From: Candidatus Aminicenantota bacterium
GTDB lineage: Bacteria > Acidobacteriota > Aminicenantia > S016-38
Direction: 5' to 3'
Assembly: GCA_027068075.1 (NCBI GenBank)
Contig: JAMOUJ010000005.1
Coordinates: 186,001 to 250,000 of the forward strand
DNA length: 64,000 nucleotides
Below the pieces are notes generated by a model. That model saw nothing but the letters and a program-made list of their open reading frames with translations, was not told the origin of the DNA and did no database searches. Both the position numbers and the translations under genes were made by a program. Shown here one piece after another: positions 1-64,000 of the stretch. Each line of letters starts with the position of its first letter. The first letter of the stretch is position 1.

Positions 1-819
1 AGCGTAAATCTCCTTCCAACGGGCGTAAACCCGGGGGGAAAGGTAAACGGGAAAGAAGTTCACCCCGATGACCCCTCCCCGGGCACCTATGGCCTTTATG
101 AGGTGGTCCGGGATGTTTCTCTCTATGGGATTGAGTGCCCTGACACAGGAATGGGAGGCTACCGGGGGAAGTTCCGAGATTTCAATGGCCTGCTCCGCCG
201 CCTTATCCGAGAGATGGGATACATCCACCAGGATTCCCAGGCGGTTCATGGCCCTTACCATCTCCTTCCCCTGGGGACTTAAACCTCCCCACCTCTCCCT
301 GTCCGTGGCAGAATCCGCATATTTATTGCTCTTCATGTGGGTTAGGATGGCCATCCTCAGGCCAAGATGCCTCCACATGGGAAGGTGGGAGGGCTCCTCT
401 ACGGGGGAGGAGTTCTCCATGGTCACCACCACGGCCAACTTGCCCTCCCTCTTCGCCCTCAGTATGTCCTTCCAGGAGTAGGCCAACATTACCCGATCCC
501 CGTGGGAGTTCACGAAATTATAAACGGCGGCCAGTTCCCGGAGGGCGAATTCCATGGGGTGGTCCCGGTCGTAGGAATGGGGGGTAAAGATGGCGAAGCA
601 AGGGGCAGTGAGTCCTCCCGAAAAGGCCCTGGGCAAGTCAAAATGTCCGCGCTCCCTCCTGGCCGAAACATCCTCCTTCAGCAAGGTGGTGGGAACATCC
701 TCGTGGGCATCAATTATGACCGCCTCCTTCACTATCCTCTCAGCCTTCTGCCATAAATCTTCCCCCCCTGAAAATCCCGCCAGAAGGAGGGAAAGAAGGA
801 CGAAAAGGGCTTTTCTCAT
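1..819 (-). CDS. Membrane dipeptidase (peptidase family M19), 3' end truncated by window edge; not in ORF track
   Basis: Manual minus-strand translation: MRKALFVLLSLLLAGFSGGEDLWQKAERIVKEAVIIDAHEDVPTTL...LGILVDVSHLSDKAAEQAIEISELPPVASHSCVRALNPIERNIPDHLIKAIGARGGVIGVNF. Signal peptide, M19 IDAHxD and DVSHLS motifs, SHS..R region. Confidence 0.88.
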   Translation of the reverse strand, partial: MRKALFVLLSLLLAGFSGGEDLWQKAERIVKEAVIIDAHEDVPTTLLKEDVSARRERGHFDLPRAFSGGLTAPCFAIFTPHSYDRDHPMEFALRELAAVYNFVNSHGDRVMLAYSWKDILRAKREGKLAVVVTMENSSPVEEPSHLPMWRHLGLRMAILTHMKSNKYADSATDRERWGGLSPQGKEMVRAMNRLGILVDVSHLSDKAAEQAIEISELPPVASHSCVRALNPIERNIPDHLIKAIGARGGVIGVNFFPVYLSPRVYARWKEIYA

Positions 820-822
820 GGC

Positions 823-2142
823 CTAAAGCACCGGGAAGTATTTTTCCATCTCGTAGGTGGTGATTATCTGCCGGTATTCGTCCCACTGGGCCCTCTTGGA
901 ATCTATGAGTTTTTCAAAGGCGGAATCCCCCAGAGTCTCCCTGACGACGCTTCCCTTTTCGGCCTCAATGATCGCCTCAATTAAACTCCCCGGCAGGGTC
1001 TCTATGTTCAACTCGGCCCTTCTGCTGGCTCCCATCCTGTAAACATTTTCCTCGCTGATGGGAGGAAGGGAGTATTTTTTCTTTATTCCCCTTAAACCGG
1101 CCTTGAGCAGAACCGCAAAAACCAGGTAGGGATTGGAAGCGGGATCGGGACTCCTGTACTCAATCCTCATGGATGAGGCCTTCTCCCTGGGTATGGCCGG
1201 GACCCTTATAAGGGGCGAGCGATTATACCTTCCCCAGGTGATGTAAACCGGTGCCTCGTATCCGGGAACCAGCCTTTTGTAGGAGTTTATCCACTGGTTG
1301 GTGATAAGGGTCAGTTCCCGGGCGTGCTTCAAGAGACCCGCCACATAACCCCTGGCCACTTCCGACATAAGGAAGGAATCCTCTGCGTCAAAAAAGGCGT
1401 TGTGGCCTTTCCGGAAAAGGGATTGATGAAGGTGAAGTCCGCTTCCGTTTATTCCCTGGATGGGCTTAGGCATGAAGGTGGCGTAATACCCGTTTCTCTC
1501 CGCCACATACTTCACCATGAACTTGGCCGTCACCAGGACATCCGCCATGGAAAGGGCGTCGGTGTATTTAAGGTCAAGTTCGTACTGGGAGGGAGAAACT
1601 TCGTGGTGAAGGTATTCCACCTCTATCCCCATGGCCTTTAGCCTCTCCACCGTCTCGCGGAGCAGGGCCTCCCCGGTGTCCGGGGGGACATAGTCAAAAT
1701 AGCCGTTGAAATCAATGAACTCCGGTGCGTCCTTGCTTTTAAAATAGAAAAACTCCAGTTCGGGACCCACGAAAAACTCAAAACCCTCTTCGGCGGCCTC
1801 CTCTAAAACACGCTTGAGGATCCTCCGGGGAGAGTCCTCGTAGCATGAACCGTCGGGGTTTACCACATCGCAGAAGACCCGGGCCACCTTACCCTGGGGA
1901 GACTCTATGGGTAGAACGGAAAAGGTGGAAAGGTCCGGTCTCAAAAACATGTCGCTTTCTTCTATCCTGGAGAAACCCCGGATGGAACTCCCATCAAAGG
2001 ATGCGCCCCACTTGAGGACATCCTCCCACCGATTGGCGGGCATGGAAACGCTCTTAAGACTGCCTTCCAGGTCCGTAAACCACAGTTGAATAAACTTAAC
2101 CCCCTCCTCCTCTATCCTCTTTTTGATTTCCAAAGGTTCCAT
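823..2142 (-). CDS. glnA: Glutamine synthetase type I
   Basis: FDGSSIRGF, NGSGLHLHQSL, NSYKRLVPGYEAPVY, RIEYRSPDPASNPYL motifs; 439 aa. Confidence 0.92.
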   Translation of the reverse strand: MEPLEIKKRIEEEGVKFIQLWFTDLEGSLKSVSMPANRWEDVLKWGASFDGSSIRGFSRIEESDMFLRPDLSTFSVLPIESPQGKVARVFCDVVNPDGSCYEDSPRRILKRVLEEAAEEGFEFFVGPELEFFYFKSKDAPEFIDFNGYFDYVPPDTGEALLRETVERLKAMGIEVEYLHHEVSPSQYELDLKYTDALSMADVLVTAKFMVKYVAERNGYYATFMPKPIQGINGSGLHLHQSLFRKGHNAFFDAEDSFLMSEVARGYVAGLLKHARELTLITNQWINSYKRLVPGYEAPVYITWGRYNRSPLIRVPAIPREKASSMRIEYRSPDPASNPYLVFAVLLKAGLRGIKKKYSLPPISEENVYRMGASRRAELNIETLPGSLIEAIIEAEKGSVVRETLGDSAFEKLIDSKRAQWDEYRQIITTYEMEKYFPVL

Positions 2143-2153
2143 CTTCCCCTCCT

Positions 2154-3248
2154 TTATTTTTTTAAAACCTTTTTCACCCCATCCACCACCCTGAAGACCT
2201 CTTCATCGTCCATCCACGGCCCCATGGGAAGGGCCAGGAGTTTTCGGCTAACCTCCTCGGCTACGGGAAAATCGCCCCGGTGGTATCCCAGGGAGGAAAA
2301 GGCCCTTTGAAGGTGCAGAGGTATCGGATAATAAACCCTGGCTGGAACCCCCTCCTCTGCCAGTTCCTCCTTTATTCTGTCCCTCTCCGGATGGAGGATT
2401 ACGAAAAGGTGATAAACCGAAGTAGAATTCTGTCCAACCCTTTGAACCTGAACCAGGGGGGAAAGTTCCCTTCGGTAGACTTCAGCGATCTCCATTCTCC
2501 TCCGGTTCCACCGGTCAATGTAGCGCAGTTTTTTAAGGAGAACCCCCGCCTGGATGGCATCCATCCTCCCGTTTTCACCGGGAAAACGGGAATGGTAAGG
2601 ACGATCCTGACCGTGGTTTTTGATGAGAACCACGGTATCCGCCACCTCATGGGAGTGGGTGGTAACGGCCCCGGCCTCCCCCATGGCCGAGAGGTTCTTC
2701 GTAGGGTAAAAACTGAAGGCCCCACAGTCCCCGATGCTTCCCACTTTTTTTCCTTTATAGACAGCACCGTGGGCCTGGGCGGCATCCTCCACCACCCGAA
2801 GTCCGTGGACCCGGGCGATCTCCATAATGGGATCCATCTCCGCCGGCGCCCCGAAAAGGTGAACGGGAAGTACGGCCCTGGTGCGGGGCGTTATGGCAGC
2901 CTCAATTTTGTTTTCGTCCATCTGGAAGGTTTCGGGGTTTACATCCACGAAAACCGGCTTCGCCCCCAGGAGAAGGATTACCTCGGCGGTGGCCACGAAG
3001 GTCAAGGGGGTGGTTATAACCTCGTCGCCTTCCCCTATTCCCAGGGCCCAAAGGCAATACTTGAGGGCCTGGGTGCCGGAACCCACGGAAACCGCCCTCT
3101 CCACCCCCACCCAGCGGGCAAACTCCTTCTCAAACTCCTCCACAAAGGGCCCCCCCACATATCTGGCGGTTCTAAGGGTTTGGCGGAAGACCTCCTCTAT
3201 CTCCCTTTGAAGTTCGCTCTCCCGGATGTGAAGGTCCATGAATTCCAT
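2154..3248 (-). CDS. DegT/DnrJ/EryC1/StrS family PLP-dependent aminotransferase
   Basis: GSGTQALKYCLWALGIGEGDEVITTPLTFVATAE, VEDAAQAHGA, GAFSFYPTKNLSAMGEAGAV. Confidence 0.9.
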   Translation of the reverse strand: MEFMDLHIRESELQREIEEVFRQTLRTARYVGGPFVEEFEKEFARWVGVERAVSVGSGTQALKYCLWALGIGEGDEVITTPLTFVATAEVILLLGAKPVFVDVNPETFQMDENKIEAAITPRTRAVLPVHLFGAPAEMDPIMEIARVHGLRVVEDAAQAHGAVYKGKKVGSIGDCGAFSFYPTKNLSAMGEAGAVTTHSHEVADTVVLIKNHGQDRPYHSRFPGENGRMDAIQAGVLLKKLRYIDRWNRRRMEIAEVYRRELSPLVQVQRVGQNSTSVYHLFVILHPERDRIKEELAEEGVPARVYYPIPLHLQRAFSSLGYHRGDFPVAEEVSRKLLALPMGPWMDDEEVFRVVDGVKKVLKK

Positions 3249-3265
3249 AATTTAGCCTAAATTAT
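3247..3265. promoter_or_regulatory. 19-bp perfect palindrome (operator candidate) in DegT/MATE divergent promoter
   Basis: ATAATTTAG-C-CTAAATTAT overlapping the DegT ATG and adjacent to the +strand TATAAT at 3268-3273. Confidence 0.6.
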
Positions 3266-3281
3266 ACTATAATTTTCCCTA

Positions 3282-4616
3282 TTGAGAGGCAAAAGATTTT
3301 ACTCCAATTCCTTCAGGGATCTCTTCATTCTTTCCCTCCCCACCTTCGTGTCCTTTACCCTCCAGAACCTCTATGCCCTGGTGGACATTTTCTGGATATC
3401 CAGGTTGGGAACCTCCGCCATAGCCGCCGTATCTCTGGCTTCCGTGGTCAATTTCGTAATTTTCACCGTTTCCCAGACCATAGCCGTGGGGGCCACGGCC
3501 TATGTTTCACAGTTTAAAGGCAAAAGGGATTGGGAAAAAATACGGGATTTTTCAGCCCAGGCCATAAGCCTTTCCCTATACTCGGGAATCCTCCTGGCTC
3601 TGCTGGTTTTCGCCTTTCCCCGGGAGGCCATGGGGCTCATGGGAGCCAGGGGGGAGGTGATCTCCCTTGGGACATCCTATCTTCTTGCCCTGGCCCCCTT
3701 TATACCCTTCTTCACCTTGAACTTCGGGATAAACTCCCTTTTTCGGGCCACGGGGGATACCTTCACCCCCATGTTTATACTCATTCTCTCCAATGTAACC
3801 AACATCGTCCTGGATCCGCTGCTAATTTTTTACTTCAAAATGGGAGTCAAGGGTGCGGCCCTGGCCACCGGCATTTCCTATGCCCTGGCCTTTGCCTACG
3901 GTCTTTACCGGCTGGCAAAACTACTGGGAACTAACCCCTTCCTCCCCCACAAACCAGACCTGCCCCTGGCCGGGAAGATCCTCAGGGTAGGGCTTCCCTC
4001 GGGAATTCAGTTCACCCTTATGAGCCTCACCATGATAGTTCTTCTCAGGATAGTCGCAGGATACGGGAAGGAGGTGGTGGCGGCGGTGGGGGTAGCGGGA
4101 AGGATAATGCACTTCGTTCAAATCCCCATTATGAGCCTGGCCATATCCTCCACCATCGTGGCGGGACAGTTCCTGGGCATGGGAAGGGAAAGGGAGGCGG
4201 AAAGAACCGTTCTGAAGGTTCTTCTCACCAATGTGGCCCTCATGGGGGCCACGGTGCTGGTCCTCTTTCCCCTGGCCCCCCGACTCATGGGATTCTTCTC
4301 CAGGGAGATAGTGGCCAGGGGGGCGGAAGTTCTCAGGTTTTTCCTCCTGGCCCAGATCTTCGTGGCGGTAAATGTCTCCATTTCCTCGGCCTTCAGGGCC
4401 TCCGGAGATACCCTCCCTCCCCTCTATGTCTCCATGGGAAGGGTGGGACTTCTGGTGGCTCTGGCCCCCTTTCTTTCCCGCTTCCTATCCCTGACGGGAA
4501 TCTGGTACGCCATGGTAATTTCGGCCTTCCTATCCTCCGTCCTTTCCCTTATTTTCTTCACCCGGAGGAACTGGAAGGCCCGGTCGGTATCAAAATTCGT
4601 GGAGGTCAAACCATGA
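3282..4616 (+). CDS. MATE family efflux transporter (TTG start)
   Basis: ~12 hydrophobic segments; SLPTFVSFTLQNLYALVDIFWISRLG, GINSLFRATGDTFTPM. Confidence 0.9.
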   Translation: MRGKRFYSNSFRDLFILSLPTFVSFTLQNLYALVDIFWISRLGTSAIAAVSLASVVNFVIFTVSQTIAVGATAYVSQFKGKRDWEKIRDFSAQAISLSLYSGILLALLVFAFPREAMGLMGARGEVISLGTSYLLALAPFIPFFTLNFGINSLFRATGDTFTPMFILILSNVTNIVLDPLLIFYFKMGVKGAALATGISYALAFAYGLYRLAKLLGTNPFLPHKPDLPLAGKILRVGLPSGIQFTLMSLTMIVLLRIVAGYGKEVVAAVGVAGRIMHFVQIPIMSLAISSTIVAGQFLGMGREREAERTVLKVLLTNVALMGATVLVLFPLAPRLMGFFSREIVARGAEVLRFFLLAQIFVAVNVSISSAFRASGDTLPPLYVSMGRVGLLVALAPFLSRFLSLTGIWYAMVISAFLSSVLSLIFFTRRNWKARSVSKFVEVKP

Positions 4617-4963
4617 GTCTGGAAAAACTGTTTAACCGCAACCCGGAGGAGGAGAAAAGGCATAAACCGGTCATTGAAGTTCCTGACCGGGTGGAGCCCA
4701 ATAAGGAGTTCAGGGTGAGCATAAAGATAGGAGAAAAACCCCATCCCTTCACCTTCAACCATTACATATCCTCCATCCTGGTGTTCCTGGAGCAGGAAAA
4801 CAGACCTCCCCTCCTCGTTTTGAAATTTGAGCCCTTTCCTCCCACGATTCCTCCCCGGATTGAATTTTACCTATACCTGGATAGGCCTTCCAGGCTACAT
4901 GTGGTTGCATCCTGCAACCTCCACGGGCTGTGGGAGGCCGAAAAGGAGATTGAATTTACTTGA
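4613..4963 (+). CDS. Superoxide reductase (neelaredoxin/desulfoferrodoxin-type iron centre)
   Basis: EKRHKPVIEV, KIGEKPHPFTFNHYISSILVFL and ASCNLHGLWE reproduce the SOR four-His/one-Cys ligand pattern; overlaps the MATE stop by ATGA. Confidence 0.85.
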   Translation: MSLEKLFNRNPEEEKRHKPVIEVPDRVEPNKEFRVSIKIGEKPHPFTFNHYISSILVFLEQENRPPLLVLKFEPFPPTIPPRIEFYLYLDRPSRLHVVASCNLHGLWEAEKEIEFT

Positions 4964-6308
4964 GGCCCAGCCTTTTCATGGCCATGGAGAGGGTGGATGG
5001 ATTCATCCCTAAAAGTTTCGCTGCCTTTTTTTGAACTCCCCCCGCCTGCTGAAGGGCCGTAAGAATAAGGTTTCTTTCAAACTCCTCCATTAACTCCTTG
5101 TAGGATTTGCTGCCCAGAACTATTTTATCCAGGGAAAGGGGTTTTGCCCTGACTATCCACTCTGGAAGGTCCTCCTCGTCTATCCACTCCTTTTTCGTAA
5201 GAATCACCGCCCTCTCCAGGGCGTTTTTCAGTTCTCTTACATTGCCGGGCCAGTGATAATTCATCAACCTCTCCATGGCCTTTTCCTTTATCCCCTTTAT
5301 CTTCTTGTTGTGCTTTTTGGAAAATTCCTCCAGAAAATGGAATACGAACAGGGGAATGTCTTCCCTCCTTTCCCTCAGGGGAGGAAGTTCTATTCTCACC
5401 ACATTTATCCTGTAGAAAAGGTCTTCCCGAAATTTTCCCTCTTCCACGGCCCTTTTCAGCGGTTCGTTGGATGCCACCAGGATTCTGGCGGTGGACTTTC
5501 TGGGCCTTGTCTCCCCCAATTTTACGAACTCCTTGGTTTCAAGGAACCTCAACAATTTGGACTGGGTTTCCCAGGGGAGGGTGGTTATATCGTCCAGGAG
5601 AAGAGTTCCGCCCTCTGCCTCCTCTATAAATCCCCTTTTGTCCTCGGTGGCTCCGGTAAAGGCCCCCTTCCTGTGGCCGAAAAGATGGGATTCCACCAGA
5701 TCCGGGGAAAGGTTCCCGCAGTGAAAGACCACGAATTTTCCCCTTCTGCCTGACCTCTTGTGGATCTCCCGGGCCACCATCTCCTTTCCGGTGCCGCTCT
5801 CCCCTTCAATGAGCACCGTAACATCGGTATTGGCCACCCGGTTTATGGCCTCATAGACCTCTATCATCTTCCTGCTTTTCCCTATCAAACTTCCGAAGCC
5901 TTTGATCTCGTCCAGTTGTTTTTTCAACTCTATGTTTTCCCGATAAACCTCCCTCAATTTCAGGGCTTCCTTTACGCTTTCCTCAAAATCCTTCAAGGTA
6001 AAGGGTTTTTCCAGAAAATCAAAGGCTCCCCCCTTGAGGGCCCTCACCGCCGATTCCACAGTTCCGTAGGCAGTGAGGACTATAATAGGGGTGTAGGGAA
6101 GCCTCTCCCTTATGAGGGGGAGGATGTCCAGACCGTTGCCATCGGGAAGCCTGATGTCAAGAAAAACCAGGTCGTAGTCCTGGTCAAGGGCCTCCCTGGC
6201 CTCCTCCAGACTCAGGGCCTCCCTGGTGGAAATGCCCCGCCTCCGCAGGGCCCTTTTGATTACATCCTGAATGACATCTTCGTCATCTATAACCAGGGCC
6301 TTGTTCAT
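4956..6308 (-). CDS. Sigma-54-dependent response regulator (NtrC family: REC-AAA+-HTH)
   Basis: KALVIDDEDVIQDV, GESGTGKE, GAFTGA loop, C-terminal Fis-like helix-turn-helix. Confidence 0.95.
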   Translation of the reverse strand: MNKALVIDDEDVIQDVIKRALRRRGISTREALSLEEAREALDQDYDLVFLDIRLPDGNGLDILPLIRERLPYTPIIVLTAYGTVESAVRALKGGAFDFLEKPFTLKDFEESVKEALKLREVYRENIELKKQLDEIKGFGSLIGKSRKMIEVYEAINRVANTDVTVLIEGESGTGKEMVAREIHKRSGRRGKFVVFHCGNLSPDLVESHLFGHRKGAFTGATEDKRGFIEEAEGGTLLLDDITTLPWETQSKLLRFLETKEFVKLGETRPRKSTARILVASNEPLKRAVEEGKFREDLFYRINVVRIELPPLRERREDIPLFVFHFLEEFSKKHNKKIKGIKEKAMERLMNYHWPGNVRELKNALERAVILTKKEWIDEEDLPEWIVRAKPLSLDKIVLGSKSYKELMEEFERNLILTALQQAGGVQKKAAKLLGMNPSTLSMAMKRLGLK

Positions 6309-8871
6309 CTTTCCTCCTTCTGGGCAGAGTGATTACGAAGGTAGTTCCCTTCCCCACTTCGCTCCTCACCTCTATTTCTCCTCCGTGCTCTTTAATTATG
6401 GCAAAGGTTATGGAAAGCCCCAAACCGGTGCCCCGGGGCTTGGTGGTGAAAAAAGGGTCAAATATCTTGGGTATGTTCTGGGGGTCTATTCCCCTTCCGG
6501 TGTCGGAAAACTCTATCCTCACCCGGCCGTCCTCCTGGTAAAGGCTCACCCTGATCCTTCCCCCCCTTTCCACCGCCTCCAGGGCGTTGGAAAAGAGGTT
6601 GAAGAATACCTGCTGCATCCTATCGGGATTTACGCTGGCCACGGCGTTTCCTAAAATCTCCACCTCCACCCCCTTCTTCCTTATCTGGGCCGTGAGGACC
6701 TCCTTTACATCTGTGATGACATCCCTCAGGTCCACCAGAACGAACCCCTCGGAGGAGTGCCGGGCAAAACTCAGAAGACTCCGGACCGTTTTTACGATCC
6801 TTCTAATCTGAACCTGAATTCTCTCCAGGAGTTCCAGTTTCTCCTCCGGAAGGTCCTCCCCGAGGATCTCCATGTAGTTCATGATGCCGGTGATGGGGGT
6901 GTTTATTTCGTGAGCAATTCCAGCCACCAGGGTTCCCAGGGAAGCCAGTTTTTCGGAGGTCATAAGCCTCTGCTGGAGCATAAAGTTCTCGGTGATATCT
7001 TCCAGGAGGAAAACATGGCCCTCCGCCCTTTTCAAAGGGGTTTTAAGAAGGGTAAACAACCTCTTTTCCCCTGAAGAAGTGTTGAACCATCTTTCGGTAA
7101 CCACCCCCTGGGGAATTTCCATCCCCTGGCGTAATATGTCCTCCAGTTGGGATGGAGAAAAGGTCTTTTCCGCTTCCCTGTTCTTCGCCAGTATCCTTCC
7201 CCTTTTATCCGTCACCACCAGGACCAGGGGAAGACTGTTTATTATGCTCTCGTTGAAGTCCTTGAGGGCCTCCAGTTCCGCAGCCCTTCTGTGTAGGTTC
7301 ATGTAAAGGAGGGAGTTCTCCAGGGCCAGGGTAACATAGGGAGAAATGAACCTGAGAAGTTCAAGGTCCTCCACATTGTAATAACTCCTGTCCCTCTTGG
7401 GTCCCAGGAGGAGGAACCCCAGTTCTTGGCCCTCCTTGGTAAACCTCCAGAGCCTTACATAACCGGGGATGAGGGCAGGAACCTTCATGCTCATCGGAAG
7501 AGATTCCTCCCCGGTTTTACCTATAAGCATAAATTCCCTTCCGTTGTACCCGTAAAGGGCTACCCGGGTGGCGGAAAGGGCCTTGGAGACTATTTCCGGC
7601 AGTTTTTCCTCAAGGCTTTGCCACTCCTTGGCGGCGGCCAGGTCCTGGGCCACCTCCACCAGTTGGGTTCTATATCTTAAACTCTCGCTGTAGAAAAGTT
7701 TATCCAGAAACCTGTTGACCCTTTCGTAAAGAAAGGGGAAGACCAGCACCGCCAGAAAAACCGCCGCCGAAACGGCAAAAATGGCTATTCCCCTCTTTTC
7801 CCTGGGGAAAAAGCCCACGGCAAAACTGAGGAAAATGGCGAGAACGAATAGGAAGGAAATGGTGAAGGCCAGGGCCCTCTTCAAAATTACATCCACATCC
7901 GGTAGCCGGTATTTCGTCAAACTTGAAAGAAAGGCCAGGGGAAGGAAAATGTGGAAACTCAGGGAAAGTTCCCCCAACTGCCCCAGGGGCTTTCCCATGA
8001 GGAGGGGAAAAATATAAAGAAGGGCGAAGGGAAGGAAGGCGGCCCCCAGACCGGAAAGAACCCATTTTATCTGCGCCCTCTCCTCGTGGGAGGGAATTTT
8101 AAGGAGTAGGTAAGAGAGCAAGCCCACGGCCAGAGCCACGAATATCACCGTGAACCACACATGAAGGGTCCTGAAAAGATGATATAGGTGGACTATCTTC
8201 AGGGGTGGGATGTGGGGGAGAACAACGAAGAAGGCGGCTTCCGCCAGGAAAAACCCCAGGGGGAGAAGGAAAAGATATTTCTTTCCCCGCAGTTCTACCC
8301 TGTGGGGAAAGAGGGAGAAGAAATAGAGGAAATAAACCGGGAAAAACCACAGGGAAGCGCTCTTTAAAAAATAAAACACGAAATCCAGAAGGGTTCCGGT
8401 GCCCAGGGGGGAGAAAAGATAAACCGAATAGAGAAGGGTGCTGAGGATGAGAAAACTGTCCCGCACCTCCTCCAGTTTTATTCTGAAAAAAAGGAAAAAG
8501 GCTATAAACAGGGTTATGGTCCCCACCATGGCCCCCACCACATATCCGAGGCCCACGGGCCTTTTGTGAAGAACTATAAAATTAAGGGATTCCTCCCCGG
8601 TGGGTTTCCTGATCCTGTAAACCACCCCCTCCCCGGGATTGTATAGGGATATTTTCTTGTGGACCTGAAGAAGGGAATTTACCTGCTCCCCTCCCACCTC
8701 TACCAGGCGGTCCCCCGGAGAGACCTCCTCCACGGAACTGGACAAACTCACCAGGTTCCTGGTCCACTGGATCCCGTCGGTTATGGGTGGGGAAAAGACA
8801 GCCTGATAAAAGTTTATGGTTCCCAGGAGGAAGATAAGTACGGATGTGGCCAGGAGCCCCTTTGCCTTCAA
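6283..8871 (-). CDS. Multi-TM sensor histidine kinase with extracytoplasmic PDZ-like segment, GAF-like and PAS domains (TTG start)
   Basis: GIAHEINTPITGIMNYMEIL H-box; NLFSNALEAV, DTGRGI, GTGLGLSI; N-terminal VEEVSPGDRLVEVGGEQV PDZ-like motif between TM1 and the following TM bundle. Confidence 0.9.
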   Translation of the reverse strand: MKAKGLLATSVLIFLLGTINFYQAVFSPPITDGIQWTRNLVSLSSSVEEVSPGDRLVEVGGEQVNSLLQVHKKISLYNPGEGVVYRIRKPTGEESLNFIVLHKRPVGLGYVVGAMVGTITLFIAFFLFFRIKLEEVRDSFLILSTLLYSVYLFSPLGTGTLLDFVFYFLKSASLWFFPVYFLYFFSLFPHRVELRGKKYLFLLPLGFFLAEAAFFVVLPHIPPLKIVHLYHLFRTLHVWFTVIFVALAVGLLSYLLLKIPSHEERAQIKWVLSGLGAAFLPFALLYIFPLLMGKPLGQLGELSLSFHIFLPLAFLSSLTKYRLPDVDVILKRALAFTISFLFVLAIFLSFAVGFFPREKRGIAIFAVSAAVFLAVLVFPFLYERVNRFLDKLFYSESLRYRTQLVEVAQDLAAAKEWQSLEEKLPEIVSKALSATRVALYGYNGREFMLIGKTGEESLPMSMKVPALIPGYVRLWRFTKEGQELGFLLLGPKRDRSYYNVEDLELLRFISPYVTLALENSLLYMNLHRRAAELEALKDFNESIINSLPLVLVVTDKRGRILAKNREAEKTFSPSQLEDILRQGMEIPQGVVTERWFNTSSGEKRLFTLLKTPLKRAEGHVFLLEDITENFMLQQRLMTSEKLASLGTLVAGIAHEINTPITGIMNYMEILGEDLPEEKLELLERIQVQIRRIVKTVRSLLSFARHSSEGFVLVDLRDVITDVKEVLTAQIRKKGVEVEILGNAVASVNPDRMQQVFFNLFSNALEAVERGGRIRVSLYQEDGRVRIEFSDTGRGIDPQNIPKIFDPFFTTKPRGTGLGLSITFAIIKEHGGEIEVRSEVGKGTTFVITLPRRRKDEQGPGYR

Positions 8872-8881
8872 AATAAAAAAT

Positions 8882-8967
8882 TGGTGCCGAAGAGGGGACT
8901 CGAACCCCTACGGGCAAGGCCCACTAGATCCTGAATCTAGCGCGTCTGCCAATTCCGCCACTTCGGC
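8882..8967 (-). tRNA. tRNA-Leu (CAG), CCA encoded
   Basis: Reverse complement GCCGAAGTGGCGGAATTGGCAGACGCGCTAGATTCAGGATCTAGTGGGCCTTGCCCGTAGGGGTTCGAGTCCCCTCTTCGGCACCA; long variable arm; anticodon loop TTCAGGA. Confidence 0.95.
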
Positions 8968-8975
8968 ACCCTTTA

Positions 8976-8981
8976 ATTATA
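8976..8981 (-). promoter_or_regulatory. -10 element (TATAAT) of tRNA-Leu
   Basis: TATAAT on the minus strand 8 nt upstream of the tRNA 5' end. Confidence 0.6.
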
Positions 8982-9002
8982 CCATAATTCAAAAATTTGA
9001 AA

Positions 9003-10982
9003 CTACCTCCGGAGATGAGATTCAAACCAGGAGAGCACCTCCTGCCACCACACCTTCCTGTTCCGGGGCTTTACCACGAAGTGATATTCGTCGTGGAAAA
9101 ACAGAAGTTTAGCGTCAACGCCCATCTCTTTAAGGGCTGTGAAGAATTGAAGGGATTGGGTGTAGGGGACCCTGTAGTCGTGCTCCCCTGCCACCACCAG
9201 ACAGGGGGTTTTAAAATTCTTCACATAGGTGGAGGGGGACCACTTCCTGTAAACCTCCGGCACCTCCCAGGGAACCCCTCCGAACTCCCAGCGGGGAAAC
9301 CACAGTTCCTCGGTGGCCCCGTACATGCTGGGGAGATCGTATACCCCGGCGTGGGAAACCAGAGCCTTAAACAGGCCGGGATTGTGGCCTTCAATCCAGT
9401 CAATCATATACCCCCCGTAGGATGCCCCGGCGGCCCCTATTCTTTGAGGGTCTATAAAGGAGTAATTCTTGATGGCGTACTTCATCCCCAGGATTATGTC
9501 CTGGTAGGGCTTACCTCCCCAGTCCCTGTTTATGCTGTCGGTAAACCTTATCCCGTATCCCTTGGAGCCGTGAAAGTTCACCATGACCACCACATACCCC
9601 GGCGAGGCGAACATGGATATGTTCCACCGGGGGTGAAAATCGTCTCCCCACATCCCCTGGGGTCCCCCGTGAATGAGCATTATGGTGGGGTATTTTTTAT
9701 CCGGGGAAAAACTCGGAGGCTTCACCAAAAATCCCTGAACCCTATCCCCTCCGCTTCCCCGGAACCAAAAGGTCTCCAGAGGGTTCATCTCAACGCCCTG
9801 GAGCACCTCGGCGTTTATGGAGGTAAGGCGCCTAACCTTGCCGGAAGAAAGGTCCAGGGAATAGATTTCCGGGGCCCTGTTCACGGCCTCGTCGGTGAAA
9901 AACAACCTTCCCCGGGAGTAGGTCAGGTTCTTGGCGTAAACCCTGTCCAGGATTTTATTAACCCTTCCCTCCAGGTCCACGGAATATATAGGATGATAAC
10001 CCTGATCGTAGGCGGTGAAATAAAATCGGCCGTCCCCCCAGAGGAAATCCACAATGTGCCTGTCCAGGGAAGCGGTGAGGTTTCTCTCGCCCCTGGAGGT
10101 CTTTATGAAGATCTCCGTCTGGTCCGATTCGTATCCCGGCCGGCGCATTTTTAGCCACGCCAACCCGTGGGGGGTGGGAACGGGGCCTGCATCGTTACCC
10201 CTTCCCCGGGTAATTTTCCTCAAGGAAGAGGTCTTAAGGTCGTAGAAAAATACATCGTTGTTGGTGGAAAGGGCGGGCTCGGGGTCCGGATTCATCACGA
10301 GATAGACCCCACCATCTCCAAATACGAAGTCGTGGGAAGTTCCCAGGTCCAGGGGAGGACAATCCCTGGAAAGCCCCTGCATGAGGTCCTTCAAAACCTT
10401 CCCGTCCCTGCGGGCCAGGAAAACATGGGAATAAAGCCCCTCCCTCCACTGATTCCATACCCGGTAAAAAAGTTTTCGGGTGGTAAACCATTTTCGCTTT
10501 CCCTTTTCTGTCAATTTCTCTCCAAGGTCCTTAAAGTCCTTGTAAGAAGGAGGGACATCGGCGGAAAACAGAATGTATTTTCCGTCGGGGGAAAAGCGGA
10601 AGTCCGAAATATCCGCCGGGAAATCCAGGAGGACCCTGGCCTCACCGCCGCGGCGGGGGAGGATGTAAACTTTAACCCTGCCGTCCCTGGCGGAAAGAAA
10701 GGCCAGGTCCCCCTCCGGGGTAAACCTGGGTGAAAAATCCTTCCCCGAGGAAGCCGCCTTCCAGTAATTTCCCGTCTTTAAATCCATAAGATAAACGAAG
10801 GAAAGATTCCTGTTTTCCTTGATGGAAGGGGTGGAAACCACGAAGGCCAACACTTCCCCGTCTGGGGAAACCTGAAGATCCCTTATCTGGGAAACCCGGA
10901 TGAAATCTTCAAACTTAAGTCTTTTGCCAAAACTCCATCCGCTTAAAATCAACACGAGTAAAATTGCCATTCTTTTTTTCAT
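9003..10982 (-). CDS. S9 family prolyl oligopeptidase, secreted (start refined to MKKRMAILL)
   Basis: WD40-like N-terminal propeller; C-terminal GAAGASYGGYMIDWI nucleophile elbow, AGEHDYRVPYTQS; SD GGAGG before ATG 10982. Confidence 0.92.
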   Translation of the reverse strand: MKKRMAILLVLILSGWSFGKRLKFEDFIRVSQIRDLQVSPDGEVLAFVVSTPSIKENRNLSFVYLMDLKTGNYWKAASSGKDFSPRFTPEGDLAFLSARDGRVKVYILPRRGGEARVLLDFPADISDFRFSPDGKYILFSADVPPSYKDFKDLGEKLTEKGKRKWFTTRKLFYRVWNQWREGLYSHVFLARRDGKVLKDLMQGLSRDCPPLDLGTSHDFVFGDGGVYLVMNPDPEPALSTNNDVFFYDLKTSSLRKITRGRGNDAGPVPTPHGLAWLKMRRPGYESDQTEIFIKTSRGERNLTASLDRHIVDFLWGDGRFYFTAYDQGYHPIYSVDLEGRVNKILDRVYAKNLTYSRGRLFFTDEAVNRAPEIYSLDLSSGKVRRLTSINAEVLQGVEMNPLETFWFRGSGGDRVQGFLVKPPSFSPDKKYPTIMLIHGGPQGMWGDDFHPRWNISMFASPGYVVVMVNFHGSKGYGIRFTDSINRDWGGKPYQDIILGMKYAIKNYSFIDPQRIGAAGASYGGYMIDWIEGHNPGLFKALVSHAGVYDLPSMYGATEELWFPRWEFGGVPWEVPEVYRKWSPSTYVKNFKTPCLVVAGEHDYRVPYTQSLQFFTALKEMGVDAKLLFFHDEYHFVVKPRNRKVWWQEVLSWFESHLRR

Positions 10983-11000
10983 AACCACCTCCTTTCCCCG

Positions 11001-11029
11001 TTGAAAAGGGGACAGATTTATTTTATAAT
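11001..11029 (+). promoter_or_regulatory. Sigma70-type promoter of rpsO (TTGAAA-N17-TATAAT)
   Basis: TTGAAA 11001-11006, 17-bp spacer, TATAAT 11024-11029. Confidence 0.65.
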
Positions 11030-11059
11030 TAAGAGTAAACTTTTCAAAGGAGGGAAAAA

Positions 11060-11329
11060 TTGGCATTACCCAAGGAAGAAAAGGAGAGGATCATCAAGGA
11101 ATTTCAACTTCACGATAAGGATTCCGGATCCCCTGAGGTTCAGATTGCCCTGCTTACCGAAAGGATAAAAAGGCTGACCGAACACTTCAAGGTTCACAAA
11201 AAGGATTACCACTCCCGGAGGGGAATGATGATGCTCATCGGACAGAGAAGGCGGCTCCTCAACTACCTGAAGAAAACCGACTTCAACCGCTACAGAGAGG
11301 TCATCAAGAGGCTGGGACTGAGGAAGTAA
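11060..11329 (+). CDS. rpsO: 30S ribosomal protein S15 (TTG start)
   Basis: [71 protein letters not shown]. Confidence 0.98.
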
Positions 11330-11333
11330 GACT

Positions 11334-13511
11334 ATGCAGGAAGAAAAAATAGAAATAGAGGTAGGAGGAAGAACTCTCAGCATCTCCACGGGAAAACTGG
11401 CGAAACAGGCCAACGGTTCGGTGGTGATCAAATACGGCGAAACCATGGTTCTGGTCACCGCCACCTCATCCAAAAAGGAAAGGGAAGGGGTGGACTTTTT
11501 GCCCCTCCTGGTGGATTACAGGGAAAACACCTACGCCGCAGGGAAAATACCGGGCGGATTCTTCAAGAGGGAGGGAAAACCCACCGAGAGGGAAGTCACC
11601 ACCAGCCGGCTTATTGACAGGCCCATCCGCCCCCTTTTCCCCAACGGATATCACTACGACACCCAGATAGTAGTATCCCTCCTGAGTTTTGACCGGGAGA
11701 ACGAACCCGATGTCCTGGGGATCATAGGGGCCTCCGCCTCTCTCATGATCTCGGACATACCATATACCATTCCCATAGCAGCGGTAAGGATAGGCTACAT
11801 AAACGACGAGTTCGTAATCAACCCCACGAATTCTCAACTCCAGGACTCCAAGATTAACCTGGTGGTGGCGGGCTCCAAAGAGGGAATAGTGATGGTGGAG
11901 GCCGGGGCCAACCAGGTTTCCGAAGAATTCCTGGTGGAAGCCTTCCAGAGGGCCCATGAGGAGATAAAGAGGATCGTGGAGGCCATAGAGGACCTCACCG
12001 CAAGATGCGGGAAAGAAAAAATGGATTTCCAGGAGGAGGTCCTCCCCGAAGATGAACTTAAGGCCGTTGAAGAAAAAATAGGCCAGGAATTGAAACAGGC
12101 CATAAACATTGAAGGCAAATTGAACAAGGAAAGGGCCATAGCCGAACTCAAGGAAAAGTTCTTAGAGGAATTCCCCGAAGAGGAACAAGAAATTCAGGGC
12201 AAACTTTTTGACGAAGTGAAGAAGAGAATCTTCCGCCGACAGGTTCTTGACGAGAGGAAAAGACCTGACGGAAGGGCCTTTGACGAGGTAAGACCTCTTC
12301 ACATAGAGGTGGGGATTCTCCCCAGGGCCCACGGTTCAGCCCTTTTCCAGAGGGGAGAAACCCAAGCCCTGGTAACCACCACCCTGGGAACCTTTGAGGA
12401 CATCCAGCGTCTGGACCTTCTCCAGGGCGAGGACTTCAAGAGGTTCATGCTACATTACAACTTCCCGCCCTTTTCCGTGGGAGAAGTCTCCCCGCTGAGG
12501 TCCCCATCCAGAAGGGAAATAGGCCACGGAGCCCTGGCGGAAAGGGCTCTCAGGCCCGCCATACCGTCGGAGGAAGAATTCCCCTACACCATGAGGGTGG
12601 TTTCCGACATCCTGGAGTCCAACGGCTCCTCCTCCATGGCCACCGTGTGCGGCGGATGCCTCTCCCTGATGGACGCCGGCGTTCCCCTGAAGTATCCCGT
12701 GGCAGGAATCGCCATGGGCCTTATATACGACAGCGAGGATAAATACGCCATACTCACCGACATCGCAGGGCTGGAGGACCACTACGGCGACATGGACTTT
12801 AAGGTGGCGGGTTCCAGGGAAGGGATAACCGCCCTGCAGATGGACATCAAAATAAAGAATGTCTCCTACGAAATACTGAGGAAGGCCCTGAACCAGGCCA
12901 AGGAAGCCCGTCTCTATGTCCTGGAGAAAATGCTGGAAGTTCTCCCTGAGCCCAGGAACCACATATCCCAGCACGCTCCCAGGATAATAATCCTCCACAT
13001 AAACCCTGCCAAGATAAAGGATCTGATAGGTCCGGCGGGCAGGACCATAAAGGGGATAATTGAAAGAACGGGAGCCAAGATAAACATAGAGCAGGACGGG
13101 AGCGTAACCATAGCCGCCGACACCGCAGAGGAGGCCGAGGCCGCCAAAAAGGCGGTGGAAGAATTAACCCAAAGCGCAGAGGTGGGAAAGATTTACATAG
13201 GGAAGGTGGTAAGGATAGAGGACTACGGAGCCTTTATTGAAATTCTCCCCAATGTGATAGGACTCCTTCACATCTCCGAAATCTCCCACCGGAGGGTAAG
13301 GAGCGTCAGGGATGTGCTGAAGGAGGGCCAGGAAGTGGTGGTGAAGGTCATCGCCAAGGACGAACACGACAGGATAAAACTCTCCAAGAAGGTTCTGGAA
13401 GAACCGGAAGAGGGGGAAGAGGAAAGGGAGGAGAGGAGATATCGTCCCAGGGACAACCGCCGCAGGGGACACGGCCACCGAAGAAGGCCCCCCAGGAGAA
13501 ATGAAAAATAA
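11334..13511 (+). CDS. pnp: Polyribonucleotide nucleotidyltransferase (PNPase)
   Basis: Duplicated RNase PH domains, KH (IKDLIGPAGRTIKGIIERTGAKINIE) and S1 (GKIYIGKVVRIEDYGAFIEILP) domains; 725 aa. Confidence 0.98.
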   Translation: MQEEKIEIEVGGRTLSISTGKLAKQANGSVVIKYGETMVLVTATSSKKEREGVDFLPLLVDYRENTYAAGKIPGGFFKREGKPTEREVTTSRLIDRPIRPLFPNGYHYDTQIVVSLLSFDRENEPDVLGIIGASASLMISDIPYTIPIAAVRIGYINDEFVINPTNSQLQDSKINLVVAGSKEGIVMVEAGANQVSEEFLVEAFQRAHEEIKRIVEAIEDLTARCGKEKMDFQEEVLPEDELKAVEEKIGQELKQAINIEGKLNKERAIAELKEKFLEEFPEEEQEIQGKLFDEVKKRIFRRQVLDERKRPDGRAFDEVRPLHIEVGILPRAHGSALFQRGETQALVTTTLGTFEDIQRLDLLQGEDFKRFMLHYNFPPFSVGEVSPLRSPSRREIGHGALAERALRPAIPSEEEFPYTMRVVSDILESNGSSSMATVCGGCLSLMDAGVPLKYPVAGIAMGLIYDSEDKYAILTDIAGLEDHYGDMDFKVAGSREGITALQMDIKIKNVSYEILRKALNQAKEARLYVLEKMLEVLPEPRNHISQHAPRIIILHINPAKIKDLIGPAGRTIKGIIERTGAKINIEQDGSVTIAADTAEEAEAAKKAVEELTQSAEVGKIYIGKVVRIEDYGAFIEILPNVIGLLHISEISHRRVRSVRDVLKEGQEVVVKVIAKDEHDRIKLSKKVLEEPEEGEEEREERRYRPRDNRRRGHGHRRRPPRRNEK

Positions 13512-13959
13512 AGGCTTCACCTATGTAGAACTGATAGCCGTGGCCGCCATTCTCTCGGTTCTGGCCATGGTGGTAATCCCCCTTTCGTACACGGTGGTGA
13601 AGAAGAAAAAGGAAATAGAACTCATGTACGCCCTGAGGACCATAAGAACCGCCATAGACGAATACAAAAAACTCGCCGATGCGAAGAAGATAAAAATTGA
13701 AGACCCCCAGACGACTTTGGGGTACCCCCCCACCCTGGAAACCCTGGTGGAGGGCGTGGAGGCCACGGACAAAAAGGGGCTGAAGATAAAACTTCTCAGA
13801 AGGATCCCCTGGGACCCCATGACGGAATCCTTTGACTGGGGACTGCGGTCCTACCAGGACGAACCGGACTCGGAGGCCTGGGGGGGGCAGAATGTATACG
13901 ATGTCTACACCAGGTCCCTGGAGGTGGGTTTAAATGGGATACCTTACAAAAAATGGTAG
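13501..13959 (+). CDS. Type II secretion/type IV pilin-like pseudopilin (GspG-like)
   Basis: Prepilin motif KG^FTYVELIAVAAILSVLAMVVIP. Confidence 0.85.
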   Translation: MKNKGFTYVELIAVAAILSVLAMVVIPLSYTVVKKKKEIELMYALRTIRTAIDEYKKLADAKKIKIEDPQTTLGYPPTLETLVEGVEATDKKGLKIKLLRRIPWDPMTESFDWGLRSYQDEPDSEAWGGQNVYDVYTRSLEVGLNGIPYKKW

Positions 13960-14341
13960 GGGGTTTACCCTTTTAGAACTTCTGGTGGTGATGACCATAA
14001 TCGGAATTCTGGCGGCCATCGCCATCCCTAATTACTACAATTCAACCAGGAAGGCCAGGGAAGCCGCCCTCAGGGAAGACCTGTTCCAAATGAGAAAACT
14101 CATCCAGCAGTTTAAGTTGGACAAAGGCAGATATCCCCAATCCCTCCAGGAGTTGGTGGAGGAAAAATACCTGAGGGCCATCCCCGTGGACCCCATTACG
14201 GGCTCCGCCGACACATGGGAAGTAGTTCAGGAAGAACTCAGCCTGGAGGAACTGGCCGAGGGGAAAATCCCGGGGATCATTGATGTCAGGTCCGGATCCG
14301 ATAAACTCTCCACCGAGGGAACCCCATACAACCAGTGGTGA
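13934..14341 (+). CDS. Type II secretion/type IV pilin-like pseudopilin
   Basis: Prepilin motif RG^FTLLELLVVMTIIGILAAIAIPNYY. Confidence 0.88.
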   Translation: MGYLTKNGRGFTLLELLVVMTIIGILAAIAIPNYYNSTRKAREAALREDLFQMRKLIQQFKLDKGRYPQSLQELVEEKYLRAIPVDPITGSADTWEVVQEELSLEELAEGKIPGIIDVRSGSDKLSTEGTPYNQW

Positions 14342-14823
14342 TGCAAAGAGGTTATACCTTTATAACGGTAATTTTCATCCTCTTCATGGTGACCCTTTCC
14401 ATGATGGTGGCCGTTCCCGTGTGGGAAACCCAGATAAGAAGAAACATGGAAAAGGAGGCCATATTCCGGGGAACCCGCATAGTGGAAGCCATCGGAAAAT
14501 ACATAAAAAAACATCCGGGAAAACTCCCCAGAAATCTCCACCAACTGGTGAAGGAAAAATTCCTCCGGAAGAGGTGGAGGGATCCCCTTTCCCGGGGAAA
14601 CTGGTATCTAATTATGCTTCCCCAGGTCCCCAACCCGGATTTCGTGTATTTAGTCAAGGAAGAGGAGGCCGGGGAGTTTCCTCACCCTGCCCTCATAGGC
14701 GTGGCGCCCAGGGCCCAGGGAGAATCGGTGATAATCTACGAGGGCAGTTCTCAATACGAAAACTGGCTTTTCATGCTTAAGTTTAGCGACAAAAAATTAC
14801 GGAAAAAGTATTGGAGAAAATAA
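14335..14823 (+). CDS. Pseudopilin-like protein lacking Glu+5
   Basis: QRG^YTFITVIFILFMVTLSMMVAVPVWETQIRR; gene order and length match the two preceding pseudopilins. Confidence 0.75.
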   Translation: MVMQRGYTFITVIFILFMVTLSMMVAVPVWETQIRRNMEKEAIFRGTRIVEAIGKYIKKHPGKLPRNLHQLVKEKFLRKRWRDPLSRGNWYLIMLPQVPNPDFVYLVKEEEAGEFPHPALIGVAPRAQGESVIIYEGSSQYENWLFMLKFSDKKLRKKYWRK

Positions 14824-15950
14824 TCTTCCTATCCGCCGGTGAATACTCCGCCGACCTCTGGGGTTCCGCTCTCCTGAGGGAACTTTCCCTTCCCGCCTTC
14901 GGAATAGGAGGGGAAAATCTTAGACAAGCGGGGCTGGAAGTTCTTTATCCCATGGAGGAACTCCAGTGGGGCGGGATCTTTGAACTTATCCCCCATCTGA
15001 AAAAAATAAGGAACCTCCTAAAGGAACTCACCGGGGAAATAATCCGGAGGCGGCCGGCGGCCCTGGTCTTGATTGACCTTCCGGACTTCCACCTCATGCT
15101 GGCGAAAAGGGTAAAGAAAAGGATGAACATCCCGGTGGTGCACTATGTAAGCCCCACGGTGTGGGCGTGGAGGAGGGGAAGGATCAAAAGGGTAAAGGAG
15201 GTGGTGGACCTGGAACTTCTCATATATCCCTTTGAACGGGAAATCTACCGGAAATGGAAAATCCCCCACTGTTTCGTTGGCCATCCCGGCATGGAAAGGG
15301 TGAAGCCGGAGGTTTCCAGGGAAGAGTTCTCCAGGGTTTACGGCACGGATAACTTCATCCTCCTCCTTCCCGGGAGCAGACCCCTGGAGGTAAAAAACCA
15401 CATGCCCACCTTGCTGGAATTTACCAGGGTCTTCAGGGAAAGAAACCCGGAGGTAGCAGTCCTCCTGGGGGTGGCACCCACCGTCAAAGGGGTCCTCACC
15501 AGATATTCCCTGGAGGGAATAATCCCCGTGGAGGAACACCGCTACGCCGCCATGGCCTACGCCCGGGCGGTACTCTCGGCTTCGGGGACCGCCACCCTGG
15601 AAACTGCCTTTCTTAAAACCCCCCTCATAGTGTTCTATCGGGTCCCGCTTTTAACCTACGCCGTCTTAAAGCCTCTGATAAAACTTGAGAAGTACTCCAT
15701 CGTGAACATCCTGGCGGGGAAGGAAATAGCCCGGGAGTTTTTCCAGTGGGACTTTACCCCCCGGAATCTCCTTGAGGAAACAGAAAGAATTTTGAGGGAC
15801 GAAAATTATCGGGAGGAGATCCGGCGGCAAATGGAGAGAATAAAGGGTATGTTTCCTTCCACCCCGGCCTCCCGAAGGGCTGCCGAAGCCATCAGGTCCC
15901 TCCTTGAAGAAGGACCTGGGAAGATGGGTGAAGTCTGTAGGGAAACCTGA
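14811..15950 (+). CDS. lpxB: Lipid-A-disaccharide synthase
   Basis: SAGEYSADLWGSALL, FHLMLAKRVKKRMNIPVVHYVSPTVWAWRRGRIKR, LLPGSR. Confidence 0.93.
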   Translation: MEKIIFLSAGEYSADLWGSALLRELSLPAFGIGGENLRQAGLEVLYPMEELQWGGIFELIPHLKKIRNLLKELTGEIIRRRPAALVLIDLPDFHLMLAKRVKKRMNIPVVHYVSPTVWAWRRGRIKRVKEVVDLELLIYPFEREIYRKWKIPHCFVGHPGMERVKPEVSREEFSRVYGTDNFILLLPGSRPLEVKNHMPTLLEFTRVFRERNPEVAVLLGVAPTVKGVLTRYSLEGIIPVEEHRYAAMAYARAVLSASGTATLETAFLKTPLIVFYRVPLLTYAVLKPLIKLEKYSIVNILAGKEIAREFFQWDFTPRNLLEETERILRDENYREEIRRQMERIKGMFPSTPASRRAAEAIRSLLEEGPGKMGEVCRET

Positions 15951-16794
15951 ACTGACGGATTCTCTCCCTGGGTATGGTTTTCTCGTAGTTCATGCTGCCC
16001 AGTCCCCTTTCCTCCGCATATTTCAGGTAGTAAACCTTGGCCGGATCCACCCCGGCCAGGGCCGTGGCCAGGGAATCCACCATCACCAGGTCCGGGGAGA
16101 TGAGGGCCAGTTGGTGGAAAACCGGGGTTCCCTGAAGTGGTCCCCGACCCTCCACGGCGAAGAGTCCGTCCACTATCCCCACATGGGGTTTAAGGATGGA
16201 AATCACCCTGGCTATGTTCCGGGCGGCGAGTTTGTAATAGGGCCGGGGGTCTTCGGGCCAGAGTTTTCCCCCGTAGAGGAAGGCTCTGTCGGCGGGGTGG
16301 GTCATCTCAAAGGCCAGGTTGTCCAGGGTGGCGGACAGGACGAGAATGGGATGGGTTTTGGGCGGAGTAAAGGAGATCAGCAGGGAAGGCCTGAAAAGGG
16401 AAACCCTGATCTTTTTGGGGCCGTGGACCGTTTCCACCTCCACCCCTTCGTACTCTCCCTTCTCCAGAGGTAGGAGTTCAGCCCCCTCCCTCTTGGCGAA
16501 GGCGTATTTTAGCCTCTTAAAGGCCTCGTCGGTACCCTTTCCCTCCTTGTAGGCTTCATGGGAAGCCCCGGCGATTATCACCCTGGCGGAGGGGGAAACT
16601 TCCTTTATGAAGCGGGTAAGTTCCGCGGCGGCCTCAGCGTTGGTCATTTCGTATTTCCCCCTGAAACTCAGAAGGCTCACCACTATCCCCACCTCCTCCA
16701 CCCCCTCCAATTCCTTGGAAAAAAGCGACCTCTCCAGGAGTTTTCTTATGTTGAGAGGCCGCCGGCTTTCCCTTACTAAGGTTAACCTTTTCAT
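15892..16794 (-). CDS. DUF362 family protein
   Basis: EVGIVVSLLSFRGKYEMTNAEAAAELTRFIKEVSPSARVIIAGAS; SFTPPKTHPILVLSATLDNLAFEM; GIVDGLFAVEGRGPLQGTP. Confidence 0.8.
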   Translation of the reverse strand: MKRLTLVRESRRPLNIRKLLERSLFSKELEGVEEVGIVVSLLSFRGKYEMTNAEAAAELTRFIKEVSPSARVIIAGASHEAYKEGKGTDEAFKRLKYAFAKREGAELLPLEKGEYEGVEVETVHGPKKIRVSLFRPSLLISFTPPKTHPILVLSATLDNLAFEMTHPADRAFLYGGKLWPEDPRPYYKLAARNIARVISILKPHVGIVDGLFAVEGRGPLQGTPVFHQLALISPDLVMVDSLATALAGVDPAKVYYLKYAEERGLGSMNYEKTIPRERIRQFRFPYRLHPSSQVLLQGGT

Positions 16795-16806
16795 TCCAGT
16801 GGGTAT

Positions 16807-16837
16807 AAAAATACCCCCTCCCCGGGGGAGGGGGTAT
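16807..16837 (-). terminator. Rho-independent-like terminator of the HU gene
   Basis: 13-bp perfect inverted repeat ATACCCCCTCCCC/GGGGAGGGGGTAT (16811-16823/16825-16837) followed on the minus strand by TTTT. Confidence 0.7.
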
Positions 16838-16840
16838 GGA

Positions 16841-17113
16841 TTACTCAGAGTTTATTTTATCCTGGATTTTCTTGCCAAGTTTGGCCTTCAGAACCTCCTT
16901 GGCAGGTATCATTATTTTCTCCCCGGTCCTGGGATTTACTCCGTGTCTGGCCGCCCTCTTCACCTTGGTAATGGAGATGTATCCGGGAAGTATAACCCTT
17001 TCCCCCTTTGCCGCCGCCTCTCCTGCCTTTTCCAGAAAGAGTTTAACTACCTTCTTGGCCTCTGCCTGAGTTATTCCCAGTTCTGCGGCGATCTCTTTGA
17101 AAATCTTATCCAT
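16841..17113 (-). CDS. HU-family DNA-binding protein
   Basis: MDKIFKEIAAELGITQAEAKKVVKLFLEKAGEAAAKGERVILPGYISITKVKRAARHGVNPRTGEKIMIPAKEVLKAKLGKKI. Confidence 0.93.
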   Translation of the reverse strand: MDKIFKEIAAELGITQAEAKKVVKLFLEKAGEAAAKGERVILPGYISITKVKRAARHGVNPRTGEKIMIPAKEVLKAKLGKKIQDKINSE

Positions 17114-17145
17114 GCTTTTCACCTCCTGCGAAAATTTCCACCAGT

Positions 17146-17174
17146 ATTATAGACACAAGAGGGACTTTTTTCAA
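17146..17174 (-). promoter_or_regulatory. Sigma70-type promoter of HU gene (TTGAAA-N17-TATAAT)
   Basis: Minus strand TTGAAA (17174-17169), 17-bp spacer, TATAAT (17151-17146), SD AGGAGGTG upstream of ATG 17113. Confidence 0.7.
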
Positions 17175-17193
17175 TAAAAAAGCCATATCCCGG

Positions 17194-18168
17194 TCAATTG
17201 CCCTTTAAAAATCCAAGGGCGTGTTTGAGGAAAAGTCGGCGGGGCTCCTCCACCTCCTCCTTTCTTACGAAGGGATGGGTTCTGTTCAGGTATAGAAAGG
17301 CCACCCTCCCTTTGTCCGGGGAAAACAGGATGGTTCCTCCGGTAAACCCGTGGTGGAGGAGGACCCTTCCCCGGGTTTCCCAGCCAAAGGACCGGATGCC
17401 CTTCAGGGGGAATTGAGCAAGTTCTTTCATCTCCCCCAATTCCTCAAATAGGAGGGGGTATTTCAAAATCTCCCCGGCCCGGGAGAAGGCACCGGCGTTT
17501 CCCCCATCTCCGCCCCAGTAAAAAGAATTGCCGTCGTGGACTTCCCCTTCTATAAGGTAATCCCTGAATTTCACCCTGGCGTCGGGGGCCATGGCCTTCT
17601 CGTATTGATTCCCCATCTCGGTGGGAACCGCCGGGAAGGCTTTGCCCATCCTCAGATCCATTCCCCTTTTCTGAAAAAACTCCCGGGCAAATTCCCCCAG
17701 CCTCCGGGAGGTTATCCTTTCCACCACCAGTCCCAGGAGAAAATATCCCATACACGAATACTTAACGGTCCCTCTTTCTCCGGGTCTCAAAGAAAAAAGT
17801 TCCTCGGTCATAGTTTTCCGACCGGGCCCCCTGCGATAAAGGGGAACCCAGGGCGGGAGGCCCGAAGTATGGGTGGCCAGTTCCAGGAGGGTGGGGTTCC
17901 ATGGGGCCTCCGGAAAGAATTTTCTGATTTCATCCCCGGGGGACAGTTCCCCCTGCTGGGCAAGCCACAGTACTAAATGGGCCGTCACCAGGGGCTTGGT
18001 TATAGAAGCGAGGTCAAGATAAAGGCCCTTTTTCCAGGGAAGAGGATCCGGAATCAGGGTCTTATATCCGTAGGAGGAATAAAAAACCTCCCGCCCCCCT
18101 TCGCCCAGCACCACTTCCCCCCCGGGGATTCCGGCCTCCTCAGCCCTTTCAAGAACTTCTTTCAGCAC
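17194..18168 (-). CDS. Serine hydrolase (class C beta-lactamase/DD-peptidase-like)
   Basis: DLASITKPLVTAHLVLWLA (SxxK), YSCMGYFLLGLVVE (YxN-like position is YSC), HHGFTGGTILFSP (HxG-like). Confidence 0.85.
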   Translation of the reverse strand: MLKEVLERAEEAGIPGGEVVLGEGGREVFYSSYGYKTLIPDPLPWKKGLYLDLASITKPLVTAHLVLWLAQQGELSPGDEIRKFFPEAPWNPTLLELATHTSGLPPWVPLYRRGPGRKTMTEELFSLRPGERGTVKYSCMGYFLLGLVVERITSRRLGEFAREFFQKRGMDLRMGKAFPAVPTEMGNQYEKAMAPDARVKFRDYLIEGEVHDGNSFYWGGDGGNAGAFSRAGEILKYPLLFEELGEMKELAQFPLKGIRSFGWETRGRVLLHHGFTGGTILFSPDKGRVAFLYLNRTHPFVRKEEVEEPRRLFLKHALGFLKGN

Positions 18169-19060
18169 TTTTGGAGATTTTTTCCGCCCACCTGAGGGCC
18201 TTCACGGCGGTCTCGTCCCATTTCTCCCCCTTCCCTCCAATGGCCTCTATGAACCTCTCCATCTGGGCCCTAAGGGGCTCTTTAGAAACTATCCTGGTCC
18301 ACTCCTCTTCAATACCGTAAAGGGTGGGCCTGAACCGGGCGAAGGTATTTTCGGCAAAATCCAACTTCACATATAGCCCCGACGGGAAAAAGGCATCCAT
18401 TCGGCGAAGTTTCCTGTCGTAGATTCTACTGGCGGTGACTTCGGCAATGCATGAGGGGAATTTCAAAATAGCCGTGGCAAAGTCAAGTTTCTCCGTGGCA
18501 AAGCGAACCCCGGAGGCGTGGATCAGTTCGGGCTCTTCGCCTATGAGGGAGAGGACGATCTCCAGGTCGTGGATCATGAGGTCCTGGACTACATCTATGT
18601 CCAGGGACCTTCCGGTAAAGGGAGAAAGCCTCTGGGCTCTTATGAAATTAGGTTTCTCCTTGATTTCAAAAAGCCTCCTGGAGGCGGGGTTAAACCTCTC
18701 AACATGCCCCACATGAAGCACCGCCTTCCTGCGGCGGGCAATCTGGAGGAGGTCTTCCGCCTCCCCGCTTCGGGAGGTTATGGGTTTTTCCACCAGAACA
18801 TTGACTCCCCTTTCAAGAAAATGCCTGGCCACCTGGTAGTGGGAATGGGTGGGAGTGGCTACCACCACCCCGTCCACATCCTTTACTTCCACATAGTCCA
18901 GAAGGGGTTCCGCCGAATACTCGGAGCCCACTTCCTCGGCCCTGTCCTTTATAAGGTCCACCACATAGACCAGTTCCGCCTGGGGAATTTCCGATATAAC
19001 CCTTGCATGTATGCTTCCCAACCTTCCCACCCCCACCACCGCCAGTTTAACCCTTTCCAT
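18149..19060 (-). CDS. Gfo/Idh/MocA family oxidoreductase
   Basis: VKLAVVGVGRLGSIHARVISE Rossmann, VATPTHSHYQVARHFLERGVNVLVEKPI. Confidence 0.93.
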   Translation of the reverse strand: MERVKLAVVGVGRLGSIHARVISEIPQAELVYVVDLIKDRAEEVGSEYSAEPLLDYVEVKDVDGVVVATPTHSHYQVARHFLERGVNVLVEKPITSRSGEAEDLLQIARRRKAVLHVGHVERFNPASRRLFEIKEKPNFIRAQRLSPFTGRSLDIDVVQDLMIHDLEIVLSLIGEEPELIHASGVRFATEKLDFATAILKFPSCIAEVTASRIYDRKLRRMDAFFPSGLYVKLDFAENTFARFRPTLYGIEEEWTRIVSKEPLRAQMERFIEAIGGKGEKWDETAVKALRWAEKISKSAERSS

Positions 19061-19064
19061 AACT

Positions 19065-19847
19065 TTACTCCTTCCAGGAAATTATCTTTATACGATTCCG
19101 GCGAGCAAAATCAACCGAGGTCTCCGGGTTGAGAAAAATGGTTTTTTCCGCCTCAAACACCAGGACCCTTCCCCCGGCCTCGGCCATGGCCTCCAGGGTG
19201 GAGGGACCTATCACCGGCAGGTCATACCTGAGGTCCTGGGAGGGACGGCTCACTTTTACCACGATGAATTCCTTGACCAGATCCCCGGCCCTCCTAATCA
19301 TTCTATCCGTCCCCTCCAGGCCCTCCACTGCCACCACCGCCCCATCCTTCCAGGCGATGGCCTGGCCTATATCCATGCGGGCCACCTCCCTGGCCAGGGA
19401 ATACGCCCTGGAGACTTCATCTCTTTCCTTGGGGCTGAGTTTCCCCACCACTTCCCGGGGAGGAAAAACCAGGTGAGGAACGAATTTCAGCGGGCTCACC
19501 ACCTTAACCCCCATCTCCTCTATCATTTCCCCCACGGCCTGGAGAATCTCCATGGCGTTCTTTCCCTTCAGTCTCCTCACCAGGGGGAGGAGGGAAGGAC
19601 GGGAAAACAGGGAGGAAAAGGCTATCCTGTGTTCCACCTTGCCCACCAGAACGGCCTCGTCGGGGGCCAGGGTTTTTAGGGTGGCAAGGGCCTTCTCCAC
19701 ATCCTTGATTTCAAAATTAAATACCCGGGGAGCCTCCAGAGGGTCCCTGGAAAAATTAAAAACCACCACCTCGTAACCCCGGGAAAGGGCTCCCTTCACC
19801 ACTTCTGCGGGGAGGCTCCCGGCCCCGGCCACCACGAGGAGATTCAT
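19065..19847 (-). CDS. lpxI: UDP-2,3-diacylglucosamine diphosphatase LpxI (DUF1009)
   Basis: VAGAGSLPAEVVKGALSRGYEVVVF; IGQAIAWKDGAVVAVEGLEGTDRMIRR; located directly downstream of lpxA. Confidence 0.9.
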   Translation of the reverse strand: MNLLVVAGAGSLPAEVVKGALSRGYEVVVFNFSRDPLEAPRVFNFEIKDVEKALATLKTLAPDEAVLVGKVEHRIAFSSLFSRPSLLPLVRRLKGKNAMEILQAVGEMIEEMGVKVVSPLKFVPHLVFPPREVVGKLSPKERDEVSRAYSLAREVARMDIGQAIAWKDGAVVAVEGLEGTDRMIRRAGDLVKEFIVVKVSRPSQDLRYDLPVIGPSTLEAMAEAGGRVLVFEAEKTIFLNPETSVDFARRNRIKIISWKE

Positions 19848-20650
19848 TTCCTTCTCAACTTGCGATGAAAGCCCCGCCTGGGGTCAACGGTTTTCAGAAA
19901 ATCCAGCAGGACCTTTATCTCCTCTCTATCCCCCAGTTCCTCCTCTATCTTCTTTATGGCTTCCTCCAGAAGCAGGTCCGAGCGGAGAAGGATTTTAAAG
20001 GCTCTATCTATGGCCCGGATCTGCTCCCGGGTAAAACCCCGGCGGGAAAGACCCACGGTGTTTACGCCCACCACCACCAGGGGCCTCAGCCCCACCACCT
20101 TGGCGTAGGGAAGAACATCCTGGTTGACGGCGCTGTACCCCCCCACGAAGGCATGGGCCCCTATCCTTGAAAACTGCTGAACTCCCACGAAGGCGCTTAA
20201 AATGGCGTAGTCGTGCACTTCCACATGGCCGGCTATGGAGGCCCCGTTGGTGAAGATCACATGGTTTCCTATCCTGCAGTCGTGGGCTATGTGGGAATAG
20301 GCCATGAAGTAATTGTCGTTTCCTATGGTGGTTTTTCCTTTGTCCTTGGTGGAGCCTTTGTTTATGGTGACATACTCCCTTATCACATTCCTGTCGCCTA
20401 TGTATATTTCCGTGGGCTCCAGTTTGTATTCCAGATCCTGGGGTCCGCCTCCTATGGAGGCAAAGGGATAAACTATGTTCTCCCTCCCCATGAAGGTGGG
20501 TCCCTGGATCCAGACATTCCCGTAAACCAGGGTGCCTTCCCCTATTTCCACCGGGCCCAGCCTTCCGTCCAGTATGGCATAAGGCCCCACCTCCACCCCT
20601 TCTCCCAGACGAACTTCACCCAGGAGTTGAGCGGTAGGATGAACCTTCAT
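19844..20650 (-). CDS. lpxA: Acyl-ACP--UDP-N-acetylglucosamine O-acyltransferase
   Basis: Left-handed beta-helix hexapeptides; GGGPQDLEYKLEPTEIYIGDRNVIREYVTINKGS, AHDCRIGNHVIFTNGASIAGHVEVHDYAIL. Confidence 0.96.
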   Translation of the reverse strand: MKVHPTAQLLGEVRLGEGVEVGPYAILDGRLGPVEIGEGTLVYGNVWIQGPTFMGRENIVYPFASIGGGPQDLEYKLEPTEIYIGDRNVIREYVTINKGSTKDKGKTTIGNDNYFMAYSHIAHDCRIGNHVIFTNGASIAGHVEVHDYAILSAFVGVQQFSRIGAHAFVGGYSAVNQDVLPYAKVVGLRPLVVVGVNTVGLSRRGFTREQIRAIDRAFKILLRSDLLLEEAIKKIEEELGDREEIKVLLDFLKTVDPRRGFHRKLRRK

Positions 20651-21078
20651 TCCTCATCCACCCCGATGGACTGGATGATGGCCTGGGCGGCCACTTCTCC
20701 ATCCACCCGGGCCACCCCCTTCATGGCGGCGTAGTTGCTCCTCAGTTTTTCCACGGTAAGTTCCATCTCAAGAACATCACCGGGCACCACGGGCTTTTTA
20801 AACCGGGCTTCCTTTATCCCGGCCAGGTAAAACAGTTTTTTTCTGGCCTCTTCAAAGGAATAGAGAAGGAGAACGGCCCCGGTCTGGGCCATGGCCTCCA
20901 GGATCAAAACACCCGGCATTACCGGTCTCCCGGGGAAATGCCCCTGGAAGAAGGATTCGTTGAAGGTCACATTCTTCACCCCTACTATTCGCTTCCCCTC
21001 CTCCACCTCCTTTATCCTGTCCACCAGCATAAAGGGATAGCGATGGGGAAGAAGGGCCAGAATCTCCTCCACCTTCAT
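20647..21078 (-). CDS. fabZ: 3-hydroxyacyl-ACP dehydratase
   Basis: LLPHRYPFMLVDRIKE, FFQGHFPGRPVMPGVLILEAMAQTGAVL. Confidence 0.96.
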   Translation of the reverse strand: MKVEEILALLPHRYPFMLVDRIKEVEEGKRIVGVKNVTFNESFFQGHFPGRPVMPGVLILEAMAQTGAVLLLYSFEEARKKLFYLAGIKEARFKKPVVPGDVLEMELTVEKLRSNYAAMKGVARVDGEVAAQAIIQSIGVDEE

Positions 21079-21602
21079 TTTCCTATGCCCACCTGTTTGT
21101 CAAACATCCTGTCCAGTTCTCCGATGACCTCTGAGGAAATGTCAATCACCGGGTCGGAGAATATAACCTGCCTTTTGTCCAGAACCACCACCAACCCCTT
21201 GGCCTTGGCCACCTTACGGATAACCTTGAGCATCTTCTGCTGAAAAGCCCCCAGTTTTTTCTGATTGGCCCGGGCCAGTTCGTCCTTGGCATCGTCCACA
21301 TACCTCTTGAGGGCCTTCTGCTTCTCTATTATTTTCTCTTGAAGTCTCTGGACGGCCTGGGAACTCATAACCCCCTGCTGGGTCTGAAGTTTCCTTTGAA
21401 GGCTCTGTATTTCCTTCTGCCTTCTGGCTATCTCCGCTTCCTTTCTTTTCTGAAGGGCCTGAAGTTCGCTCAGGATCTTCTTCCCCTCCTTAGAATTGGC
21501 CAATATGTAATCGGGGTTTACCACTCCGATTCTCACCTTCTGGCCATAACCCACCCCGGAAAGGAAAATCAGAGCGAGAATTCCCAAAAGCGTTTTTTTC
21601 AT
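21075..21602 (-). CDS. OmpH/Skp family periplasmic chaperone
   Basis: Signal peptide, long coiled coil, VVLDKRQVIFSDPVIDIS; between bamA and fabZ. Confidence 0.85.
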   Translation of the reverse strand: MKKTLLGILALIFLSGVGYGQKVRIGVVNPDYILANSKEGKKILSELQALQKRKEAEIARRQKEIQSLQRKLQTQQGVMSSQAVQRLQEKIIEKQKALKRYVDDAKDELARANQKKLGAFQQKMLKVIRKVAKAKGLVVVLDKRQVIFSDPVIDISSEVIGELDRMFDKQVGIGK

Positions 21603-21618
21603 AACCTACCTCCTTGCT

Positions 21619-23916
21619 TTAAAATGTTCTTCCCATTCCTATCCTTATGGTAAAGTTTCTATCGTATTTGGTGGGAAGTTTAGGATTATACGAAATTATA
21701 AGGCGGAAGGGAATCCTTAGCATTTCTATGAAAACCCTTCCCTCCACTCCTGCACAGTAGTACAGGTCCGTTATGTCCATCCTCTGGTCTTCGCTGTAAA
21801 CATTTCCAGCGTCCAGGAAGAGGACCACCGCCATGGGCGAATTTTTCATCCTCATTTCGTACTCAAGGTTAAAGAGGAGGGACTTGGTTCCTCCTATTCT
21901 TACCTCGTTCTCCTGGGGGCTTACCCGGTAAAAATCAAAACCCCTGAGGGTCTGTTCTCCCCCCATGAATATCCTTTCGTATATGGGAATGGTGTCCCCG
22001 CCCAGGGCCTTCATGTATTGAAGCCTGAAGTGCATCCCAAGAATGTGACCCCATCTAAATTTGTGGTAATGGGTAAATTCCACCCAATTGCTTATGAAAT
22101 CGGTTTCGCTCCCCAGCATTCCGCTGGCCACCTTCATCCCGTAAAGGTATAGGGTCCCCTTCTCAGGCCAGATGGGGGAGTCCACGCTGGAGCGGTAAAT
22201 AACCGGGGATATGGCGGCTATTCTCATGTCGGTGAGCCAAAGAAGCCGGTAAAATTTCGGCAGTCTCTTTAGGTAGTCCTCATTGACATCTCTCAGGGAA
22301 ATAAAATCGTTGGCGTAGGAGAGGTTAAACCTCCAGAAACCCTTCTTCAAACCGAAGGTTATCCCGCCTCCCTTCATCTGCCTGGTGAACATGTACGGAA
22401 AAATGGAAAGGTTGTTGTGGATGTTGAAGGTAAGGAAAACCGGCCTATCAAAGAGATAGGGTTCGGTGAAGGATATGCTGTAACTTTTGTACCGGGTCCC
22501 GTACTGAACGAAGAGGCTGAGGTTCTCCCCCTTCCCCATAAAGTTGGATGTGGAAAGGGAACCTCCCACGAAATACCCGAAGAAGCCTCCGTATCCCGCG
22601 TTGAAGAATATCTGATTTCGGTGCATCTCCTCCAGTTTCACCACCACATCCATTTTGTCCTCTCCCACCGGGTGAAACTCCGGGTTCTCCTTCATCTCCA
22701 CTATCCCCAGTTGCCTTATCCTTATGAGGCTGTTCTTGAAGGCGTCCACATTGAAATAATCCCCTTCGGCAATGAGAAACTCCCTCCGCAGGACCTTGTC
22801 GTAGGTGTATGTATTGCCCTTAAAATCCAGGCGGTGGAGACGAACCCTTTTGTTCTCCACTATCATAAAGGTTATGTCCACCCGATGGCTTTCGGGTTTT
22901 GGCTCCTCCACCGGGATTATCTGGGCGTATATGTAACCTATGGACCCGTAAAGGTCCTGAATGTTTTTCACGGAGTCCTCCCGTCTGCTCAGGGAGTAAA
23001 TCTGATTTTTCTTGAGCAATATGAGGGACCTTATTAAGTCCCTGGGGAAGGCCTTGTTCCCCTTTATCTCCACCTTCCCTATCCTGTAGATGTTCCCCTC
23101 GTTTACCTGAAAGATCACCTTGATCATCTTCCGCTTCTGACCCAGAAAATCCCTTTTCTCCTCTATCTGTATTCTGGGCTCCCCTACGAATACATCAAGG
23201 AAACCCAGGTCCAGGTATTTTTTCCTGAGTTCCTGGCGGGCCTCCTCCAGGGCCTTGGAGGAATAAACGGTCTTTTTGAGGGAAACCAGATTAAGGGGGG
23301 AAAACTTCTTTATGGATTTTATGGCCCTGATGAGCACCGGGGTGGGAACCATGCTGTTTCCCCGGATCTCAATATCCCCTATGCGAAGTTTCCCCCCGGC
23401 CTTAACATCAAATATCAGGGTTATTTCGTCCTTGCCCTCCTTCCTTACCTCCACCCGACCCAGGGCAAAGCCCTTTTCCTTTAGGAAATCCTCTATCACC
23501 TTCTTAACCCTCGCCACCCTGGACGGTTGGTAATAGGAATAGGGAAGGATCTCCACCCCCTCCTCCTTCAGTTTGTCCGTTATATCACTTTTCTTGATGT
23601 ACCTATCGGTTTTTATCTCTATTTTCTTGACTATGGGCCTTTCCTTAAGGACGAACCTGATAACCCTCCCCTCGTCCTTTACGAAAACCTGAATGTCGGA
23701 AAAAAAGCCGGTTTTCCAGAGGTTCTCAATGTCCTGCCTCACCCGGGCAGGGCTGAATTCCATCCCTTCGGAGGAGACAAGATAATACTTAACCGTCTGC
23801 GGGGAAAGCCTCTTAAGCCCTACGATCTCTATCTTTTTTATCCTGGCCGCCCACAGGGGAAGGAGAAGAAGGACTATCAGTCCTGCTTTTAACGATAAAC
23901 TCGCCTTGTTTTTCAT
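21619..23916 (-). CDS. bamA: Outer membrane assembly factor BamA (POTRA + beta barrel; start refined to MKNKASL)
   Basis: POTRA repeats (IKKIEIVGLKRLSPQTVKYYL, GDIEIRGNSMVP, GKVEIKGNKAF), barrel with FMGGEQTLRGFDFYRVSP. Confidence 0.95.
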   Translation of the reverse strand: MKNKASLSLKAGLIVLLLLPLWAARIKKIEIVGLKRLSPQTVKYYLVSSEGMEFSPARVRQDIENLWKTGFFSDIQVFVKDEGRVIRFVLKERPIVKKIEIKTDRYIKKSDITDKLKEEGVEILPYSYYQPSRVARVKKVIEDFLKEKGFALGRVEVRKEGKDEITLIFDVKAGGKLRIGDIEIRGNSMVPTPVLIRAIKSIKKFSPLNLVSLKKTVYSSKALEEARQELRKKYLDLGFLDVFVGEPRIQIEEKRDFLGQKRKMIKVIFQVNEGNIYRIGKVEIKGNKAFPRDLIRSLILLKKNQIYSLSRREDSVKNIQDLYGSIGYIYAQIIPVEEPKPESHRVDITFMIVENKRVRLHRLDFKGNTYTYDKVLRREFLIAEGDYFNVDAFKNSLIRIRQLGIVEMKENPEFHPVGEDKMDVVVKLEEMHRNQIFFNAGYGGFFGYFVGGSLSTSNFMGKGENLSLFVQYGTRYKSYSISFTEPYLFDRPVFLTFNIHNNLSIFPYMFTRQMKGGGITFGLKKGFWRFNLSYANDFISLRDVNEDYLKRLPKFYRLLWLTDMRIAAISPVIYRSSVDSPIWPEKGTLYLYGMKVASGMLGSETDFISNWVEFTHYHKFRWGHILGMHFRLQYMKALGGDTIPIYERIFMGGEQTLRGFDFYRVSPQENEVRIGGTKSLLFNLEYEMRMKNSPMAVVLFLDAGNVYSEDQRMDITDLYYCAGVEGRVFIEMLRIPFRLIISYNPKLPTKYDRNFTIRIGMGRTF

Positions 23917-26089
23917 TGACCTCAATTATAATCCATTTTCCCGTTTTCTTCAAAAGGAGTTCCGCCGCCCTGTCTATTATTTCCCTTTCAATTATTCTCC
24001 TCAACGGCCGGGCCCCGAATTTCCACTCCTCCAGCGCCCTCCCCACCAGAAGTTCCAGGGCGGAGGGAGAAAGTTTGAGTTCCCATCCCATGGGCCTGGC
24101 ATCCCGGTTGACCTGTTCCACTATTGATTGGGCTATCTTCTTAAGGTCGTCCCGGTCCAGGGGCTTGAAGAAAATAACCTCGTCCAGGCGGTTCAGGAAC
24201 TCCGGGGAGAAAAATCCGCTGACGCTTTCCTTCACCAATCTTTCCCTTTCGCTTCGGCTGAGGGAGGCAAAGCCCACCTTCCTGGCAGAGAGCATCTCCC
24301 TGGTGCCGATGTTGGAAGTCATTATTATGATGGTATTGGTAAAGTCGGTGGTTCTTCCCATACCGTCGGTGAGCCGTCCATCCTCAAGGACCTGAAGGAA
24401 AAGGTTAAAAATGGAGGGATGGGCCTTTTCCACCTCGTCCAGAAGGACCACAGAATAGGGATTGTTTCTAACCCTCTCCGTGAGGTAGCCTCCCTGGCCG
24501 TAACCCACATACCCCGGGGGAGCCCCTATCAGCCTGGATATGGTGTGTTCCTCCCTGAACTCCGACATGTCAATTCTTATAAGTTTTTCCTCGCTGCCCA
24601 TGAGGTGCCTGGCCAGCACCCTGGCCGTGTGGGTTTTACCCACCCCCGTAGGTCCCACGAAGAGGAAAACGCCCCAGGGTCTCTTTCCCCGCCGAACCCC
24701 CACCGAAGCCCTTTTTATGGCAGAGACCAGGGCTTCTATGGCGTGGCCTTGGCCTATTATTTCCTTCTCCATCCTTTCCTTGAGCCGGGATACCCGGTCC
24801 CCTTCGCTTTCCTTCAGGCTGGGAAGCGGAATCCCGGTTTTCTGGGAAACCAACTTCTCCACATCCGCCTTGCGAACCACCCTCCTTCCCTGGAGCGCCA
24901 CCCGGGCCCCGGCCTCGTCCAGGAGGTCCACCGCCTTGTCCGGAAACTGCCTGTAGGTTATGTAGAGGGAAGAAAGTTTCACCATGGACTTAAGGGCTTC
25001 CTGGGTGTAGCGGACCCCGTGGTGCTCCTCGTATTTCCACCTCAACCCTTTCAGTATGTTTAAAACCTCCTCCTGGGAGGGGGGGGTTATAAATATTTTT
25101 TGAAACCTTCTGTCCAGGGCAGGATCCTGCTCTATGGTGGCCCTGTAATCTGAAGGGGTGGTGGTTCCTATCATCCTCACCTTGCCAGAGGCGAGGAAGG
25201 GCTTTAAAATGGAGGCGGCATCTATGGCGCCCTCGGCGGCCCCAGCCCCCACGATGGTGTGAATCTCGTCTATGAAGAGAATGACATCCTTCCTCTCCCT
25301 GACTTCCTCCAGGATGTCCCTCATCCTTTCCTCAAACTCGCCCCTGTATTTGGTCCCCGCCACCACATCGGAAATAGAGAGCATTATTATGTTCTTGTTC
25401 TTCAGGAAGGCGGGAACTTCCCCCCTGGACATTCTCTGGGCCAACCCTTCCACTATGGCGGTTTTGCCAACGCCGGCCTCCCCGATGAGAAGCGGATTGT
25501 TCTTCTTCCTGCGGGCCAGAACATTGACCAGCATTTCCACTTCCCTCTCCCTCCCTATGAGGGGATCCATCCTCCCCTTTCTGGCCAGGTCCACCAGATC
25601 CACTGAAAACTCTTCCAGGATCCCCGGCATAAGCGGAAATTCCTCGTTTTCCGGGAAACCCCGAAGTATGTAGGACCTGAGCCTCATGGGGCTCATCCCA
25701 TAACTCATAAGGAGTTCCGCCGCCAGAGATTGCCTATCCCTCAAAATCCCCAACAATATGTGCTCCACCCCCACCACCTGGGAATTCATGGAAATGGCCT
25801 CTTCCTCGGCGTAGTTCAGCACCCTGTCGGCGGCCTCGCTCAGGGGAACATCCGTCAGGTAAACCTTGAGGGAGGAGGGGCCCTGCTTCATTATGCTGAG
25901 GTCTTCCTTTAATTGCTCCGGGTCTATATGGAAGGCCCGCAATATCCTGACCACATTCCCCACCTTCACCTTGGTTATTCCCAGAAGAAGGTGATCAGGA
26001 CCCACGCTGGTCTCCCCGAAATCAAAAAGGGCTATTTGCTTGGCAAAGTTTATTACCTGTTTGGCTCCTTCGCTCAGTTTATGCAACAT
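23813..26089 (-). CDS. ATP-dependent Clp protease ATP-binding subunit (ClpC/ClpA-like)
   Basis: N-domain pair, two AAA modules (GEAGVGKTAIVEGLA; GPTGVGKTHTARVLA), KVGF ClpP-loop-like tripeptide. Confidence 0.93.
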   Translation of the reverse strand: MLHKLSEGAKQVINFAKQIALFDFGETSVGPDHLLLGITKVKVGNVVRILRAFHIDPEQLKEDLSIMKQGPSSLKVYLTDVPLSEAADRVLNYAEEEAISMNSQVVGVEHILLGILRDRQSLAAELLMSYGMSPMRLRSYILRGFPENEEFPLMPGILEEFSVDLVDLARKGRMDPLIGREREVEMLVNVLARRKKNNPLLIGEAGVGKTAIVEGLAQRMSRGEVPAFLKNKNIIMLSISDVVAGTKYRGEFEERMRDILEEVRERKDVILFIDEIHTIVGAGAAEGAIDAASILKPFLASGKVRMIGTTTPSDYRATIEQDPALDRRFQKIFITPPSQEEVLNILKGLRWKYEEHHGVRYTQEALKSMVKLSSLYITYRQFPDKAVDLLDEAGARVALQGRRVVRKADVEKLVSQKTGIPLPSLKESEGDRVSRLKERMEKEIIGQGHAIEALVSAIKRASVGVRRGKRPWGVFLFVGPTGVGKTHTARVLARHLMGSEEKLIRIDMSEFREEHTISRLIGAPPGYVGYGQGGYLTERVRNNPYSVVLLDEVEKAHPSIFNLFLQVLEDGRLTDGMGRTTDFTNTIIIMTSNIGTREMLSARKVGFASLSRSERERLVKESVSGFFSPEFLNRLDEVIFFKPLDRDDLKKIAQSIVEQVNRDARPMGWELKLSPSALELLVGRALEEWKFGARPLRRIIEREIIDRAAELLLKKTGKWIIIEVNEKQGEFIVKSRTDSPSSPSPVGGQDKKDRDRRA

Positions 26090-26748
26090 TTCAATTCACC
26101 TCTTTCCAATAAATATATTTTACCCCATTTTTCGGCAATTTCCCGGTTGTGGGTCACTATTATAAGGGTGAAGCCAAGCCGGCGGTGGAGGTCTTTAAGG
26201 ACCTCTATCAATTGAAGGGAGGATTTCCAGTCAAGATTGCCCGTGGGTTCGTCGGCCAGAAGGAGACCAGGGCCTGCCACCAGGGCCCGGGCCAGGGCAA
26301 CCCTCTGCTTCTCCCCTCCGGAAAGTTGGGAGGGCTTAAATTTCACCCGATGGGCTATCCCCACCAGTTCCAGGATTTCCCTGGACTTCTCCTCGGCGTC
26401 CTCCTCTCCTCTGATGAGGAGGGGCATCATGACATTTTCCACCACATTGAACTCCGGAAGCAGGTGGTGGAATTGGAAAACGAACCCTATTTTCCTGTTT
26501 CTCAAAAGGGCCAATTCCCCCTCACCCATGGAGGATACCTCCACCCCGTCAATGTACACCCTGCCGGAGGTGGGGGGCAAAAGGGTCCCTATTATGTGCA
26601 GGAGAGTGGTTTTTCCGCTGCCCGATGGACCCATTATTGAAACGGCCTCTCCCCTTCCCACCACCAGATCTATCCCGTTCAATACCGTGAGGTCTCCATC
26701 GGGACCGGGGTAGGTCTTTACCACCCCTTCCAGTTTTACTTCACTCAT
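26074..26748 (-). CDS. lolD: Lipoprotein-releasing ABC transporter ATPase
   Basis: [56 protein letters not shown]; adjacent to LolC/E permease. Confidence 0.93.
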
Positions 26749-27916
26749 ATCTTATGGCCTCCGACGGGTCTATGGAGGATGCCTTCCTGGCGGGATAAAG
26801 GGTGGAGAGGAAACTTATGAAGAGGGCAAAAAGCCCCACCCCCAGGGCTTCCAGGGGCTTTACATGGAAGGGAACATGGTCCAATTGATAAATGTCCGGT
26901 GGGATTTTTATCAGGCTGAACCTGTTGGCCAGAAAAGCAAAGAAAATCCCCAGGGCCTCTCCGATTAAAACCCCGATTATCCCTATAAGAACCCCCTGAT
27001 ACATGAATATTTTAGAAATGTCCCCCCGGGTGGCTCCCATGGACATGAGAACCCCTATGTCCTTAACCTTTTCCATGACCATGAGGATCAAGGAGGCCAC
27101 TATGTTGAGGGCAGCCACCACCACTATGAGGGCTATGACCAAGAAGATGACCTTCTTCTCCAGTTTAAGGGACTCAAAGAGGGTTCTGTTGATTTCGCTC
27201 CAGGGGGTAAAGGTAAACTCCGGGAACTTCTTCTCCAGAATAGAAGCGTATTCCCGGGCCTTGTAGATGTCGTCCACATCAATGTTTATGTAGTTTACGG
27301 GAAAATCCTGCCCCAGCATTTCCCGGGCCCTCTCCAGGGGAAAGGCGGCGGCGGTGTTGTCCAGAACATAAAGACCGCTGGAAAAACCTCCCTCCACCCG
27401 AACCCGCCGGGCCCTGGGCCTGGCTCCGAAGGGAGTAAGTTCCAGGCGGGGAAGATATATTTCCACCGTCTCGCCGGGAAACACCCCCAGGGCTTCCATT
27501 ACCTTTCTTCCCAGGAGCAAACCTTCCCCCCGGAAGCCCCGGGCCCATGGAGGAGGAGAGGAAAGGGACACGCCCCTCAGCATAACCGCCTGGGTGGACA
27601 GGGGACCCCGGGCCAGGGCCTGATATATGGCCTGGGGATAGGCCCTCTTGACGAAGGGGAAGCCTTCCATCTCTTCGCACACCTTCTTCCAGGAACGCAC
27701 CCCTCCCTCGGGCAGGGAAACCATTATGGCGGAGGTAGCCTCCAGGACCTTTCCCTGAATTTCACCGTGGAACCCGGAGATGAGGGCCAGGGCCACCACC
27801 AGGGAGGCCACGCCGATGGTGATCCCCAGGATGGATACTGCTGAAATAAGGGATATAAAGGTCTGTTTCCTCCTGGAGAACAGGTATCTCAGGGCCACGA
27901 AGAGGGGAAATTTCAT
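26741..27916 (-). CDS. Lipoprotein-releasing ABC transporter permease (LolC/LolE family)
   Basis: FVALRYLFSRRKQTFISLISAVSILGITIGVASLVVALALISGFHGEIQ; FtsX-like C-terminus. Confidence 0.93.
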   Translation of the reverse strand: MKFPLFVALRYLFSRRKQTFISLISAVSILGITIGVASLVVALALISGFHGEIQGKVLEATSAIMVSLPEGGVRSWKKVCEEMEGFPFVKRAYPQAIYQALARGPLSTQAVMLRGVSLSSPPPWARGFRGEGLLLGRKVMEALGVFPGETVEIYLPRLELTPFGARPRARRVRVEGGFSSGLYVLDNTAAAFPLERAREMLGQDFPVNYINIDVDDIYKAREYASILEKKFPEFTFTPWSEINRTLFESLKLEKKVIFLVIALIVVVAALNIVASLILMVMEKVKDIGVLMSMGATRGDISKIFMYQGVLIGIIGVLIGEALGIFFAFLANRFSLIKIPPDIYQLDHVPFHVKPLEALGVGLFALFISFLSTLYPARKASSIDPSEAIRYE

Positions 27917-29370
27917 TTTTTCCTTAGCAGGGGAAAGAGGATAACCTCCCTTATATTGGGGGAGTCGGTGAAAATCATCGCCGTCCTGTCCATTCCTATG
28001 CCCTCGCCGGCGGTGGGAGGGAGGCCGTAACTCAGGGCCTCTATGTAATCCAGGTCCACCTCTGCCCCCTCTTCCTTCCTGCGAACCTGTTCTTCAAATC
28101 TGCGGAGTTGTTCTCCGGGGTCCGTAAGTTCGGAAAAGGCGTTGGCCACCTCCATCCCTGCCACGATAAGTTCAAACCTCTCGGTAAGCCTGGGATCCTG
28201 GCGATGCTCCTTGGCCAAAGGGGATATGACCTTGGGATGATCCATCACGAAGGTGGGATCCCACAAACCTTCCTTTATGTGGGTATCAAAAAGAAAATCC
28301 AGGGCCTTCCCGTAGGTGGCAGGAGGGGCACCCCCGTCCTCGGGAAACTCCTCCTCCGCCCTTTTTATCACCCATGCCTCGTCCCACAACCTCTCCTTTT
28401 CCACCCCCAGGGCCTCGGCCAGGGAATCCATGAACTTTATCCTCCTCCAGGGAGAGGAAAAATCCAGAACCCGACCCTGATATGTCCCCCTAAGGTCTCC
28501 CCACACTCCCTCTGCTATCTCCTGAAAAAGTTCCTGGGTAAGGTCCATGAGGAAGGAATAATCCCTGTAGGCCCAGTAAAATTCCAGCATGGTAAATTCG
28601 GGGTTGTGCTGGGCGGAGAGGCCTTCGTTTCTGAAGTTCCTTCCGATTTCAAAAACCCTCTCCATACCTCCCACCACCAGCCTTTTCAGGTAAAGTTCCG
28701 GAGCAATCCTCAGGTAAAGATCCATGTCCAGGGCGTTGTGATGGGTTACGAAGGGCTTGGCCGCCGCCCCCCCCAGCACCGGATGCATCATGGGGGTTTC
28801 CACCTCCACGAAGTCCCTGGAAAGGAAAAATTTTCTCACCGCCTGGATAATCTTGGCCCTCTTTTCAAAAATCTCCCGGCTCCTTTTGTTAACGATAAGG
28901 TCCAGATACCTCTTCCTGAACCTCACCTCCACATCCTGGAGCCCGTGCCATTTCTCAGGAAGGGGAAGGAGGGCCTTGGCCAGAAGGGTAAAATCGCTGG
29001 CCAGGACCGTAAGTTCCCCGGTCCTGGTGCGGAAAAGCACCCCTTCTACCCCAACCCAGTCCCCTGTGTTGAAATATTTGAAGTGGCGGTATTTTTCCTT
29101 GCCCAACTGATCTTCCCTTAAAAACACCTGCAATTTAGCCCTTCCGTCGGAGATGTGGAAAAAGGTAACCCTCCCCATACGGCGGAGGGTTAGTATCCTC
29201 CCAGCGGTCTTTACCCGAACCTTCTGCAACCGGTCTTCATCCTTTTCTCCTCTGAAATTTTCCACGATTTTCCAGACCGGGTCCTCGGCGGCAAAAGAAT
29301 AGGGATGGGGCTCATATCCCAGTTCCTGGAGTTTTTTCAGATTCTCCTTTCTGGCTTCCTTTTCCTGCAC
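27913..29370 (-). CDS. lysS: Lysyl-tRNA synthetase (class II)
   Basis: GRILTLRRMGRVTFFHISDG, KRYLDLIVN, FVEVETPMMHPVLGGAAAKPFVTHHNALD, GIGMDRTAMIFT. Confidence 0.97.
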   Translation of the reverse strand: MQEKEARKENLKKLQELGYEPHPYSFAAEDPVWKIVENFRGEKDEDRLQKVRVKTAGRILTLRRMGRVTFFHISDGRAKLQVFLREDQLGKEKYRHFKYFNTGDWVGVEGVLFRTRTGELTVLASDFTLLAKALLPLPEKWHGLQDVEVRFRKRYLDLIVNKRSREIFEKRAKIIQAVRKFFLSRDFVEVETPMMHPVLGGAAAKPFVTHHNALDMDLYLRIAPELYLKRLVVGGMERVFEIGRNFRNEGLSAQHNPEFTMLEFYWAYRDYSFLMDLTQELFQEIAEGVWGDLRGTYQGRVLDFSSPWRRIKFMDSLAEALGVEKERLWDEAWVIKRAEEEFPEDGGAPPATYGKALDFLFDTHIKEGLWDPTFVMDHPKVISPLAKEHRQDPRLTERFELIVAGMEVANAFSELTDPGEQLRRFEEQVRRKEEGAEVDLDYIEALSYGLPPTAGEGIGMDRTAMIFTDSPNIREVILFPLLRKK

Positions 29371-29766
29371 TTAAACCTCCTTTAAAGATTTCGCCAGGGT
29401 GTCCAGGACGGCGTTTATCAGTTTAAAAGAGGAGGGCTCCCCGTATTTCTTGGCCAGTTCCACGGCTTCGTTTATGGCGATGGAAGGCTTCAAACCTGAC
29501 ATTATCTCAAAGGCCCCCAGCCTCAAAATAACCTTCTCTATGGGCAGAAGGTCTTTAAAACTCTTCCGGGAACTGCGGGAAAGAACTTCGTCCAGTTCCT
29601 TCCTCCTTTCCCTGATGCCGTCCACCAGGAAACGGGCGTAGGAGCAGACCTCGTCCCCGCAGCCCTGAAGCCGCATCTCCAGATGGGGGTCCGGTTCTCC
29701 CCCCACCTCCACGGGAAATAAGTACTGCAGGGCCAGTTCCCGGGCGATCCTCCGCTCCTTCTTCAT
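29371..29766 (-). CDS. nusB: Transcription antitermination factor NusB
   Basis: [59 protein letters not shown]. Confidence 0.95.
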
Positions 29767-30239
29767 CCGGAAGTTTTTCTCCTGGACAAAAGATTGGCCA
29801 CCTCCACGGCGGAAAGGGCGGCTTCGTATCCCCGGTTTCCCATCTTTCCTCCGGCCCTCTCCTCGGCCTGTTCCTTGGTATCTGCGGTAATTATCCCGAA
29901 TATCAAGGGAACCCCGGTCTCTAAGGAGACCTGGGCAATACCCTTGGAAACCTCCGAGGCCACAAAGTCAAAATGCGGGGTCTCCCCCCTTACGATGGCC
30001 CCCAGGCAAATGATGGCGTGGGGTTTTTTCCCCTCCGCCATTTTCTTGGCCACCAGGGGGATCTCAAAGGAACCCGGGGTTTTCCAGACCTCTATGTTTT
30101 TCTCCGAAACCCCCAATTTCTCCAGGGCTTCCAGGGCACCCTCCAGGAGCCTGGAGGTTATCCTCCCGTTGAATCTGGAAACCACTATTCCTATCCTAAG
30201 CCCCTCTCCTTTAAGATTGCCTTGGTGAACTTTAGCCAT
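29763..30239 (-). CDS. ribH: 6,7-dimethyl-8-ribityllumazine synthase
   Basis: [86 protein letters not shown]. Confidence 0.97.
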
Positions 30240-30339
30240 TCTTCCCTTCCTTTTTCTTTTTATTATAACCTCTATTTGAAGTTTTCCCCTCAGTATTTTA
30301 AAATTTTCACCTAAGAAAAATCCTTAAAAGGAGGAAAAA

Positions 30340-30771
30340 ATGGTTATAGGAAAAAAGGAAACTGAAATGGGGGAAAAATTCACCCCTTCTTATTCCCCCA
30401 CCGGCACCCCCGATAGCGGGAGAACCTTCATCGGAAAAAGCGTGGAAATCAAAGGAAACATCTCCTCCAGAGAGGAAATGGAAATCCAGGGAAAGGTCCA
30501 GGGAAACATTGAATCCGAAAGGGCTGTTCACATCCGCAGGGAAGGAGAGGTAAAGGGAAATATCAAGGCCGCCGAGGTTAAAATTGAAGGTAAGGTGGAG
30601 GGAGACATTACCACCAAACTCAAAACCATCATCACCCCCACGGGGAAGGTCACCGGAAAGATCGTCACCGACAAACTGGTGATTGAAGAAGGGGCCGTTT
30701 TCCGTGGAACGGTGGAAATGGGAGGAAGTTCTGCTTCGCCCACACTAAAATCGGAGGTGAAGAATGGCTAA
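30340..30771 (+). CDS. Bactofilin-family polymer-forming protein
   Basis: [28 protein letters not shown]...[49 protein letters not shown]. Confidence 0.92.
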
Positions 30772-32269
30772 GGTTTACAAGAACCTCATTGACGGAGAGT
30801 GGGTGGAATCCTCCTCCGGTGAGGTTTACGAAAACCGCAATCCCGCCAACTGGGACGAGGTCATAGGCCTATTCCAGAAATCCACCAGGGAAGATGTGGA
30901 GGCGGCGGTGGAGGCAGCCCAGAGGGCCTACAAAAAGTGGAGGCTCCTCCCGGCCCCCAAGAGGGCCGAGATAATCTTCAAGGCCGCCCAGATGCTGGTG
31001 GAGAGAAAGGAGGAATTCGCCAGGGACGAAACCAGGGAGATGGGAAAGATTCTTCCGGAGACCAGGGGCGATGTCCAGGAAGCCATTGACATGAGTTTCT
31101 TCATCGCCGGTGAAGGAAGAAGACTTTACGGGTTCACCACTCCTTCGGAACTTCCCATGAAATTTCAGATGTCAGTGAGAATGCCCATGGGAGTGGCCGC
31201 CATCATAACCCCCTGGAACTTCCCCATGGCCATCCCATCCTGGAAGATAATCCCTGCCCTGGTGGGGGGAAACACCGTGGTCTTCAAGCCCGCCACGGAC
31301 ACCCCGCTTTCTGCCTACAACTTCGTAAAGGTTCTTGAGGAAGCCGGAGTTCCCCGGGGGGTGGTTAACCTGGTGACCGGCTCCGGGGCAGTGGTAGGGG
31401 AGTCCCTCATTACCCATCCGTATGTGAAGGTAATTTCCTTTACCGGCTCTTCGGAGGTGGGAAAACACATAGGCTCCAAGGGAGCCAGCCTCTTCAAAAA
31501 GGTATCCCTGGAAATGGGGGGTAAAAACGCCCAGATCGTCATGGACGACGCCAACCTTGAACTGGCGGTGGACGGAGCCACCTGGGGAGGCTTCGGAACC
31601 ACAGGCCAGCGTTGCACCGCCACATCCAGGGTAATAGTCCACAAAAAGGTTTACAAGAAGTTCTTAGACATGTATGTGGAGAGGGTCAAAAAACTCCGCA
31701 TCGGCAACGGGCTTGATCCCAAGACCGATGTGGGTCCCCTCATCAACGAATCCCAGTTGAACAAGGTCCTTTCGTACATAGAGATAGGTAAAAGCGAAGG
31801 GGCAAAACTCATCCTGGGCGGACATCGCCTGACCGGCGGAGAATACGACAAGGGGTGGTTCGTGGCTCCCACCATCTTCGCCGATGTGGACCCCGACATG
31901 AGGATAGCCCAGGAGGAAATCTTCGGCCCCGTGGTCTCTGTAATCCCCGCCGACTCGCTGGAACACGCCATTGAGATAGCCAACAACTCCAAATACGGGC
32001 TCAGTTCCTCCATCTACACCAACGACATAAAGAACGCCTTTATAGCCATAAGGGATATATACACGGGAATCACCTATGTCAACGCCCCCACCATCGGCGC
32101 CGAGGTCCATCTTCCCTTCGGAGGGGTGAACCAGACCGGAAACGGCCACCGGGAAGGAGGGCACACGGTAATAGACATATTCACCGAGTGGAAGTCCGTC
32201 TACATTGACTTCAGCGGAAGACTCCAGAGGGCCCAGATAGATACCGACGAAATAGTGAAAGTAGAATAG
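30764..32269 (+). CDS. NAD(P)-dependent aldehyde dehydrogenase
   Basis: [55 protein letters not shown]. Confidence 0.94.
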
Positions 32270-32274
32270 AAGGG

Positions 32275-33048
32275 TTGAAAATACATTTTTACGGAGGGGG
32301 TCGGGAACCCGGCCCCCTCAACATGGCCAAGGACGAATACTTAATGGAGGCAAGCAAAGCCGGGGGCATACACCTTCGCCTCTACGACTGGTGCTGCCCC
32401 ACCGTCACCATAGGATTCTCCCAATCCGTAAGCAAGGCCCTGGACCTGGAATATCTGGGGAAGGAGAAAATCCCCTTCGTCCGGAGAATTACCGGGGGCA
32501 AGGCGGTCCTTCACCACAACGAGATAACCTATGCCGTGGCCAGCCGGGAACCCCTTTTCTTTTCAAACCCGTCCCCCTATTACCCTTACCTTTTAGTTTC
32601 GGAGGCCCTTTCCCTTTTTCTGGAGGGTCTGGGCCTGGAGGTAAAACTGGCCAACAACAGGTACGGGGAGTTTTCCCGGCAGGAGATCGCCTGCTTTTCC
32701 TTCCCCGGCAGGTGGGAAATAAAGGTCAGAGGGAGAAAACTGGTCTCCGGGGCCATGAAGAAGAAAAGGGATGTTTTCCTGATCCACGGAACCATCCCCA
32801 TAAACTACATAAGGGAAAAAATCGCCCGGGCCACCAGAACGCCCATCTCCCTGTTGAGGGAAAGTTTTTACTCCCTCTCTGAGGTGGTGGAAGACCTTCC
32901 CCCCAGGGAAAAACTCCTGGAGATGATCCTGGAGGCCTTTTCCAGAAAATTCAAGGCCAGGGTTCAGGAAGAAAATTTCCCTTCCAAGCCCCTCAGACCT
33001 CTGATTGAAAAATACAGTTCCAGGGAGTGGAACCATCGCCGGCCATAA
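32275..33048 (+). CDS. Lipoate--protein ligase A family protein (TTG start)
   Basis: PLNMAKDEYLM, TIGFSQSV, VRRITGGKAVLHHNEITYAVA, ISGAMKKK-like VSGAMKKKRDVFLIHGTIPI. Confidence 0.85.
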   Translation: MKIHFYGGGREPGPLNMAKDEYLMEASKAGGIHLRLYDWCCPTVTIGFSQSVSKALDLEYLGKEKIPFVRRITGGKAVLHHNEITYAVASREPLFFSNPSPYYPYLLVSEALSLFLEGLGLEVKLANNRYGEFSRQEIACFSFPGRWEIKVRGRKLVSGAMKKKRDVFLIHGTIPINYIREKIARATRTPISLLRESFYSLSEVVEDLPPREKLLEMILEAFSRKFKARVQEENFPSKPLRPLIEKYSSREWNHRRP

Positions 33049-33052
33049 ATGG

Positions 33053-33058
33053 TATAAT
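33053..33058 (+). promoter_or_regulatory. -10 element (TATAAT) of tRNA-Arg/folE2 unit
   Basis: GGTATAATAT 12 nt upstream of tRNA 5' end. Confidence 0.6.
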
Positions 33059-33070
33059 ATAAATTCGGGT

Positions 33071-33144
33071 GCGCCCGTAGCTCAATTGGATAGAGCGGCT
33101 GACTACGAATCAGTTGGTTGGGGGTTCGAGTCCCTCCGGGCGTG
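33071..33144 (+). tRNA. tRNA-Arg (ACG), CCA not encoded
   Basis: GCGCCCGTAGCTCAATTGGATAGAGCGGCTGACTACGAATCAGTTGGTTGGGGGTTCGAGTCCCTCCGGGCGTG; anticodon loop CTACGAA. Confidence 0.95.
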
Positions 33145-33159
33145 CTCTTTGTTGTTTTT

Positions 33160-33936
33160 ATGAAGGATGTTCAATCCCAGAGGGACACCAGGGAAATTCC
33201 GCTAAACAAAGTAGGAATCAAGGACCTGCTTTACCCTATAAAGGTTCTGGACAGAAAGAACAAATACCAATCCACCGTGGCCACGGTGAGCATGTATGTG
33301 GACCTTCCCAAGGAATTCCGGGGAACCCACATGTCCAGGTTCATTGAGGTCCTGGAAAAACACAAAAACACCATGGCCATCCACAACATAGAAAAAATCC
33401 TGGAGGACATCCGGGAGGTATTCAACGCCTCCACTTCCCACATTGAACTTCGGTTTCCTTATTTTATAAGAAAGAAGGCACCGGTGACGGGGATAGAAAG
33501 TTATATGAACTACACCTGCGGTCTCATTGGAACCAAGGGCCAGAAGGGTTTTGATCTGGTGGTGGAGGTGAATGTCCCGATCCACAATCTATGCCCCTGT
33601 TCCCGGGAAATATCCCGGAGGGGCGCCCACAACCAGAGGGGGATAGCACGCCTTCAGGTAAGGATGAGAAAACTGGTATGGTTTGAAGAACTGGTGGAGG
33701 TGGCAGAAGGGGCCGCCAGCGCCCCCCTGTTTTCCCTTCTCAAGAGGGAGGACGAAAAATACATAACCGAAAGGGCCTACGACAACCCAAAATTCGTGGA
33801 GGATGCCGCCAGGGACATCGCCCTGGCCCTCAAGGCGGACCCCAGGATAACCTGGTTCAGGGTGGAAGTGGAGAATTTTGAATCCATTCACAACCACAAC
33901 GCCTACGCCTGCGTGGAAGAAACCAATGGTCTATAG
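33160..33936 (+). CDS. folE2: GTP cyclohydrolase FolE2 (start refined; ORF-track start lies inside the tRNA)
   Basis: DVQSQRDTREIPLNKVGIKDLLYPIKVLDR, THMSRFIEVL, VPIHNLCPCSREIS, ESIHNHNAYA. Confidence 0.95.
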   Translation: MKDVQSQRDTREIPLNKVGIKDLLYPIKVLDRKNKYQSTVATVSMYVDLPKEFRGTHMSRFIEVLEKHKNTMAIHNIEKILEDIREVFNASTSHIELRFPYFIRKKAPVTGIESYMNYTCGLIGTKGQKGFDLVVEVNVPIHNLCPCSREISRRGAHNQRGIARLQVRMRKLVWFEELVEVAEGAASAPLFSLLKREDEKYITERAYDNPKFVEDAARDIALALKADPRITWFRVEVENFESIHNHNAYACVEETNGL

Positions 33937-35092
33937 GATATCCGAATATTCTCTGAAATCGGAGATAGAAAAAGCAGGGGTTGACCCGGCTTCCCTTCCC
34001 ATATTTGAGGCGAAATCGGAGATGCTTTTCTTCAAACTAACCGACCTCCCCTCGCCGGCGGCCAACATAATAAAACAGGAAATGCTCTCCGCCGGAGGAG
34101 ATGCCGCCGTTCATCGCCATGTGATAAACTGCAGGGTAGAGAAATCCCATGTGATCCTCATGGGAACCAGAGCCCAGGTCTCCAGGACCGCTAAAAAACT
34201 TCTTCAGATGAACTACTGGGGACTGAGGGAAACGGGAAGGGAACTCCTGCGACAACTCAAAGTGGAAAATCTCACCTGGGAAATAAGGGGCCGGGAATAC
34301 GATTTTTCAGGGAAAACCTATCTCATGGGGATAATAAATGTAACCCCGGATTCCTTCTTTCAGGGGTCCCGAATCGGAGCCGAAAAAGCCGGGGAGGTGG
34401 CGGAAAGGATGGTGGAGGAAGGGGCTTCCTTCATTGACATAGGGGGAGAATCCTCCAGGCCCGGGGCTGAGCCCGTAAAACTGGAGGAAGAAATAAAGAG
34501 GGTGGTTCCGGCTCTGAAGGAGATAAGGAAAAGGGTGGATGTTCCCATCTCCGTGGACACCTACAAGGCGGAGGTTGCCAGAATAGCCCTGGAGGAAGGG
34601 GCGGACATCGTCAACGACATTTCCGCCCTGAGGTTTGATCCTCAAATGGCGGAGGTGGCCTCCCGATACGGAGCCCCGGTGGTTCTCATGCACATGAAGG
34701 GAACTCCCCGGGACATGCAGAAGAACCCTCATTATGAAGACCCCGTAAGGGAGATCTTGGAGTTTCTGGAGGAAAGGATTTCCTACGCCCGGGCGGCGGG
34801 GATAACCAGGATCATAATTGATCCGGGCATAGGTTTCGGGAAAAGGCTGGAGGATAATCTGGAAATCATCCGGAACATTGAAGCCTTTCAATCCCTGGGC
34901 CTCCCCCTGCTGGTGGGACATTCCAGAAAAAGTTTTATCGGAGCACTTACCGGGGCGGATGTGGAGGAAAGGGCCGTGCCCACCGCCGCCCTGAGCCTTT
35001 ATCTGGCCCTTAAAGGGGTCTCCCTTATAAGGGTTCACGATGTTAAAATCAATACGATGAGTTTAGAATTAGCCAAGGGGATAAAGCCATGA
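33926..35092 (+). CDS. folP: Dihydropteroate synthase with ~125-aa N-terminal extension
   Basis: LMGIINVTPDSFFQGSR, FIDIGGESSRPGAEPV, DIVNDISALRFDP, GVGHSRK-like LLVGHSRKSFIG; start refined to MVYRISEYS. Confidence 0.93.
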   Translation: MVYRISEYSLKSEIEKAGVDPASLPIFEAKSEMLFFKLTDLPSPAANIIKQEMLSAGGDAAVHRHVINCRVEKSHVILMGTRAQVSRTAKKLLQMNYWGLRETGRELLRQLKVENLTWEIRGREYDFSGKTYLMGIINVTPDSFFQGSRIGAEKAGEVAERMVEEGASFIDIGGESSRPGAEPVKLEEEIKRVVPALKEIRKRVDVPISVDTYKAEVARIALEEGADIVNDISALRFDPQMAEVASRYGAPVVLMHMKGTPRDMQKNPHYEDPVREILEFLEERISYARAAGITRIIIDPGIGFGKRLEDNLEIIRNIEAFQSLGLPLLVGHSRKSFIGALTGADVEERAVPTAALSLYLALKGVSLIRVHDVKINTMSLELAKGIKP

Positions 35093-35571
35093 ACTACATC
35101 ATAGCCATAGGCACCAACATCAAAAAGGAAGAAAACCTGAAACTGGCCCTCAGGAGGCTCAGCGAAAGGTTCACCATCGTGGCGGCCTCCTCCGTTTACG
35201 AATCCGAACCCTACGGATATCAGGCCCAGCCCAATTTCTACAACATGGTGGTTAAAATTGAAACGGACCTTCTGCCTGAAAAGGTCCTGGACATACTCCA
35301 GGGGATTGAGGCCGAGGCGGGCAGGGTCCGGGGAGGAAACCGGTGGGGCCCGAGAACGCTGGACCTGGACATAGTCCTCTGGTCCGAGGGGGAAGTGGAA
35401 ACCCCCAGGGTTAAAATTCCTCACTACGACCTGAAAAACAGATTGTTTTTCATCCTTCCCATCCTGGAGATAGAGGGGGACATACCGGTGGGAGGAGAAA
35501 CCCTTTTCCACCTTGCCCGGCGCCTCCTTCCGTATCAGGCCATCAAAAAGGTTGAATTTGAACTCGCCTGA
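35089..35571 (+). CDS. folK: 2-amino-4-hydroxy-6-hydroxymethyldihydropteridine pyrophosphokinase
   Basis: YIIAIGTNIKKEENLKLALRRL, SSVYESEPYGYQAQPNFYNMVVKIET, RWGPRTLDLDIVLW. Confidence 0.95.
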   Translation: MNYIIAIGTNIKKEENLKLALRRLSERFTIVAASSVYESEPYGYQAQPNFYNMVVKIETDLLPEKVLDILQGIEAEAGRVRGGNRWGPRTLDLDIVLWSEGEVETPRVKIPHYDLKNRLFFILPILEIEGDIPVGGETLFHLARRLLPYQAIKKVEFELA

Positions 35572-35599
35572 CCTATCATATAGATGAGAGGAGGGAGAA

Positions 35600-36082
35600 A
35601 TGGAAATTGAAGTGGAAGTTTACGGAGTGGTTCTTGACCCCACATCCAACACCCCGGTGATAATACTGAAGGACGAACTGTCCAACCGGGTTCTTCCCAT
35701 CTGGGTGGGGATATTTGAAGCCAATGCCATAGCCATGAAACTTGAAAATGTAAGTTCCCCCAGGCCCATGACCCACGACCTCATGGCCTCCCTGATAAGC
35801 CAAATGGGGGGCAAGGTGGAAAAGGTGGTGGTGGACGATCTCCGGGAGGGAACCTTCTACGGGAAAATATACATCCGAAGGGGAGATGAGGTTTTAAAGA
35901 TAGATTCAAGGCCCTCCGATGCCATCGCCCTGGCGGTAAGGGTGGGCGCCCCCATTTTCGTGGAAGAAAGCGTTTTTGAAGAGGCTTCCATACTTCCGGT
36001 GCCGGAATCCGAGGGGGAAATTGACCTCAAGGACTGGCTTGAGAAACTTTCCCCGGAGGATTTCGGAAAGTACAAAATGTGA
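35600..36082 (+). CDS. Bifunctional nuclease family protein (DUF151)
   Basis: VYGVVLDPTSNTPVIILKDELSNRVLPIWVGIFEANAIAMKLENV.RPMTHDLMASLI; RPSDAIALAVRVGAPIFVEESVFE. Confidence 0.92.
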   Translation: MEIEVEVYGVVLDPTSNTPVIILKDELSNRVLPIWVGIFEANAIAMKLENVSSPRPMTHDLMASLISQMGGKVEKVVVDDLREGTFYGKIYIRRGDEVLKIDSRPSDAIALAVRVGAPIFVEESVFEEASILPVPESEGEIDLKDWLEKLSPEDFGKYKM

Positions 36083-36083
36083 T

Positions 36084-36112
36084 TTAACATTTAATCCCCT
36101 TTACCGTATAAT
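36084..36112 (+). promoter_or_regulatory. Promoter of M1 peptidase gene (TTAACA-N17-TATAAT)
   Basis: TTAACA 36084-36089, TATAAT 36107-36112, ATG at 36122. Confidence 0.6.
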
Positions 36113-36121
36113 TTAATTGCC

Positions 36122-37909
36122 ATGAGAAAATTCCTCCTTCTTTTATTTTTCCCCCTACTGGTCTATCCCGGGGCCCTGTCTTACAAAATAAACGCCTCCC
36201 TGGAAATCCAGGACAAATACAAAGTACTGGTTAAGGGAAGCGAAGAAATAGTGTGGGAAAACAATTCCATGCTTCCGGTCAGGAAACTGTATTTCCACCT
36301 ATATCAGAATGCCTTCCGGGAGGGGTCCAGTTTTATGAAGGAAATCGGAGGTCTTCCGAAAAAATGGAAAAAGCACAGGGAATGGTGGGGAGAGGAAAAA
36401 ATTGAGAAGATCACGGTAAACGGGGAGGACATTACATCCACCTTGAAGTTCGTTCACCCCGATGACGGAAATGCCCGGGACAGAACCGTGGTGACGGCGG
36501 ACCTGCCCGAGGAAATCCCCCCGGGAGAAAGGATCACCATAGAGGTACAGTTCACCACGAAAATGCCCAAGGCCTTTGCCAGGTCTGGGGTGGGAAGGGG
36601 ATATTATTTCGTCTCCCAATGGTTCCCCAAACTGGGGGTTCTTGAAAACAGCGGCACCTGGGTTTGCCATCAATACCACAGGAACGGGGAATTTTACTCG
36701 GATTTTTCCACCTACGAAGTGACCTTAAAACTTCCCTCCAACCTGGTGGTGGCGGCCAGCGGTGATCTGGTGAAGGAAAAAACCCGGGGCAAGGAAAAAC
36801 TCCTGGAGTTCCACCAGGAGATGGTCCACGATTTTGCCTGGGCCGCCGACGAGGACTTCGTAAAAATAGAGGACCACTTCCAGAGCAAATATCAGCCCCG
36901 GGTAAGGATTCTCCTCTACATCCAGCCGGCCCACTTGAAACAGAAGGGAAGGTACCTGGAGGCCCTGAAAAGGGCCATGGAGTTTTTCTCCCGGAAGGTG
37001 GCCCCCTATCCCTACGGCAGAATAACCGTGGTGGATCCGGACATATCCGCCATGAGAACCTCGGGCATGGAATACCCCACCCTCATAACCGGAGGAAGCC
37101 TGTATCTGCTCCCCCGGGGGATAAAATTCACCGAAAATGTAACGATCCACGAATTCGGCCATCAATACTGGTACGGCGTGGTGGCCAACAACGAAGCCGA
37201 GGAGGCCTGGCTTGACGAAGGCATAAACACCTTTTTTGAAATTAACATCATGGACACATATCCCTGGTTCTTTGACATTTTAGGCTACAAGGCCCGGGAC
37301 AGCGAAAGATACCGCATGGGCTACATAAAGAGCACCTACGCAGACCCGGTGATAAAACCTTCCTGGAAGTTCTTTCCCGGAACCTACTCCGCCAATGTGT
37401 ACACCAGGGCAGCCCTGACCCTGGAGACCTGGAAAAGGCTGGTGGGTGAGGAGAAGTTCTACGCCGCCATAAGCGAATACTTCAAGAGGTATGCGTACAA
37501 ACACCCCCGATCCCGGGATTTCTTCTTCACCATGGAGGAGTTTCTGGGGGATTGGTCTGGACTGTGGAAACCCATGTTTTACGAAGCGGGCAAGGTCAAC
37601 TGGAAGGTGGCCGATGTTAAGGGCAAGGAGGTCCTCCTTCTCAGGGAGGGCCTGGAGGTGGATGTGCCGGTGGAGGTAAGCGTGAAAACCGCCGACGGAA
37701 AGGAGCATAGTTTTGTGTGGCGGGGGAGGTGGATGAAAAGGGATTTTTCCCGGAGGGTTATCTCCGTGAGAATTGACCCAAAGGAAAAACTCATGGTGGA
37801 TTCCAACCCCTTTGACAATCAATGGTCCCGTTCCTCCTCCATCCCGGCCAGACTCACCTGGCGCTTCCTGGCCAGGCTTCAGATAATTTTTCTCAATCTT
37901 CTGCCATAG
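36122..37909 (+). CDS. M1 family (aminopeptidase N-like) metallopeptidase, secreted
   Basis: Signal peptide; VTIHEFGHQYWYGVVANNEAEEAWLDEGINTFFE (HExxH plus downstream E). Confidence 0.92.
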   Translation: MRKFLLLLFFPLLVYPGALSYKINASLEIQDKYKVLVKGSEEIVWENNSMLPVRKLYFHLYQNAFREGSSFMKEIGGLPKKWKKHREWWGEEKIEKITVNGEDITSTLKFVHPDDGNARDRTVVTADLPEEIPPGERITIEVQFTTKMPKAFARSGVGRGYYFVSQWFPKLGVLENSGTWVCHQYHRNGEFYSDFSTYEVTLKLPSNLVVAASGDLVKEKTRGKEKLLEFHQEMVHDFAWAADEDFVKIEDHFQSKYQPRVRILLYIQPAHLKQKGRYLEALKRAMEFFSRKVAPYPYGRITVVDPDISAMRTSGMEYPTLITGGSLYLLPRGIKFTENVTIHEFGHQYWYGVVANNEAEEAWLDEGINTFFEINIMDTYPWFFDILGYKARDSERYRMGYIKSTYADPVIKPSWKFFPGTYSANVYTRAALTLETWKRLVGEEKFYAAISEYFKRYAYKHPRSRDFFFTMEEFLGDWSGLWKPMFYEAGKVNWKVADVKGKEVLLLREGLEVDVPVEVSVKTADGKEHSFVWRGRWMKRDFSRRVISVRIDPKEKLMVDSNPFDNQWSRSSSIPARLTWRFLARLQIIFLNLLP

Positions 37910-37917
37910 GGGGAAAG

Positions 37918-38715
37918 ATGAAGGGAATATTGCATTACCTTGAAGGGCTCAGGGAAGCCCTGTGGGACCTGAGGTTCGTAATATACCTCTGGCTCTTATC
38001 CCTGGGGCTGGTCATCTTCGCCTACTTTCCGGTCCACAAGTTTTTCTCATCCAGGCTTTCCCATTTTTCCGACTGGACATACATAATGGACCATCCCGCC
38101 TACATCGCCCTGGTTTACAAGAACAGCGGGGTGCTCTTTGCGGGGATATTTGCCCTTCTTCTGCTCTTTTACATATTTACCCTCATGGTAGAAGGAGGCA
38201 TATGGGCCGGGATACTTCGGAGAGAACCTTTTTCTTACTGGAAAAAATACTTTGGACGCTTCCTTCTCCTGGAAATACTCACCCCCATAATCTACCTTCC
38301 TCACTTCCTGGTGGCAGGCCTCCTCTTCCTTTTGATTAAACCCATCCCAATCTACAAAGAAAAAATCTTCTCCCTGGCCGCAGTGGCTTATGCCCTCGTC
38401 CTCCTTTTTATTCTCACACTGGCTTCCATATCCAAGGATTATGCGAAACTGGCGGTGGTCAGGGACAACCGGAGCGTTCTCCGGGCCATTGTCTTTTCCT
38501 GGAAACTCACGCTGATGCGCTGGCTTTCCTCCGGGCTCATGGGAATGGCGGCCCTGCTTCTCTGGGCCATACCCTTTTTCTTGATATCCCCCCTATTACA
38601 CAACCTTCCGACCTTCATCTACTTCCTGGCCTATCAGCCCCTGGTCCTTCTCAAGGTCTATTCCAAGATAGCCCTCTTCATCGGGGAGAAATACATGGCC
38701 AGGGAATTTTCCTGA
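37918..38715 (+). CDS. Multi-TM membrane protein of unknown function
   Basis: Five to six hydrophobic helices; start refined to MKGILHYLEGLREALWDLRF with SD-like GGGGGAAAG. Confidence 0.7.
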   Translation: MKGILHYLEGLREALWDLRFVIYLWLLSLGLVIFAYFPVHKFFSSRLSHFSDWTYIMDHPAYIALVYKNSGVLFAGIFALLLLFYIFTLMVEGGIWAGILRREPFSYWKKYFGRFLLLEILTPIIYLPHFLVAGLLFLLIKPIPIYKEKIFSLAAVAYALVLLFILTLASISKDYAKLAVVRDNRSVLRAIVFSWKLTLMRWLSSGLMGMAALLLWAIPFFLISPLLHNLPTFIYFLAYQPLVLLKVYSKIALFIGEKYMAREFS

Positions 38716-38732
38716 AGTTTTATAATTAATTT

Positions 38733-39506
38733 ATGAAAAGATTATTCTTTCTTCTGATCCCGACGCTTGTTTTTTCCCAGGTGGCGGCTTCCATAAAACC
38801 CTTATCTCTGCTCGTAGGAGAAGTGTATCCCGGTGAAGTTATTACGGTGGTCCCTCCCCACCGCTCCCCCCACCTCTTTTCTCCCACCCCACGGCAGGTA
38901 AAGAGGCTAATGAAGGCGAAACTGGTTTTCAAAATCGGGGCAGGTCTGGAACCCTGGAAAATACCGGGGGTTAGGGAGGTGGACCTTTCCGCCCATGTTT
39001 CTTTAATAAGGGAGGGCGGAAGACCCAATCCCCATTACTGGCTTTCCCCCCGGAGGATGCTGGAGGCCCTGCCCGCCATCCGGAGGTGGCTGGAAAGAGC
39101 CTTTCCCCATCGGCAGGAGGAAATAAGGGAAAGGGCAGATAGGACCCGAAAGGAACTGGAAGACCTGGACGGAAAACTCCGTCGGATGATGAGTCCCTTC
39201 ACCGAAAGGAAAATTATTCTCTACAGGCCTGCCTGGGTTTATTTTCTCCTGGATTACGGCTTCAAAAAAATTCAGGTGCTAACCCCGGACCCTTCCAGAC
39301 CCCCTTCCCCCGGGAAGATGGCCGCCCTGAAGGGAGACCTCCTGGTCTTTGACCCTTCCCTTTCCCCCGGGAAGGCCAAGACCCTGGCAGCGTGGGCCGG
39401 CCTCCCCTGGGTGTACCTGGACCCCCTGGGAGAAGACCGCCACTTCTCCTCCTACTCCGAATTCATTCTGGAAAACGCCAAAAAATTCCTGGGAGGCCTG
39501 AAGTGA
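38733..39506 (+). CDS. znuA: Metal ABC transporter substrate-binding protein (ZnuA family)
   Basis: VAASIKPLSLLVGEVYPGEVITVVPPHRSPHLFSPTPRQVKRLMKAKLVFKIGAGLEPW; PNPHYWLSPRRMLEALPAI. Confidence 0.88.
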   Translation: MKRLFFLLIPTLVFSQVAASIKPLSLLVGEVYPGEVITVVPPHRSPHLFSPTPRQVKRLMKAKLVFKIGAGLEPWKIPGVREVDLSAHVSLIREGGRPNPHYWLSPRRMLEALPAIRRWLERAFPHRQEEIRERADRTRKELEDLDGKLRRMMSPFTERKIILYRPAWVYFLLDYGFKKIQVLTPDPSRPPSPGKMAALKGDLLVFDPSLSPGKAKTLAAWAGLPWVYLDPLGEDRHFSSYSEFILENAKKFLGGLK

Positions 39507-40273
39507 AGGCCCTGGAGGTTCGGGACCTCTGGTTTTCGTACGGGGGAGAGGATGTGCTGCAGGGGGTAAACCTCTCAGTGGAGGAGGGGGAGATGGTGGC
39601 TATTTTAGGACCCAACGGAGCCGGAAAAACCACCCTCCTCAAGATAATTCTTGGACTTCTAAAGCCCCGGCGGGGGGAGGTTAGAATCTTCGGTCTTCCT
39701 CCTGAAAAGGCCCGAGGGCTTATAGGATATGTTCCCCAGAACCTACAACCCAATCGCCGGATGCCCATAACCGCCTTTTCCGTGGTGATGATGGGGCTTT
39801 ACCGGGGCATGCTGAAGTGGCCCCGGGAGCAGGACCGGAGGGAGGCGGAAAAGGCCCTGGAGGAGGTGGGCATTTCGCCACTTAAAAAAAGGCTTTTCGG
39901 ACAACTCTCCGGAGGCCAGAGGCAGAGGGTCCTCATAGCCAGGGCCCTGGTGAGAAAACCCAAACTCCTCATCCTGGACGAACCCGAAACCGGCCTTGAT
40001 CCCTCCTTTCAGGAAGGGTTTTACAAACTGCTTCAAAGAATACGGGAAAAATACCGCACCACCATCATAACGGTAACCCACGATGTTATGGCGGTCTCCC
40101 AGATGGTCTCATCCATTGCCTGCCTCAACCGGGCTTTGGTGGCCCACGGAAGGCCCCAGGAGGTATTAACCGGGGAAAACCTCCGGTGCCTGTACGGCGA
40201 GGCTGCAGCCTACTTCGGCCACGGCCCTGCCCCACATCTCATAGTGGAGGAACACCGTGATAGAAATACTTAA
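39503..40273 (+). CDS. znuC: Metal ABC transporter ATP-binding protein (GTG start)
   Basis: GPNGAGKTTLLKIILGLLKPRRGEVRIFG, GYVPQNLQ, LSGGQRQRVLIARALVRKPKLLILDEPETGLDP. Confidence 0.92.
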   Translation: MKALEVRDLWFSYGGEDVLQGVNLSVEEGEMVAILGPNGAGKTTLLKIILGLLKPRRGEVRIFGLPPEKARGLIGYVPQNLQPNRRMPITAFSVVMMGLYRGMLKWPREQDRREAEKALEEVGISPLKKRLFGQLSGGQRQRVLIARALVRKPKLLILDEPETGLDPSFQEGFYKLLQRIREKYRTTIITVTHDVMAVSQMVSSIACLNRALVAHGRPQEVLTGENLRCLYGEAAAYFGHGPAPHLIVEEHRDRNT

Positions 40274-41066
40274 ACTGCCCTTCATGAAAAACGCCATCCT
40301 GGCGGGGCTGGCGGTGGCGGCGGCGGCTTCCCTGCTGGGCAGTTTCGTGGTTATCCGAAGGATGACCTTCATCGGAGCAGGCATAGCCCACTCCTCCTTT
40401 GCCGGGGTGGTCATAGGCTTTCTTTTGGGAATATCCCCCCTGGTCTCCGCCCTGGTCTTCGCTTCCTTCACCGGCCTTTCCATAGGTTTTCTATCCAGAA
40501 ACTACCGGATAGAAGAGGAAAGCGCCGTGGGGGTCTTTTTCCCCTTTTCCATGGCCCTGGGGATCATTCTCCTGGGATTCCTCAAGGGCTACACCCCTAA
40601 CATAATGGGATATCTCTTTGGGGACATACTTCTGGTAGGGAAAACCGAACTCTACCTCTCCTGGATTTCTTTAATCCTTTCCCTCCTCTTTGTGGGCCTG
40701 TTCTTCCGGGAAATGGTTTTTTCCACCTTTGACGAAGAGACCGCCCAGGTTCTGGGGATAAACACCTCCCTGGTCTATTATCTCTTTCTCATTCTGACTT
40801 CCCTGGTAATCGTGGTATGTATCAAGGTGGTGGGGATAATCCTTCTCTCAGGCCTGCTGGTGATCCCTCCCCTGGCCGCCCTACAGTTTTCCAGAAACAT
40901 GAAGGCCTTTATCGGATTATCCGTGTTATTCGGGATCGCTTCCTTCCTGGCGGGTATCCTCCTTTCCTACCTCCTGGACCTTCCCTCGGGAGCCACCATA
41001 ATAGGTTCGGGCTTCGTATTGCTCCTTATATCCGGGGCGGTTAAACTTCTCTTTCTAAGGGATTAA
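40257..41066 (+). CDS. znuB: Metal ABC transporter permease
   Basis: ILAGLAVAAAASLLGSFVVIRRMTFIGAGIAHSSFAGVVIGFLLG. Confidence 0.93.
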   Translation: MIEILKLPFMKNAILAGLAVAAAASLLGSFVVIRRMTFIGAGIAHSSFAGVVIGFLLGISPLVSALVFASFTGLSIGFLSRNYRIEEESAVGVFFPFSMALGIILLGFLKGYTPNIMGYLFGDILLVGKTELYLSWISLILSLLFVGLFFREMVFSTFDEETAQVLGINTSLVYYLFLILTSLVIVVCIKVVGIILLSGLLVIPPLAALQFSRNMKAFIGLSVLFGIASFLAGILLSYLLDLPSGATIIGSGFVLLLISGAVKLLFLRD

Positions 41067-41635
41067 TCTTCTTCAAAGATGAGTTTTAAGGGCTCCTCTT
41101 TAACTTGAGGAATCTCTTTTATTTCCTTGTAAAATTCCACTATCTCCTGGAAGGGACCCTCCACCTCGTATTCCCCCTGGTAAATGTAAGGATGAAGAGG
41201 AGCGTACATTTCCGTGGGCTCCGCTTCCTTTATGTAGGTTTCTTTCTCGTCGTGTTTCTTTATGTACTCGGCGGGGAGTTTCTCCAGGGCTTTTTTAAGC
41301 CTCTGGGCCAGGTCCCGGTTGTATATGGAGAAGGTAAATTTAACATAAGCCCCCTTGATAGGCCTTACAGACTTAACCTTCAGGCCCAACCTCTCCTCAC
41401 ATCTTTCCATTCCGGCCCTGAGGTCCTGGGCGATATCCTCCCTCACCACGAAATGGGTAAGGTTTTCCAGACCGAACCACTCCCTGAGGGCATCGGAAAG
41501 GGTGGAGCGCTCTATTCCCAGAACCTTGCTGAAGTAAACCACTTCATCTTCTATTCCTCGCCCTCTTATCCATCCGTAGACAAAACCTTTAGTTAAAAGT
41601 AAAGGGGCTTCCACCACGAATTCGTAGAATCTCAT
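41063..41635 (-). CDS. Uncharacterised 190-aa soluble protein
   Basis: Complete ORF with ATG and codon usage like neighbours; no family recognised. Confidence 0.7.
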   Translation of the reverse strand: MRFYEFVVEAPLLLTKGFVYGWIRGRGIEDEVVYFSKVLGIERSTLSDALREWFGLENLTHFVVREDIAQDLRAGMERCEERLGLKVKSVRPIKGAYVKFTFSIYNRDLAQRLKKALEKLPAEYIKKHDEKETYIKEAEPTEMYAPLHPYIYQGEYEVEGPFQEIVEFYKEIKEIPQVKEEPLKLIFEED

Positions 41636-41721
41636 GCGTTATCCCTCCTTTTCTCCTATAAGAGGCCATATTAACAGGTGAAGGATTTTTTTTCAAGTCC
41701 CGGGGATGGTAAAATCCACCC

Positions 41722-42468
41722 ATGAGGAAAATACGCCTTTTAATCGTATTTTTACTGGTTCTGTCCATAAGGGCAGGGGTGGGAATGGAAGTTTACGGAG
41801 GAGGAGGATTCTGGTCTCTAAACCTGTTGAGGGCTCAGATCAAAAAATTCGCCAGGGAAAAGGTGGATGAACTTTTGCACGGGGATCTGGAGGCAAAGTA
41901 TCCGGAACTCTCCGGAGCGACCTACGAACACACAGAAATGTTTTACTCCGGAGGAGAGAACCTGGGCCTGGGACTTCGGTTCTATCCCGGGGGAGAACAG
42001 GGCAGTTTTAGCGTTGGATTTTACCTGATGAAGATGAACATGGACATGGTAATGGACGGGGAAATCGCCGCCACCAAGGGAACAGATTCTGCCGATTTCA
42101 CCGGCAGTGGAGAAGTTTACATAACCTCCTACGCCGGCCTGGCGGTCCTCCAGTGGGAATTCTTCCCCTCGCTGAAGGTAACCCCCTATTTCAAAATGGG
42201 CTTCGGAGCCGGAACCCTCAGGGGAAAGACCTCCTACAAGGGCTTCGTCACCACCAGAATAAGGGGAAACACGGAGAAGTTCAAGGAGGAAGAGGAGAAA
42301 ACATTGGACGATCTGAGGAAGGAAGGGGCCGATGTGCCCAAACTTCTGCCCTTCGTCAATCTGGCTCTGGGGATAAAAGGGGATGTCAGCGAAAACCTGG
42401 CCCTTTATGTGGAGGGAGGAATTCTCAACGGGTTCTTTCTGGGAGGGAGTTTCGGAATCCGGTTTTAA
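41722..42468 (+). CDS. Outer-membrane beta-barrel-like secreted protein
   Basis: Signal peptide; alternating beta-strand pattern, glycine-rich, C-terminal aromatic FGIRF. Confidence 0.7.
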   Translation: MRKIRLLIVFLLVLSIRAGVGMEVYGGGGFWSLNLLRAQIKKFAREKVDELLHGDLEAKYPELSGATYEHTEMFYSGGENLGLGLRFYPGGEQGSFSVGFYLMKMNMDMVMDGEIAATKGTDSADFTGSGEVYITSYAGLAVLQWEFFPSLKVTPYFKMGFGAGTLRGKTSYKGFVTTRIRGNTEKFKEEEEKTLDDLRKEGADVPKLLPFVNLALGIKGDVSENLALYVEGGILNGFFLGGSFGIRF

Positions 42469-43814
42469 AAATAGAGTATAAATTCCTCCGCTGTGGGCCT
42501 GGTGGATATGAACCGGATCTCTTCCCTTTTCAGGGATATCCACTTGGCGATAATCTCTTCTGTGAAAACCCCATCCCTCAGGAGGTAATCCCTATCGTCC
42601 TCCAGTTCCCGAAGCGCCTGCTCCAGGGAGGAAGGCATGCTCTCCTTGAGAATAGCCCTCCCCTCCTCGGCGGGTCCGTAACCCATTTCCACGGGATCAA
42701 GTCCGTTCTCAATCCCGTCCATTCCCGCCATTACGATGGAAGCCAGGATTAGATAGGGATTCCCCGTAAAATCAGGGGTCCTGAACTCCACCCTGGTTCT
42801 GGAGGGGTCCTTTACATATCCCGGAATCCTTACCGCCGAGCCCCGGTTTCCCCGGCCGAAACTTATGGAGGAGGGAGCCTCAAATCCACCGGTAAGCCTT
42901 TTGTAGGAATTGGTGGAGGCGTTGGTGAAGGCGGCCAGGGACTTGGCGTGATATAGAAGTCCTCCCACATAATGAAGGGCCTCCTTACTCAGGTTGGCGT
43001 ATCCCCGGGAACTGTAAAACACATTCTGGTCCTGCCTCAGGATGAGTTGGTGTAGGTGCCATCCGGTGCCCGCCTGATTGTATATGGGCTTGGGGATAAA
43101 GGTCAGAAAAAGACCCTTCTTGAAGGCAAGTCCCTTGAGAAGGTATTTGATCTTCACCGCGTTATCCGCGGTCTGGAGGGAAGGGGTGAAAACGGTCTCT
43201 ATCTCCTGCTGTCCCGCCTGACCAACCTCGTGGTGATGGTACTTAACCTCTATGCCGGAATTCCTCAAAAGGCCGATGGCTTCGTTTCTGAAATCCAGGA
43301 ACTCGTCCCGGGGGATTTCCCGATGATATCCGTTGTGATAATCAACCTTCTCCGAAGAAAGGTGAAAACCGCTGGAGAAGGCCTCGGAATAGAATTCGGC
43401 GTTTTTAAATAAGTAGAACTCGTATTCAGGCCCCCAGAATATATCATCTCCCACCCCGGTTTTCCTCATAACCTCCACGCTTTTTTCCAGGATGAATCGG
43501 GGGTCCAGGGGATATCGGGTCCTCTTCCTATCAGCCAGGTGAATACTGCAAATAAAGGAAAGGGTGGGCTCCTGGTGGAAGGGATCTATAAAGCCGGTCT
43601 CAATAATAGGTTTTAACACCAGGTCAGAAGACTCCACCGGAAGGTATCCGTAACTGGAGCCGTCAAAACCCACCCCTTCTTCCAGGATATTACGGGAAAA
43701 ATACTCCACCGGCAGGGTGACATGGTGGAGATTTCCCCTGAGGTCCAGGGCTTTAAGGTCCACATACTTCACTTCTCCGCTTTTTATTATTTCCTTAACC
43801 CTGTCGGTATCCAT
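42465..43814 (-). CDS. Glutamine synthetase type I (second paralogue)
   Basis: FDGSSYGYLPVESSDL, YNQAGTGWHLHQLIL, TNSYKRLTGGFEAPSSISFGRGNRGSAVRIP, RVEFRTPDFTGNPYL. Confidence 0.9.
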   Translation of the reverse strand: MDTDRVKEIIKSGEVKYVDLKALDLRGNLHHVTLPVEYFSRNILEEGVGFDGSSYGYLPVESSDLVLKPIIETGFIDPFHQEPTLSFICSIHLADRKRTRYPLDPRFILEKSVEVMRKTGVGDDIFWGPEYEFYLFKNAEFYSEAFSSGFHLSSEKVDYHNGYHREIPRDEFLDFRNEAIGLLRNSGIEVKYHHHEVGQAGQQEIETVFTPSLQTADNAVKIKYLLKGLAFKKGLFLTFIPKPIYNQAGTGWHLHQLILRQDQNVFYSSRGYANLSKEALHYVGGLLYHAKSLAAFTNASTNSYKRLTGGFEAPSSISFGRGNRGSAVRIPGYVKDPSRTRVEFRTPDFTGNPYLILASIVMAGMDGIENGLDPVEMGYGPAEEGRAILKESMPSSLEQALRELEDDRDYLLRDGVFTEEIIAKWISLKREEIRFISTRPTAEEFILYF

Positions 43815-43843
43815 GTTCACCTCCGGATGTTATTATATCAAGG

Positions 43844-45028
43844 GTGGAGATGAGATTAGAAAGAAAAACTCTCAAGAAGGAATTAGATTCTGTAAAGGGA
43901 GCCGATTACAAGGACCTCTATGTGGAAAAAACGCTGTACTACTCCCTTACCGACGACAGGGGCAGGCTTTTCTATCATTTCTCCCTGGAAGAGGGAAAGG
44001 CCCTCCGGTGGATCGCGGGGGAGACCGAATTCATGAGAGTCTCCTCCCTGCATAGTGGAGAGGAAATCCCGGGGGAAGACTTCCTGGAGGACACCCTCCG
44101 AAGACTGCGGGACAGGGGGCTGGAAGGGAAGATACGGATAAATTACACGGAAAAAAACTCCGTGGTGATGAGCCCCGAAGGCGTTTACAAAAAAAAGGAA
44201 AGGTTTTATCTTCTCCAGATCAAAGATGGGGGAGTGACCCACCGCAGGATATACCTCTCAAGACCTTCCAGCGTCTTCCTGGACGGCTTTGCCAACTCCT
44301 TCCAGGAGAAAAAAAGGGTGAAAAAGCACGCCCGAGGCCTTCCCAGGGAGGGGGAAATGTTCTTTCTCTTTACCGAAGGGGCAGCATCCATTTTTGCCCA
44401 CGAGATTTTCTGGCACCCCCTGGAACTGGACCTGGTCTTTAAGGGTCAGTCCATGGTCTCCCCCTCTGCTCTGGGGAAAAGGGTCTTCCCCGAAGCCCTC
44501 TCCCTTCTCTCCACCTCCCTTACCCCGGACGACGAGGGGCAAATTCTTGGGGAAACTCTCCTGGTGGAGCGGGGTTACCTGCTGGGCTTCGCCTCCTCCG
44601 TATATTATTCCCTTCTTTCCCGCATGCCCCTCATACCCCATGGAAGGCGTCAAAACTACCGTTACCCCCCCATAGTAAGGCCCCAGAAGGTGAAAATATC
44701 CAGGGGGGAACTTTCTCAGATTGAAATACTCCAGAGAATAAAAACCGGGGTTCTGGTCCGGGAAATTGACAGGGCCTGGGTGGACTTCCGGAGGGGAGAG
44801 GTCCACTTCAGAACCTCCCTGGGATACTGGGTGGAAGACGGCAGAGCCCTTTTCCCACTCACTCCCCTCTGGCTGATGGTAAAAATCCCCCTGGACGAAA
44901 AGCAGTTCTGGAGTTCCTCGGACCTGAATAAAGAGGAGCCGTTCTTCTGTGTTAAAAACGGTCAGCGGGTGGTCTTCTCCTCCAAAGCCCCGGATTTTCT
45001 CGTAAGGGGGTTCTCCAGAAATGCATGA
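43844..45028 (+). CDS. TldD-like metalloprotease subunit (PmbA/TldD family), divergent
   Basis: FTEGAASIFAHEIFWHPLELDLV (HExxxH); SPDDEG-like TPDDEGQILGETLLVERGYLLGF; G(R/Q)NYRYPPIVRP. Confidence 0.75.
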   Translation: MEMRLERKTLKKELDSVKGADYKDLYVEKTLYYSLTDDRGRLFYHFSLEEGKALRWIAGETEFMRVSSLHSGEEIPGEDFLEDTLRRLRDRGLEGKIRINYTEKNSVVMSPEGVYKKKERFYLLQIKDGGVTHRRIYLSRPSSVFLDGFANSFQEKKRVKKHARGLPREGEMFFLFTEGAASIFAHEIFWHPLELDLVFKGQSMVSPSALGKRVFPEALSLLSTSLTPDDEGQILGETLLVERGYLLGFASSVYYSLLSRMPLIPHGRRQNYRYPPIVRPQKVKISRGELSQIEILQRIKTGVLVREIDRAWVDFRRGEVHFRTSLGYWVEDGRALFPLTPLWLMVKIPLDEKQFWSSSDLNKEEPFFCVKNGQRVVFSSKAPDFLVRGFSRNA

Positions 45029-46001
45029 TCGGGCGAGGGACATAATTGAAAAGATAAAGGCCCAGGGATGGGAGGGAGATGTTTTCGCCTTCGTGGAGGA
45101 GAGGATTGAGGTCCAGGGGGGGTGGGAAGCGAGGCTCATCTCGGGGAGGGAAGTTGGATTTTCTACCAGGTGGAAAAAGGAAAGGTCCGGGATTTTCTTC
45201 CATTTCTCCCCCTCACCCACCGTGAACTTCAACCACGGATTCATCATAGGAGAAAACTGGGAATTGAGGCTCCCCTCTTACATAAAAAAGACTTCCGTAA
45301 AACTTCGGGACGAAAGGGGGCTCCCCTACGGGGAGGAATTGGAGTTTCCCGCATGGATAGATGAACTGCGCGGCAGGGAAAGGAAAGTTCTTCTAATGAA
45401 CACCCGGGGAGGGGAGGCCTCCTACGCAGAAAGCCTTTATTCCTTTAAAGCCTCCCTACACGAGGAGGAATTCTGGGTGTGGAGCAGGAGGAGAGATTTT
45501 CCACTGACACTGCGGGGAAACGGGGGAAGAAACCTGGTCCTTCATCCCCTGGCTTCCTTTAAACTGGTAAAACTCATCCTTTCGGGAAAAACGAACCTGA
45601 AGGGGGCGGAATTTACCATAGAGGAGGATCCCTCCCTGGACTTCGGGCCCGGAAGTTTTCCCTTTGACGCCTCGGGCAGGGAAATGAAGAAAAGGGTTAT
45701 CTTCAAGAAGGGAAAAATCAAAGCCAGAAAGCCCATACATCTGCTAAGGCCTGCTCCCCAATCTCCGCCGGTTACCGGCTGGACCAACATCGTGCTTAAA
45801 GTCCCCACGGCCTCAAGTCCCTCCTTCACCCTGGTGGTTAATTTAAGGTTTTACGGGGAAATAACACAACTCGTCCTGGAAGATGGCAGGGAAAGGGAGA
45901 TGAAAACCGAAAACCTCCTCCGCTCCATTTGCGGAAAAATACAGGAGGGCTTTTTTATAGGACCACCCTTTATAAAATCAGATTATTTGCTTTTATCTTA
46001 A
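45021..46001 (+). CDS. TldE/PmbA-like partner protein, highly divergent
   Basis: Position immediately downstream of and overlapping tldD-like gene; 326 aa; ARDIIEKIKAQGWEGDVFAFVEERIEVQGGWEARLISGREVGFSTRWKKERSGIFFHF. Confidence 0.5.
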   Translation: MHDRARDIIEKIKAQGWEGDVFAFVEERIEVQGGWEARLISGREVGFSTRWKKERSGIFFHFSPSPTVNFNHGFIIGENWELRLPSYIKKTSVKLRDERGLPYGEELEFPAWIDELRGRERKVLLMNTRGGEASYAESLYSFKASLHEEEFWVWSRRRDFPLTLRGNGGRNLVLHPLASFKLVKLILSGKTNLKGAEFTIEEDPSLDFGPGSFPFDASGREMKKRVIFKKGKIKARKPIHLLRPAPQSPPVTGWTNIVLKVPTASSPSFTLVVNLRFYGEITQLVLEDGREREMKTENLLRSICGKIQEGFFIGPPFIKSDYLLLS

Positions 46002-46117
46002 TACTCGTAATCCTGCTGAAATTCCGGGAATCTATCCTTTACCACCTTCTTTCCCAGGATAAATCCCAGGGTAAAGGCTGTCCCCACCGCCAGGAAAAAC
46101 AGGAAAGAAGTTCTCAT
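45998..46117 (-). CDS. Small single-TM protein (39 aa), absent from ORF track
   Basis: MRTSFLFFLAVGTAFTLGFILGKKVVKDRFPEFQQDYEY*; SD GGAGG upstream; upstream TTGACA-N17-CAGAAT. Confidence 0.75.
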   Translation of the reverse strand: MRTSFLFFLAVGTAFTLGFILGKKVVKDRFPEFQQDYEY

Positions 46118-46134
46118 GGTCCACCTCCTCTAAA

Positions 46135-46163
46135 ATTCTGACAATACTTGCCTTAATTGTCAA
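46135..46163 (-). promoter_or_regulatory. Promoter of the 39-aa smORF (TTGACA-N17-CAGAAT)
   Basis: -35 at 46163-46158, -10 at 46140-46135 (minus strand). Confidence 0.6.
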
Positions 46164-46172
46164 GGCCGTTCC

Positions 46173-46201
46173 TTGACTTGGCTTTTTTTTTCTTTTACAC
46201 T
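46173..46201 (+). promoter_or_regulatory. Promoter of the 228-aa secreted protein gene (TTGACT-N17-TACACT)
   Basis: TTGACT 46173-46178, TACACT 46196-46201; SD ACGGAGGTAA before ATG 46232. Confidence 0.65.
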
Positions 46202-46231
46202 ACTAAGGACTTCCTACGGAGGTAATGAATT

Positions 46232-46918
46232 ATGAGGAAAATTATCACAGGAATTTTATTCTTCGGCCTTTTAATGGGGGTGGAGATCAAAATAGGAAAT
46301 CACGACCTCAACTGCTCCTATACAGTGTTGAAGAACAAGCCCCTGGCCAGCATCGTCAGTTCCATGGACGAGGATTTCAAAAAGCAAACCTTCTCCGAAG
46401 GGGATATGATCTTCGCCAGGGGTGAACTTGAGCCCGGGAAGACTTATTCCCTCATGGGAGAAGTGGGCTCCCTGTCCGGAGGTTATAAGATCTACAAACT
46501 TCAGGGATACGGGGAAGTTCTCCGCAAGGAGGGCGATATTTACATCATGAAGGTTACCTCATCCTGCACCGGGGTAAAAATAGGCTCCAAGGTGTTCCCT
46601 CCCCTGGTTGAAAAGGAATTCACCGTCAACATAAAGCCCATAACCCTCCAGACCACTGCTCCGGCAGGGACTCCCGGGAAAATAGTCTTCATTGAATCCT
46701 CCTTCAAACAATTGGGGGAGGGCTGGGCCGTGGTAAAGGGTGCCAGGGCCTTGGGACTCCAGCGGGGAGATACCGTTATCGTATTCGGGCTCGTGGACAA
46801 GGTGAAAAAACCCAAGGCCATGGGGGTAGTCCTGAGAACCGCCGGAGACTATGCCGTGGTGGAGACCTTGCTTCCCATAGACGCCATAAGGGAAGGAGAT
46901 TTAGTTTATAAGAAATAA
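46232..46918 (+). CDS. Secreted protein of unknown function (228 aa)
   Basis: Signal peptide-like N-terminus; C-terminal repeated-strand segment; no family recognised. Confidence 0.75.
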   Translation: MRKIITGILFFGLLMGVEIKIGNHDLNCSYTVLKNKPLASIVSSMDEDFKKQTFSEGDMIFARGELEPGKTYSLMGEVGSLSGGYKIYKLQGYGEVLRKEGDIYIMKVTSSCTGVKIGSKVFPPLVEKEFTVNIKPITLQTTAPAGTPGKIVFIESSFKQLGEGWAVVKGARALGLQRGDTVIVFGLVDKVKKPKAMGVVLRTAGDYAVVETLLPIDAIREGDLVYKK

Positions 46919-46925
46919 ATTCATA

Positions 46926-47153
46926 GTGAGGGAGGAAATGGAAAGAAAGAACCTTTCTTCAAAAACCATCAAAATTGAGAACAAAAAATTTCACTTTGAC
47001 CTCATGGAAAACCATCGGGGAAGATATCTGAGGATCACCGAAAAAAGCGGGGGGAAATCCAGCATAGTAATCCCCGAAAGCGGTATAGAAGAATTCAAAG
47101 AGGCCTTTCTGGAGTTTCTTAAAGAAACCGAAGAATCCGAAAGCGTTTCCTAA
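46926..47153 (+). CDS. Small PUR-alpha-like (DUF3276-type) nucleic-acid-binding protein
   Basis: KTIKIENKKFHFDLMENHRGRYLRITEKSGGKSSIVIPESGIEEFKEAFLEFL, PUR-repeat-like beta-beta-beta-beta-alpha pattern. Start codon uncertain (GTG 46926 or ATG 46938). Confidence 0.6.
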   Translation: MREEMERKNLSSKTIKIENKKFHFDLMENHRGRYLRITEKSGGKSSIVIPESGIEEFKEAFLEFLKETEESESVS

Positions 47154-47197
47154 ACCTCTTCTACAGGGGAAAATTTATAATTTAAGGAGGTGCGCTC

Positions 47198-48514
47198 ATG
47201 CGTAGGAGAGTTCTTATCATGGGGGCAGCGGGAAGGGACTTTCACAACTTCAATGTTTACTTCAGGGATAAGGAGGAATTTGAGGTAGTCTGCTTCACCG
47301 CCACCCAGATACCCAACATAGAGGGAAGAATTTATCCCCCCGAACTCGCGGGGAAACTCTATCCCGATGGGATCCCCATTTATCCTGAATCCCAACTCGC
47401 GGAACTTATAAAAAAACACAAAATTCAGAAGGTGATATTCGCCTACAGCGATGTTTCCCACGAATATGTGATGCACAAGGCCTCCGAGGCCATGGCGGCG
47501 GGGGCTTCCTTCTCCATCCTGGGTCCGGACGAAACCATGCTGGAATCCACCCTTCCGGTGGTGGCAGTCACCGCCGTAAGGACCGGGTGCGGTAAAAGTC
47601 AAACCTCCAGGAAAATCGTAAAAATACTCGCCTCCCACGGCAAAAAGGTGGCGGTAATCCGTCACCCCATGCCCTACGGGGACCTGGTGGCCCAGAGGGT
47701 CCAGCGCTTCGCCTCCATGGAGGACATGGATAAGGCCAATTGCACCATAGAGGAAAGGGAAGAATACGAGCCCCACATAATGAACGGAGCGGTGGTATGG
47801 GCCGGCGTGGACTACGAAGCCATACTGAGGGAAGCGGAAAAGGAAGCGGATATAATACTCTGGGACGGAGGCAACAACGACCTTCCCTTCTACAGACCTA
47901 ACCTCCACATCGTGGTGGCCGACCCCCACAGGCCCGGCCATGAAGCCAAGTATCACCCGGGAGAAGCCAATTTCCGCCGGGCCGATGTCATCATAATCAA
48001 CAAGGAAGAAACCGCCGATAGGGCTGGAGTGCAACACCTCTGGGAAAGCGCCAGAACCCTTAACCCCTCGGCCATTTTGATAGATGCCGCCTCACCCATC
48101 TTCGTTCAGGACCCCTCCGCCATAGCCGGCAAGAAGGTTCTCGTGATTGAAGACGGTCCCACCGTAACCCACGGAGAAATGGGCTACGGCGCCGGATACA
48201 TGGCCGCCAAGAAGTATGGGGCTTCGGAACTTATAGACCCCAGACCCTACGCCGTGGGTTCAATAGTGGAAACCTTTGCCAAGTACCCACACTTGAGGGA
48301 AGTTCTCCCGGCCATGGGCTACGGAGAAACCCAGATGAAGGAACTGGAGGAGACCATAAACCGCAGTCCTGCGGAAGTGGTGGTGGTGGCCACGCCCATA
48401 GATCTGGGAAGAATACTTAAAATCACCAAGAAGGCCGTAAGGGTGCTTTACGAACTTCAAGAGATAGGGGAACCCACCCTGGAGGATGTTCTGAAGAACA
48501 AGGGCCTTATATGA
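47198..48514 (+). CDS. Cyclic 2,3-diphosphoglycerate synthetase-like P-loop GTPase
   Basis: VTAVRTGCGKSQTSRKIVKIL P-loop; IILWDGGNNDLPFYRPNLHIVVADPHRPGHE; SD AAGGAGGTG. Confidence 0.85.
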   Translation: MRRRVLIMGAAGRDFHNFNVYFRDKEEFEVVCFTATQIPNIEGRIYPPELAGKLYPDGIPIYPESQLAELIKKHKIQKVIFAYSDVSHEYVMHKASEAMAAGASFSILGPDETMLESTLPVVAVTAVRTGCGKSQTSRKIVKILASHGKKVAVIRHPMPYGDLVAQRVQRFASMEDMDKANCTIEEREEYEPHIMNGAVVWAGVDYEAILREAEKEADIILWDGGNNDLPFYRPNLHIVVADPHRPGHEAKYHPGEANFRRADVIIINKEETADRAGVQHLWESARTLNPSAILIDAASPIFVQDPSAIAGKKVLVIEDGPTVTHGEMGYGAGYMAAKKYGASELIDPRPYAVGSIVETFAKYPHLREVLPAMGYGETQMKELEETINRSPAEVVVVATPIDLGRILKITKKAVRVLYELQEIGEPTLEDVLKNKGLI

Positions 48515-49455
48515 GGAGAACCGCCGTAATTGCCTTCGGAGGAAACGCCCTCCTGCCTGCCGACAGCAGTGGAACCCAGGAGGAGCAGTTCCAGAAGGCC
48601 AGGGAGGCCGCCGGAAGGATCGCCGAACTCCTGGCCCGCAATTACGATGTGGTGGTGGTCCACGGCAACGGTCCCCAGGTGGGAAACCTTCTCCTCCAGA
48701 TGGAAATGGCGTCCCATGTGATCCCTCCCTTCACCCTGGATGTGGCCGACGCCATGACCGAGGGTTCCATAGGCTACATGCTCCAGACCTGGCTGATAAA
48801 CTACATGAGGATAATGTCCCTGGACCGGGAGGTGGAGACCGTACTGACTCCGGTGCTGGTGGATCCCCAGGATCCGGCCTTCAAAAACCCCACCAAACCG
48901 GTGGGACCCTTTTACACCCGGGAAAAGGCGGAAAAATTGGCCCGGGAAAAGGGCTGGACGGTGATGGAGGATGCCGGAAGAGGGTGGAGAAGGGTGGTGC
49001 CCTCCCCCAGGCCCATTGACATTTTGAACAAAATCGTCATAAAGGCCCTGGTGGCGGAGGGGGTGGTGGTCATAGCCGGGGGAGGAGGTGGAATCCCGGT
49101 GATAATCAACGAAGATGGCCTGGTGGAAGGAGTAGAAGCCGTCATAGACAAGGATTTCACCGCCGCCCTGATTGGCCGAATAATAAAGGCCGACATTTTG
49201 ATAACCCTCACCGGAGTGGAACAGGTTTACCTGGACTTCGGGAAACCCACCCAGAGGCCCCTGAGGAAGGTGGGTCTGGAGGAGATCAAACAATACCTGA
49301 AGGAGGGCCAGTTCCCTCCGGGCTCCATGGAACCCAAGATAAAGGCAGCCGTAGAGTTTTTAGAAGGGGGCGGAAGGGAGGTCTTGATAACCTCGGCCAG
49401 AAAATTGAGATCCGCCCTGGACGGCAGAACGGGCACAAGAATCCTAAGGAGGTGA
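48511..49455 (+). CDS. arcC: Carbamate kinase
   Basis: AVIAFGGNALLPADSSGTQEEQ, VVVHGNGPQVGNLLLQME, VIAGGGGGIPV, DKDFTAALIG, FPPGSMEPKIKAA. Confidence 0.96.
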   Translation: MRRTAVIAFGGNALLPADSSGTQEEQFQKAREAAGRIAELLARNYDVVVVHGNGPQVGNLLLQMEMASHVIPPFTLDVADAMTEGSIGYMLQTWLINYMRIMSLDREVETVLTPVLVDPQDPAFKNPTKPVGPFYTREKAEKLAREKGWTVMEDAGRGWRRVVPSPRPIDILNKIVIKALVAEGVVVIAGGGGGIPVIINEDGLVEGVEAVIDKDFTAALIGRIIKADILITLTGVEQVYLDFGKPTQRPLRKVGLEEIKQYLKEGQFPPGSMEPKIKAAVEFLEGGGREVLITSARKLRSALDGRTGTRILRR

Positions 49456-50360
49456 ACATGAAAAAGGACCTTCTGAGCATAAAGGACCTGAGCCGGGAGG
49501 AGGTCTTCTCGCTATTTGAAGACGCCAGAGAACTTAAAGCCCATCCCGAAGCGCACCGTCGGGACCTGCCGGGCAAGGTCCTGGCCATGATATTTGAAAA
49601 ACCATCCCTGAGGACCAGGGTAACCTTTGAAACGGGAATATATCAGTTGGGTGGGATAGGCATTTACCTGGCCCCCCAGGATATTCAGTTGGGCAAAAGG
49701 GAAACGGTGGAGGATGTGGCGAGGAACCTTTCCCGGTGGGTCAACGGCATAATGATAAGAACCTTCGGCCAGGAGAATGTGGAAAAAATGGCCCGGGAAG
49801 CCTCGGTGCCTGTAATAAACGCCCTGACTGACCTTTACCATCCCTGCCAGATCCTTGCGGACCTGTTTACCCTGTGGGAAAGGGGCCACGACCTGGAAAA
49901 ATTCACCCTGGCCTATGTGGGCGACGGCAACAACATAGCCCACTCCCTCATATGGGGTTCTGCCCGCACGGGACTTAACTTGAGGATAGCCACACCCCCG
50001 GGATACGAACCCAGAAAGGACATAGTGGAAGAGGCCAGGGCCCAGGGGGCCAGGGTAGAAATTTTCCACGACCCGGTGAAGGCGGTGGAGGGAGCAGACG
50101 CCGTCTACACCGATGTGTGGGCCTCCATGGGACAGGAAGCGGAAAGGGAAAAAAGGATTAAAATCTTCAGGCCCTTCCAGGTAAACATGGAACTCTTCTC
50201 AAAGGCCAAGCCCCAAGCCTATTTTATGCACTGCCTTCCTGCCCACCGGGGAGAGGAGGTCACCGACGATGTAATTGACCATCCCCGCTCCATCGTCCTG
50301 GATCAGGCTGAAAACCGGCTTCACATACAGAAGGCAATTATGAGGAGGTTGATGAGGTAA
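49452..50360 (+). CDS. argF: Ornithine carbamoyltransferase
   Basis: FEKPSLRTRVTFE, LYHPCQILADLFTL, FMHCLPAHRGEEV. Confidence 0.95.
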   Translation: MNMKKDLLSIKDLSREEVFSLFEDARELKAHPEAHRRDLPGKVLAMIFEKPSLRTRVTFETGIYQLGGIGIYLAPQDIQLGKRETVEDVARNLSRWVNGIMIRTFGQENVEKMAREASVPVINALTDLYHPCQILADLFTLWERGHDLEKFTLAYVGDGNNIAHSLIWGSARTGLNLRIATPPGYEPRKDIVEEARAQGARVEIFHDPVKAVEGADAVYTDVWASMGQEAEREKRIKIFRPFQVNMELFSKAKPQAYFMHCLPAHRGEEVTDDVIDHPRSIVLDQAENRLHIQKAIMRRLMR

Positions 50361-52063
50361 TGGAGAAGGAAAAATTTTTAAAGGAAATCCTTGAGGCCTC
50401 CGAGGAACCCCTCCCCCTGGGGGATGTAATAGAAAAATTCGCCAGGAAGTTCAGGGAAGAGGAGGTTCTGGAACCGGTAAAAATATACGACCCGGACTGC
50501 CGCTACGAAGTGGGCGACCTCATATACAAGGAATTCCAGGAGAAACTCAGGGTAGGCCGGGACAAATACATTGAATTTGAGGGGGCGGCGGTTCTTCGGG
50601 TGGTGGAGAAAAAGTATTCCAAGGAGTTGGGCTGTTATCTCATAGGACTGGAATACGACGGGGGCGGCCCCCTGAAGGAACACTTCAAATACCTCAGCAG
50701 AAGGAAGGTGGGCTTTTATCTCCCCAGTTACGAATTAAAGGAATGCCCAAAACTTCCTCCGGAGAAGGACCCCCGAAGGCAGGAGAAGGAACCTTCGGAG
50801 GAATTTCTGAAAAAATGCAGAAAAGAATTGCAGGAGACCGTGGAAAAGGACAAGGAAATCTATCGCTGGGGAGAGTTTCTGGTTCTTTCCTCCAGGCTCA
50901 AGGACATAAGTGAAGATCAGTTGAAGGAACTGGAAGAATACCTCAAGGGTAAGGGTTCCTCTGCCTCCACCGAGGAACTGGTGGAGAGGGTTCTTGGAAA
51001 ATCCAGAGAGGCCTCGGACTTCGGAATGTGGTGTCTCTCCCTGAACAGGGCCCTCTCGTCCAAGAAACTGACCTTCGTCCTGGTGTCCCGGCGGGGCTAC
51101 GGTCGGTGGAACACATGGGTAAACCTGGTGAACCTGGAAAAGGACCTGCCCATAAAGGTGCGAAGATCCCTGCCCATTTTTACATCCCGCTCCCGGGTGG
51201 AAATTGAAACCTACCTTAAGGACTTTGAGAAGGAAGAAAAGAAAACCGAGGCCAGGAACAAGCACATCCTGACCTGGAGGGAAGTTCTCTCCGGAGCCGT
51301 AAGGGTAAGAAAGGGCTTTAGAAACCTCTTGGGAGGAGAACTGGAGATAAAGGCCAGAGATCGGGGAAACGAGTATACCCTGTTCTACTTCCCGGAAAAG
51401 AACATGATATTGGGCCTCTCCAGGTATTACAAGGAGAACCTGGTGGTTCAGGGGGCCCAACTTTTCCTTGAATGGAAGGAGGACCATTTTCAACTCTCTC
51501 TGAGGATGGAGAAAAAACCCATCCGGGCCCCCATGGTGATCTACAAACCCGAAGGCGACCGCTTTGAACTGAAGGACGCCGAAATTTCCACCGAGGTGGA
51601 CCTGGACGCCAGGGCCTTCATCACCCGGAGGGAACTGGACCTTCTACTCTCCAGGATGGACTCCTGGAGGGAAATTCGGGACCTGACGGCCCTGGTGAGG
51701 GAACTTGCTAAAAACTTCGGGGACCCGGAAAAGGACTTTAGAATTCACTACCTCAAACTCTTTCATCTCCTGGACCTAATCCACGCCACTGCCAAGGAAG
51801 ACCTTTTAAAATCCCTCCTGGGCAACCCGGAATTCTCCCAGGATGAAGAGGACTTCGGATACTTCAAACTGGACCTGAACCGGGCGGTGGAGATTCCCGT
51901 GGAGAAAGAGGAAAAACCCGCCATCTCCCTGGAGGTTTCGGAAGGGCCTTCCCGACCGAAAAAGAAGAAAAAAAGGAAAGCCAGGAAGCCGTCATCCCAG
52001 GCCGCCAGGGAAGGTTTCTTTGCGGAAAAACTCAAGGAAGCCCTGGATAAAAAAGAAGAATAG
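50360..52063 (+). CDS. Uncharacterised 567-aa protein with very basic C-terminal region
   Basis: ATG overlaps argF TAA stop; KKKKKRKARKPSSQAAREGFF tail; no family recognised. Confidence 0.75.
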   Translation: MEKEKFLKEILEASEEPLPLGDVIEKFARKFREEEVLEPVKIYDPDCRYEVGDLIYKEFQEKLRVGRDKYIEFEGAAVLRVVEKKYSKELGCYLIGLEYDGGGPLKEHFKYLSRRKVGFYLPSYELKECPKLPPEKDPRRQEKEPSEEFLKKCRKELQETVEKDKEIYRWGEFLVLSSRLKDISEDQLKELEEYLKGKGSSASTEELVERVLGKSREASDFGMWCLSLNRALSSKKLTFVLVSRRGYGRWNTWVNLVNLEKDLPIKVRRSLPIFTSRSRVEIETYLKDFEKEEKKTEARNKHILTWREVLSGAVRVRKGFRNLLGGELEIKARDRGNEYTLFYFPEKNMILGLSRYYKENLVVQGAQLFLEWKEDHFQLSLRMEKKPIRAPMVIYKPEGDRFELKDAEISTEVDLDARAFITRRELDLLLSRMDSWREIRDLTALVRELAKNFGDPEKDFRIHYLKLFHLLDLIHATAKEDLLKSLLGNPEFSQDEEDFGYFKLDLNRAVEIPVEKEEKPAISLEVSEGPSRPKKKKKRKARKPSSQAAREGFFAEKLKEALDKKEE

Positions 52064-52068
52064 CGTGT

Positions 52069-52074
52069 TATAAT
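52069..52074 (+). promoter_or_regulatory. -10 element (TATAAT) of tRNA-Ala/galU unit
   Basis: TATAAT 8 nt upstream of tRNA 5' end. Confidence 0.6.
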
Positions 52075-52082
52075 TTCATAAA

Positions 52083-52155
52083 GGGCGGTTAGCTCAGGCG
52101 GGAGAGCGCTGGTTTCGCACGCCAGAGGTCAGGGGTTCGAATCCCCTACCGTCCA
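52083..52155 (+). tRNA. tRNA-Ala (CGC), CCA not encoded
   Basis: GGGCGGTTAGCTCAGGCGGGAGAGCGCTGGTTTCGCACGCCAGAGGTCAGGGGTTCGAATCCCCTACCGTCCA; anticodon loop TTCGCAC; G3:U70 alanine identity pair. Confidence 0.95.
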
Positions 52156-52165
52156 CTTTATCATC

Positions 52166-52987
52166 ATGGAAAAAGTCGTCTTTCCCGTGGCGGGTCTGGG
52201 AACCCGCATGCTTCCCGCAAGCAAGGCCGTGCCCAAGGAAATACTCCCCATATACGATAGACCGGCCATCCACTACACCGTGGAGGAAGCCGTAAAATCA
52301 GGATTTTCCAAGATGATCTTCGTCACTTCCCGGGGCAAAGAAGCCATCCTAAATTATTTTGACAGGGATGTGGAATTGGAGGAAGTCCTCATGGCCCGGG
52401 GGAAAAGGGAGATGGCGGAGTTTTTGAAGCAACTTTCCTCCCTGGCGGAGTTCATCTCCGTAAGGCAGGGAATAGCCCTGGGCCTGGGCCACGCGGTCCT
52501 TCAGGCGAGGGCCGTGGTGGGAGAAGAACCCTTCGCCGTAGTTCTTCCCGACGACATTGTCCTGTGCGAGCCCCCTCTCCTCAAGCAAATGCGGGAAGTT
52601 TACCTGCGTACGGGGAAATCGGTGGTGGCCCTGTACCGGGTGGCCAAGGAGGAGATTCCCTCCTTCGGGATAGCGGACGCCGAAGTGAAATCCGACGGGA
52701 ATGTGGTAATCCACGACCTGGTGGAAAAACCCCCGGTGGAAGAGGCCCCCTCCGACCTGGCGGTTATAGGGAGATACATCCTGGAACCCGAGATTTTCAG
52801 CATTCTGGAGAAAACCCCTCCGGGAAAGGGAGGGGAAATACAACTTACCGATGCCCTGAGGGTTCTTGCCAGGGAAGGGAGGCTGGTGGGCCTCGTTTTT
52901 GAGGGGACCAGGCTGGATGTGGGAAATCCCAGGGGACTTTTAAGGGCAAGTCTGGAAATTGCGAGAAGACGGGGTGTTAAAATATAG
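52166..52987 (+). CDS. galU: UTP--glucose-1-phosphate uridylyltransferase
   Basis: EKVVFPVAGLGTRMLPASKAVPKEILPIYDRPAIHYTVEEAV. Confidence 0.96.
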   Translation: MEKVVFPVAGLGTRMLPASKAVPKEILPIYDRPAIHYTVEEAVKSGFSKMIFVTSRGKEAILNYFDRDVELEEVLMARGKREMAEFLKQLSSLAEFISVRQGIALGLGHAVLQARAVVGEEPFAVVLPDDIVLCEPPLLKQMREVYLRTGKSVVALYRVAKEEIPSFGIADAEVKSDGNVVIHDLVEKPPVEEAPSDLAVIGRYILEPEIFSILEKTPPGKGGEIQLTDALRVLAREGRLVGLVFEGTRLDVGNPRGLLRASLEIARRRGVKI

Positions 52988-53381
52988 GACCTTCCCCACC
53001 ACCGCCGATCTTGGACTCTTCGTTTACGGAGAAAGCCCGAAGGAAGTCTTTGAAAACCTCGCCTATGCCCTGCGGAGAATAATAGGAGGTAGAAAAACCC
53101 TAAGGCCCTCCGGAAAGGAAACACTCACGCTGAAATACCCTGACCTGGAAACCGGACTCTTCCTGTGGTCATCGGAACTTCTATTCCTCTACGACTCCCG
53201 GGGGGTGCTTCCCCTTAAGACCAAAATATTGAAACTTCAGCCCAGGGCCCTTAAGGCGGAGGTGAACCTCGGCAAACTTCAAGGCCCACCTCAAATTTAC
53301 ATAAAGGCCATCACCATGCATCGGCTTCAACTCCGGAAAATACGGGGAAGATGGAGGGCCTCCTTAGTGCTTGATCTTTAG
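52974..53381 (+). CDS. Archease family protein
   Basis: LKYRTFPTTADLGLFVYGESPKEVFENLAYALRRII; C-terminal KAITMHRLQLRKIRGRWRASLVLDL. Start inferred (GTG 52974; track start 52959). Confidence 0.8.
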   Translation: MLKYRTFPTTADLGLFVYGESPKEVFENLAYALRRIIGGRKTLRPSGKETLTLKYPDLETGLFLWSSELLFLYDSRGVLPLKTKILKLQPRALKAEVNLGKLQGPPQIYIKAITMHRLQLRKIRGRWRASLVLDL

Positions 53382-54185
53382 AAGAACATCCCCGGAAACG
53401 GTCCGGGCCTTTATGTAAAGACCGTCCTCGCAATCCCTTCTCTCCACCTTGCCGCTGATCCTCATGCTATCCACCACCACATCCCCCCCGGTGGAAGATA
53501 GTTTCATGTAGCAAACCCTGGAAAGGGGTCTGAGGTGAAGGTCTCCGCTCACCGAGGACACACACCACCTGCGGGAGGAACTTCCCTCCAGATATACATC
53601 TCCGCTCACCGAGTTAACCTTTGCCTTCCCCAGACGAGAAAAGGAGAGAACTATGTCTCCGCTGACCGAAGAAGCGTATACCTCCTCCACCCCATCTCCC
53701 CGGGCCTTAATGGGACCGCTCACGCTTTTGAGCATAAGGTCCTCCGCCGAGATACCCTCCAGGGCTATTTCTCCGCTTACGGTATGAATCTCCCCCTCTT
53801 CCATCTCCCCTCCTTGAACCTGGATGTCGGCGCTCACCGTGCGCAGGTGAAGGGAATACTTCTTAGGCACATCCACCTCTACCCTGGCGAAATAAGAAAT
53901 TTCCTCGCAGGAAAAAAGGCAGAACTTGCTTTTTCCAGTGCCCCGAAGCCTAAAATAAACTTCGTCGTCCTCCCTGTAAATTTCCACCTCGGGTTTTCTC
54001 CCCTTGTATTTGACTTCCATGAACACCCTTATCTGGGGTTTATCCCAGACCTTTACCCTTATCCTGCCGGCGGTTATGCTTCCCCTTAACGAAACCTTCC
54101 CCTGAACGGGAAAAACCTTCTCCACCTTAAACTCGCCTGCCCATGCGGCGAGGGCGAGTAGAAAAAGGACAGCGATTTTCCTCAT
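53364..54185 (-). CDS. DUF4097-like secreted beta-strand repeat protein (adhesin-like)
   Basis: Signal peptide MRKIAVLFLLALAAWA; repeated TVSG(D/E)I/SVSGD(V/I/L) units; SD GGAGGTG. Confidence 0.85.
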   Translation of the reverse strand: MRKIAVLFLLALAAWAGEFKVEKVFPVQGKVSLRGSITAGRIRVKVWDKPQIRVFMEVKYKGRKPEVEIYREDDEVYFRLRGTGKSKFCLFSCEEISYFARVEVDVPKKYSLHLRTVSADIQVQGGEMEEGEIHTVSGEIALEGISAEDLMLKSVSGPIKARGDGVEEVYASSVSGDIVLSFSRLGKAKVNSVSGDVYLEGSSSRRWCVSSVSGDLHLRPLSRVCYMKLSSTGGDVVVDSMRISGKVERRDCEDGLYIKARTVSGDVLLKIKH

Positions 54186-54248
54186 TTTCACCTCCTTCCA
54201 GGTTCTTATACGCTGAAAAAACCCCGGGGTTCGTGATATCATAGACTT

Positions 54249-55793
54249 ATGGAGGAACTTTTAGTATTTGACGCCAGTTTAATGGGAAAATTTGACGCCA
54301 AGGCCGGGGAGGAGTTCTCCGTGGACTCCATTATCCTCATGGAGAACGCCGGGGGATGGGTGGCCAAACGGATTCTGGAGATGGAGGATGTATTCGTGGT
54401 CACGGTGGTGGCCGGTCCGGGGAACAACGGAGGCGACGGGATAGTGGCCGCCCGTCACCTTTTAAACCACGAACTCTCCGTGAACCTCATCCTGCTGGCC
54501 AACCCGGAAAAACTCAGGGGGGATGCCAGGAAAAACCTTGAAATTGCCCAGCGAAGTGGAATGAACATCTACCCCGTGGAAAGCGAAGGAGAATGGGAGG
54601 AACTGCTCCCCTTCGTGGAAAGGGCCGATGTGGTGGTGGACGCCATTTTCGGAACCGGGCTCAAGAGGGAAGTTCAGGGGCTCTTCGCCAGGGCCATAGA
54701 GGACATAAACCTCCTGGCCCCCCTGGTGGTTTCCGTGGACCTCCCCTCGGGGGTTTCCTCCGAAGACGGCTCCGTAATGGGTGTGGCGGTGGAAGCGGAC
54801 TTCACCGTAACCTTTGAGGCCCTAAAATTCGGCCACATCTTTCCACCGGGGGAGGATTACTGCGGAGACATAGAGGTGGTAAAGATAGGAATTCCTCCGG
54901 AGGCCTACGAGGAAGAGGAAGTGCCCTATAGGTTTACCCATCCGGAGGGGCTTTTCCCGGCGAAACTCTTTCGGCGACCCTCCCTTTCCCACAAGGGGGA
55001 TTACGGCCATGTGCTGGTGGTAGCCGGAAGTTTGGGGAAAACCGGAGCCGCGGCCATGGCAGCCACCGCCGCCCTGAGGTCAGGGGCAGGCCTGGTGACC
55101 CTGGCGGCACCGGAGGACCTCCTTCCCTACATTCCGGTTCCCCCGGAAGTCATGACCTTCCCCCTCCCATCTTCCCGGGGAAGAATTAAGGCGGAAGCCA
55201 CATCCTTGATAGAAGAAATGCTGGAAGGCAAAACCGTTCTGGCGGCCGGTCCCGGTCTGGGGACCTGGAAGGAGACCGGTGAGTTTCTTCTGGCTCTTCT
55301 GGAAAAGTCCTCCCTCCCCCGGGTCCTTGATGCCGATGCCCTGAACATAATATCCTCCGCCGGGGAAATACCCGGCCGGGCCCTTACCGTCCTGACCCCC
55401 CATCCCGGGGAATTTTCCCGCCTCCTCTCGGAGCCCGTGGAGAAAAACCTCCGGCGAAGGCTGGAAAGGGCCAGAGAATTTGCCCGGGAAAGGGGCTTAT
55501 ACCTGGTGCTTAAGGGCTATCGGACGGTGGTGGCGGCCCCGGACGGGACGGCCTACATAAACTCCACGGGAAATCCGGGGATGGCCACCGGAGGCAGCGG
55601 GGATGTTCTGACGGGAATGCTCGCCGGATTTTTGGCCCTGGCGGAAGAAGACGAGGTGGAGGAGGCCATCGTGGAGGCCGTGGGATATCACGGTCTGGCC
55701 GGGGACCTGGCTGCCTCAGAACTCACCCAGCCCTATATAACCGCCACCGACATAATCCAATACCTCCCGGAGGCCTTCGGGGAAAATGCATGA
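54249..55793 (+). CDS. nnr: Bifunctional NAD(P)H-hydrate epimerase / ADP-dependent NAD(P)H-hydrate dehydratase
   Basis: GPGNNGGDGIVAARHL epimerase motif; KGDYGHVLVVAGSLGKTGAAAMAA, TPHPGEFSRLL, GNPGMATGGSGDVLTGMLAGFLA dehydratase motifs. Confidence 0.96.
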   Translation: MEELLVFDASLMGKFDAKAGEEFSVDSIILMENAGGWVAKRILEMEDVFVVTVVAGPGNNGGDGIVAARHLLNHELSVNLILLANPEKLRGDARKNLEIAQRSGMNIYPVESEGEWEELLPFVERADVVVDAIFGTGLKREVQGLFARAIEDINLLAPLVVSVDLPSGVSSEDGSVMGVAVEADFTVTFEALKFGHIFPPGEDYCGDIEVVKIGIPPEAYEEEEVPYRFTHPEGLFPAKLFRRPSLSHKGDYGHVLVVAGSLGKTGAAAMAATAALRSGAGLVTLAAPEDLLPYIPVPPEVMTFPLPSSRGRIKAEATSLIEEMLEGKTVLAAGPGLGTWKETGEFLLALLEKSSLPRVLDADALNIISSAGEIPGRALTVLTPHPGEFSRLLSEPVEKNLRRRLERAREFARERGLYLVLKGYRTVVAAPDGTAYINSTGNPGMATGGSGDVLTGMLAGFLALAEEDEVEEAIVEAVGYHGLAGDLAASELTQPYITATDIIQYLPEAFGENA

Positions 55794-56196
55794 ATTCATC
55801 TCCAAGAGTGAGGAAGAAACCAAAGCCATAGCCCGGGAGTTTTCAGCCTCCCTGAAGGGGCAGGAAGTGGTTTTAATATACGGACCCCTGGCCAGCGGAA
55901 AAACCGTCTTCGTAAAGGGGATGGCCAGCGGTCTGGGGATAGACGAAGACCTGGTATCTTCCCCCACCTTTACCATTATGAACATATACACCGGGGAAAA
56001 ACTTCTCTTTCACCTGGACCTTTACAGGGCAGAAGAAAAGGAACTGGACCTGCTGGGCATTGAGGACTTCCTGGGCATGGGGGTTCTGGCGGTGGAGTGG
56101 GGGGAAAAGGCGGAATCCCAGCCCTGGGCAGAGGGGAGCATAAGAATACGAATTCTGCCCCAGGGGGAGGAAAGGAAGATTATCATAGAGAAATAG
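55786..56196 (+). CDS. tsaE: tRNA threonylcarbamoyladenosine biosynthesis ATPase
   Basis: LIYGPLASGKTVFVKGMASGLGI, SPTFTIMNIYTGEKLLFHLDLYR. Confidence 0.93.
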   Translation: MHEFISKSEEETKAIAREFSASLKGQEVVLIYGPLASGKTVFVKGMASGLGIDEDLVSSPTFTIMNIYTGEKLLFHLDLYRAEEKELDLLGIEDFLGMGVLAVEWGEKAESQPWAEGSIRIRILPQGEERKIIIEK

Positions 56197-56204
56197 GAGG
56201 AGAT

Positions 56205-56453
56205 TTGATTTACCTGGGCCTGGTTCTATTTTTCGCCGCCGCCTTCCTTTTCATATATTCCCTTTTTCTCTTGAAACCCTTTACCCCCAAGAGGAAAATC
56301 ACCCTCAGGCTCGCCTATCTTCTTTCCTTCGCCGCCCTGGTAATCGTGCTTTTCGCCCGGGGATACCTCACCCCTCTTTTAATAGCCTCCTTTCTCTCGC
56401 TTTTATTAAGTTACATAGCCTGGGAACTATCTCTTTACTTCCTCAGGAAATGA
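56205..56453 (+). CDS. Small two- or three-TM membrane protein (TTG start inferred)
   Basis: LIYLGLVLFFAAAFLFIYSLFLLKPFTPKRKITLRLAYLLSFAALVIVLFARGYLTPLLIASFLSLLLSYIAWELSLYF; SD AGGAGG before TTG. Confidence 0.6.
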   Translation: MIYLGLVLFFAAAFLFIYSLFLLKPFTPKRKITLRLAYLLSFAALVIVLFARGYLTPLLIASFLSLLLSYIAWELSLYFLRK

Positions 56454-58122
56454 TTTTTATCTTCAATTCCCGGAGTTGCTCCGGGTCCACCTCCGATGGA
56501 GCCCCGGTGAGCAGGCACAGGGCTGAGGTGGTTTTGGGAAAGGCAATTACATCCCTTATGGATTCTTCACCCGCCGCCATCATCACCATCCTGTCAAAAC
56601 CGAAGGCTATGCCTCCGTGGGGAGGGGCGCCGTATTCCAGGGCTTCCAGGAGAAAGGAGAACCTCTCAGGAGCCACCCCCAGAAGGTCCAGAATTCTCCT
56701 TTGAAGTTCTGCCCTGTGAATCCTTATGCTCCCGCCCCCTATCTCCACTCCGTTTATCACGAGGTCGTAGGCCCGGGCCCGGACCTTCAGGGGTTCTTTT
56801 TCCAGAAGAGGAATGTCCTCCTCCCTGGGGGAGGTGAAGGGGTGGTGGTTGGAAGAAAGCCTCCCCCCCTCATCCAGTTCAAAAAGGGGAAAGTCAGTTA
56901 TCCACACGGGCTTAAATCCCCTGGGATTCAAGCCTTTGAATTGAGCGATCCTCTCCCGGAGAAGACCCAGGAATTTTTCTACCCCCTTTCCCGCCATAAA
57001 AAGGGCCGCATCCCCGCTCTCCAGGCCTAATTCTTCGGCGATCTTTTCCCTCCAGGAATCCTCTCCCCGGAGGCTCCCTGAAAATCCCTTCTCCGACTTT
57101 TTCATCCAGAGAATTCCCCTCCCCCCCATGGACTTCACCTCCTCGTCCAGGGCCTCTATTTCCCTTCGGGAAAGACCTTCCTGAATCTTCAGCCCCAGGA
57201 ATTCGCCTCCGGCCTCCAGGGCCGAGGCCACTATCCTGTTTCCTCCATCTCCCAGATGGGAAAGTTTTCTTATCTCGTAGGGGATCCTCAAGTCCGGGGA
57301 ATCGGAGCCGAACCTCTCCATGGCCTCCCTGTAGCCCATGACCGGAAAGGGAGGGTTGAGTTCTATTCCTGCGGCGGCAAAGGCCTCCCTGACCAGCCCT
57401 TCTGCCACCCCCATTACATCCCCCTCCTCCACGAAACTCATCTCCAGGTCTATCTGGGTAAATTCGGGCTGGCGGTCGGCCCGGAGGTCTTCATCCCGGA
57501 AACACCGGGCAAATTGATAATACCTTTCCATGCCGGAGACCATGAGAAGTTGCTTGAAAATCTGGGGAGACTGGGGAAGGGCGTAAAACCTTCCGGGATA
57601 ATTTCTGGATGGGACGAGAAAATCCCTGGCTCCCTCCGGGGTGGACCTGGTCAATATGGGGGTCTCTATCTCCAGAAATTCCTGGGAGTCCAGGTACTTT
57701 CTTACAGCCATGGCCATGCGGTGGCGGAGAACGAGGTTTCTCTGCATTCTGGGGCGGCGCAGGTCCATGTACCTGAACTTGAGGCGCACATCCTCACCGG
57801 CCTCCACCTGGTCGCTGACGGGGAAGGGAGGGGTTCTAGAGGTATTTAGAACCTTAATTTCCTGGGCCTCCACCTCCACATCCCCGGTGGGAATGTTGGG
57901 GTTTTTAGCCTCCCTTTCCCTTACTGTGCCGCGGATCTCCACCACCCATTCGGGCCTGAGTTGGGCCAGTTCCTTACCCCCCACCACCTGGACCACCCCT
58001 GTCCTATCCCTTAAATCAACAAAAACCAGGGAGCCCAGGTCCCTCACCCTCTGGACCCAGCCTTTAAGAAGGACGGCTCTCCCAAGGTACGAGAGGTTAA
58101 GGTTTCCGCACCAGGTCCTCAT
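56443..58122 (-). CDS. aspS: Aspartyl-tRNA synthetase (bacterial type)
   Basis: VLLKGWVQRVRDLGSLVFVDLRDRTGVVQVV, FRDEDLRADRQPEFTQIDLEMSF, GIAFGFDRMVMMAAGEESIRDVIAFPKT. Confidence 0.97.
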   Translation of the reverse strand: MRTWCGNLNLSYLGRAVLLKGWVQRVRDLGSLVFVDLRDRTGVVQVVGGKELAQLRPEWVVEIRGTVREREAKNPNIPTGDVEVEAQEIKVLNTSRTPPFPVSDQVEAGEDVRLKFRYMDLRRPRMQRNLVLRHRMAMAVRKYLDSQEFLEIETPILTRSTPEGARDFLVPSRNYPGRFYALPQSPQIFKQLLMVSGMERYYQFARCFRDEDLRADRQPEFTQIDLEMSFVEEGDVMGVAEGLVREAFAAAGIELNPPFPVMGYREAMERFGSDSPDLRIPYEIRKLSHLGDGGNRIVASALEAGGEFLGLKIQEGLSRREIEALDEEVKSMGGRGILWMKKSEKGFSGSLRGEDSWREKIAEELGLESGDAALFMAGKGVEKFLGLLRERIAQFKGLNPRGFKPVWITDFPLFELDEGGRLSSNHHPFTSPREEDIPLLEKEPLKVRARAYDLVINGVEIGGGSIRIHRAELQRRILDLLGVAPERFSFLLEALEYGAPPHGGIAFGFDRMVMMAAGEESIRDVIAFPKTTSALCLLTGAPSEVDPEQLRELKIKIIS

Positions 58123-58289
58123 CTCAGAATATACATCACCCATCCGAAAACTATGGAGCCCACCACCATCCACAGAAAACTTTTTAATCCGTAGATCATC
58201 CTCTCCCTTTTACCTTCCCTCCTTATGATGGCCAGGTCCACCGAAGCCGGTATGGCAAAGAGGAGGAGGATCAAAAGATAACTCCTCAT
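58119..58289 (-). CDS. Small membrane protein (56 aa)
   Basis: MRSYLLILLLFAIPASVDLAIIRREGKRERMIYGLKSFLWMVVGSIVFGWVMYILR; ATGA overlap with aspS. Confidence 0.65.
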   Translation of the reverse strand: MRSYLLILLLFAIPASVDLAIIRREGKRERMIYGLKSFLWMVVGSIVFGWVMYILR

Positions 58290-58648
58290 TTTTCCTCCAG
58301 AAGGGAGCCAACCCTGGCCGTGGCAAGATAGTTTATCAACCCGCCCCCCATGATGAAGAAGGTGCCGTAATCGCTGGACCAACTCACCTTCACCTTAGCC
58401 CCAAGGCCCAGGAGTTTCCCCAGGAAAAAAAGAAGGCCGTTTCCCAACTGGGCGAAGGTCAAAAAAACGGTCAGGGGGGAACCCTCGTTGGGCCCCACGA
58501 ACCTTCCGCCCAGCATTAAGCCCACGGCGAAAAAATATAGAACGGAAAAGAACAATATCAGGCCGTCCCTGCGCTTCCCCAGAAGGTAAAAACCTGAGCC
58601 GGGCAAGAGCCACGAAAGGGCCACGAGGAGCCAGGGTCTGGATTTCAT
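58286..58648 (-). CDS. Membrane protein, DUF6677-like
   Basis: MKSRPWLLVALSWLLPGSGFYLLGKRRDGLILFFSVLYFFAVGLMLGGRF...YGTFFIMGGGLINYLATARVGS. Confidence 0.6.
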   Translation of the reverse strand: MKSRPWLLVALSWLLPGSGFYLLGKRRDGLILFFSVLYFFAVGLMLGGRFVGPNEGSPLTVFLTFAQLGNGLLFFLGKLLGLGAKVKVSWSSDYGTFFIMGGGLINYLATARVGSLLEEK

Positions 58649-58705
58649 AGCCTTTAATATAAACAAAAATTGCTCCCTTTTCAAGAAAAAGGCTAAAATG
58701 AATGC

Positions 58706-59830
58706 ATGAAAAACTGGGACGCAATAATAATAGGAGGCGGAATCATCGGCCTTTCCGCCGGTTATTACTTAGCGAAAAAGGGGAAGAGAATCCTTCTCCT
58801 GGAAAAAAGGGAACTGGGGGCCGGTTCCACCAGCAGGTGTATAGGGGGAATCCGCCAGCAGTTTTCCACTCCCGGTTCCATTAAACTGGCCATGAAGTCC
58901 GTGGAACTCTTCTCCCGGATGGAGGAGGAATTCGGCTTCTCTGTGGAATTTGCCCAAACCGGCTACCTCTTTCTCGTCTTCACCGAGGAGCAAAAACGAA
59001 AATTCATCAGAGTTATGGAATTACAGAGATCCCTGGGCCTGGAGGTATACTACCTGGATCGGAGGGAGGTGGAGGAACTCGTCCCGGGGATTAATTCCCA
59101 GGGGCTCCTGGGAGGGGTTTATTCCCCCAGGGATGGCCAGGCCTATCCCTTTGCAGTTTTGAAGGGAATGGCCGAGGGAATCAGCGGAAAGGGTCTGGTT
59201 AAAAGAAGAACCCGGGTGGTGGAAATACTGAGCCACGGAGGGGAAGTAAAGGGGGTACTTACTTCCAACGGTGAAAAATTTTACTCTCCCCTGGTGATAA
59301 ACGCCGCCGGTCCCTGGGCCGGGGAAGTTGCCCGCATGGCGGGGCTGGAACTCCCCCTGGAGCCAGAAAGGCACGAGGCCTTCATCTCCACAAGGCTTCC
59401 CTACCGAAAAATACCCATGATCGTGGACTACAGGACCGACGGAGGTTATTTTCAGCAAAGGCTGAACGGACAGATAATAGGGTGCTATACCCCGAGGCCC
59501 AGGGTCCCCGGACCCCGGGAGGATTCTTCCTTTGAGTTTTTAAAGGAGATGAGTTACAGGGTGGTACGGGTAATCCCATGGCTCAAGGAGGGCCTGGTTC
59601 TGCGCCAATGGGCCGGAGCCTACACCATGACTCCGGACGGAAGCCCCATCGTGGACGAGACGGATCTGAAGGGTTTTTATGTGGCGGCGGGAATGAGCGG
59701 CCACGGGTTCATGTTCGGTCCCGCGGTGGGATGGGCCCTGGCGGAAAAGATCACCGAAGGCCGGTGGCCCCTCCCCATGGAGGAATTTTCCCTCAGGAGG
59801 GAGTTTGCTTCTGAGGAGGCTCTGAAATAA
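58706..59830 (+). CDS. FAD-dependent oxidoreductase (DAO family)
   Basis: [76 protein letters not shown]. Confidence 0.94.
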
Positions 59831-60818
59831 GCCCCAATTTCTCCCGGGTCTTCCGCTCTATTTCCTGAAGTAATTCGGGTTTAGAAGAGAGGAGTTTCTT
59901 CACATTTTCCCGGCCCTGTCCGAGTCTTTCCCCCTGGTAGGAATACCAGGAGCCGGTCTGCTCCAGAACCCCCACCTTTTTGGCGGCGTCCAGGATATCG
60001 CCGATCTTATCTATCCCCTTTCCGTAAATCAGTTCCAGGATGGCCTCCCGGAAGGGAGGTGCCAGTTTGTTCTTCACTATCTTGACCTTGACGAAGTTTC
60101 CTATGGTTTTATCCCCCTGTTTTATGGCGCTCTGTCTCCGGACTTCGGCCCTTATGGAGGAATAGAACTTCAGGGCCCTGCCTCCGGGGGTGGTTTCGGG
60201 GTTCCCGAAGGGAATCCCTATCTTCTCTCTTACCTGGTTTATGAAAATAAGCGAGGTGTTGGACCTGTTGACTATTCCCGCCAACTTCCTCAGGGCCTGG
60301 CTCATCAGCCTGGCCATAAGCCCCATGTGGGAATCGCCCATTTCCCCCTCCAGTTCGGCCTTGGGGACCAGGGCCGCCACCGAATCTATAACTATAACAT
60401 CCACGGCACCGCTCCTTACCAGGATTTCAGCGATTTCCAGGGCCTGCTCTCCGTAATCCGGCTGGGATATCAGGAGTTCCTCCACATTGACTCCCAGGGC
60501 CTGGGCGTAATTGGGATCCAGGGCGTGCTCCGCATCTATAAAGGCGGCCTTCCCCCCTTTCTTCTGGGCCTCGGCCACCACATGGAGGGCCAGGGTGGTT
60601 TTTCCGGAGGATTCCTGCCCGTAGATCTCTGAAATCCTTCCCCGGGGAAATCCCCCTATCCCCAGGGCAGCGTCCAGGGAGATGCTCCCCGAGGGTATAA
60701 CATCAATGCTCACATGGGCCCCCCTTTCTCCCAATTTCATAATGGAGCCCTTACCGAAGTGCTTTTCTATGTAATCCATGGCGGCCTTAAGTTTTCTTTC
60801 CTTCTCCTGCTCTGCCAT
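59793..60818 (-). CDS. recA: Recombinase RecA
   Basis: [61 protein letters not shown]. Confidence 0.98.
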
Positions 60819-60819
60819 C

Positions 60820-63135
60820 CTATCCTCCCAATATTTTTTTGGAGATCATCTTCAGTTCCGCCAGGGCTTCCCCGGCGTCCTGAAACCTTTTTCCCCTCTC
60901 CTTCTGAAGGCACTTCATTATGAAGTCATCCAGTTCCCGGGGGATGCCGGGCCTCAGCGAAGAAGGAGGCCGGGGCGATTCTTCTATGTGTTTTCTTATA
61001 ATCTCCACCCGGTCCTTTCCCTGAAAGGGCGGTTTCCCCGTCAAAAGATGGTACAAGGTGGCACCGGCGGAGTAAATGTCGCTTCTTTCGTCCACCGCTG
61101 CACCGGTACACTGCTCCGGAGACATGTAGAAGGGCGTCCCTGAAATTTTCCCCTTTTCCTTTTCTATTTCCGAAGCCAGGACAGCCAGGCCGAAATCCAT
61201 GACCTTCAACTTCCTTTCCCGGGTCAGCATCAGGTTCTGGGGCTTTATGTCCCTGTGGATAACGCCGTTCTTGTGGGCATAGTGGAGGGCCGAAAAAAGT
61301 TTGGAGGCCACGAAGAGTATCTGCTTTATGCTGAATTTTCCCTTTTTCCTCAGGTAGTCCAGAAGGGTTTCCCCTTCAATGTATTCCATGGCTATAAAAT
61401 ATCTGTCGTTGAACTTGCCCACATCGTAAATTATGACGATGTTGGGATGGGAGAGTTTGGCAGCGGTTTTGGCCTCGGCAAGAAACCTCTCTATAGCCCT
61501 CTTATTGAGGTCAAGTTCCTTCTTCAGAAGTTTCAGGGCCACTATCCTGTTCAGCACCGTATCCTCCGCCTTGTAAACCGTCCCCATACCTCCCTTTCCT
61601 ATGACCCCCATCAGACGATACCTTTTCTGGGGCTGGGAAGTTTTTTCCTCCAGTTCCTTTAATTTGTTTACGGCCTGGGCCAGTTTCTGCATCCTCTCCC
61701 GGGCATCAAGGTAATTAACATCAAGACTGCTTACGGACTTAAATATCTCGTACGCCTGCTGATACTTTCCCTGGGCTTCGGAAATTAGTCCGAGGAAATA
61801 GTAAATATCAAGGTTGGACTTTGATATGGGCTCCCCTTTAAGGGCTATCTTGAATCTCTCCTCGGCCAGTTCATAATCCTTCCGGTCCAGAAAAAGTTTC
61901 CCCAGGATAAAACTGGCCCTTTCAAAGTCGGGGTCTCCCCTCTCCACCTTCTGGAGGTCCTCTATGGTAAGGTCCTCGTCCCCCAGGTAATAATAGGCTA
62001 TGGAACCCGCCTGGAACCAATCCCGGGCCTTCCTGAAATAGGCTTCGGCCTTCCTGTACAATTCCTCCTTCTTTATGCCGTCCGTTTCCCTATCCGCCAG
62101 TTCCTTCAGGATTCCCCCGGCCTTGCCGAATTCCCCGGCCTTTTCGTAGGATTCCAGGGCCTTCTCCAGGTTCTCGGAAAGTTTAAAAAGTTCTCCGGCC
62201 CGGTTCCAAGCCCCCTCCTTGTAGTAGCACTCTGCGGCCTTATCCAGCAGACCGTTCCATTCGTAGAGTTCCGCTGCCCGGGCGTAATCGCCTCCCTTCT
62301 CAAAATGCTCCGCCGCCTCCAGTTGCTTGCCTTCCTCGTGTAAATACTCCCCCAGCAGAAGGTGATACTTCTTTTCGTCCCCGGCTTTCCTGTAAAGTTC
62401 CGCCGCCTTCATAAGTTCGCCCGCTTCTTCGTATTCCCGGGCGGCCTCTTCGTACTTACCCTGTTTTTCCAGGATGCTTCCCGCCACCTCGTGCCACTTG
62501 ACCTTTCTGGCCAGGGAAAGGGCTTCATCCCAATTGCCGGCCTTCGCGTAAAGACCTATGGCCTTCTGAAGGGCCTGCCTGGCCGGCGGCCTGAGTTCCC
62601 TTGAATCCAGGAGCATGTGGTCAACCCAGTCCTTAAAACACCGGGCTGCATCACTAAATTTCCCGGCCTTTTCGTAGCAGGTCCCTGCCCGGTCCAGCAA
62701 TCCTATCTCCTCGTAGAGCCTTCCGGCCTTCTCCCATTTGCCGATTTTCTCCAGGAGTTGGGCAGCCTCCTGCTTTCTTCCCACCTCCTCGTAAACCTTT
62801 ACCGCCGCATCTATGTCCTTCAATTGATTCAGGAAAATTCTAACGGCCATGTCGTAGTTGCCGCTTTCCTTGTAGAGTTCCGCCGCCTTCCTGAGTTTTC
62901 CCGCCTCCTCGTACATGGCGGCGGCCTCCCAGAGGGTGTTGGCCTTTCTGTACAACTCCTCCGCCTTCTCCAGCATTCCCAATTCCCTGTAATACTGAGC
63001 AGCCAGGGGATAGTCCTCCGCCTTTTGAGCCTTGCGGGCGGCCCGGAGTTTGGCCTCCCTCTTTCCGAAGAAGAATCCCACCAACTTGTCTATTCCGCTG
63101 AACTGCCGGGTCTTCTCCTCTTTACCCTCCAACAA
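60820..63135 (-). CDS. Ser/Thr protein kinase with N-terminal array of TPR-like helical repeats and C-terminal Hanks-type kinase domain
   Basis: ~20-residue A..YE.AG...KA.ELY repeats over the N-terminal ~480 aa; kinase [37 protein letters not shown]. Start TTG 63135 or 63132 after SD GGAGG. Confidence 0.93.
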
Positions 63136-63155
63136 CTACCTCCTTTCTTACAAAA

Positions 63156-63184
63156 AGTATGCCATCCTCATTTCCCCCTGTCAA
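63156..63184 (-). promoter_or_regulatory. Promoter of the kinase-recA unit (TTGACA-N17-CATACT)
   Basis: -35 63184-63179, -10 63161-63156 on the minus strand. Confidence 0.55.
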
Positions 63185-63191
63185 CAACACC

Positions 63192-64000
63192 TCATTTAAC
63201 ATATCCCAAACTTTTGAGGTTCTCCATGGTTTTTCGGGAAATCTTCCCCTGTCCCCGATGTCCCCTGAATTTTTTGCTCTGCTTTATGTATTTTCCAAGA
63301 AACCAGTCCCTCAGGTGGGTGAATCTGGAAATTTTGAGGGAGGTGAGGGGCAGGGGGTGGTGTTCCAGAGGGTCCTCTTTTACATCGTAAAGGTAATAGG
63401 ACCCCAGACCGAGATACTGCCGCCCCCTTTCGGAGATAAAGTTCATTTTCTCAGGGAAATCAACAACCGCATGGCCCATAAGTCCAAGAATGAGGAGCCG
63501 CCGCCCTGGCTGAGGGTGCAAAAGACTGGAGCCCGTGAGGGAATAGGGAAACTGGAGGTTTAACACCTCCGCCACCGTGGGCACCACATCCATGAGGCTA
63601 ACCGCATCCTTTATCCTGCCGGGCTTCTCCCCTGGAAGATAAAGGATCAATGGAATCCTTACGGAGGAGTTGAAGGGCAAGGGACCGTGGTCAAAAAAGA
63701 GGTTGTGTTCCCCTAATTCCTCCCCGTGGTCCGCTGAAATAATCACCATGGTTTTATTCAAAAGCCCCAGGCCCTTCAGTTCTTCCAGAACCTTGCCCAC
63801 ATAATAATCTGCCTTCCTTATTTCCCCATCGTATCTGGCCACATAATATCCCAGGTGGGGATGCCCCTCCAGGTCAACCCATTCCCCTTCCCCCACCACT
63901 ATTCTGGGGTTTACCTCTCTGATGTCCATCCCCCCTGAAGTTTCCTCCACCCATTTTTCCTGAGGTTGGTAGGGGGCGTGGGGATCTATGTAATGAAGCC
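63192..64000 (-). CDS. Sulfatase/alkaline phosphatase-superfamily protein, 5' end outside window
   Basis: Open frame continues to the window edge (LHYIDPHAPYQPQEKWVEET...); DYYVGKVLEELKGLGLLNKTMVIISADHGEELGEHNLFFDHGPLPFNSSVRIPLILYLPG. Confidence 0.92.
   Translation of the reverse strand, partial: LHYIDPHAPYQPQEKWVEETSGGMDIREVNPRIVVGEGEWVDLEGHPHLGYYVARYDGEIRKADYYVGKVLEELKGLGLLNKTMVIISADHGEELGEHNLFFDHGPLPFNSSVRIPLILYLPGEKPGRIKDAVSLMDVVPTVAEVLNLQFPYSLTGSSLLHPQPGRRLLILGLMGHAVVDFPEKMNFISERGRQYLGLGSYYLYDVKEDPLEHHPLPLTSLKISRFTHLRDWFLGKYIKQSKKFRGHRGQGKISRKTMENLKSLGYVK

Follow-up and report, generated by a model that had tools for sequence, protein, structure and literature searches.

On the forward strand of the window (the whole stretch of 64,000 nucleotides that was analysed), a tRNA gene and a protein-coding gene stand almost end to end behind a single promoter-like element. 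The upstream ORF closes with a stop codon at 52061-52063 and is followed by an extended -10 element, TGTTATAAT (TG-t-TATAAT, 52066-52074, read from the sequence, with the TATAAT hexamer at 52069-52074), which ends 8 nt before the 5' end of tRNA-Ala(CGC) (52083-52155; Rfam RF00005, 64.3 bits; CCA not encoded). ARAGORN places the same tRNA at 52083-52156, one base longer at its 3' end. A 10-nt spacer, CTTTATCATC (52156-52165), containing neither an SD nor a -10 at leaderless distance, leads directly to the ATG at 52166 of a galU-type UTP-glucose-1-phosphate uridylyltransferase gene (52166-52987, 273 aa). The encoded protein scores 325.9 bits against TIGR01099 (cut-off 326.8), with residues 2-261 aligned to model positions 2-261; since the alignment begins at residue 2, the galU start is fixed at 52166 and a later start is not plausible. 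The closest named GalU loci are from Candidatus Aminicenantes metagenome-assembled genomes, at 82-83% identity. Folding of the tRNA-galU RNA was uninformative (z = -1.3). A promoter of galU's own within the spacer was considered and rejected, as a sequence scan found no -10 between tRNA-Ala and the ATG. A dicistronic tRNA-Ala-galU unit is well supported as a gene layout, and the -10 at 52069 would then serve both genes.

The window's two remaining tRNAs follow the same plan. On the forward strand, tRNA-Arg(ACG) (33071-33144; ARAGORN, Rfam RF00005) is preceded by a TATAAT at 33053-33058 and followed, 15 nt after its 3' end, by the ATG of folE2 (33160-33936; GTP cyclohydrolase, PF02649, residues 1-250 on profile positions 1-260), which lacks an SD. 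On the reverse strand, tRNA-Leu(CAG) (8882-8967; tRNA scan and sequence; CCA encoded) has a TATAAT 8 nt upstream and is followed after 10 nt by the TTG at 8871 that opens a histidine kinase gene (6283-8871; profile matches to PF02518 and PF00512), likewise without an SD, and T-runs are present in both spacers. An earlier note on this DNA had described these three arrangements as identical; the plan is indeed shared by all three, but they are similar rather than identical, differing in distance (10, 15 and 10 nt), in start codon (ATG or TTG) and in whether CCA is encoded. Its coordinates for the galU locus (TATAAT, tRNA-Ala, 10-nt SD-less spacer, ATG at 52166) are right to the base, and its statements that the gap holds no terminator and no SD agree with our sequence reading and scans, which gave no terminator-like site on the + strand at the junction.

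The genome to which the window belongs (G000; 1.9 Mb, 9 contigs, 43 tRNAs) contains many such pairs. We called a terminal tRNA, meaning one not followed by another tRNA, linked when the same strand carried, 2-18 nt beyond it, the start of an ORF 85 aa or longer. By this measure 20 of 32 terminal tRNAs were linked; the equivalent count on their antisense side gave 4 of 31 (p = 7e-5), and 23 terminal tRNAs sampled from three genomes of other members of the class gave none (p = 5e-7). Gaps from tRNA to start codon, curated by comparison with relatives, were 7-17 nt (n=20), counted from the ARAGORN end, which may include one extra base; the leader predicted after a cut at the tRNA 3' end is about 6-19 nt across genes. 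Pfam matches were obtained for 18 of the 20 linked genes, and in eight of them the alignment to the family model opens at one of residues 1-5, which fixes their starts. They encode SecE, trigger factor (tig), an FtsY-type SRP GTPase, a ThrRS-type synthetase (thrS), TilS, Prs and GalU, together with FolE2, SurE, a signal peptidase, an S49 peptidase, an acylphosphatase, a sigma-54 activator, a histidine kinase, a YitT-family protein and others. Base composition in the spacers ahead of these genes is 64% T and 5% G. That tRNAs directly adjoin coding starts recurrently across this genome, in a layout of the mitochondrial punctuation type, is well supported. At the other end of the tRNAs, a -10 lies only 5-12 nt (in one case 16 nt) before the 5' end in 24 of the 43, so that primary tRNA 5' leaders would be only a few nucleotides long. 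Downstream of the tmRNA (L242, 1407-1753, tag ANDFALAA) come a T-run, a -10-like TTAAAAT and then an ATG start.

For comparison of initiation signals, we set the tRNA flanks against a 464-kb sample of G000 with 401 called genes, of which 179 had unambiguous starts once the linked genes had been removed. Since no 16S rRNA was found in the assembly from which to read the anti-SD at its 3' end, we derived the SD from a peak of purines between -5 and -12 and scored it as an SD four-mer at -18 to -4. It was present in 117 of 179 background genes (65%) and in none of the 20 tRNA-linked genes (p = 4e-9). Where a gene follows another CDS at an equally short distance, the SD was kept in 72 of 105 cases (p = 3e-9 against the linked genes), and compaction alone therefore does not explain its loss after tRNAs. 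A tRNA-linked tuf homologue in this genome retains an SD, AAAGGAGG. Among SD-less background starts, 20 of 62 had a TATAAT-like hexamer whose 3' end lies 6-9 nt ahead of the start (control windows gave 0-3). Judged by sequence, G000 contains promoter-encoded leaderless genes beside SD genes, and the position of their -10 corresponds to leaders of roughly 0-2 nt. A -10 at the 6-9 nt distance was found in only 1 of the 20 linked genes, in a weak form (CATAAT), and not at galU. Because the SD is missing in all 20 and a leaderless -10 occurs just once, we assign the linked genes on these signals to a third class, with no SD, no leaderless promoter and a tRNA 3' end nearby. Start-region folding did not differ significantly between linked and other genes. 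Leaderless-type starts also occur within the window, at 36122, 38733, 41722 and, with TTG, 3282 (all +). Elsewhere in G000, tRNA-Glu(TTC) (G000:C5:152613) is followed by a TATAAT of its own and a GTG start 30 nt downstream, a leaderless promoter in place of direct linkage.

The arrangement is conserved within the window's family. The same tRNA-Ala stands upstream of galU in six of six galU-bearing family genomes, with a gap of 8-10 nt and diverged spacers, and at all six loci a TATAAT box lies 6-12 nt before the tRNA (distances counted by eye on printed sequences). The linkage recurs genome-wide in a member of the same genus (G003; 19 of 32 terminal tRNAs, or 20 linked genes in a slightly wider window, none of the 20 with an SD) and in a more distant member of the family (G004, GalU identity 59%; 17 of 31, or 18 in the slightly wider window), where 1 of 18 linked genes has gained an SD. 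In both relatives the linkages are held at similar distance although the spacers have diverged, and the UUG starts that follow tRNA-Leu(CAG) and tRNA-Asp are conserved, the former being the TTG of the histidine kinase, found in G003 and G004 alike.

Beyond the family, four unrelated genomes gave 4 linked tRNAs of 29, three of them in one GC-rich genome and two of these three with TTG starts. We also scanned 396 genomes across the phylum for a pattern running from the T-loop to TTTTTATG. The scan included five family genomes, with 3-5 matches in each, and other genomes mostly gave fewer; among the non-family loci checked, most of the ATGs open no ORF, the exceptions being a tRNA followed by a 461-aa ORF (f5), a tRNA followed by a 148-aa ORF (f29) and a doubtful case of 98 aa. 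The tRNA-T-run-ATG units of these two ORF families (L316 and L317 for the 461-aa ORF; L321, L322 and L324 for the 148-aa ORF) are each conserved among genomes that are related to one another but do not belong to the window's family. Because it is frequent in G000, G003 and G004, absent from the 23 terminal tRNAs sampled in other class members and sparse in the phylum scan, the linkage is best read as a derived and maintained trait of the window's family, with sporadic single cases elsewhere.

We favour, as a fairly probable reading, a tRNA-punctuation layout in which one promoter would give rise to both tRNA and mRNA and 3' processing of the tRNA would leave a short, U-rich, SD-less leader. 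At galU, the tRNA and the coding gene would be transcribed as one unit from the -10 at 52069, one of about 20 such units in G000; the folded tRNA would be excised by RNase P at its 5' end and by a putative nuclease at or just after its 3' end, so that the tRNA would both mark and make the 5' boundary of the message. The remaining mRNA would begin with about 6-19 nt of leader, rich in U, poor in G, lacking an SD and too short for SD loading, and its start would be used by an SD-independent route, as for the promoter-encoded leaderless genes of G000, possibly helped by S1-type binding to the leader. Because the 30S subunit would be expected to bind poorly with a folded tRNA 6-10 nt from the start, and because no translated gene lies directly upstream to which initiation could be coupled, excision before translation would be the simplest model. 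The dicistronic tRNA-mRNA transcript proposed in the earlier note fits the gene layout, given the enrichment and the lack of an intervening -10, and from these we infer co-transcription. The genome-wide excess of short tRNA-to-CDS gaps, on which that note had made its proposal depend, turned out to be strong and family-wide. Its term 'near-leaderless' is slightly off for galU, where a cut after the discriminator would leave 10 nt as opposed to about 0-2 nt in true leaderless genes. Leaders of 6-19 nt, not leaderless in the strict sense, count among the points against the favoured reading, as do the SD kept by the tuf homologue, the single SD-bearing linked gene in G004, start-region folding that resembles that of other genes, the want of a match to RNase J, a full match to RNase E/G or an above-threshold match to RNase Z, and the many spacer T-runs, which could act in termination.

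RNase P RNA is present in G000 (302 bits). Across six Aminicenantia genomes (G000, G003, G004, G008, G014 and G049), RNase Y gave clear matches in all, the RNase J model TIGR00649 gave none, RNase E/G gave no full match (with sub-threshold partial matches in two of the six) and RNase Z models hit only sub-threshold MBL proteins, an unusual set of RNases. In G000, RNase Z-like MBL proteins are encoded at C2:56635-57357 and C2:179859-180299. We speculate that where an RNase J match is missing, 5'-monophosphate mRNAs might persist more easily. More tentatively, and with rather less confidence than we place in the layout, the lineage may use tRNA excision generally to produce short-leader, SD-independent mRNAs for core proteins (SecE, FtsY, trigger factor, ThrRS, TilS, Prs and GalU), whose output would depend on the rate of tRNA maturation and on a non-standard 3' tRNA nuclease.

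The arrangement could also have arisen by compaction only: a streamlined genome would have lost the space between tRNA and gene, and ribosomes would translate the dicistronic RNA without prior processing, at an unstructured U-rich site (S1-type binding), tRNA maturation playing no role in translation. The genome is compact, with a median co-directional gap of -1 nt, and the T-rich, G-poor spacers are of the type that S1 is said to favour (PMC5397173); we nevertheless regard this explanation as rather unlikely, given that CDS-CDS gaps of equal length have mostly kept the SD that is missing from all 20 linked genes, and that ribosome binding so close to a folded tRNA should be hindered.

Somewhat less likely again is that the acceptor stem and T-run form an intrinsic terminator with weak read-through, the short gap serving to keep the downstream gene low relative to the tRNA. 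Many linked spacers do open with T5-T7 directly after the tRNA, and tRNAs without a linked gene have T-rich trailers too. The T-run is, however, not conserved at orthologous pairs, as the family's galU spacers illustrate (CTTTATCATC, CTTTGTCCC, CTTTAGCC and TAAAAAAC), and among the linked genes are some whose products cells usually need in quantity, such as SecE, trigger factor and the ThrRS-type synthetase. We consider it very improbable that each downstream gene is an ordinary leaderless gene transcribed from a separate promoter that lies within the tRNA or the spacer: true leaderless promoters do exist in G000, the one after tRNA-Glu(TTC) among them, but the linked genes, apart from the one with the weak CATAAT, have no -10 at the distance this would need.

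If the tRNA-punctuation reading is true, the family would show in bacteria what tRNA punctuation is in mitochondria, and tRNA maturation would be naturally tied to the synthesis of proteins for secretion, translation and precursor supply. It makes testable the idea that 5' ends made by processing, beside those made by promoters, feed SD-independent initiation genome-wide, as well as a route by which tRNA punctuation arises in a compacting genome. In the open-access literature searched, we found no description of a bacterial precedent for such a system.

Several known systems share parts of it. Bacterial tRNA-mRNA operons include those of the thrU-tyrU-glyT-thrT-tufB type and tRNA-Trp-secE, and in the classical form the coding gene has an SD-bearing leader. 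As in those operons, tRNA and protein gene would here belong to one unit, and tuf-type and tRNA-Trp-secE linkages occur in G000 too; unlike them, about 20 units here lack an SD, none of the 20 linked genes having the four-mer at -18 to -4, and follow a gap of 7-17 nt, while the tuf unit keeps its SD. An SD-independent message made by RNA cleavage has a parallel in MazF of E. coli, cited in PMC3848588 as producing leaderless mRNAs in this way; MazF differs in being a stress toxin that cuts at many sites, whereas here the tRNA itself would be the signal and processing would be constitutive.

Bacterial TA-led leaderless genes, in which a -10 box lying about 10 nt upstream determines the 5' end (PMC3160421), resemble the linked genes in having an SD-less start, mostly ATG and sometimes TTG, near the presumed RNA 5' end. 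The linked genes differ from them in that the tRNA occupies the position of the -10 (a -10 ending about 6-9 nt before the start being found in 1 of 20 linked genes vs 20 of 62 SD-less background starts), and PMC3160421 makes no mention of tRNA. In mitochondrial tRNA punctuation, mitochondrial RNase P and RNase Z excise tRNAs and so free the mRNAs (PMC8437803). The system described here is like it in that a tRNA adjoins an SD-less message start at many genes per genome and that excision would make the mRNA 5' end. It is unlike it in having a leader of 6-19 nt rather than almost none, in an RNA-based RNase P, and in its setting on a bacterial chromosome of free-living type, among many promoters and ordinary SD genes.
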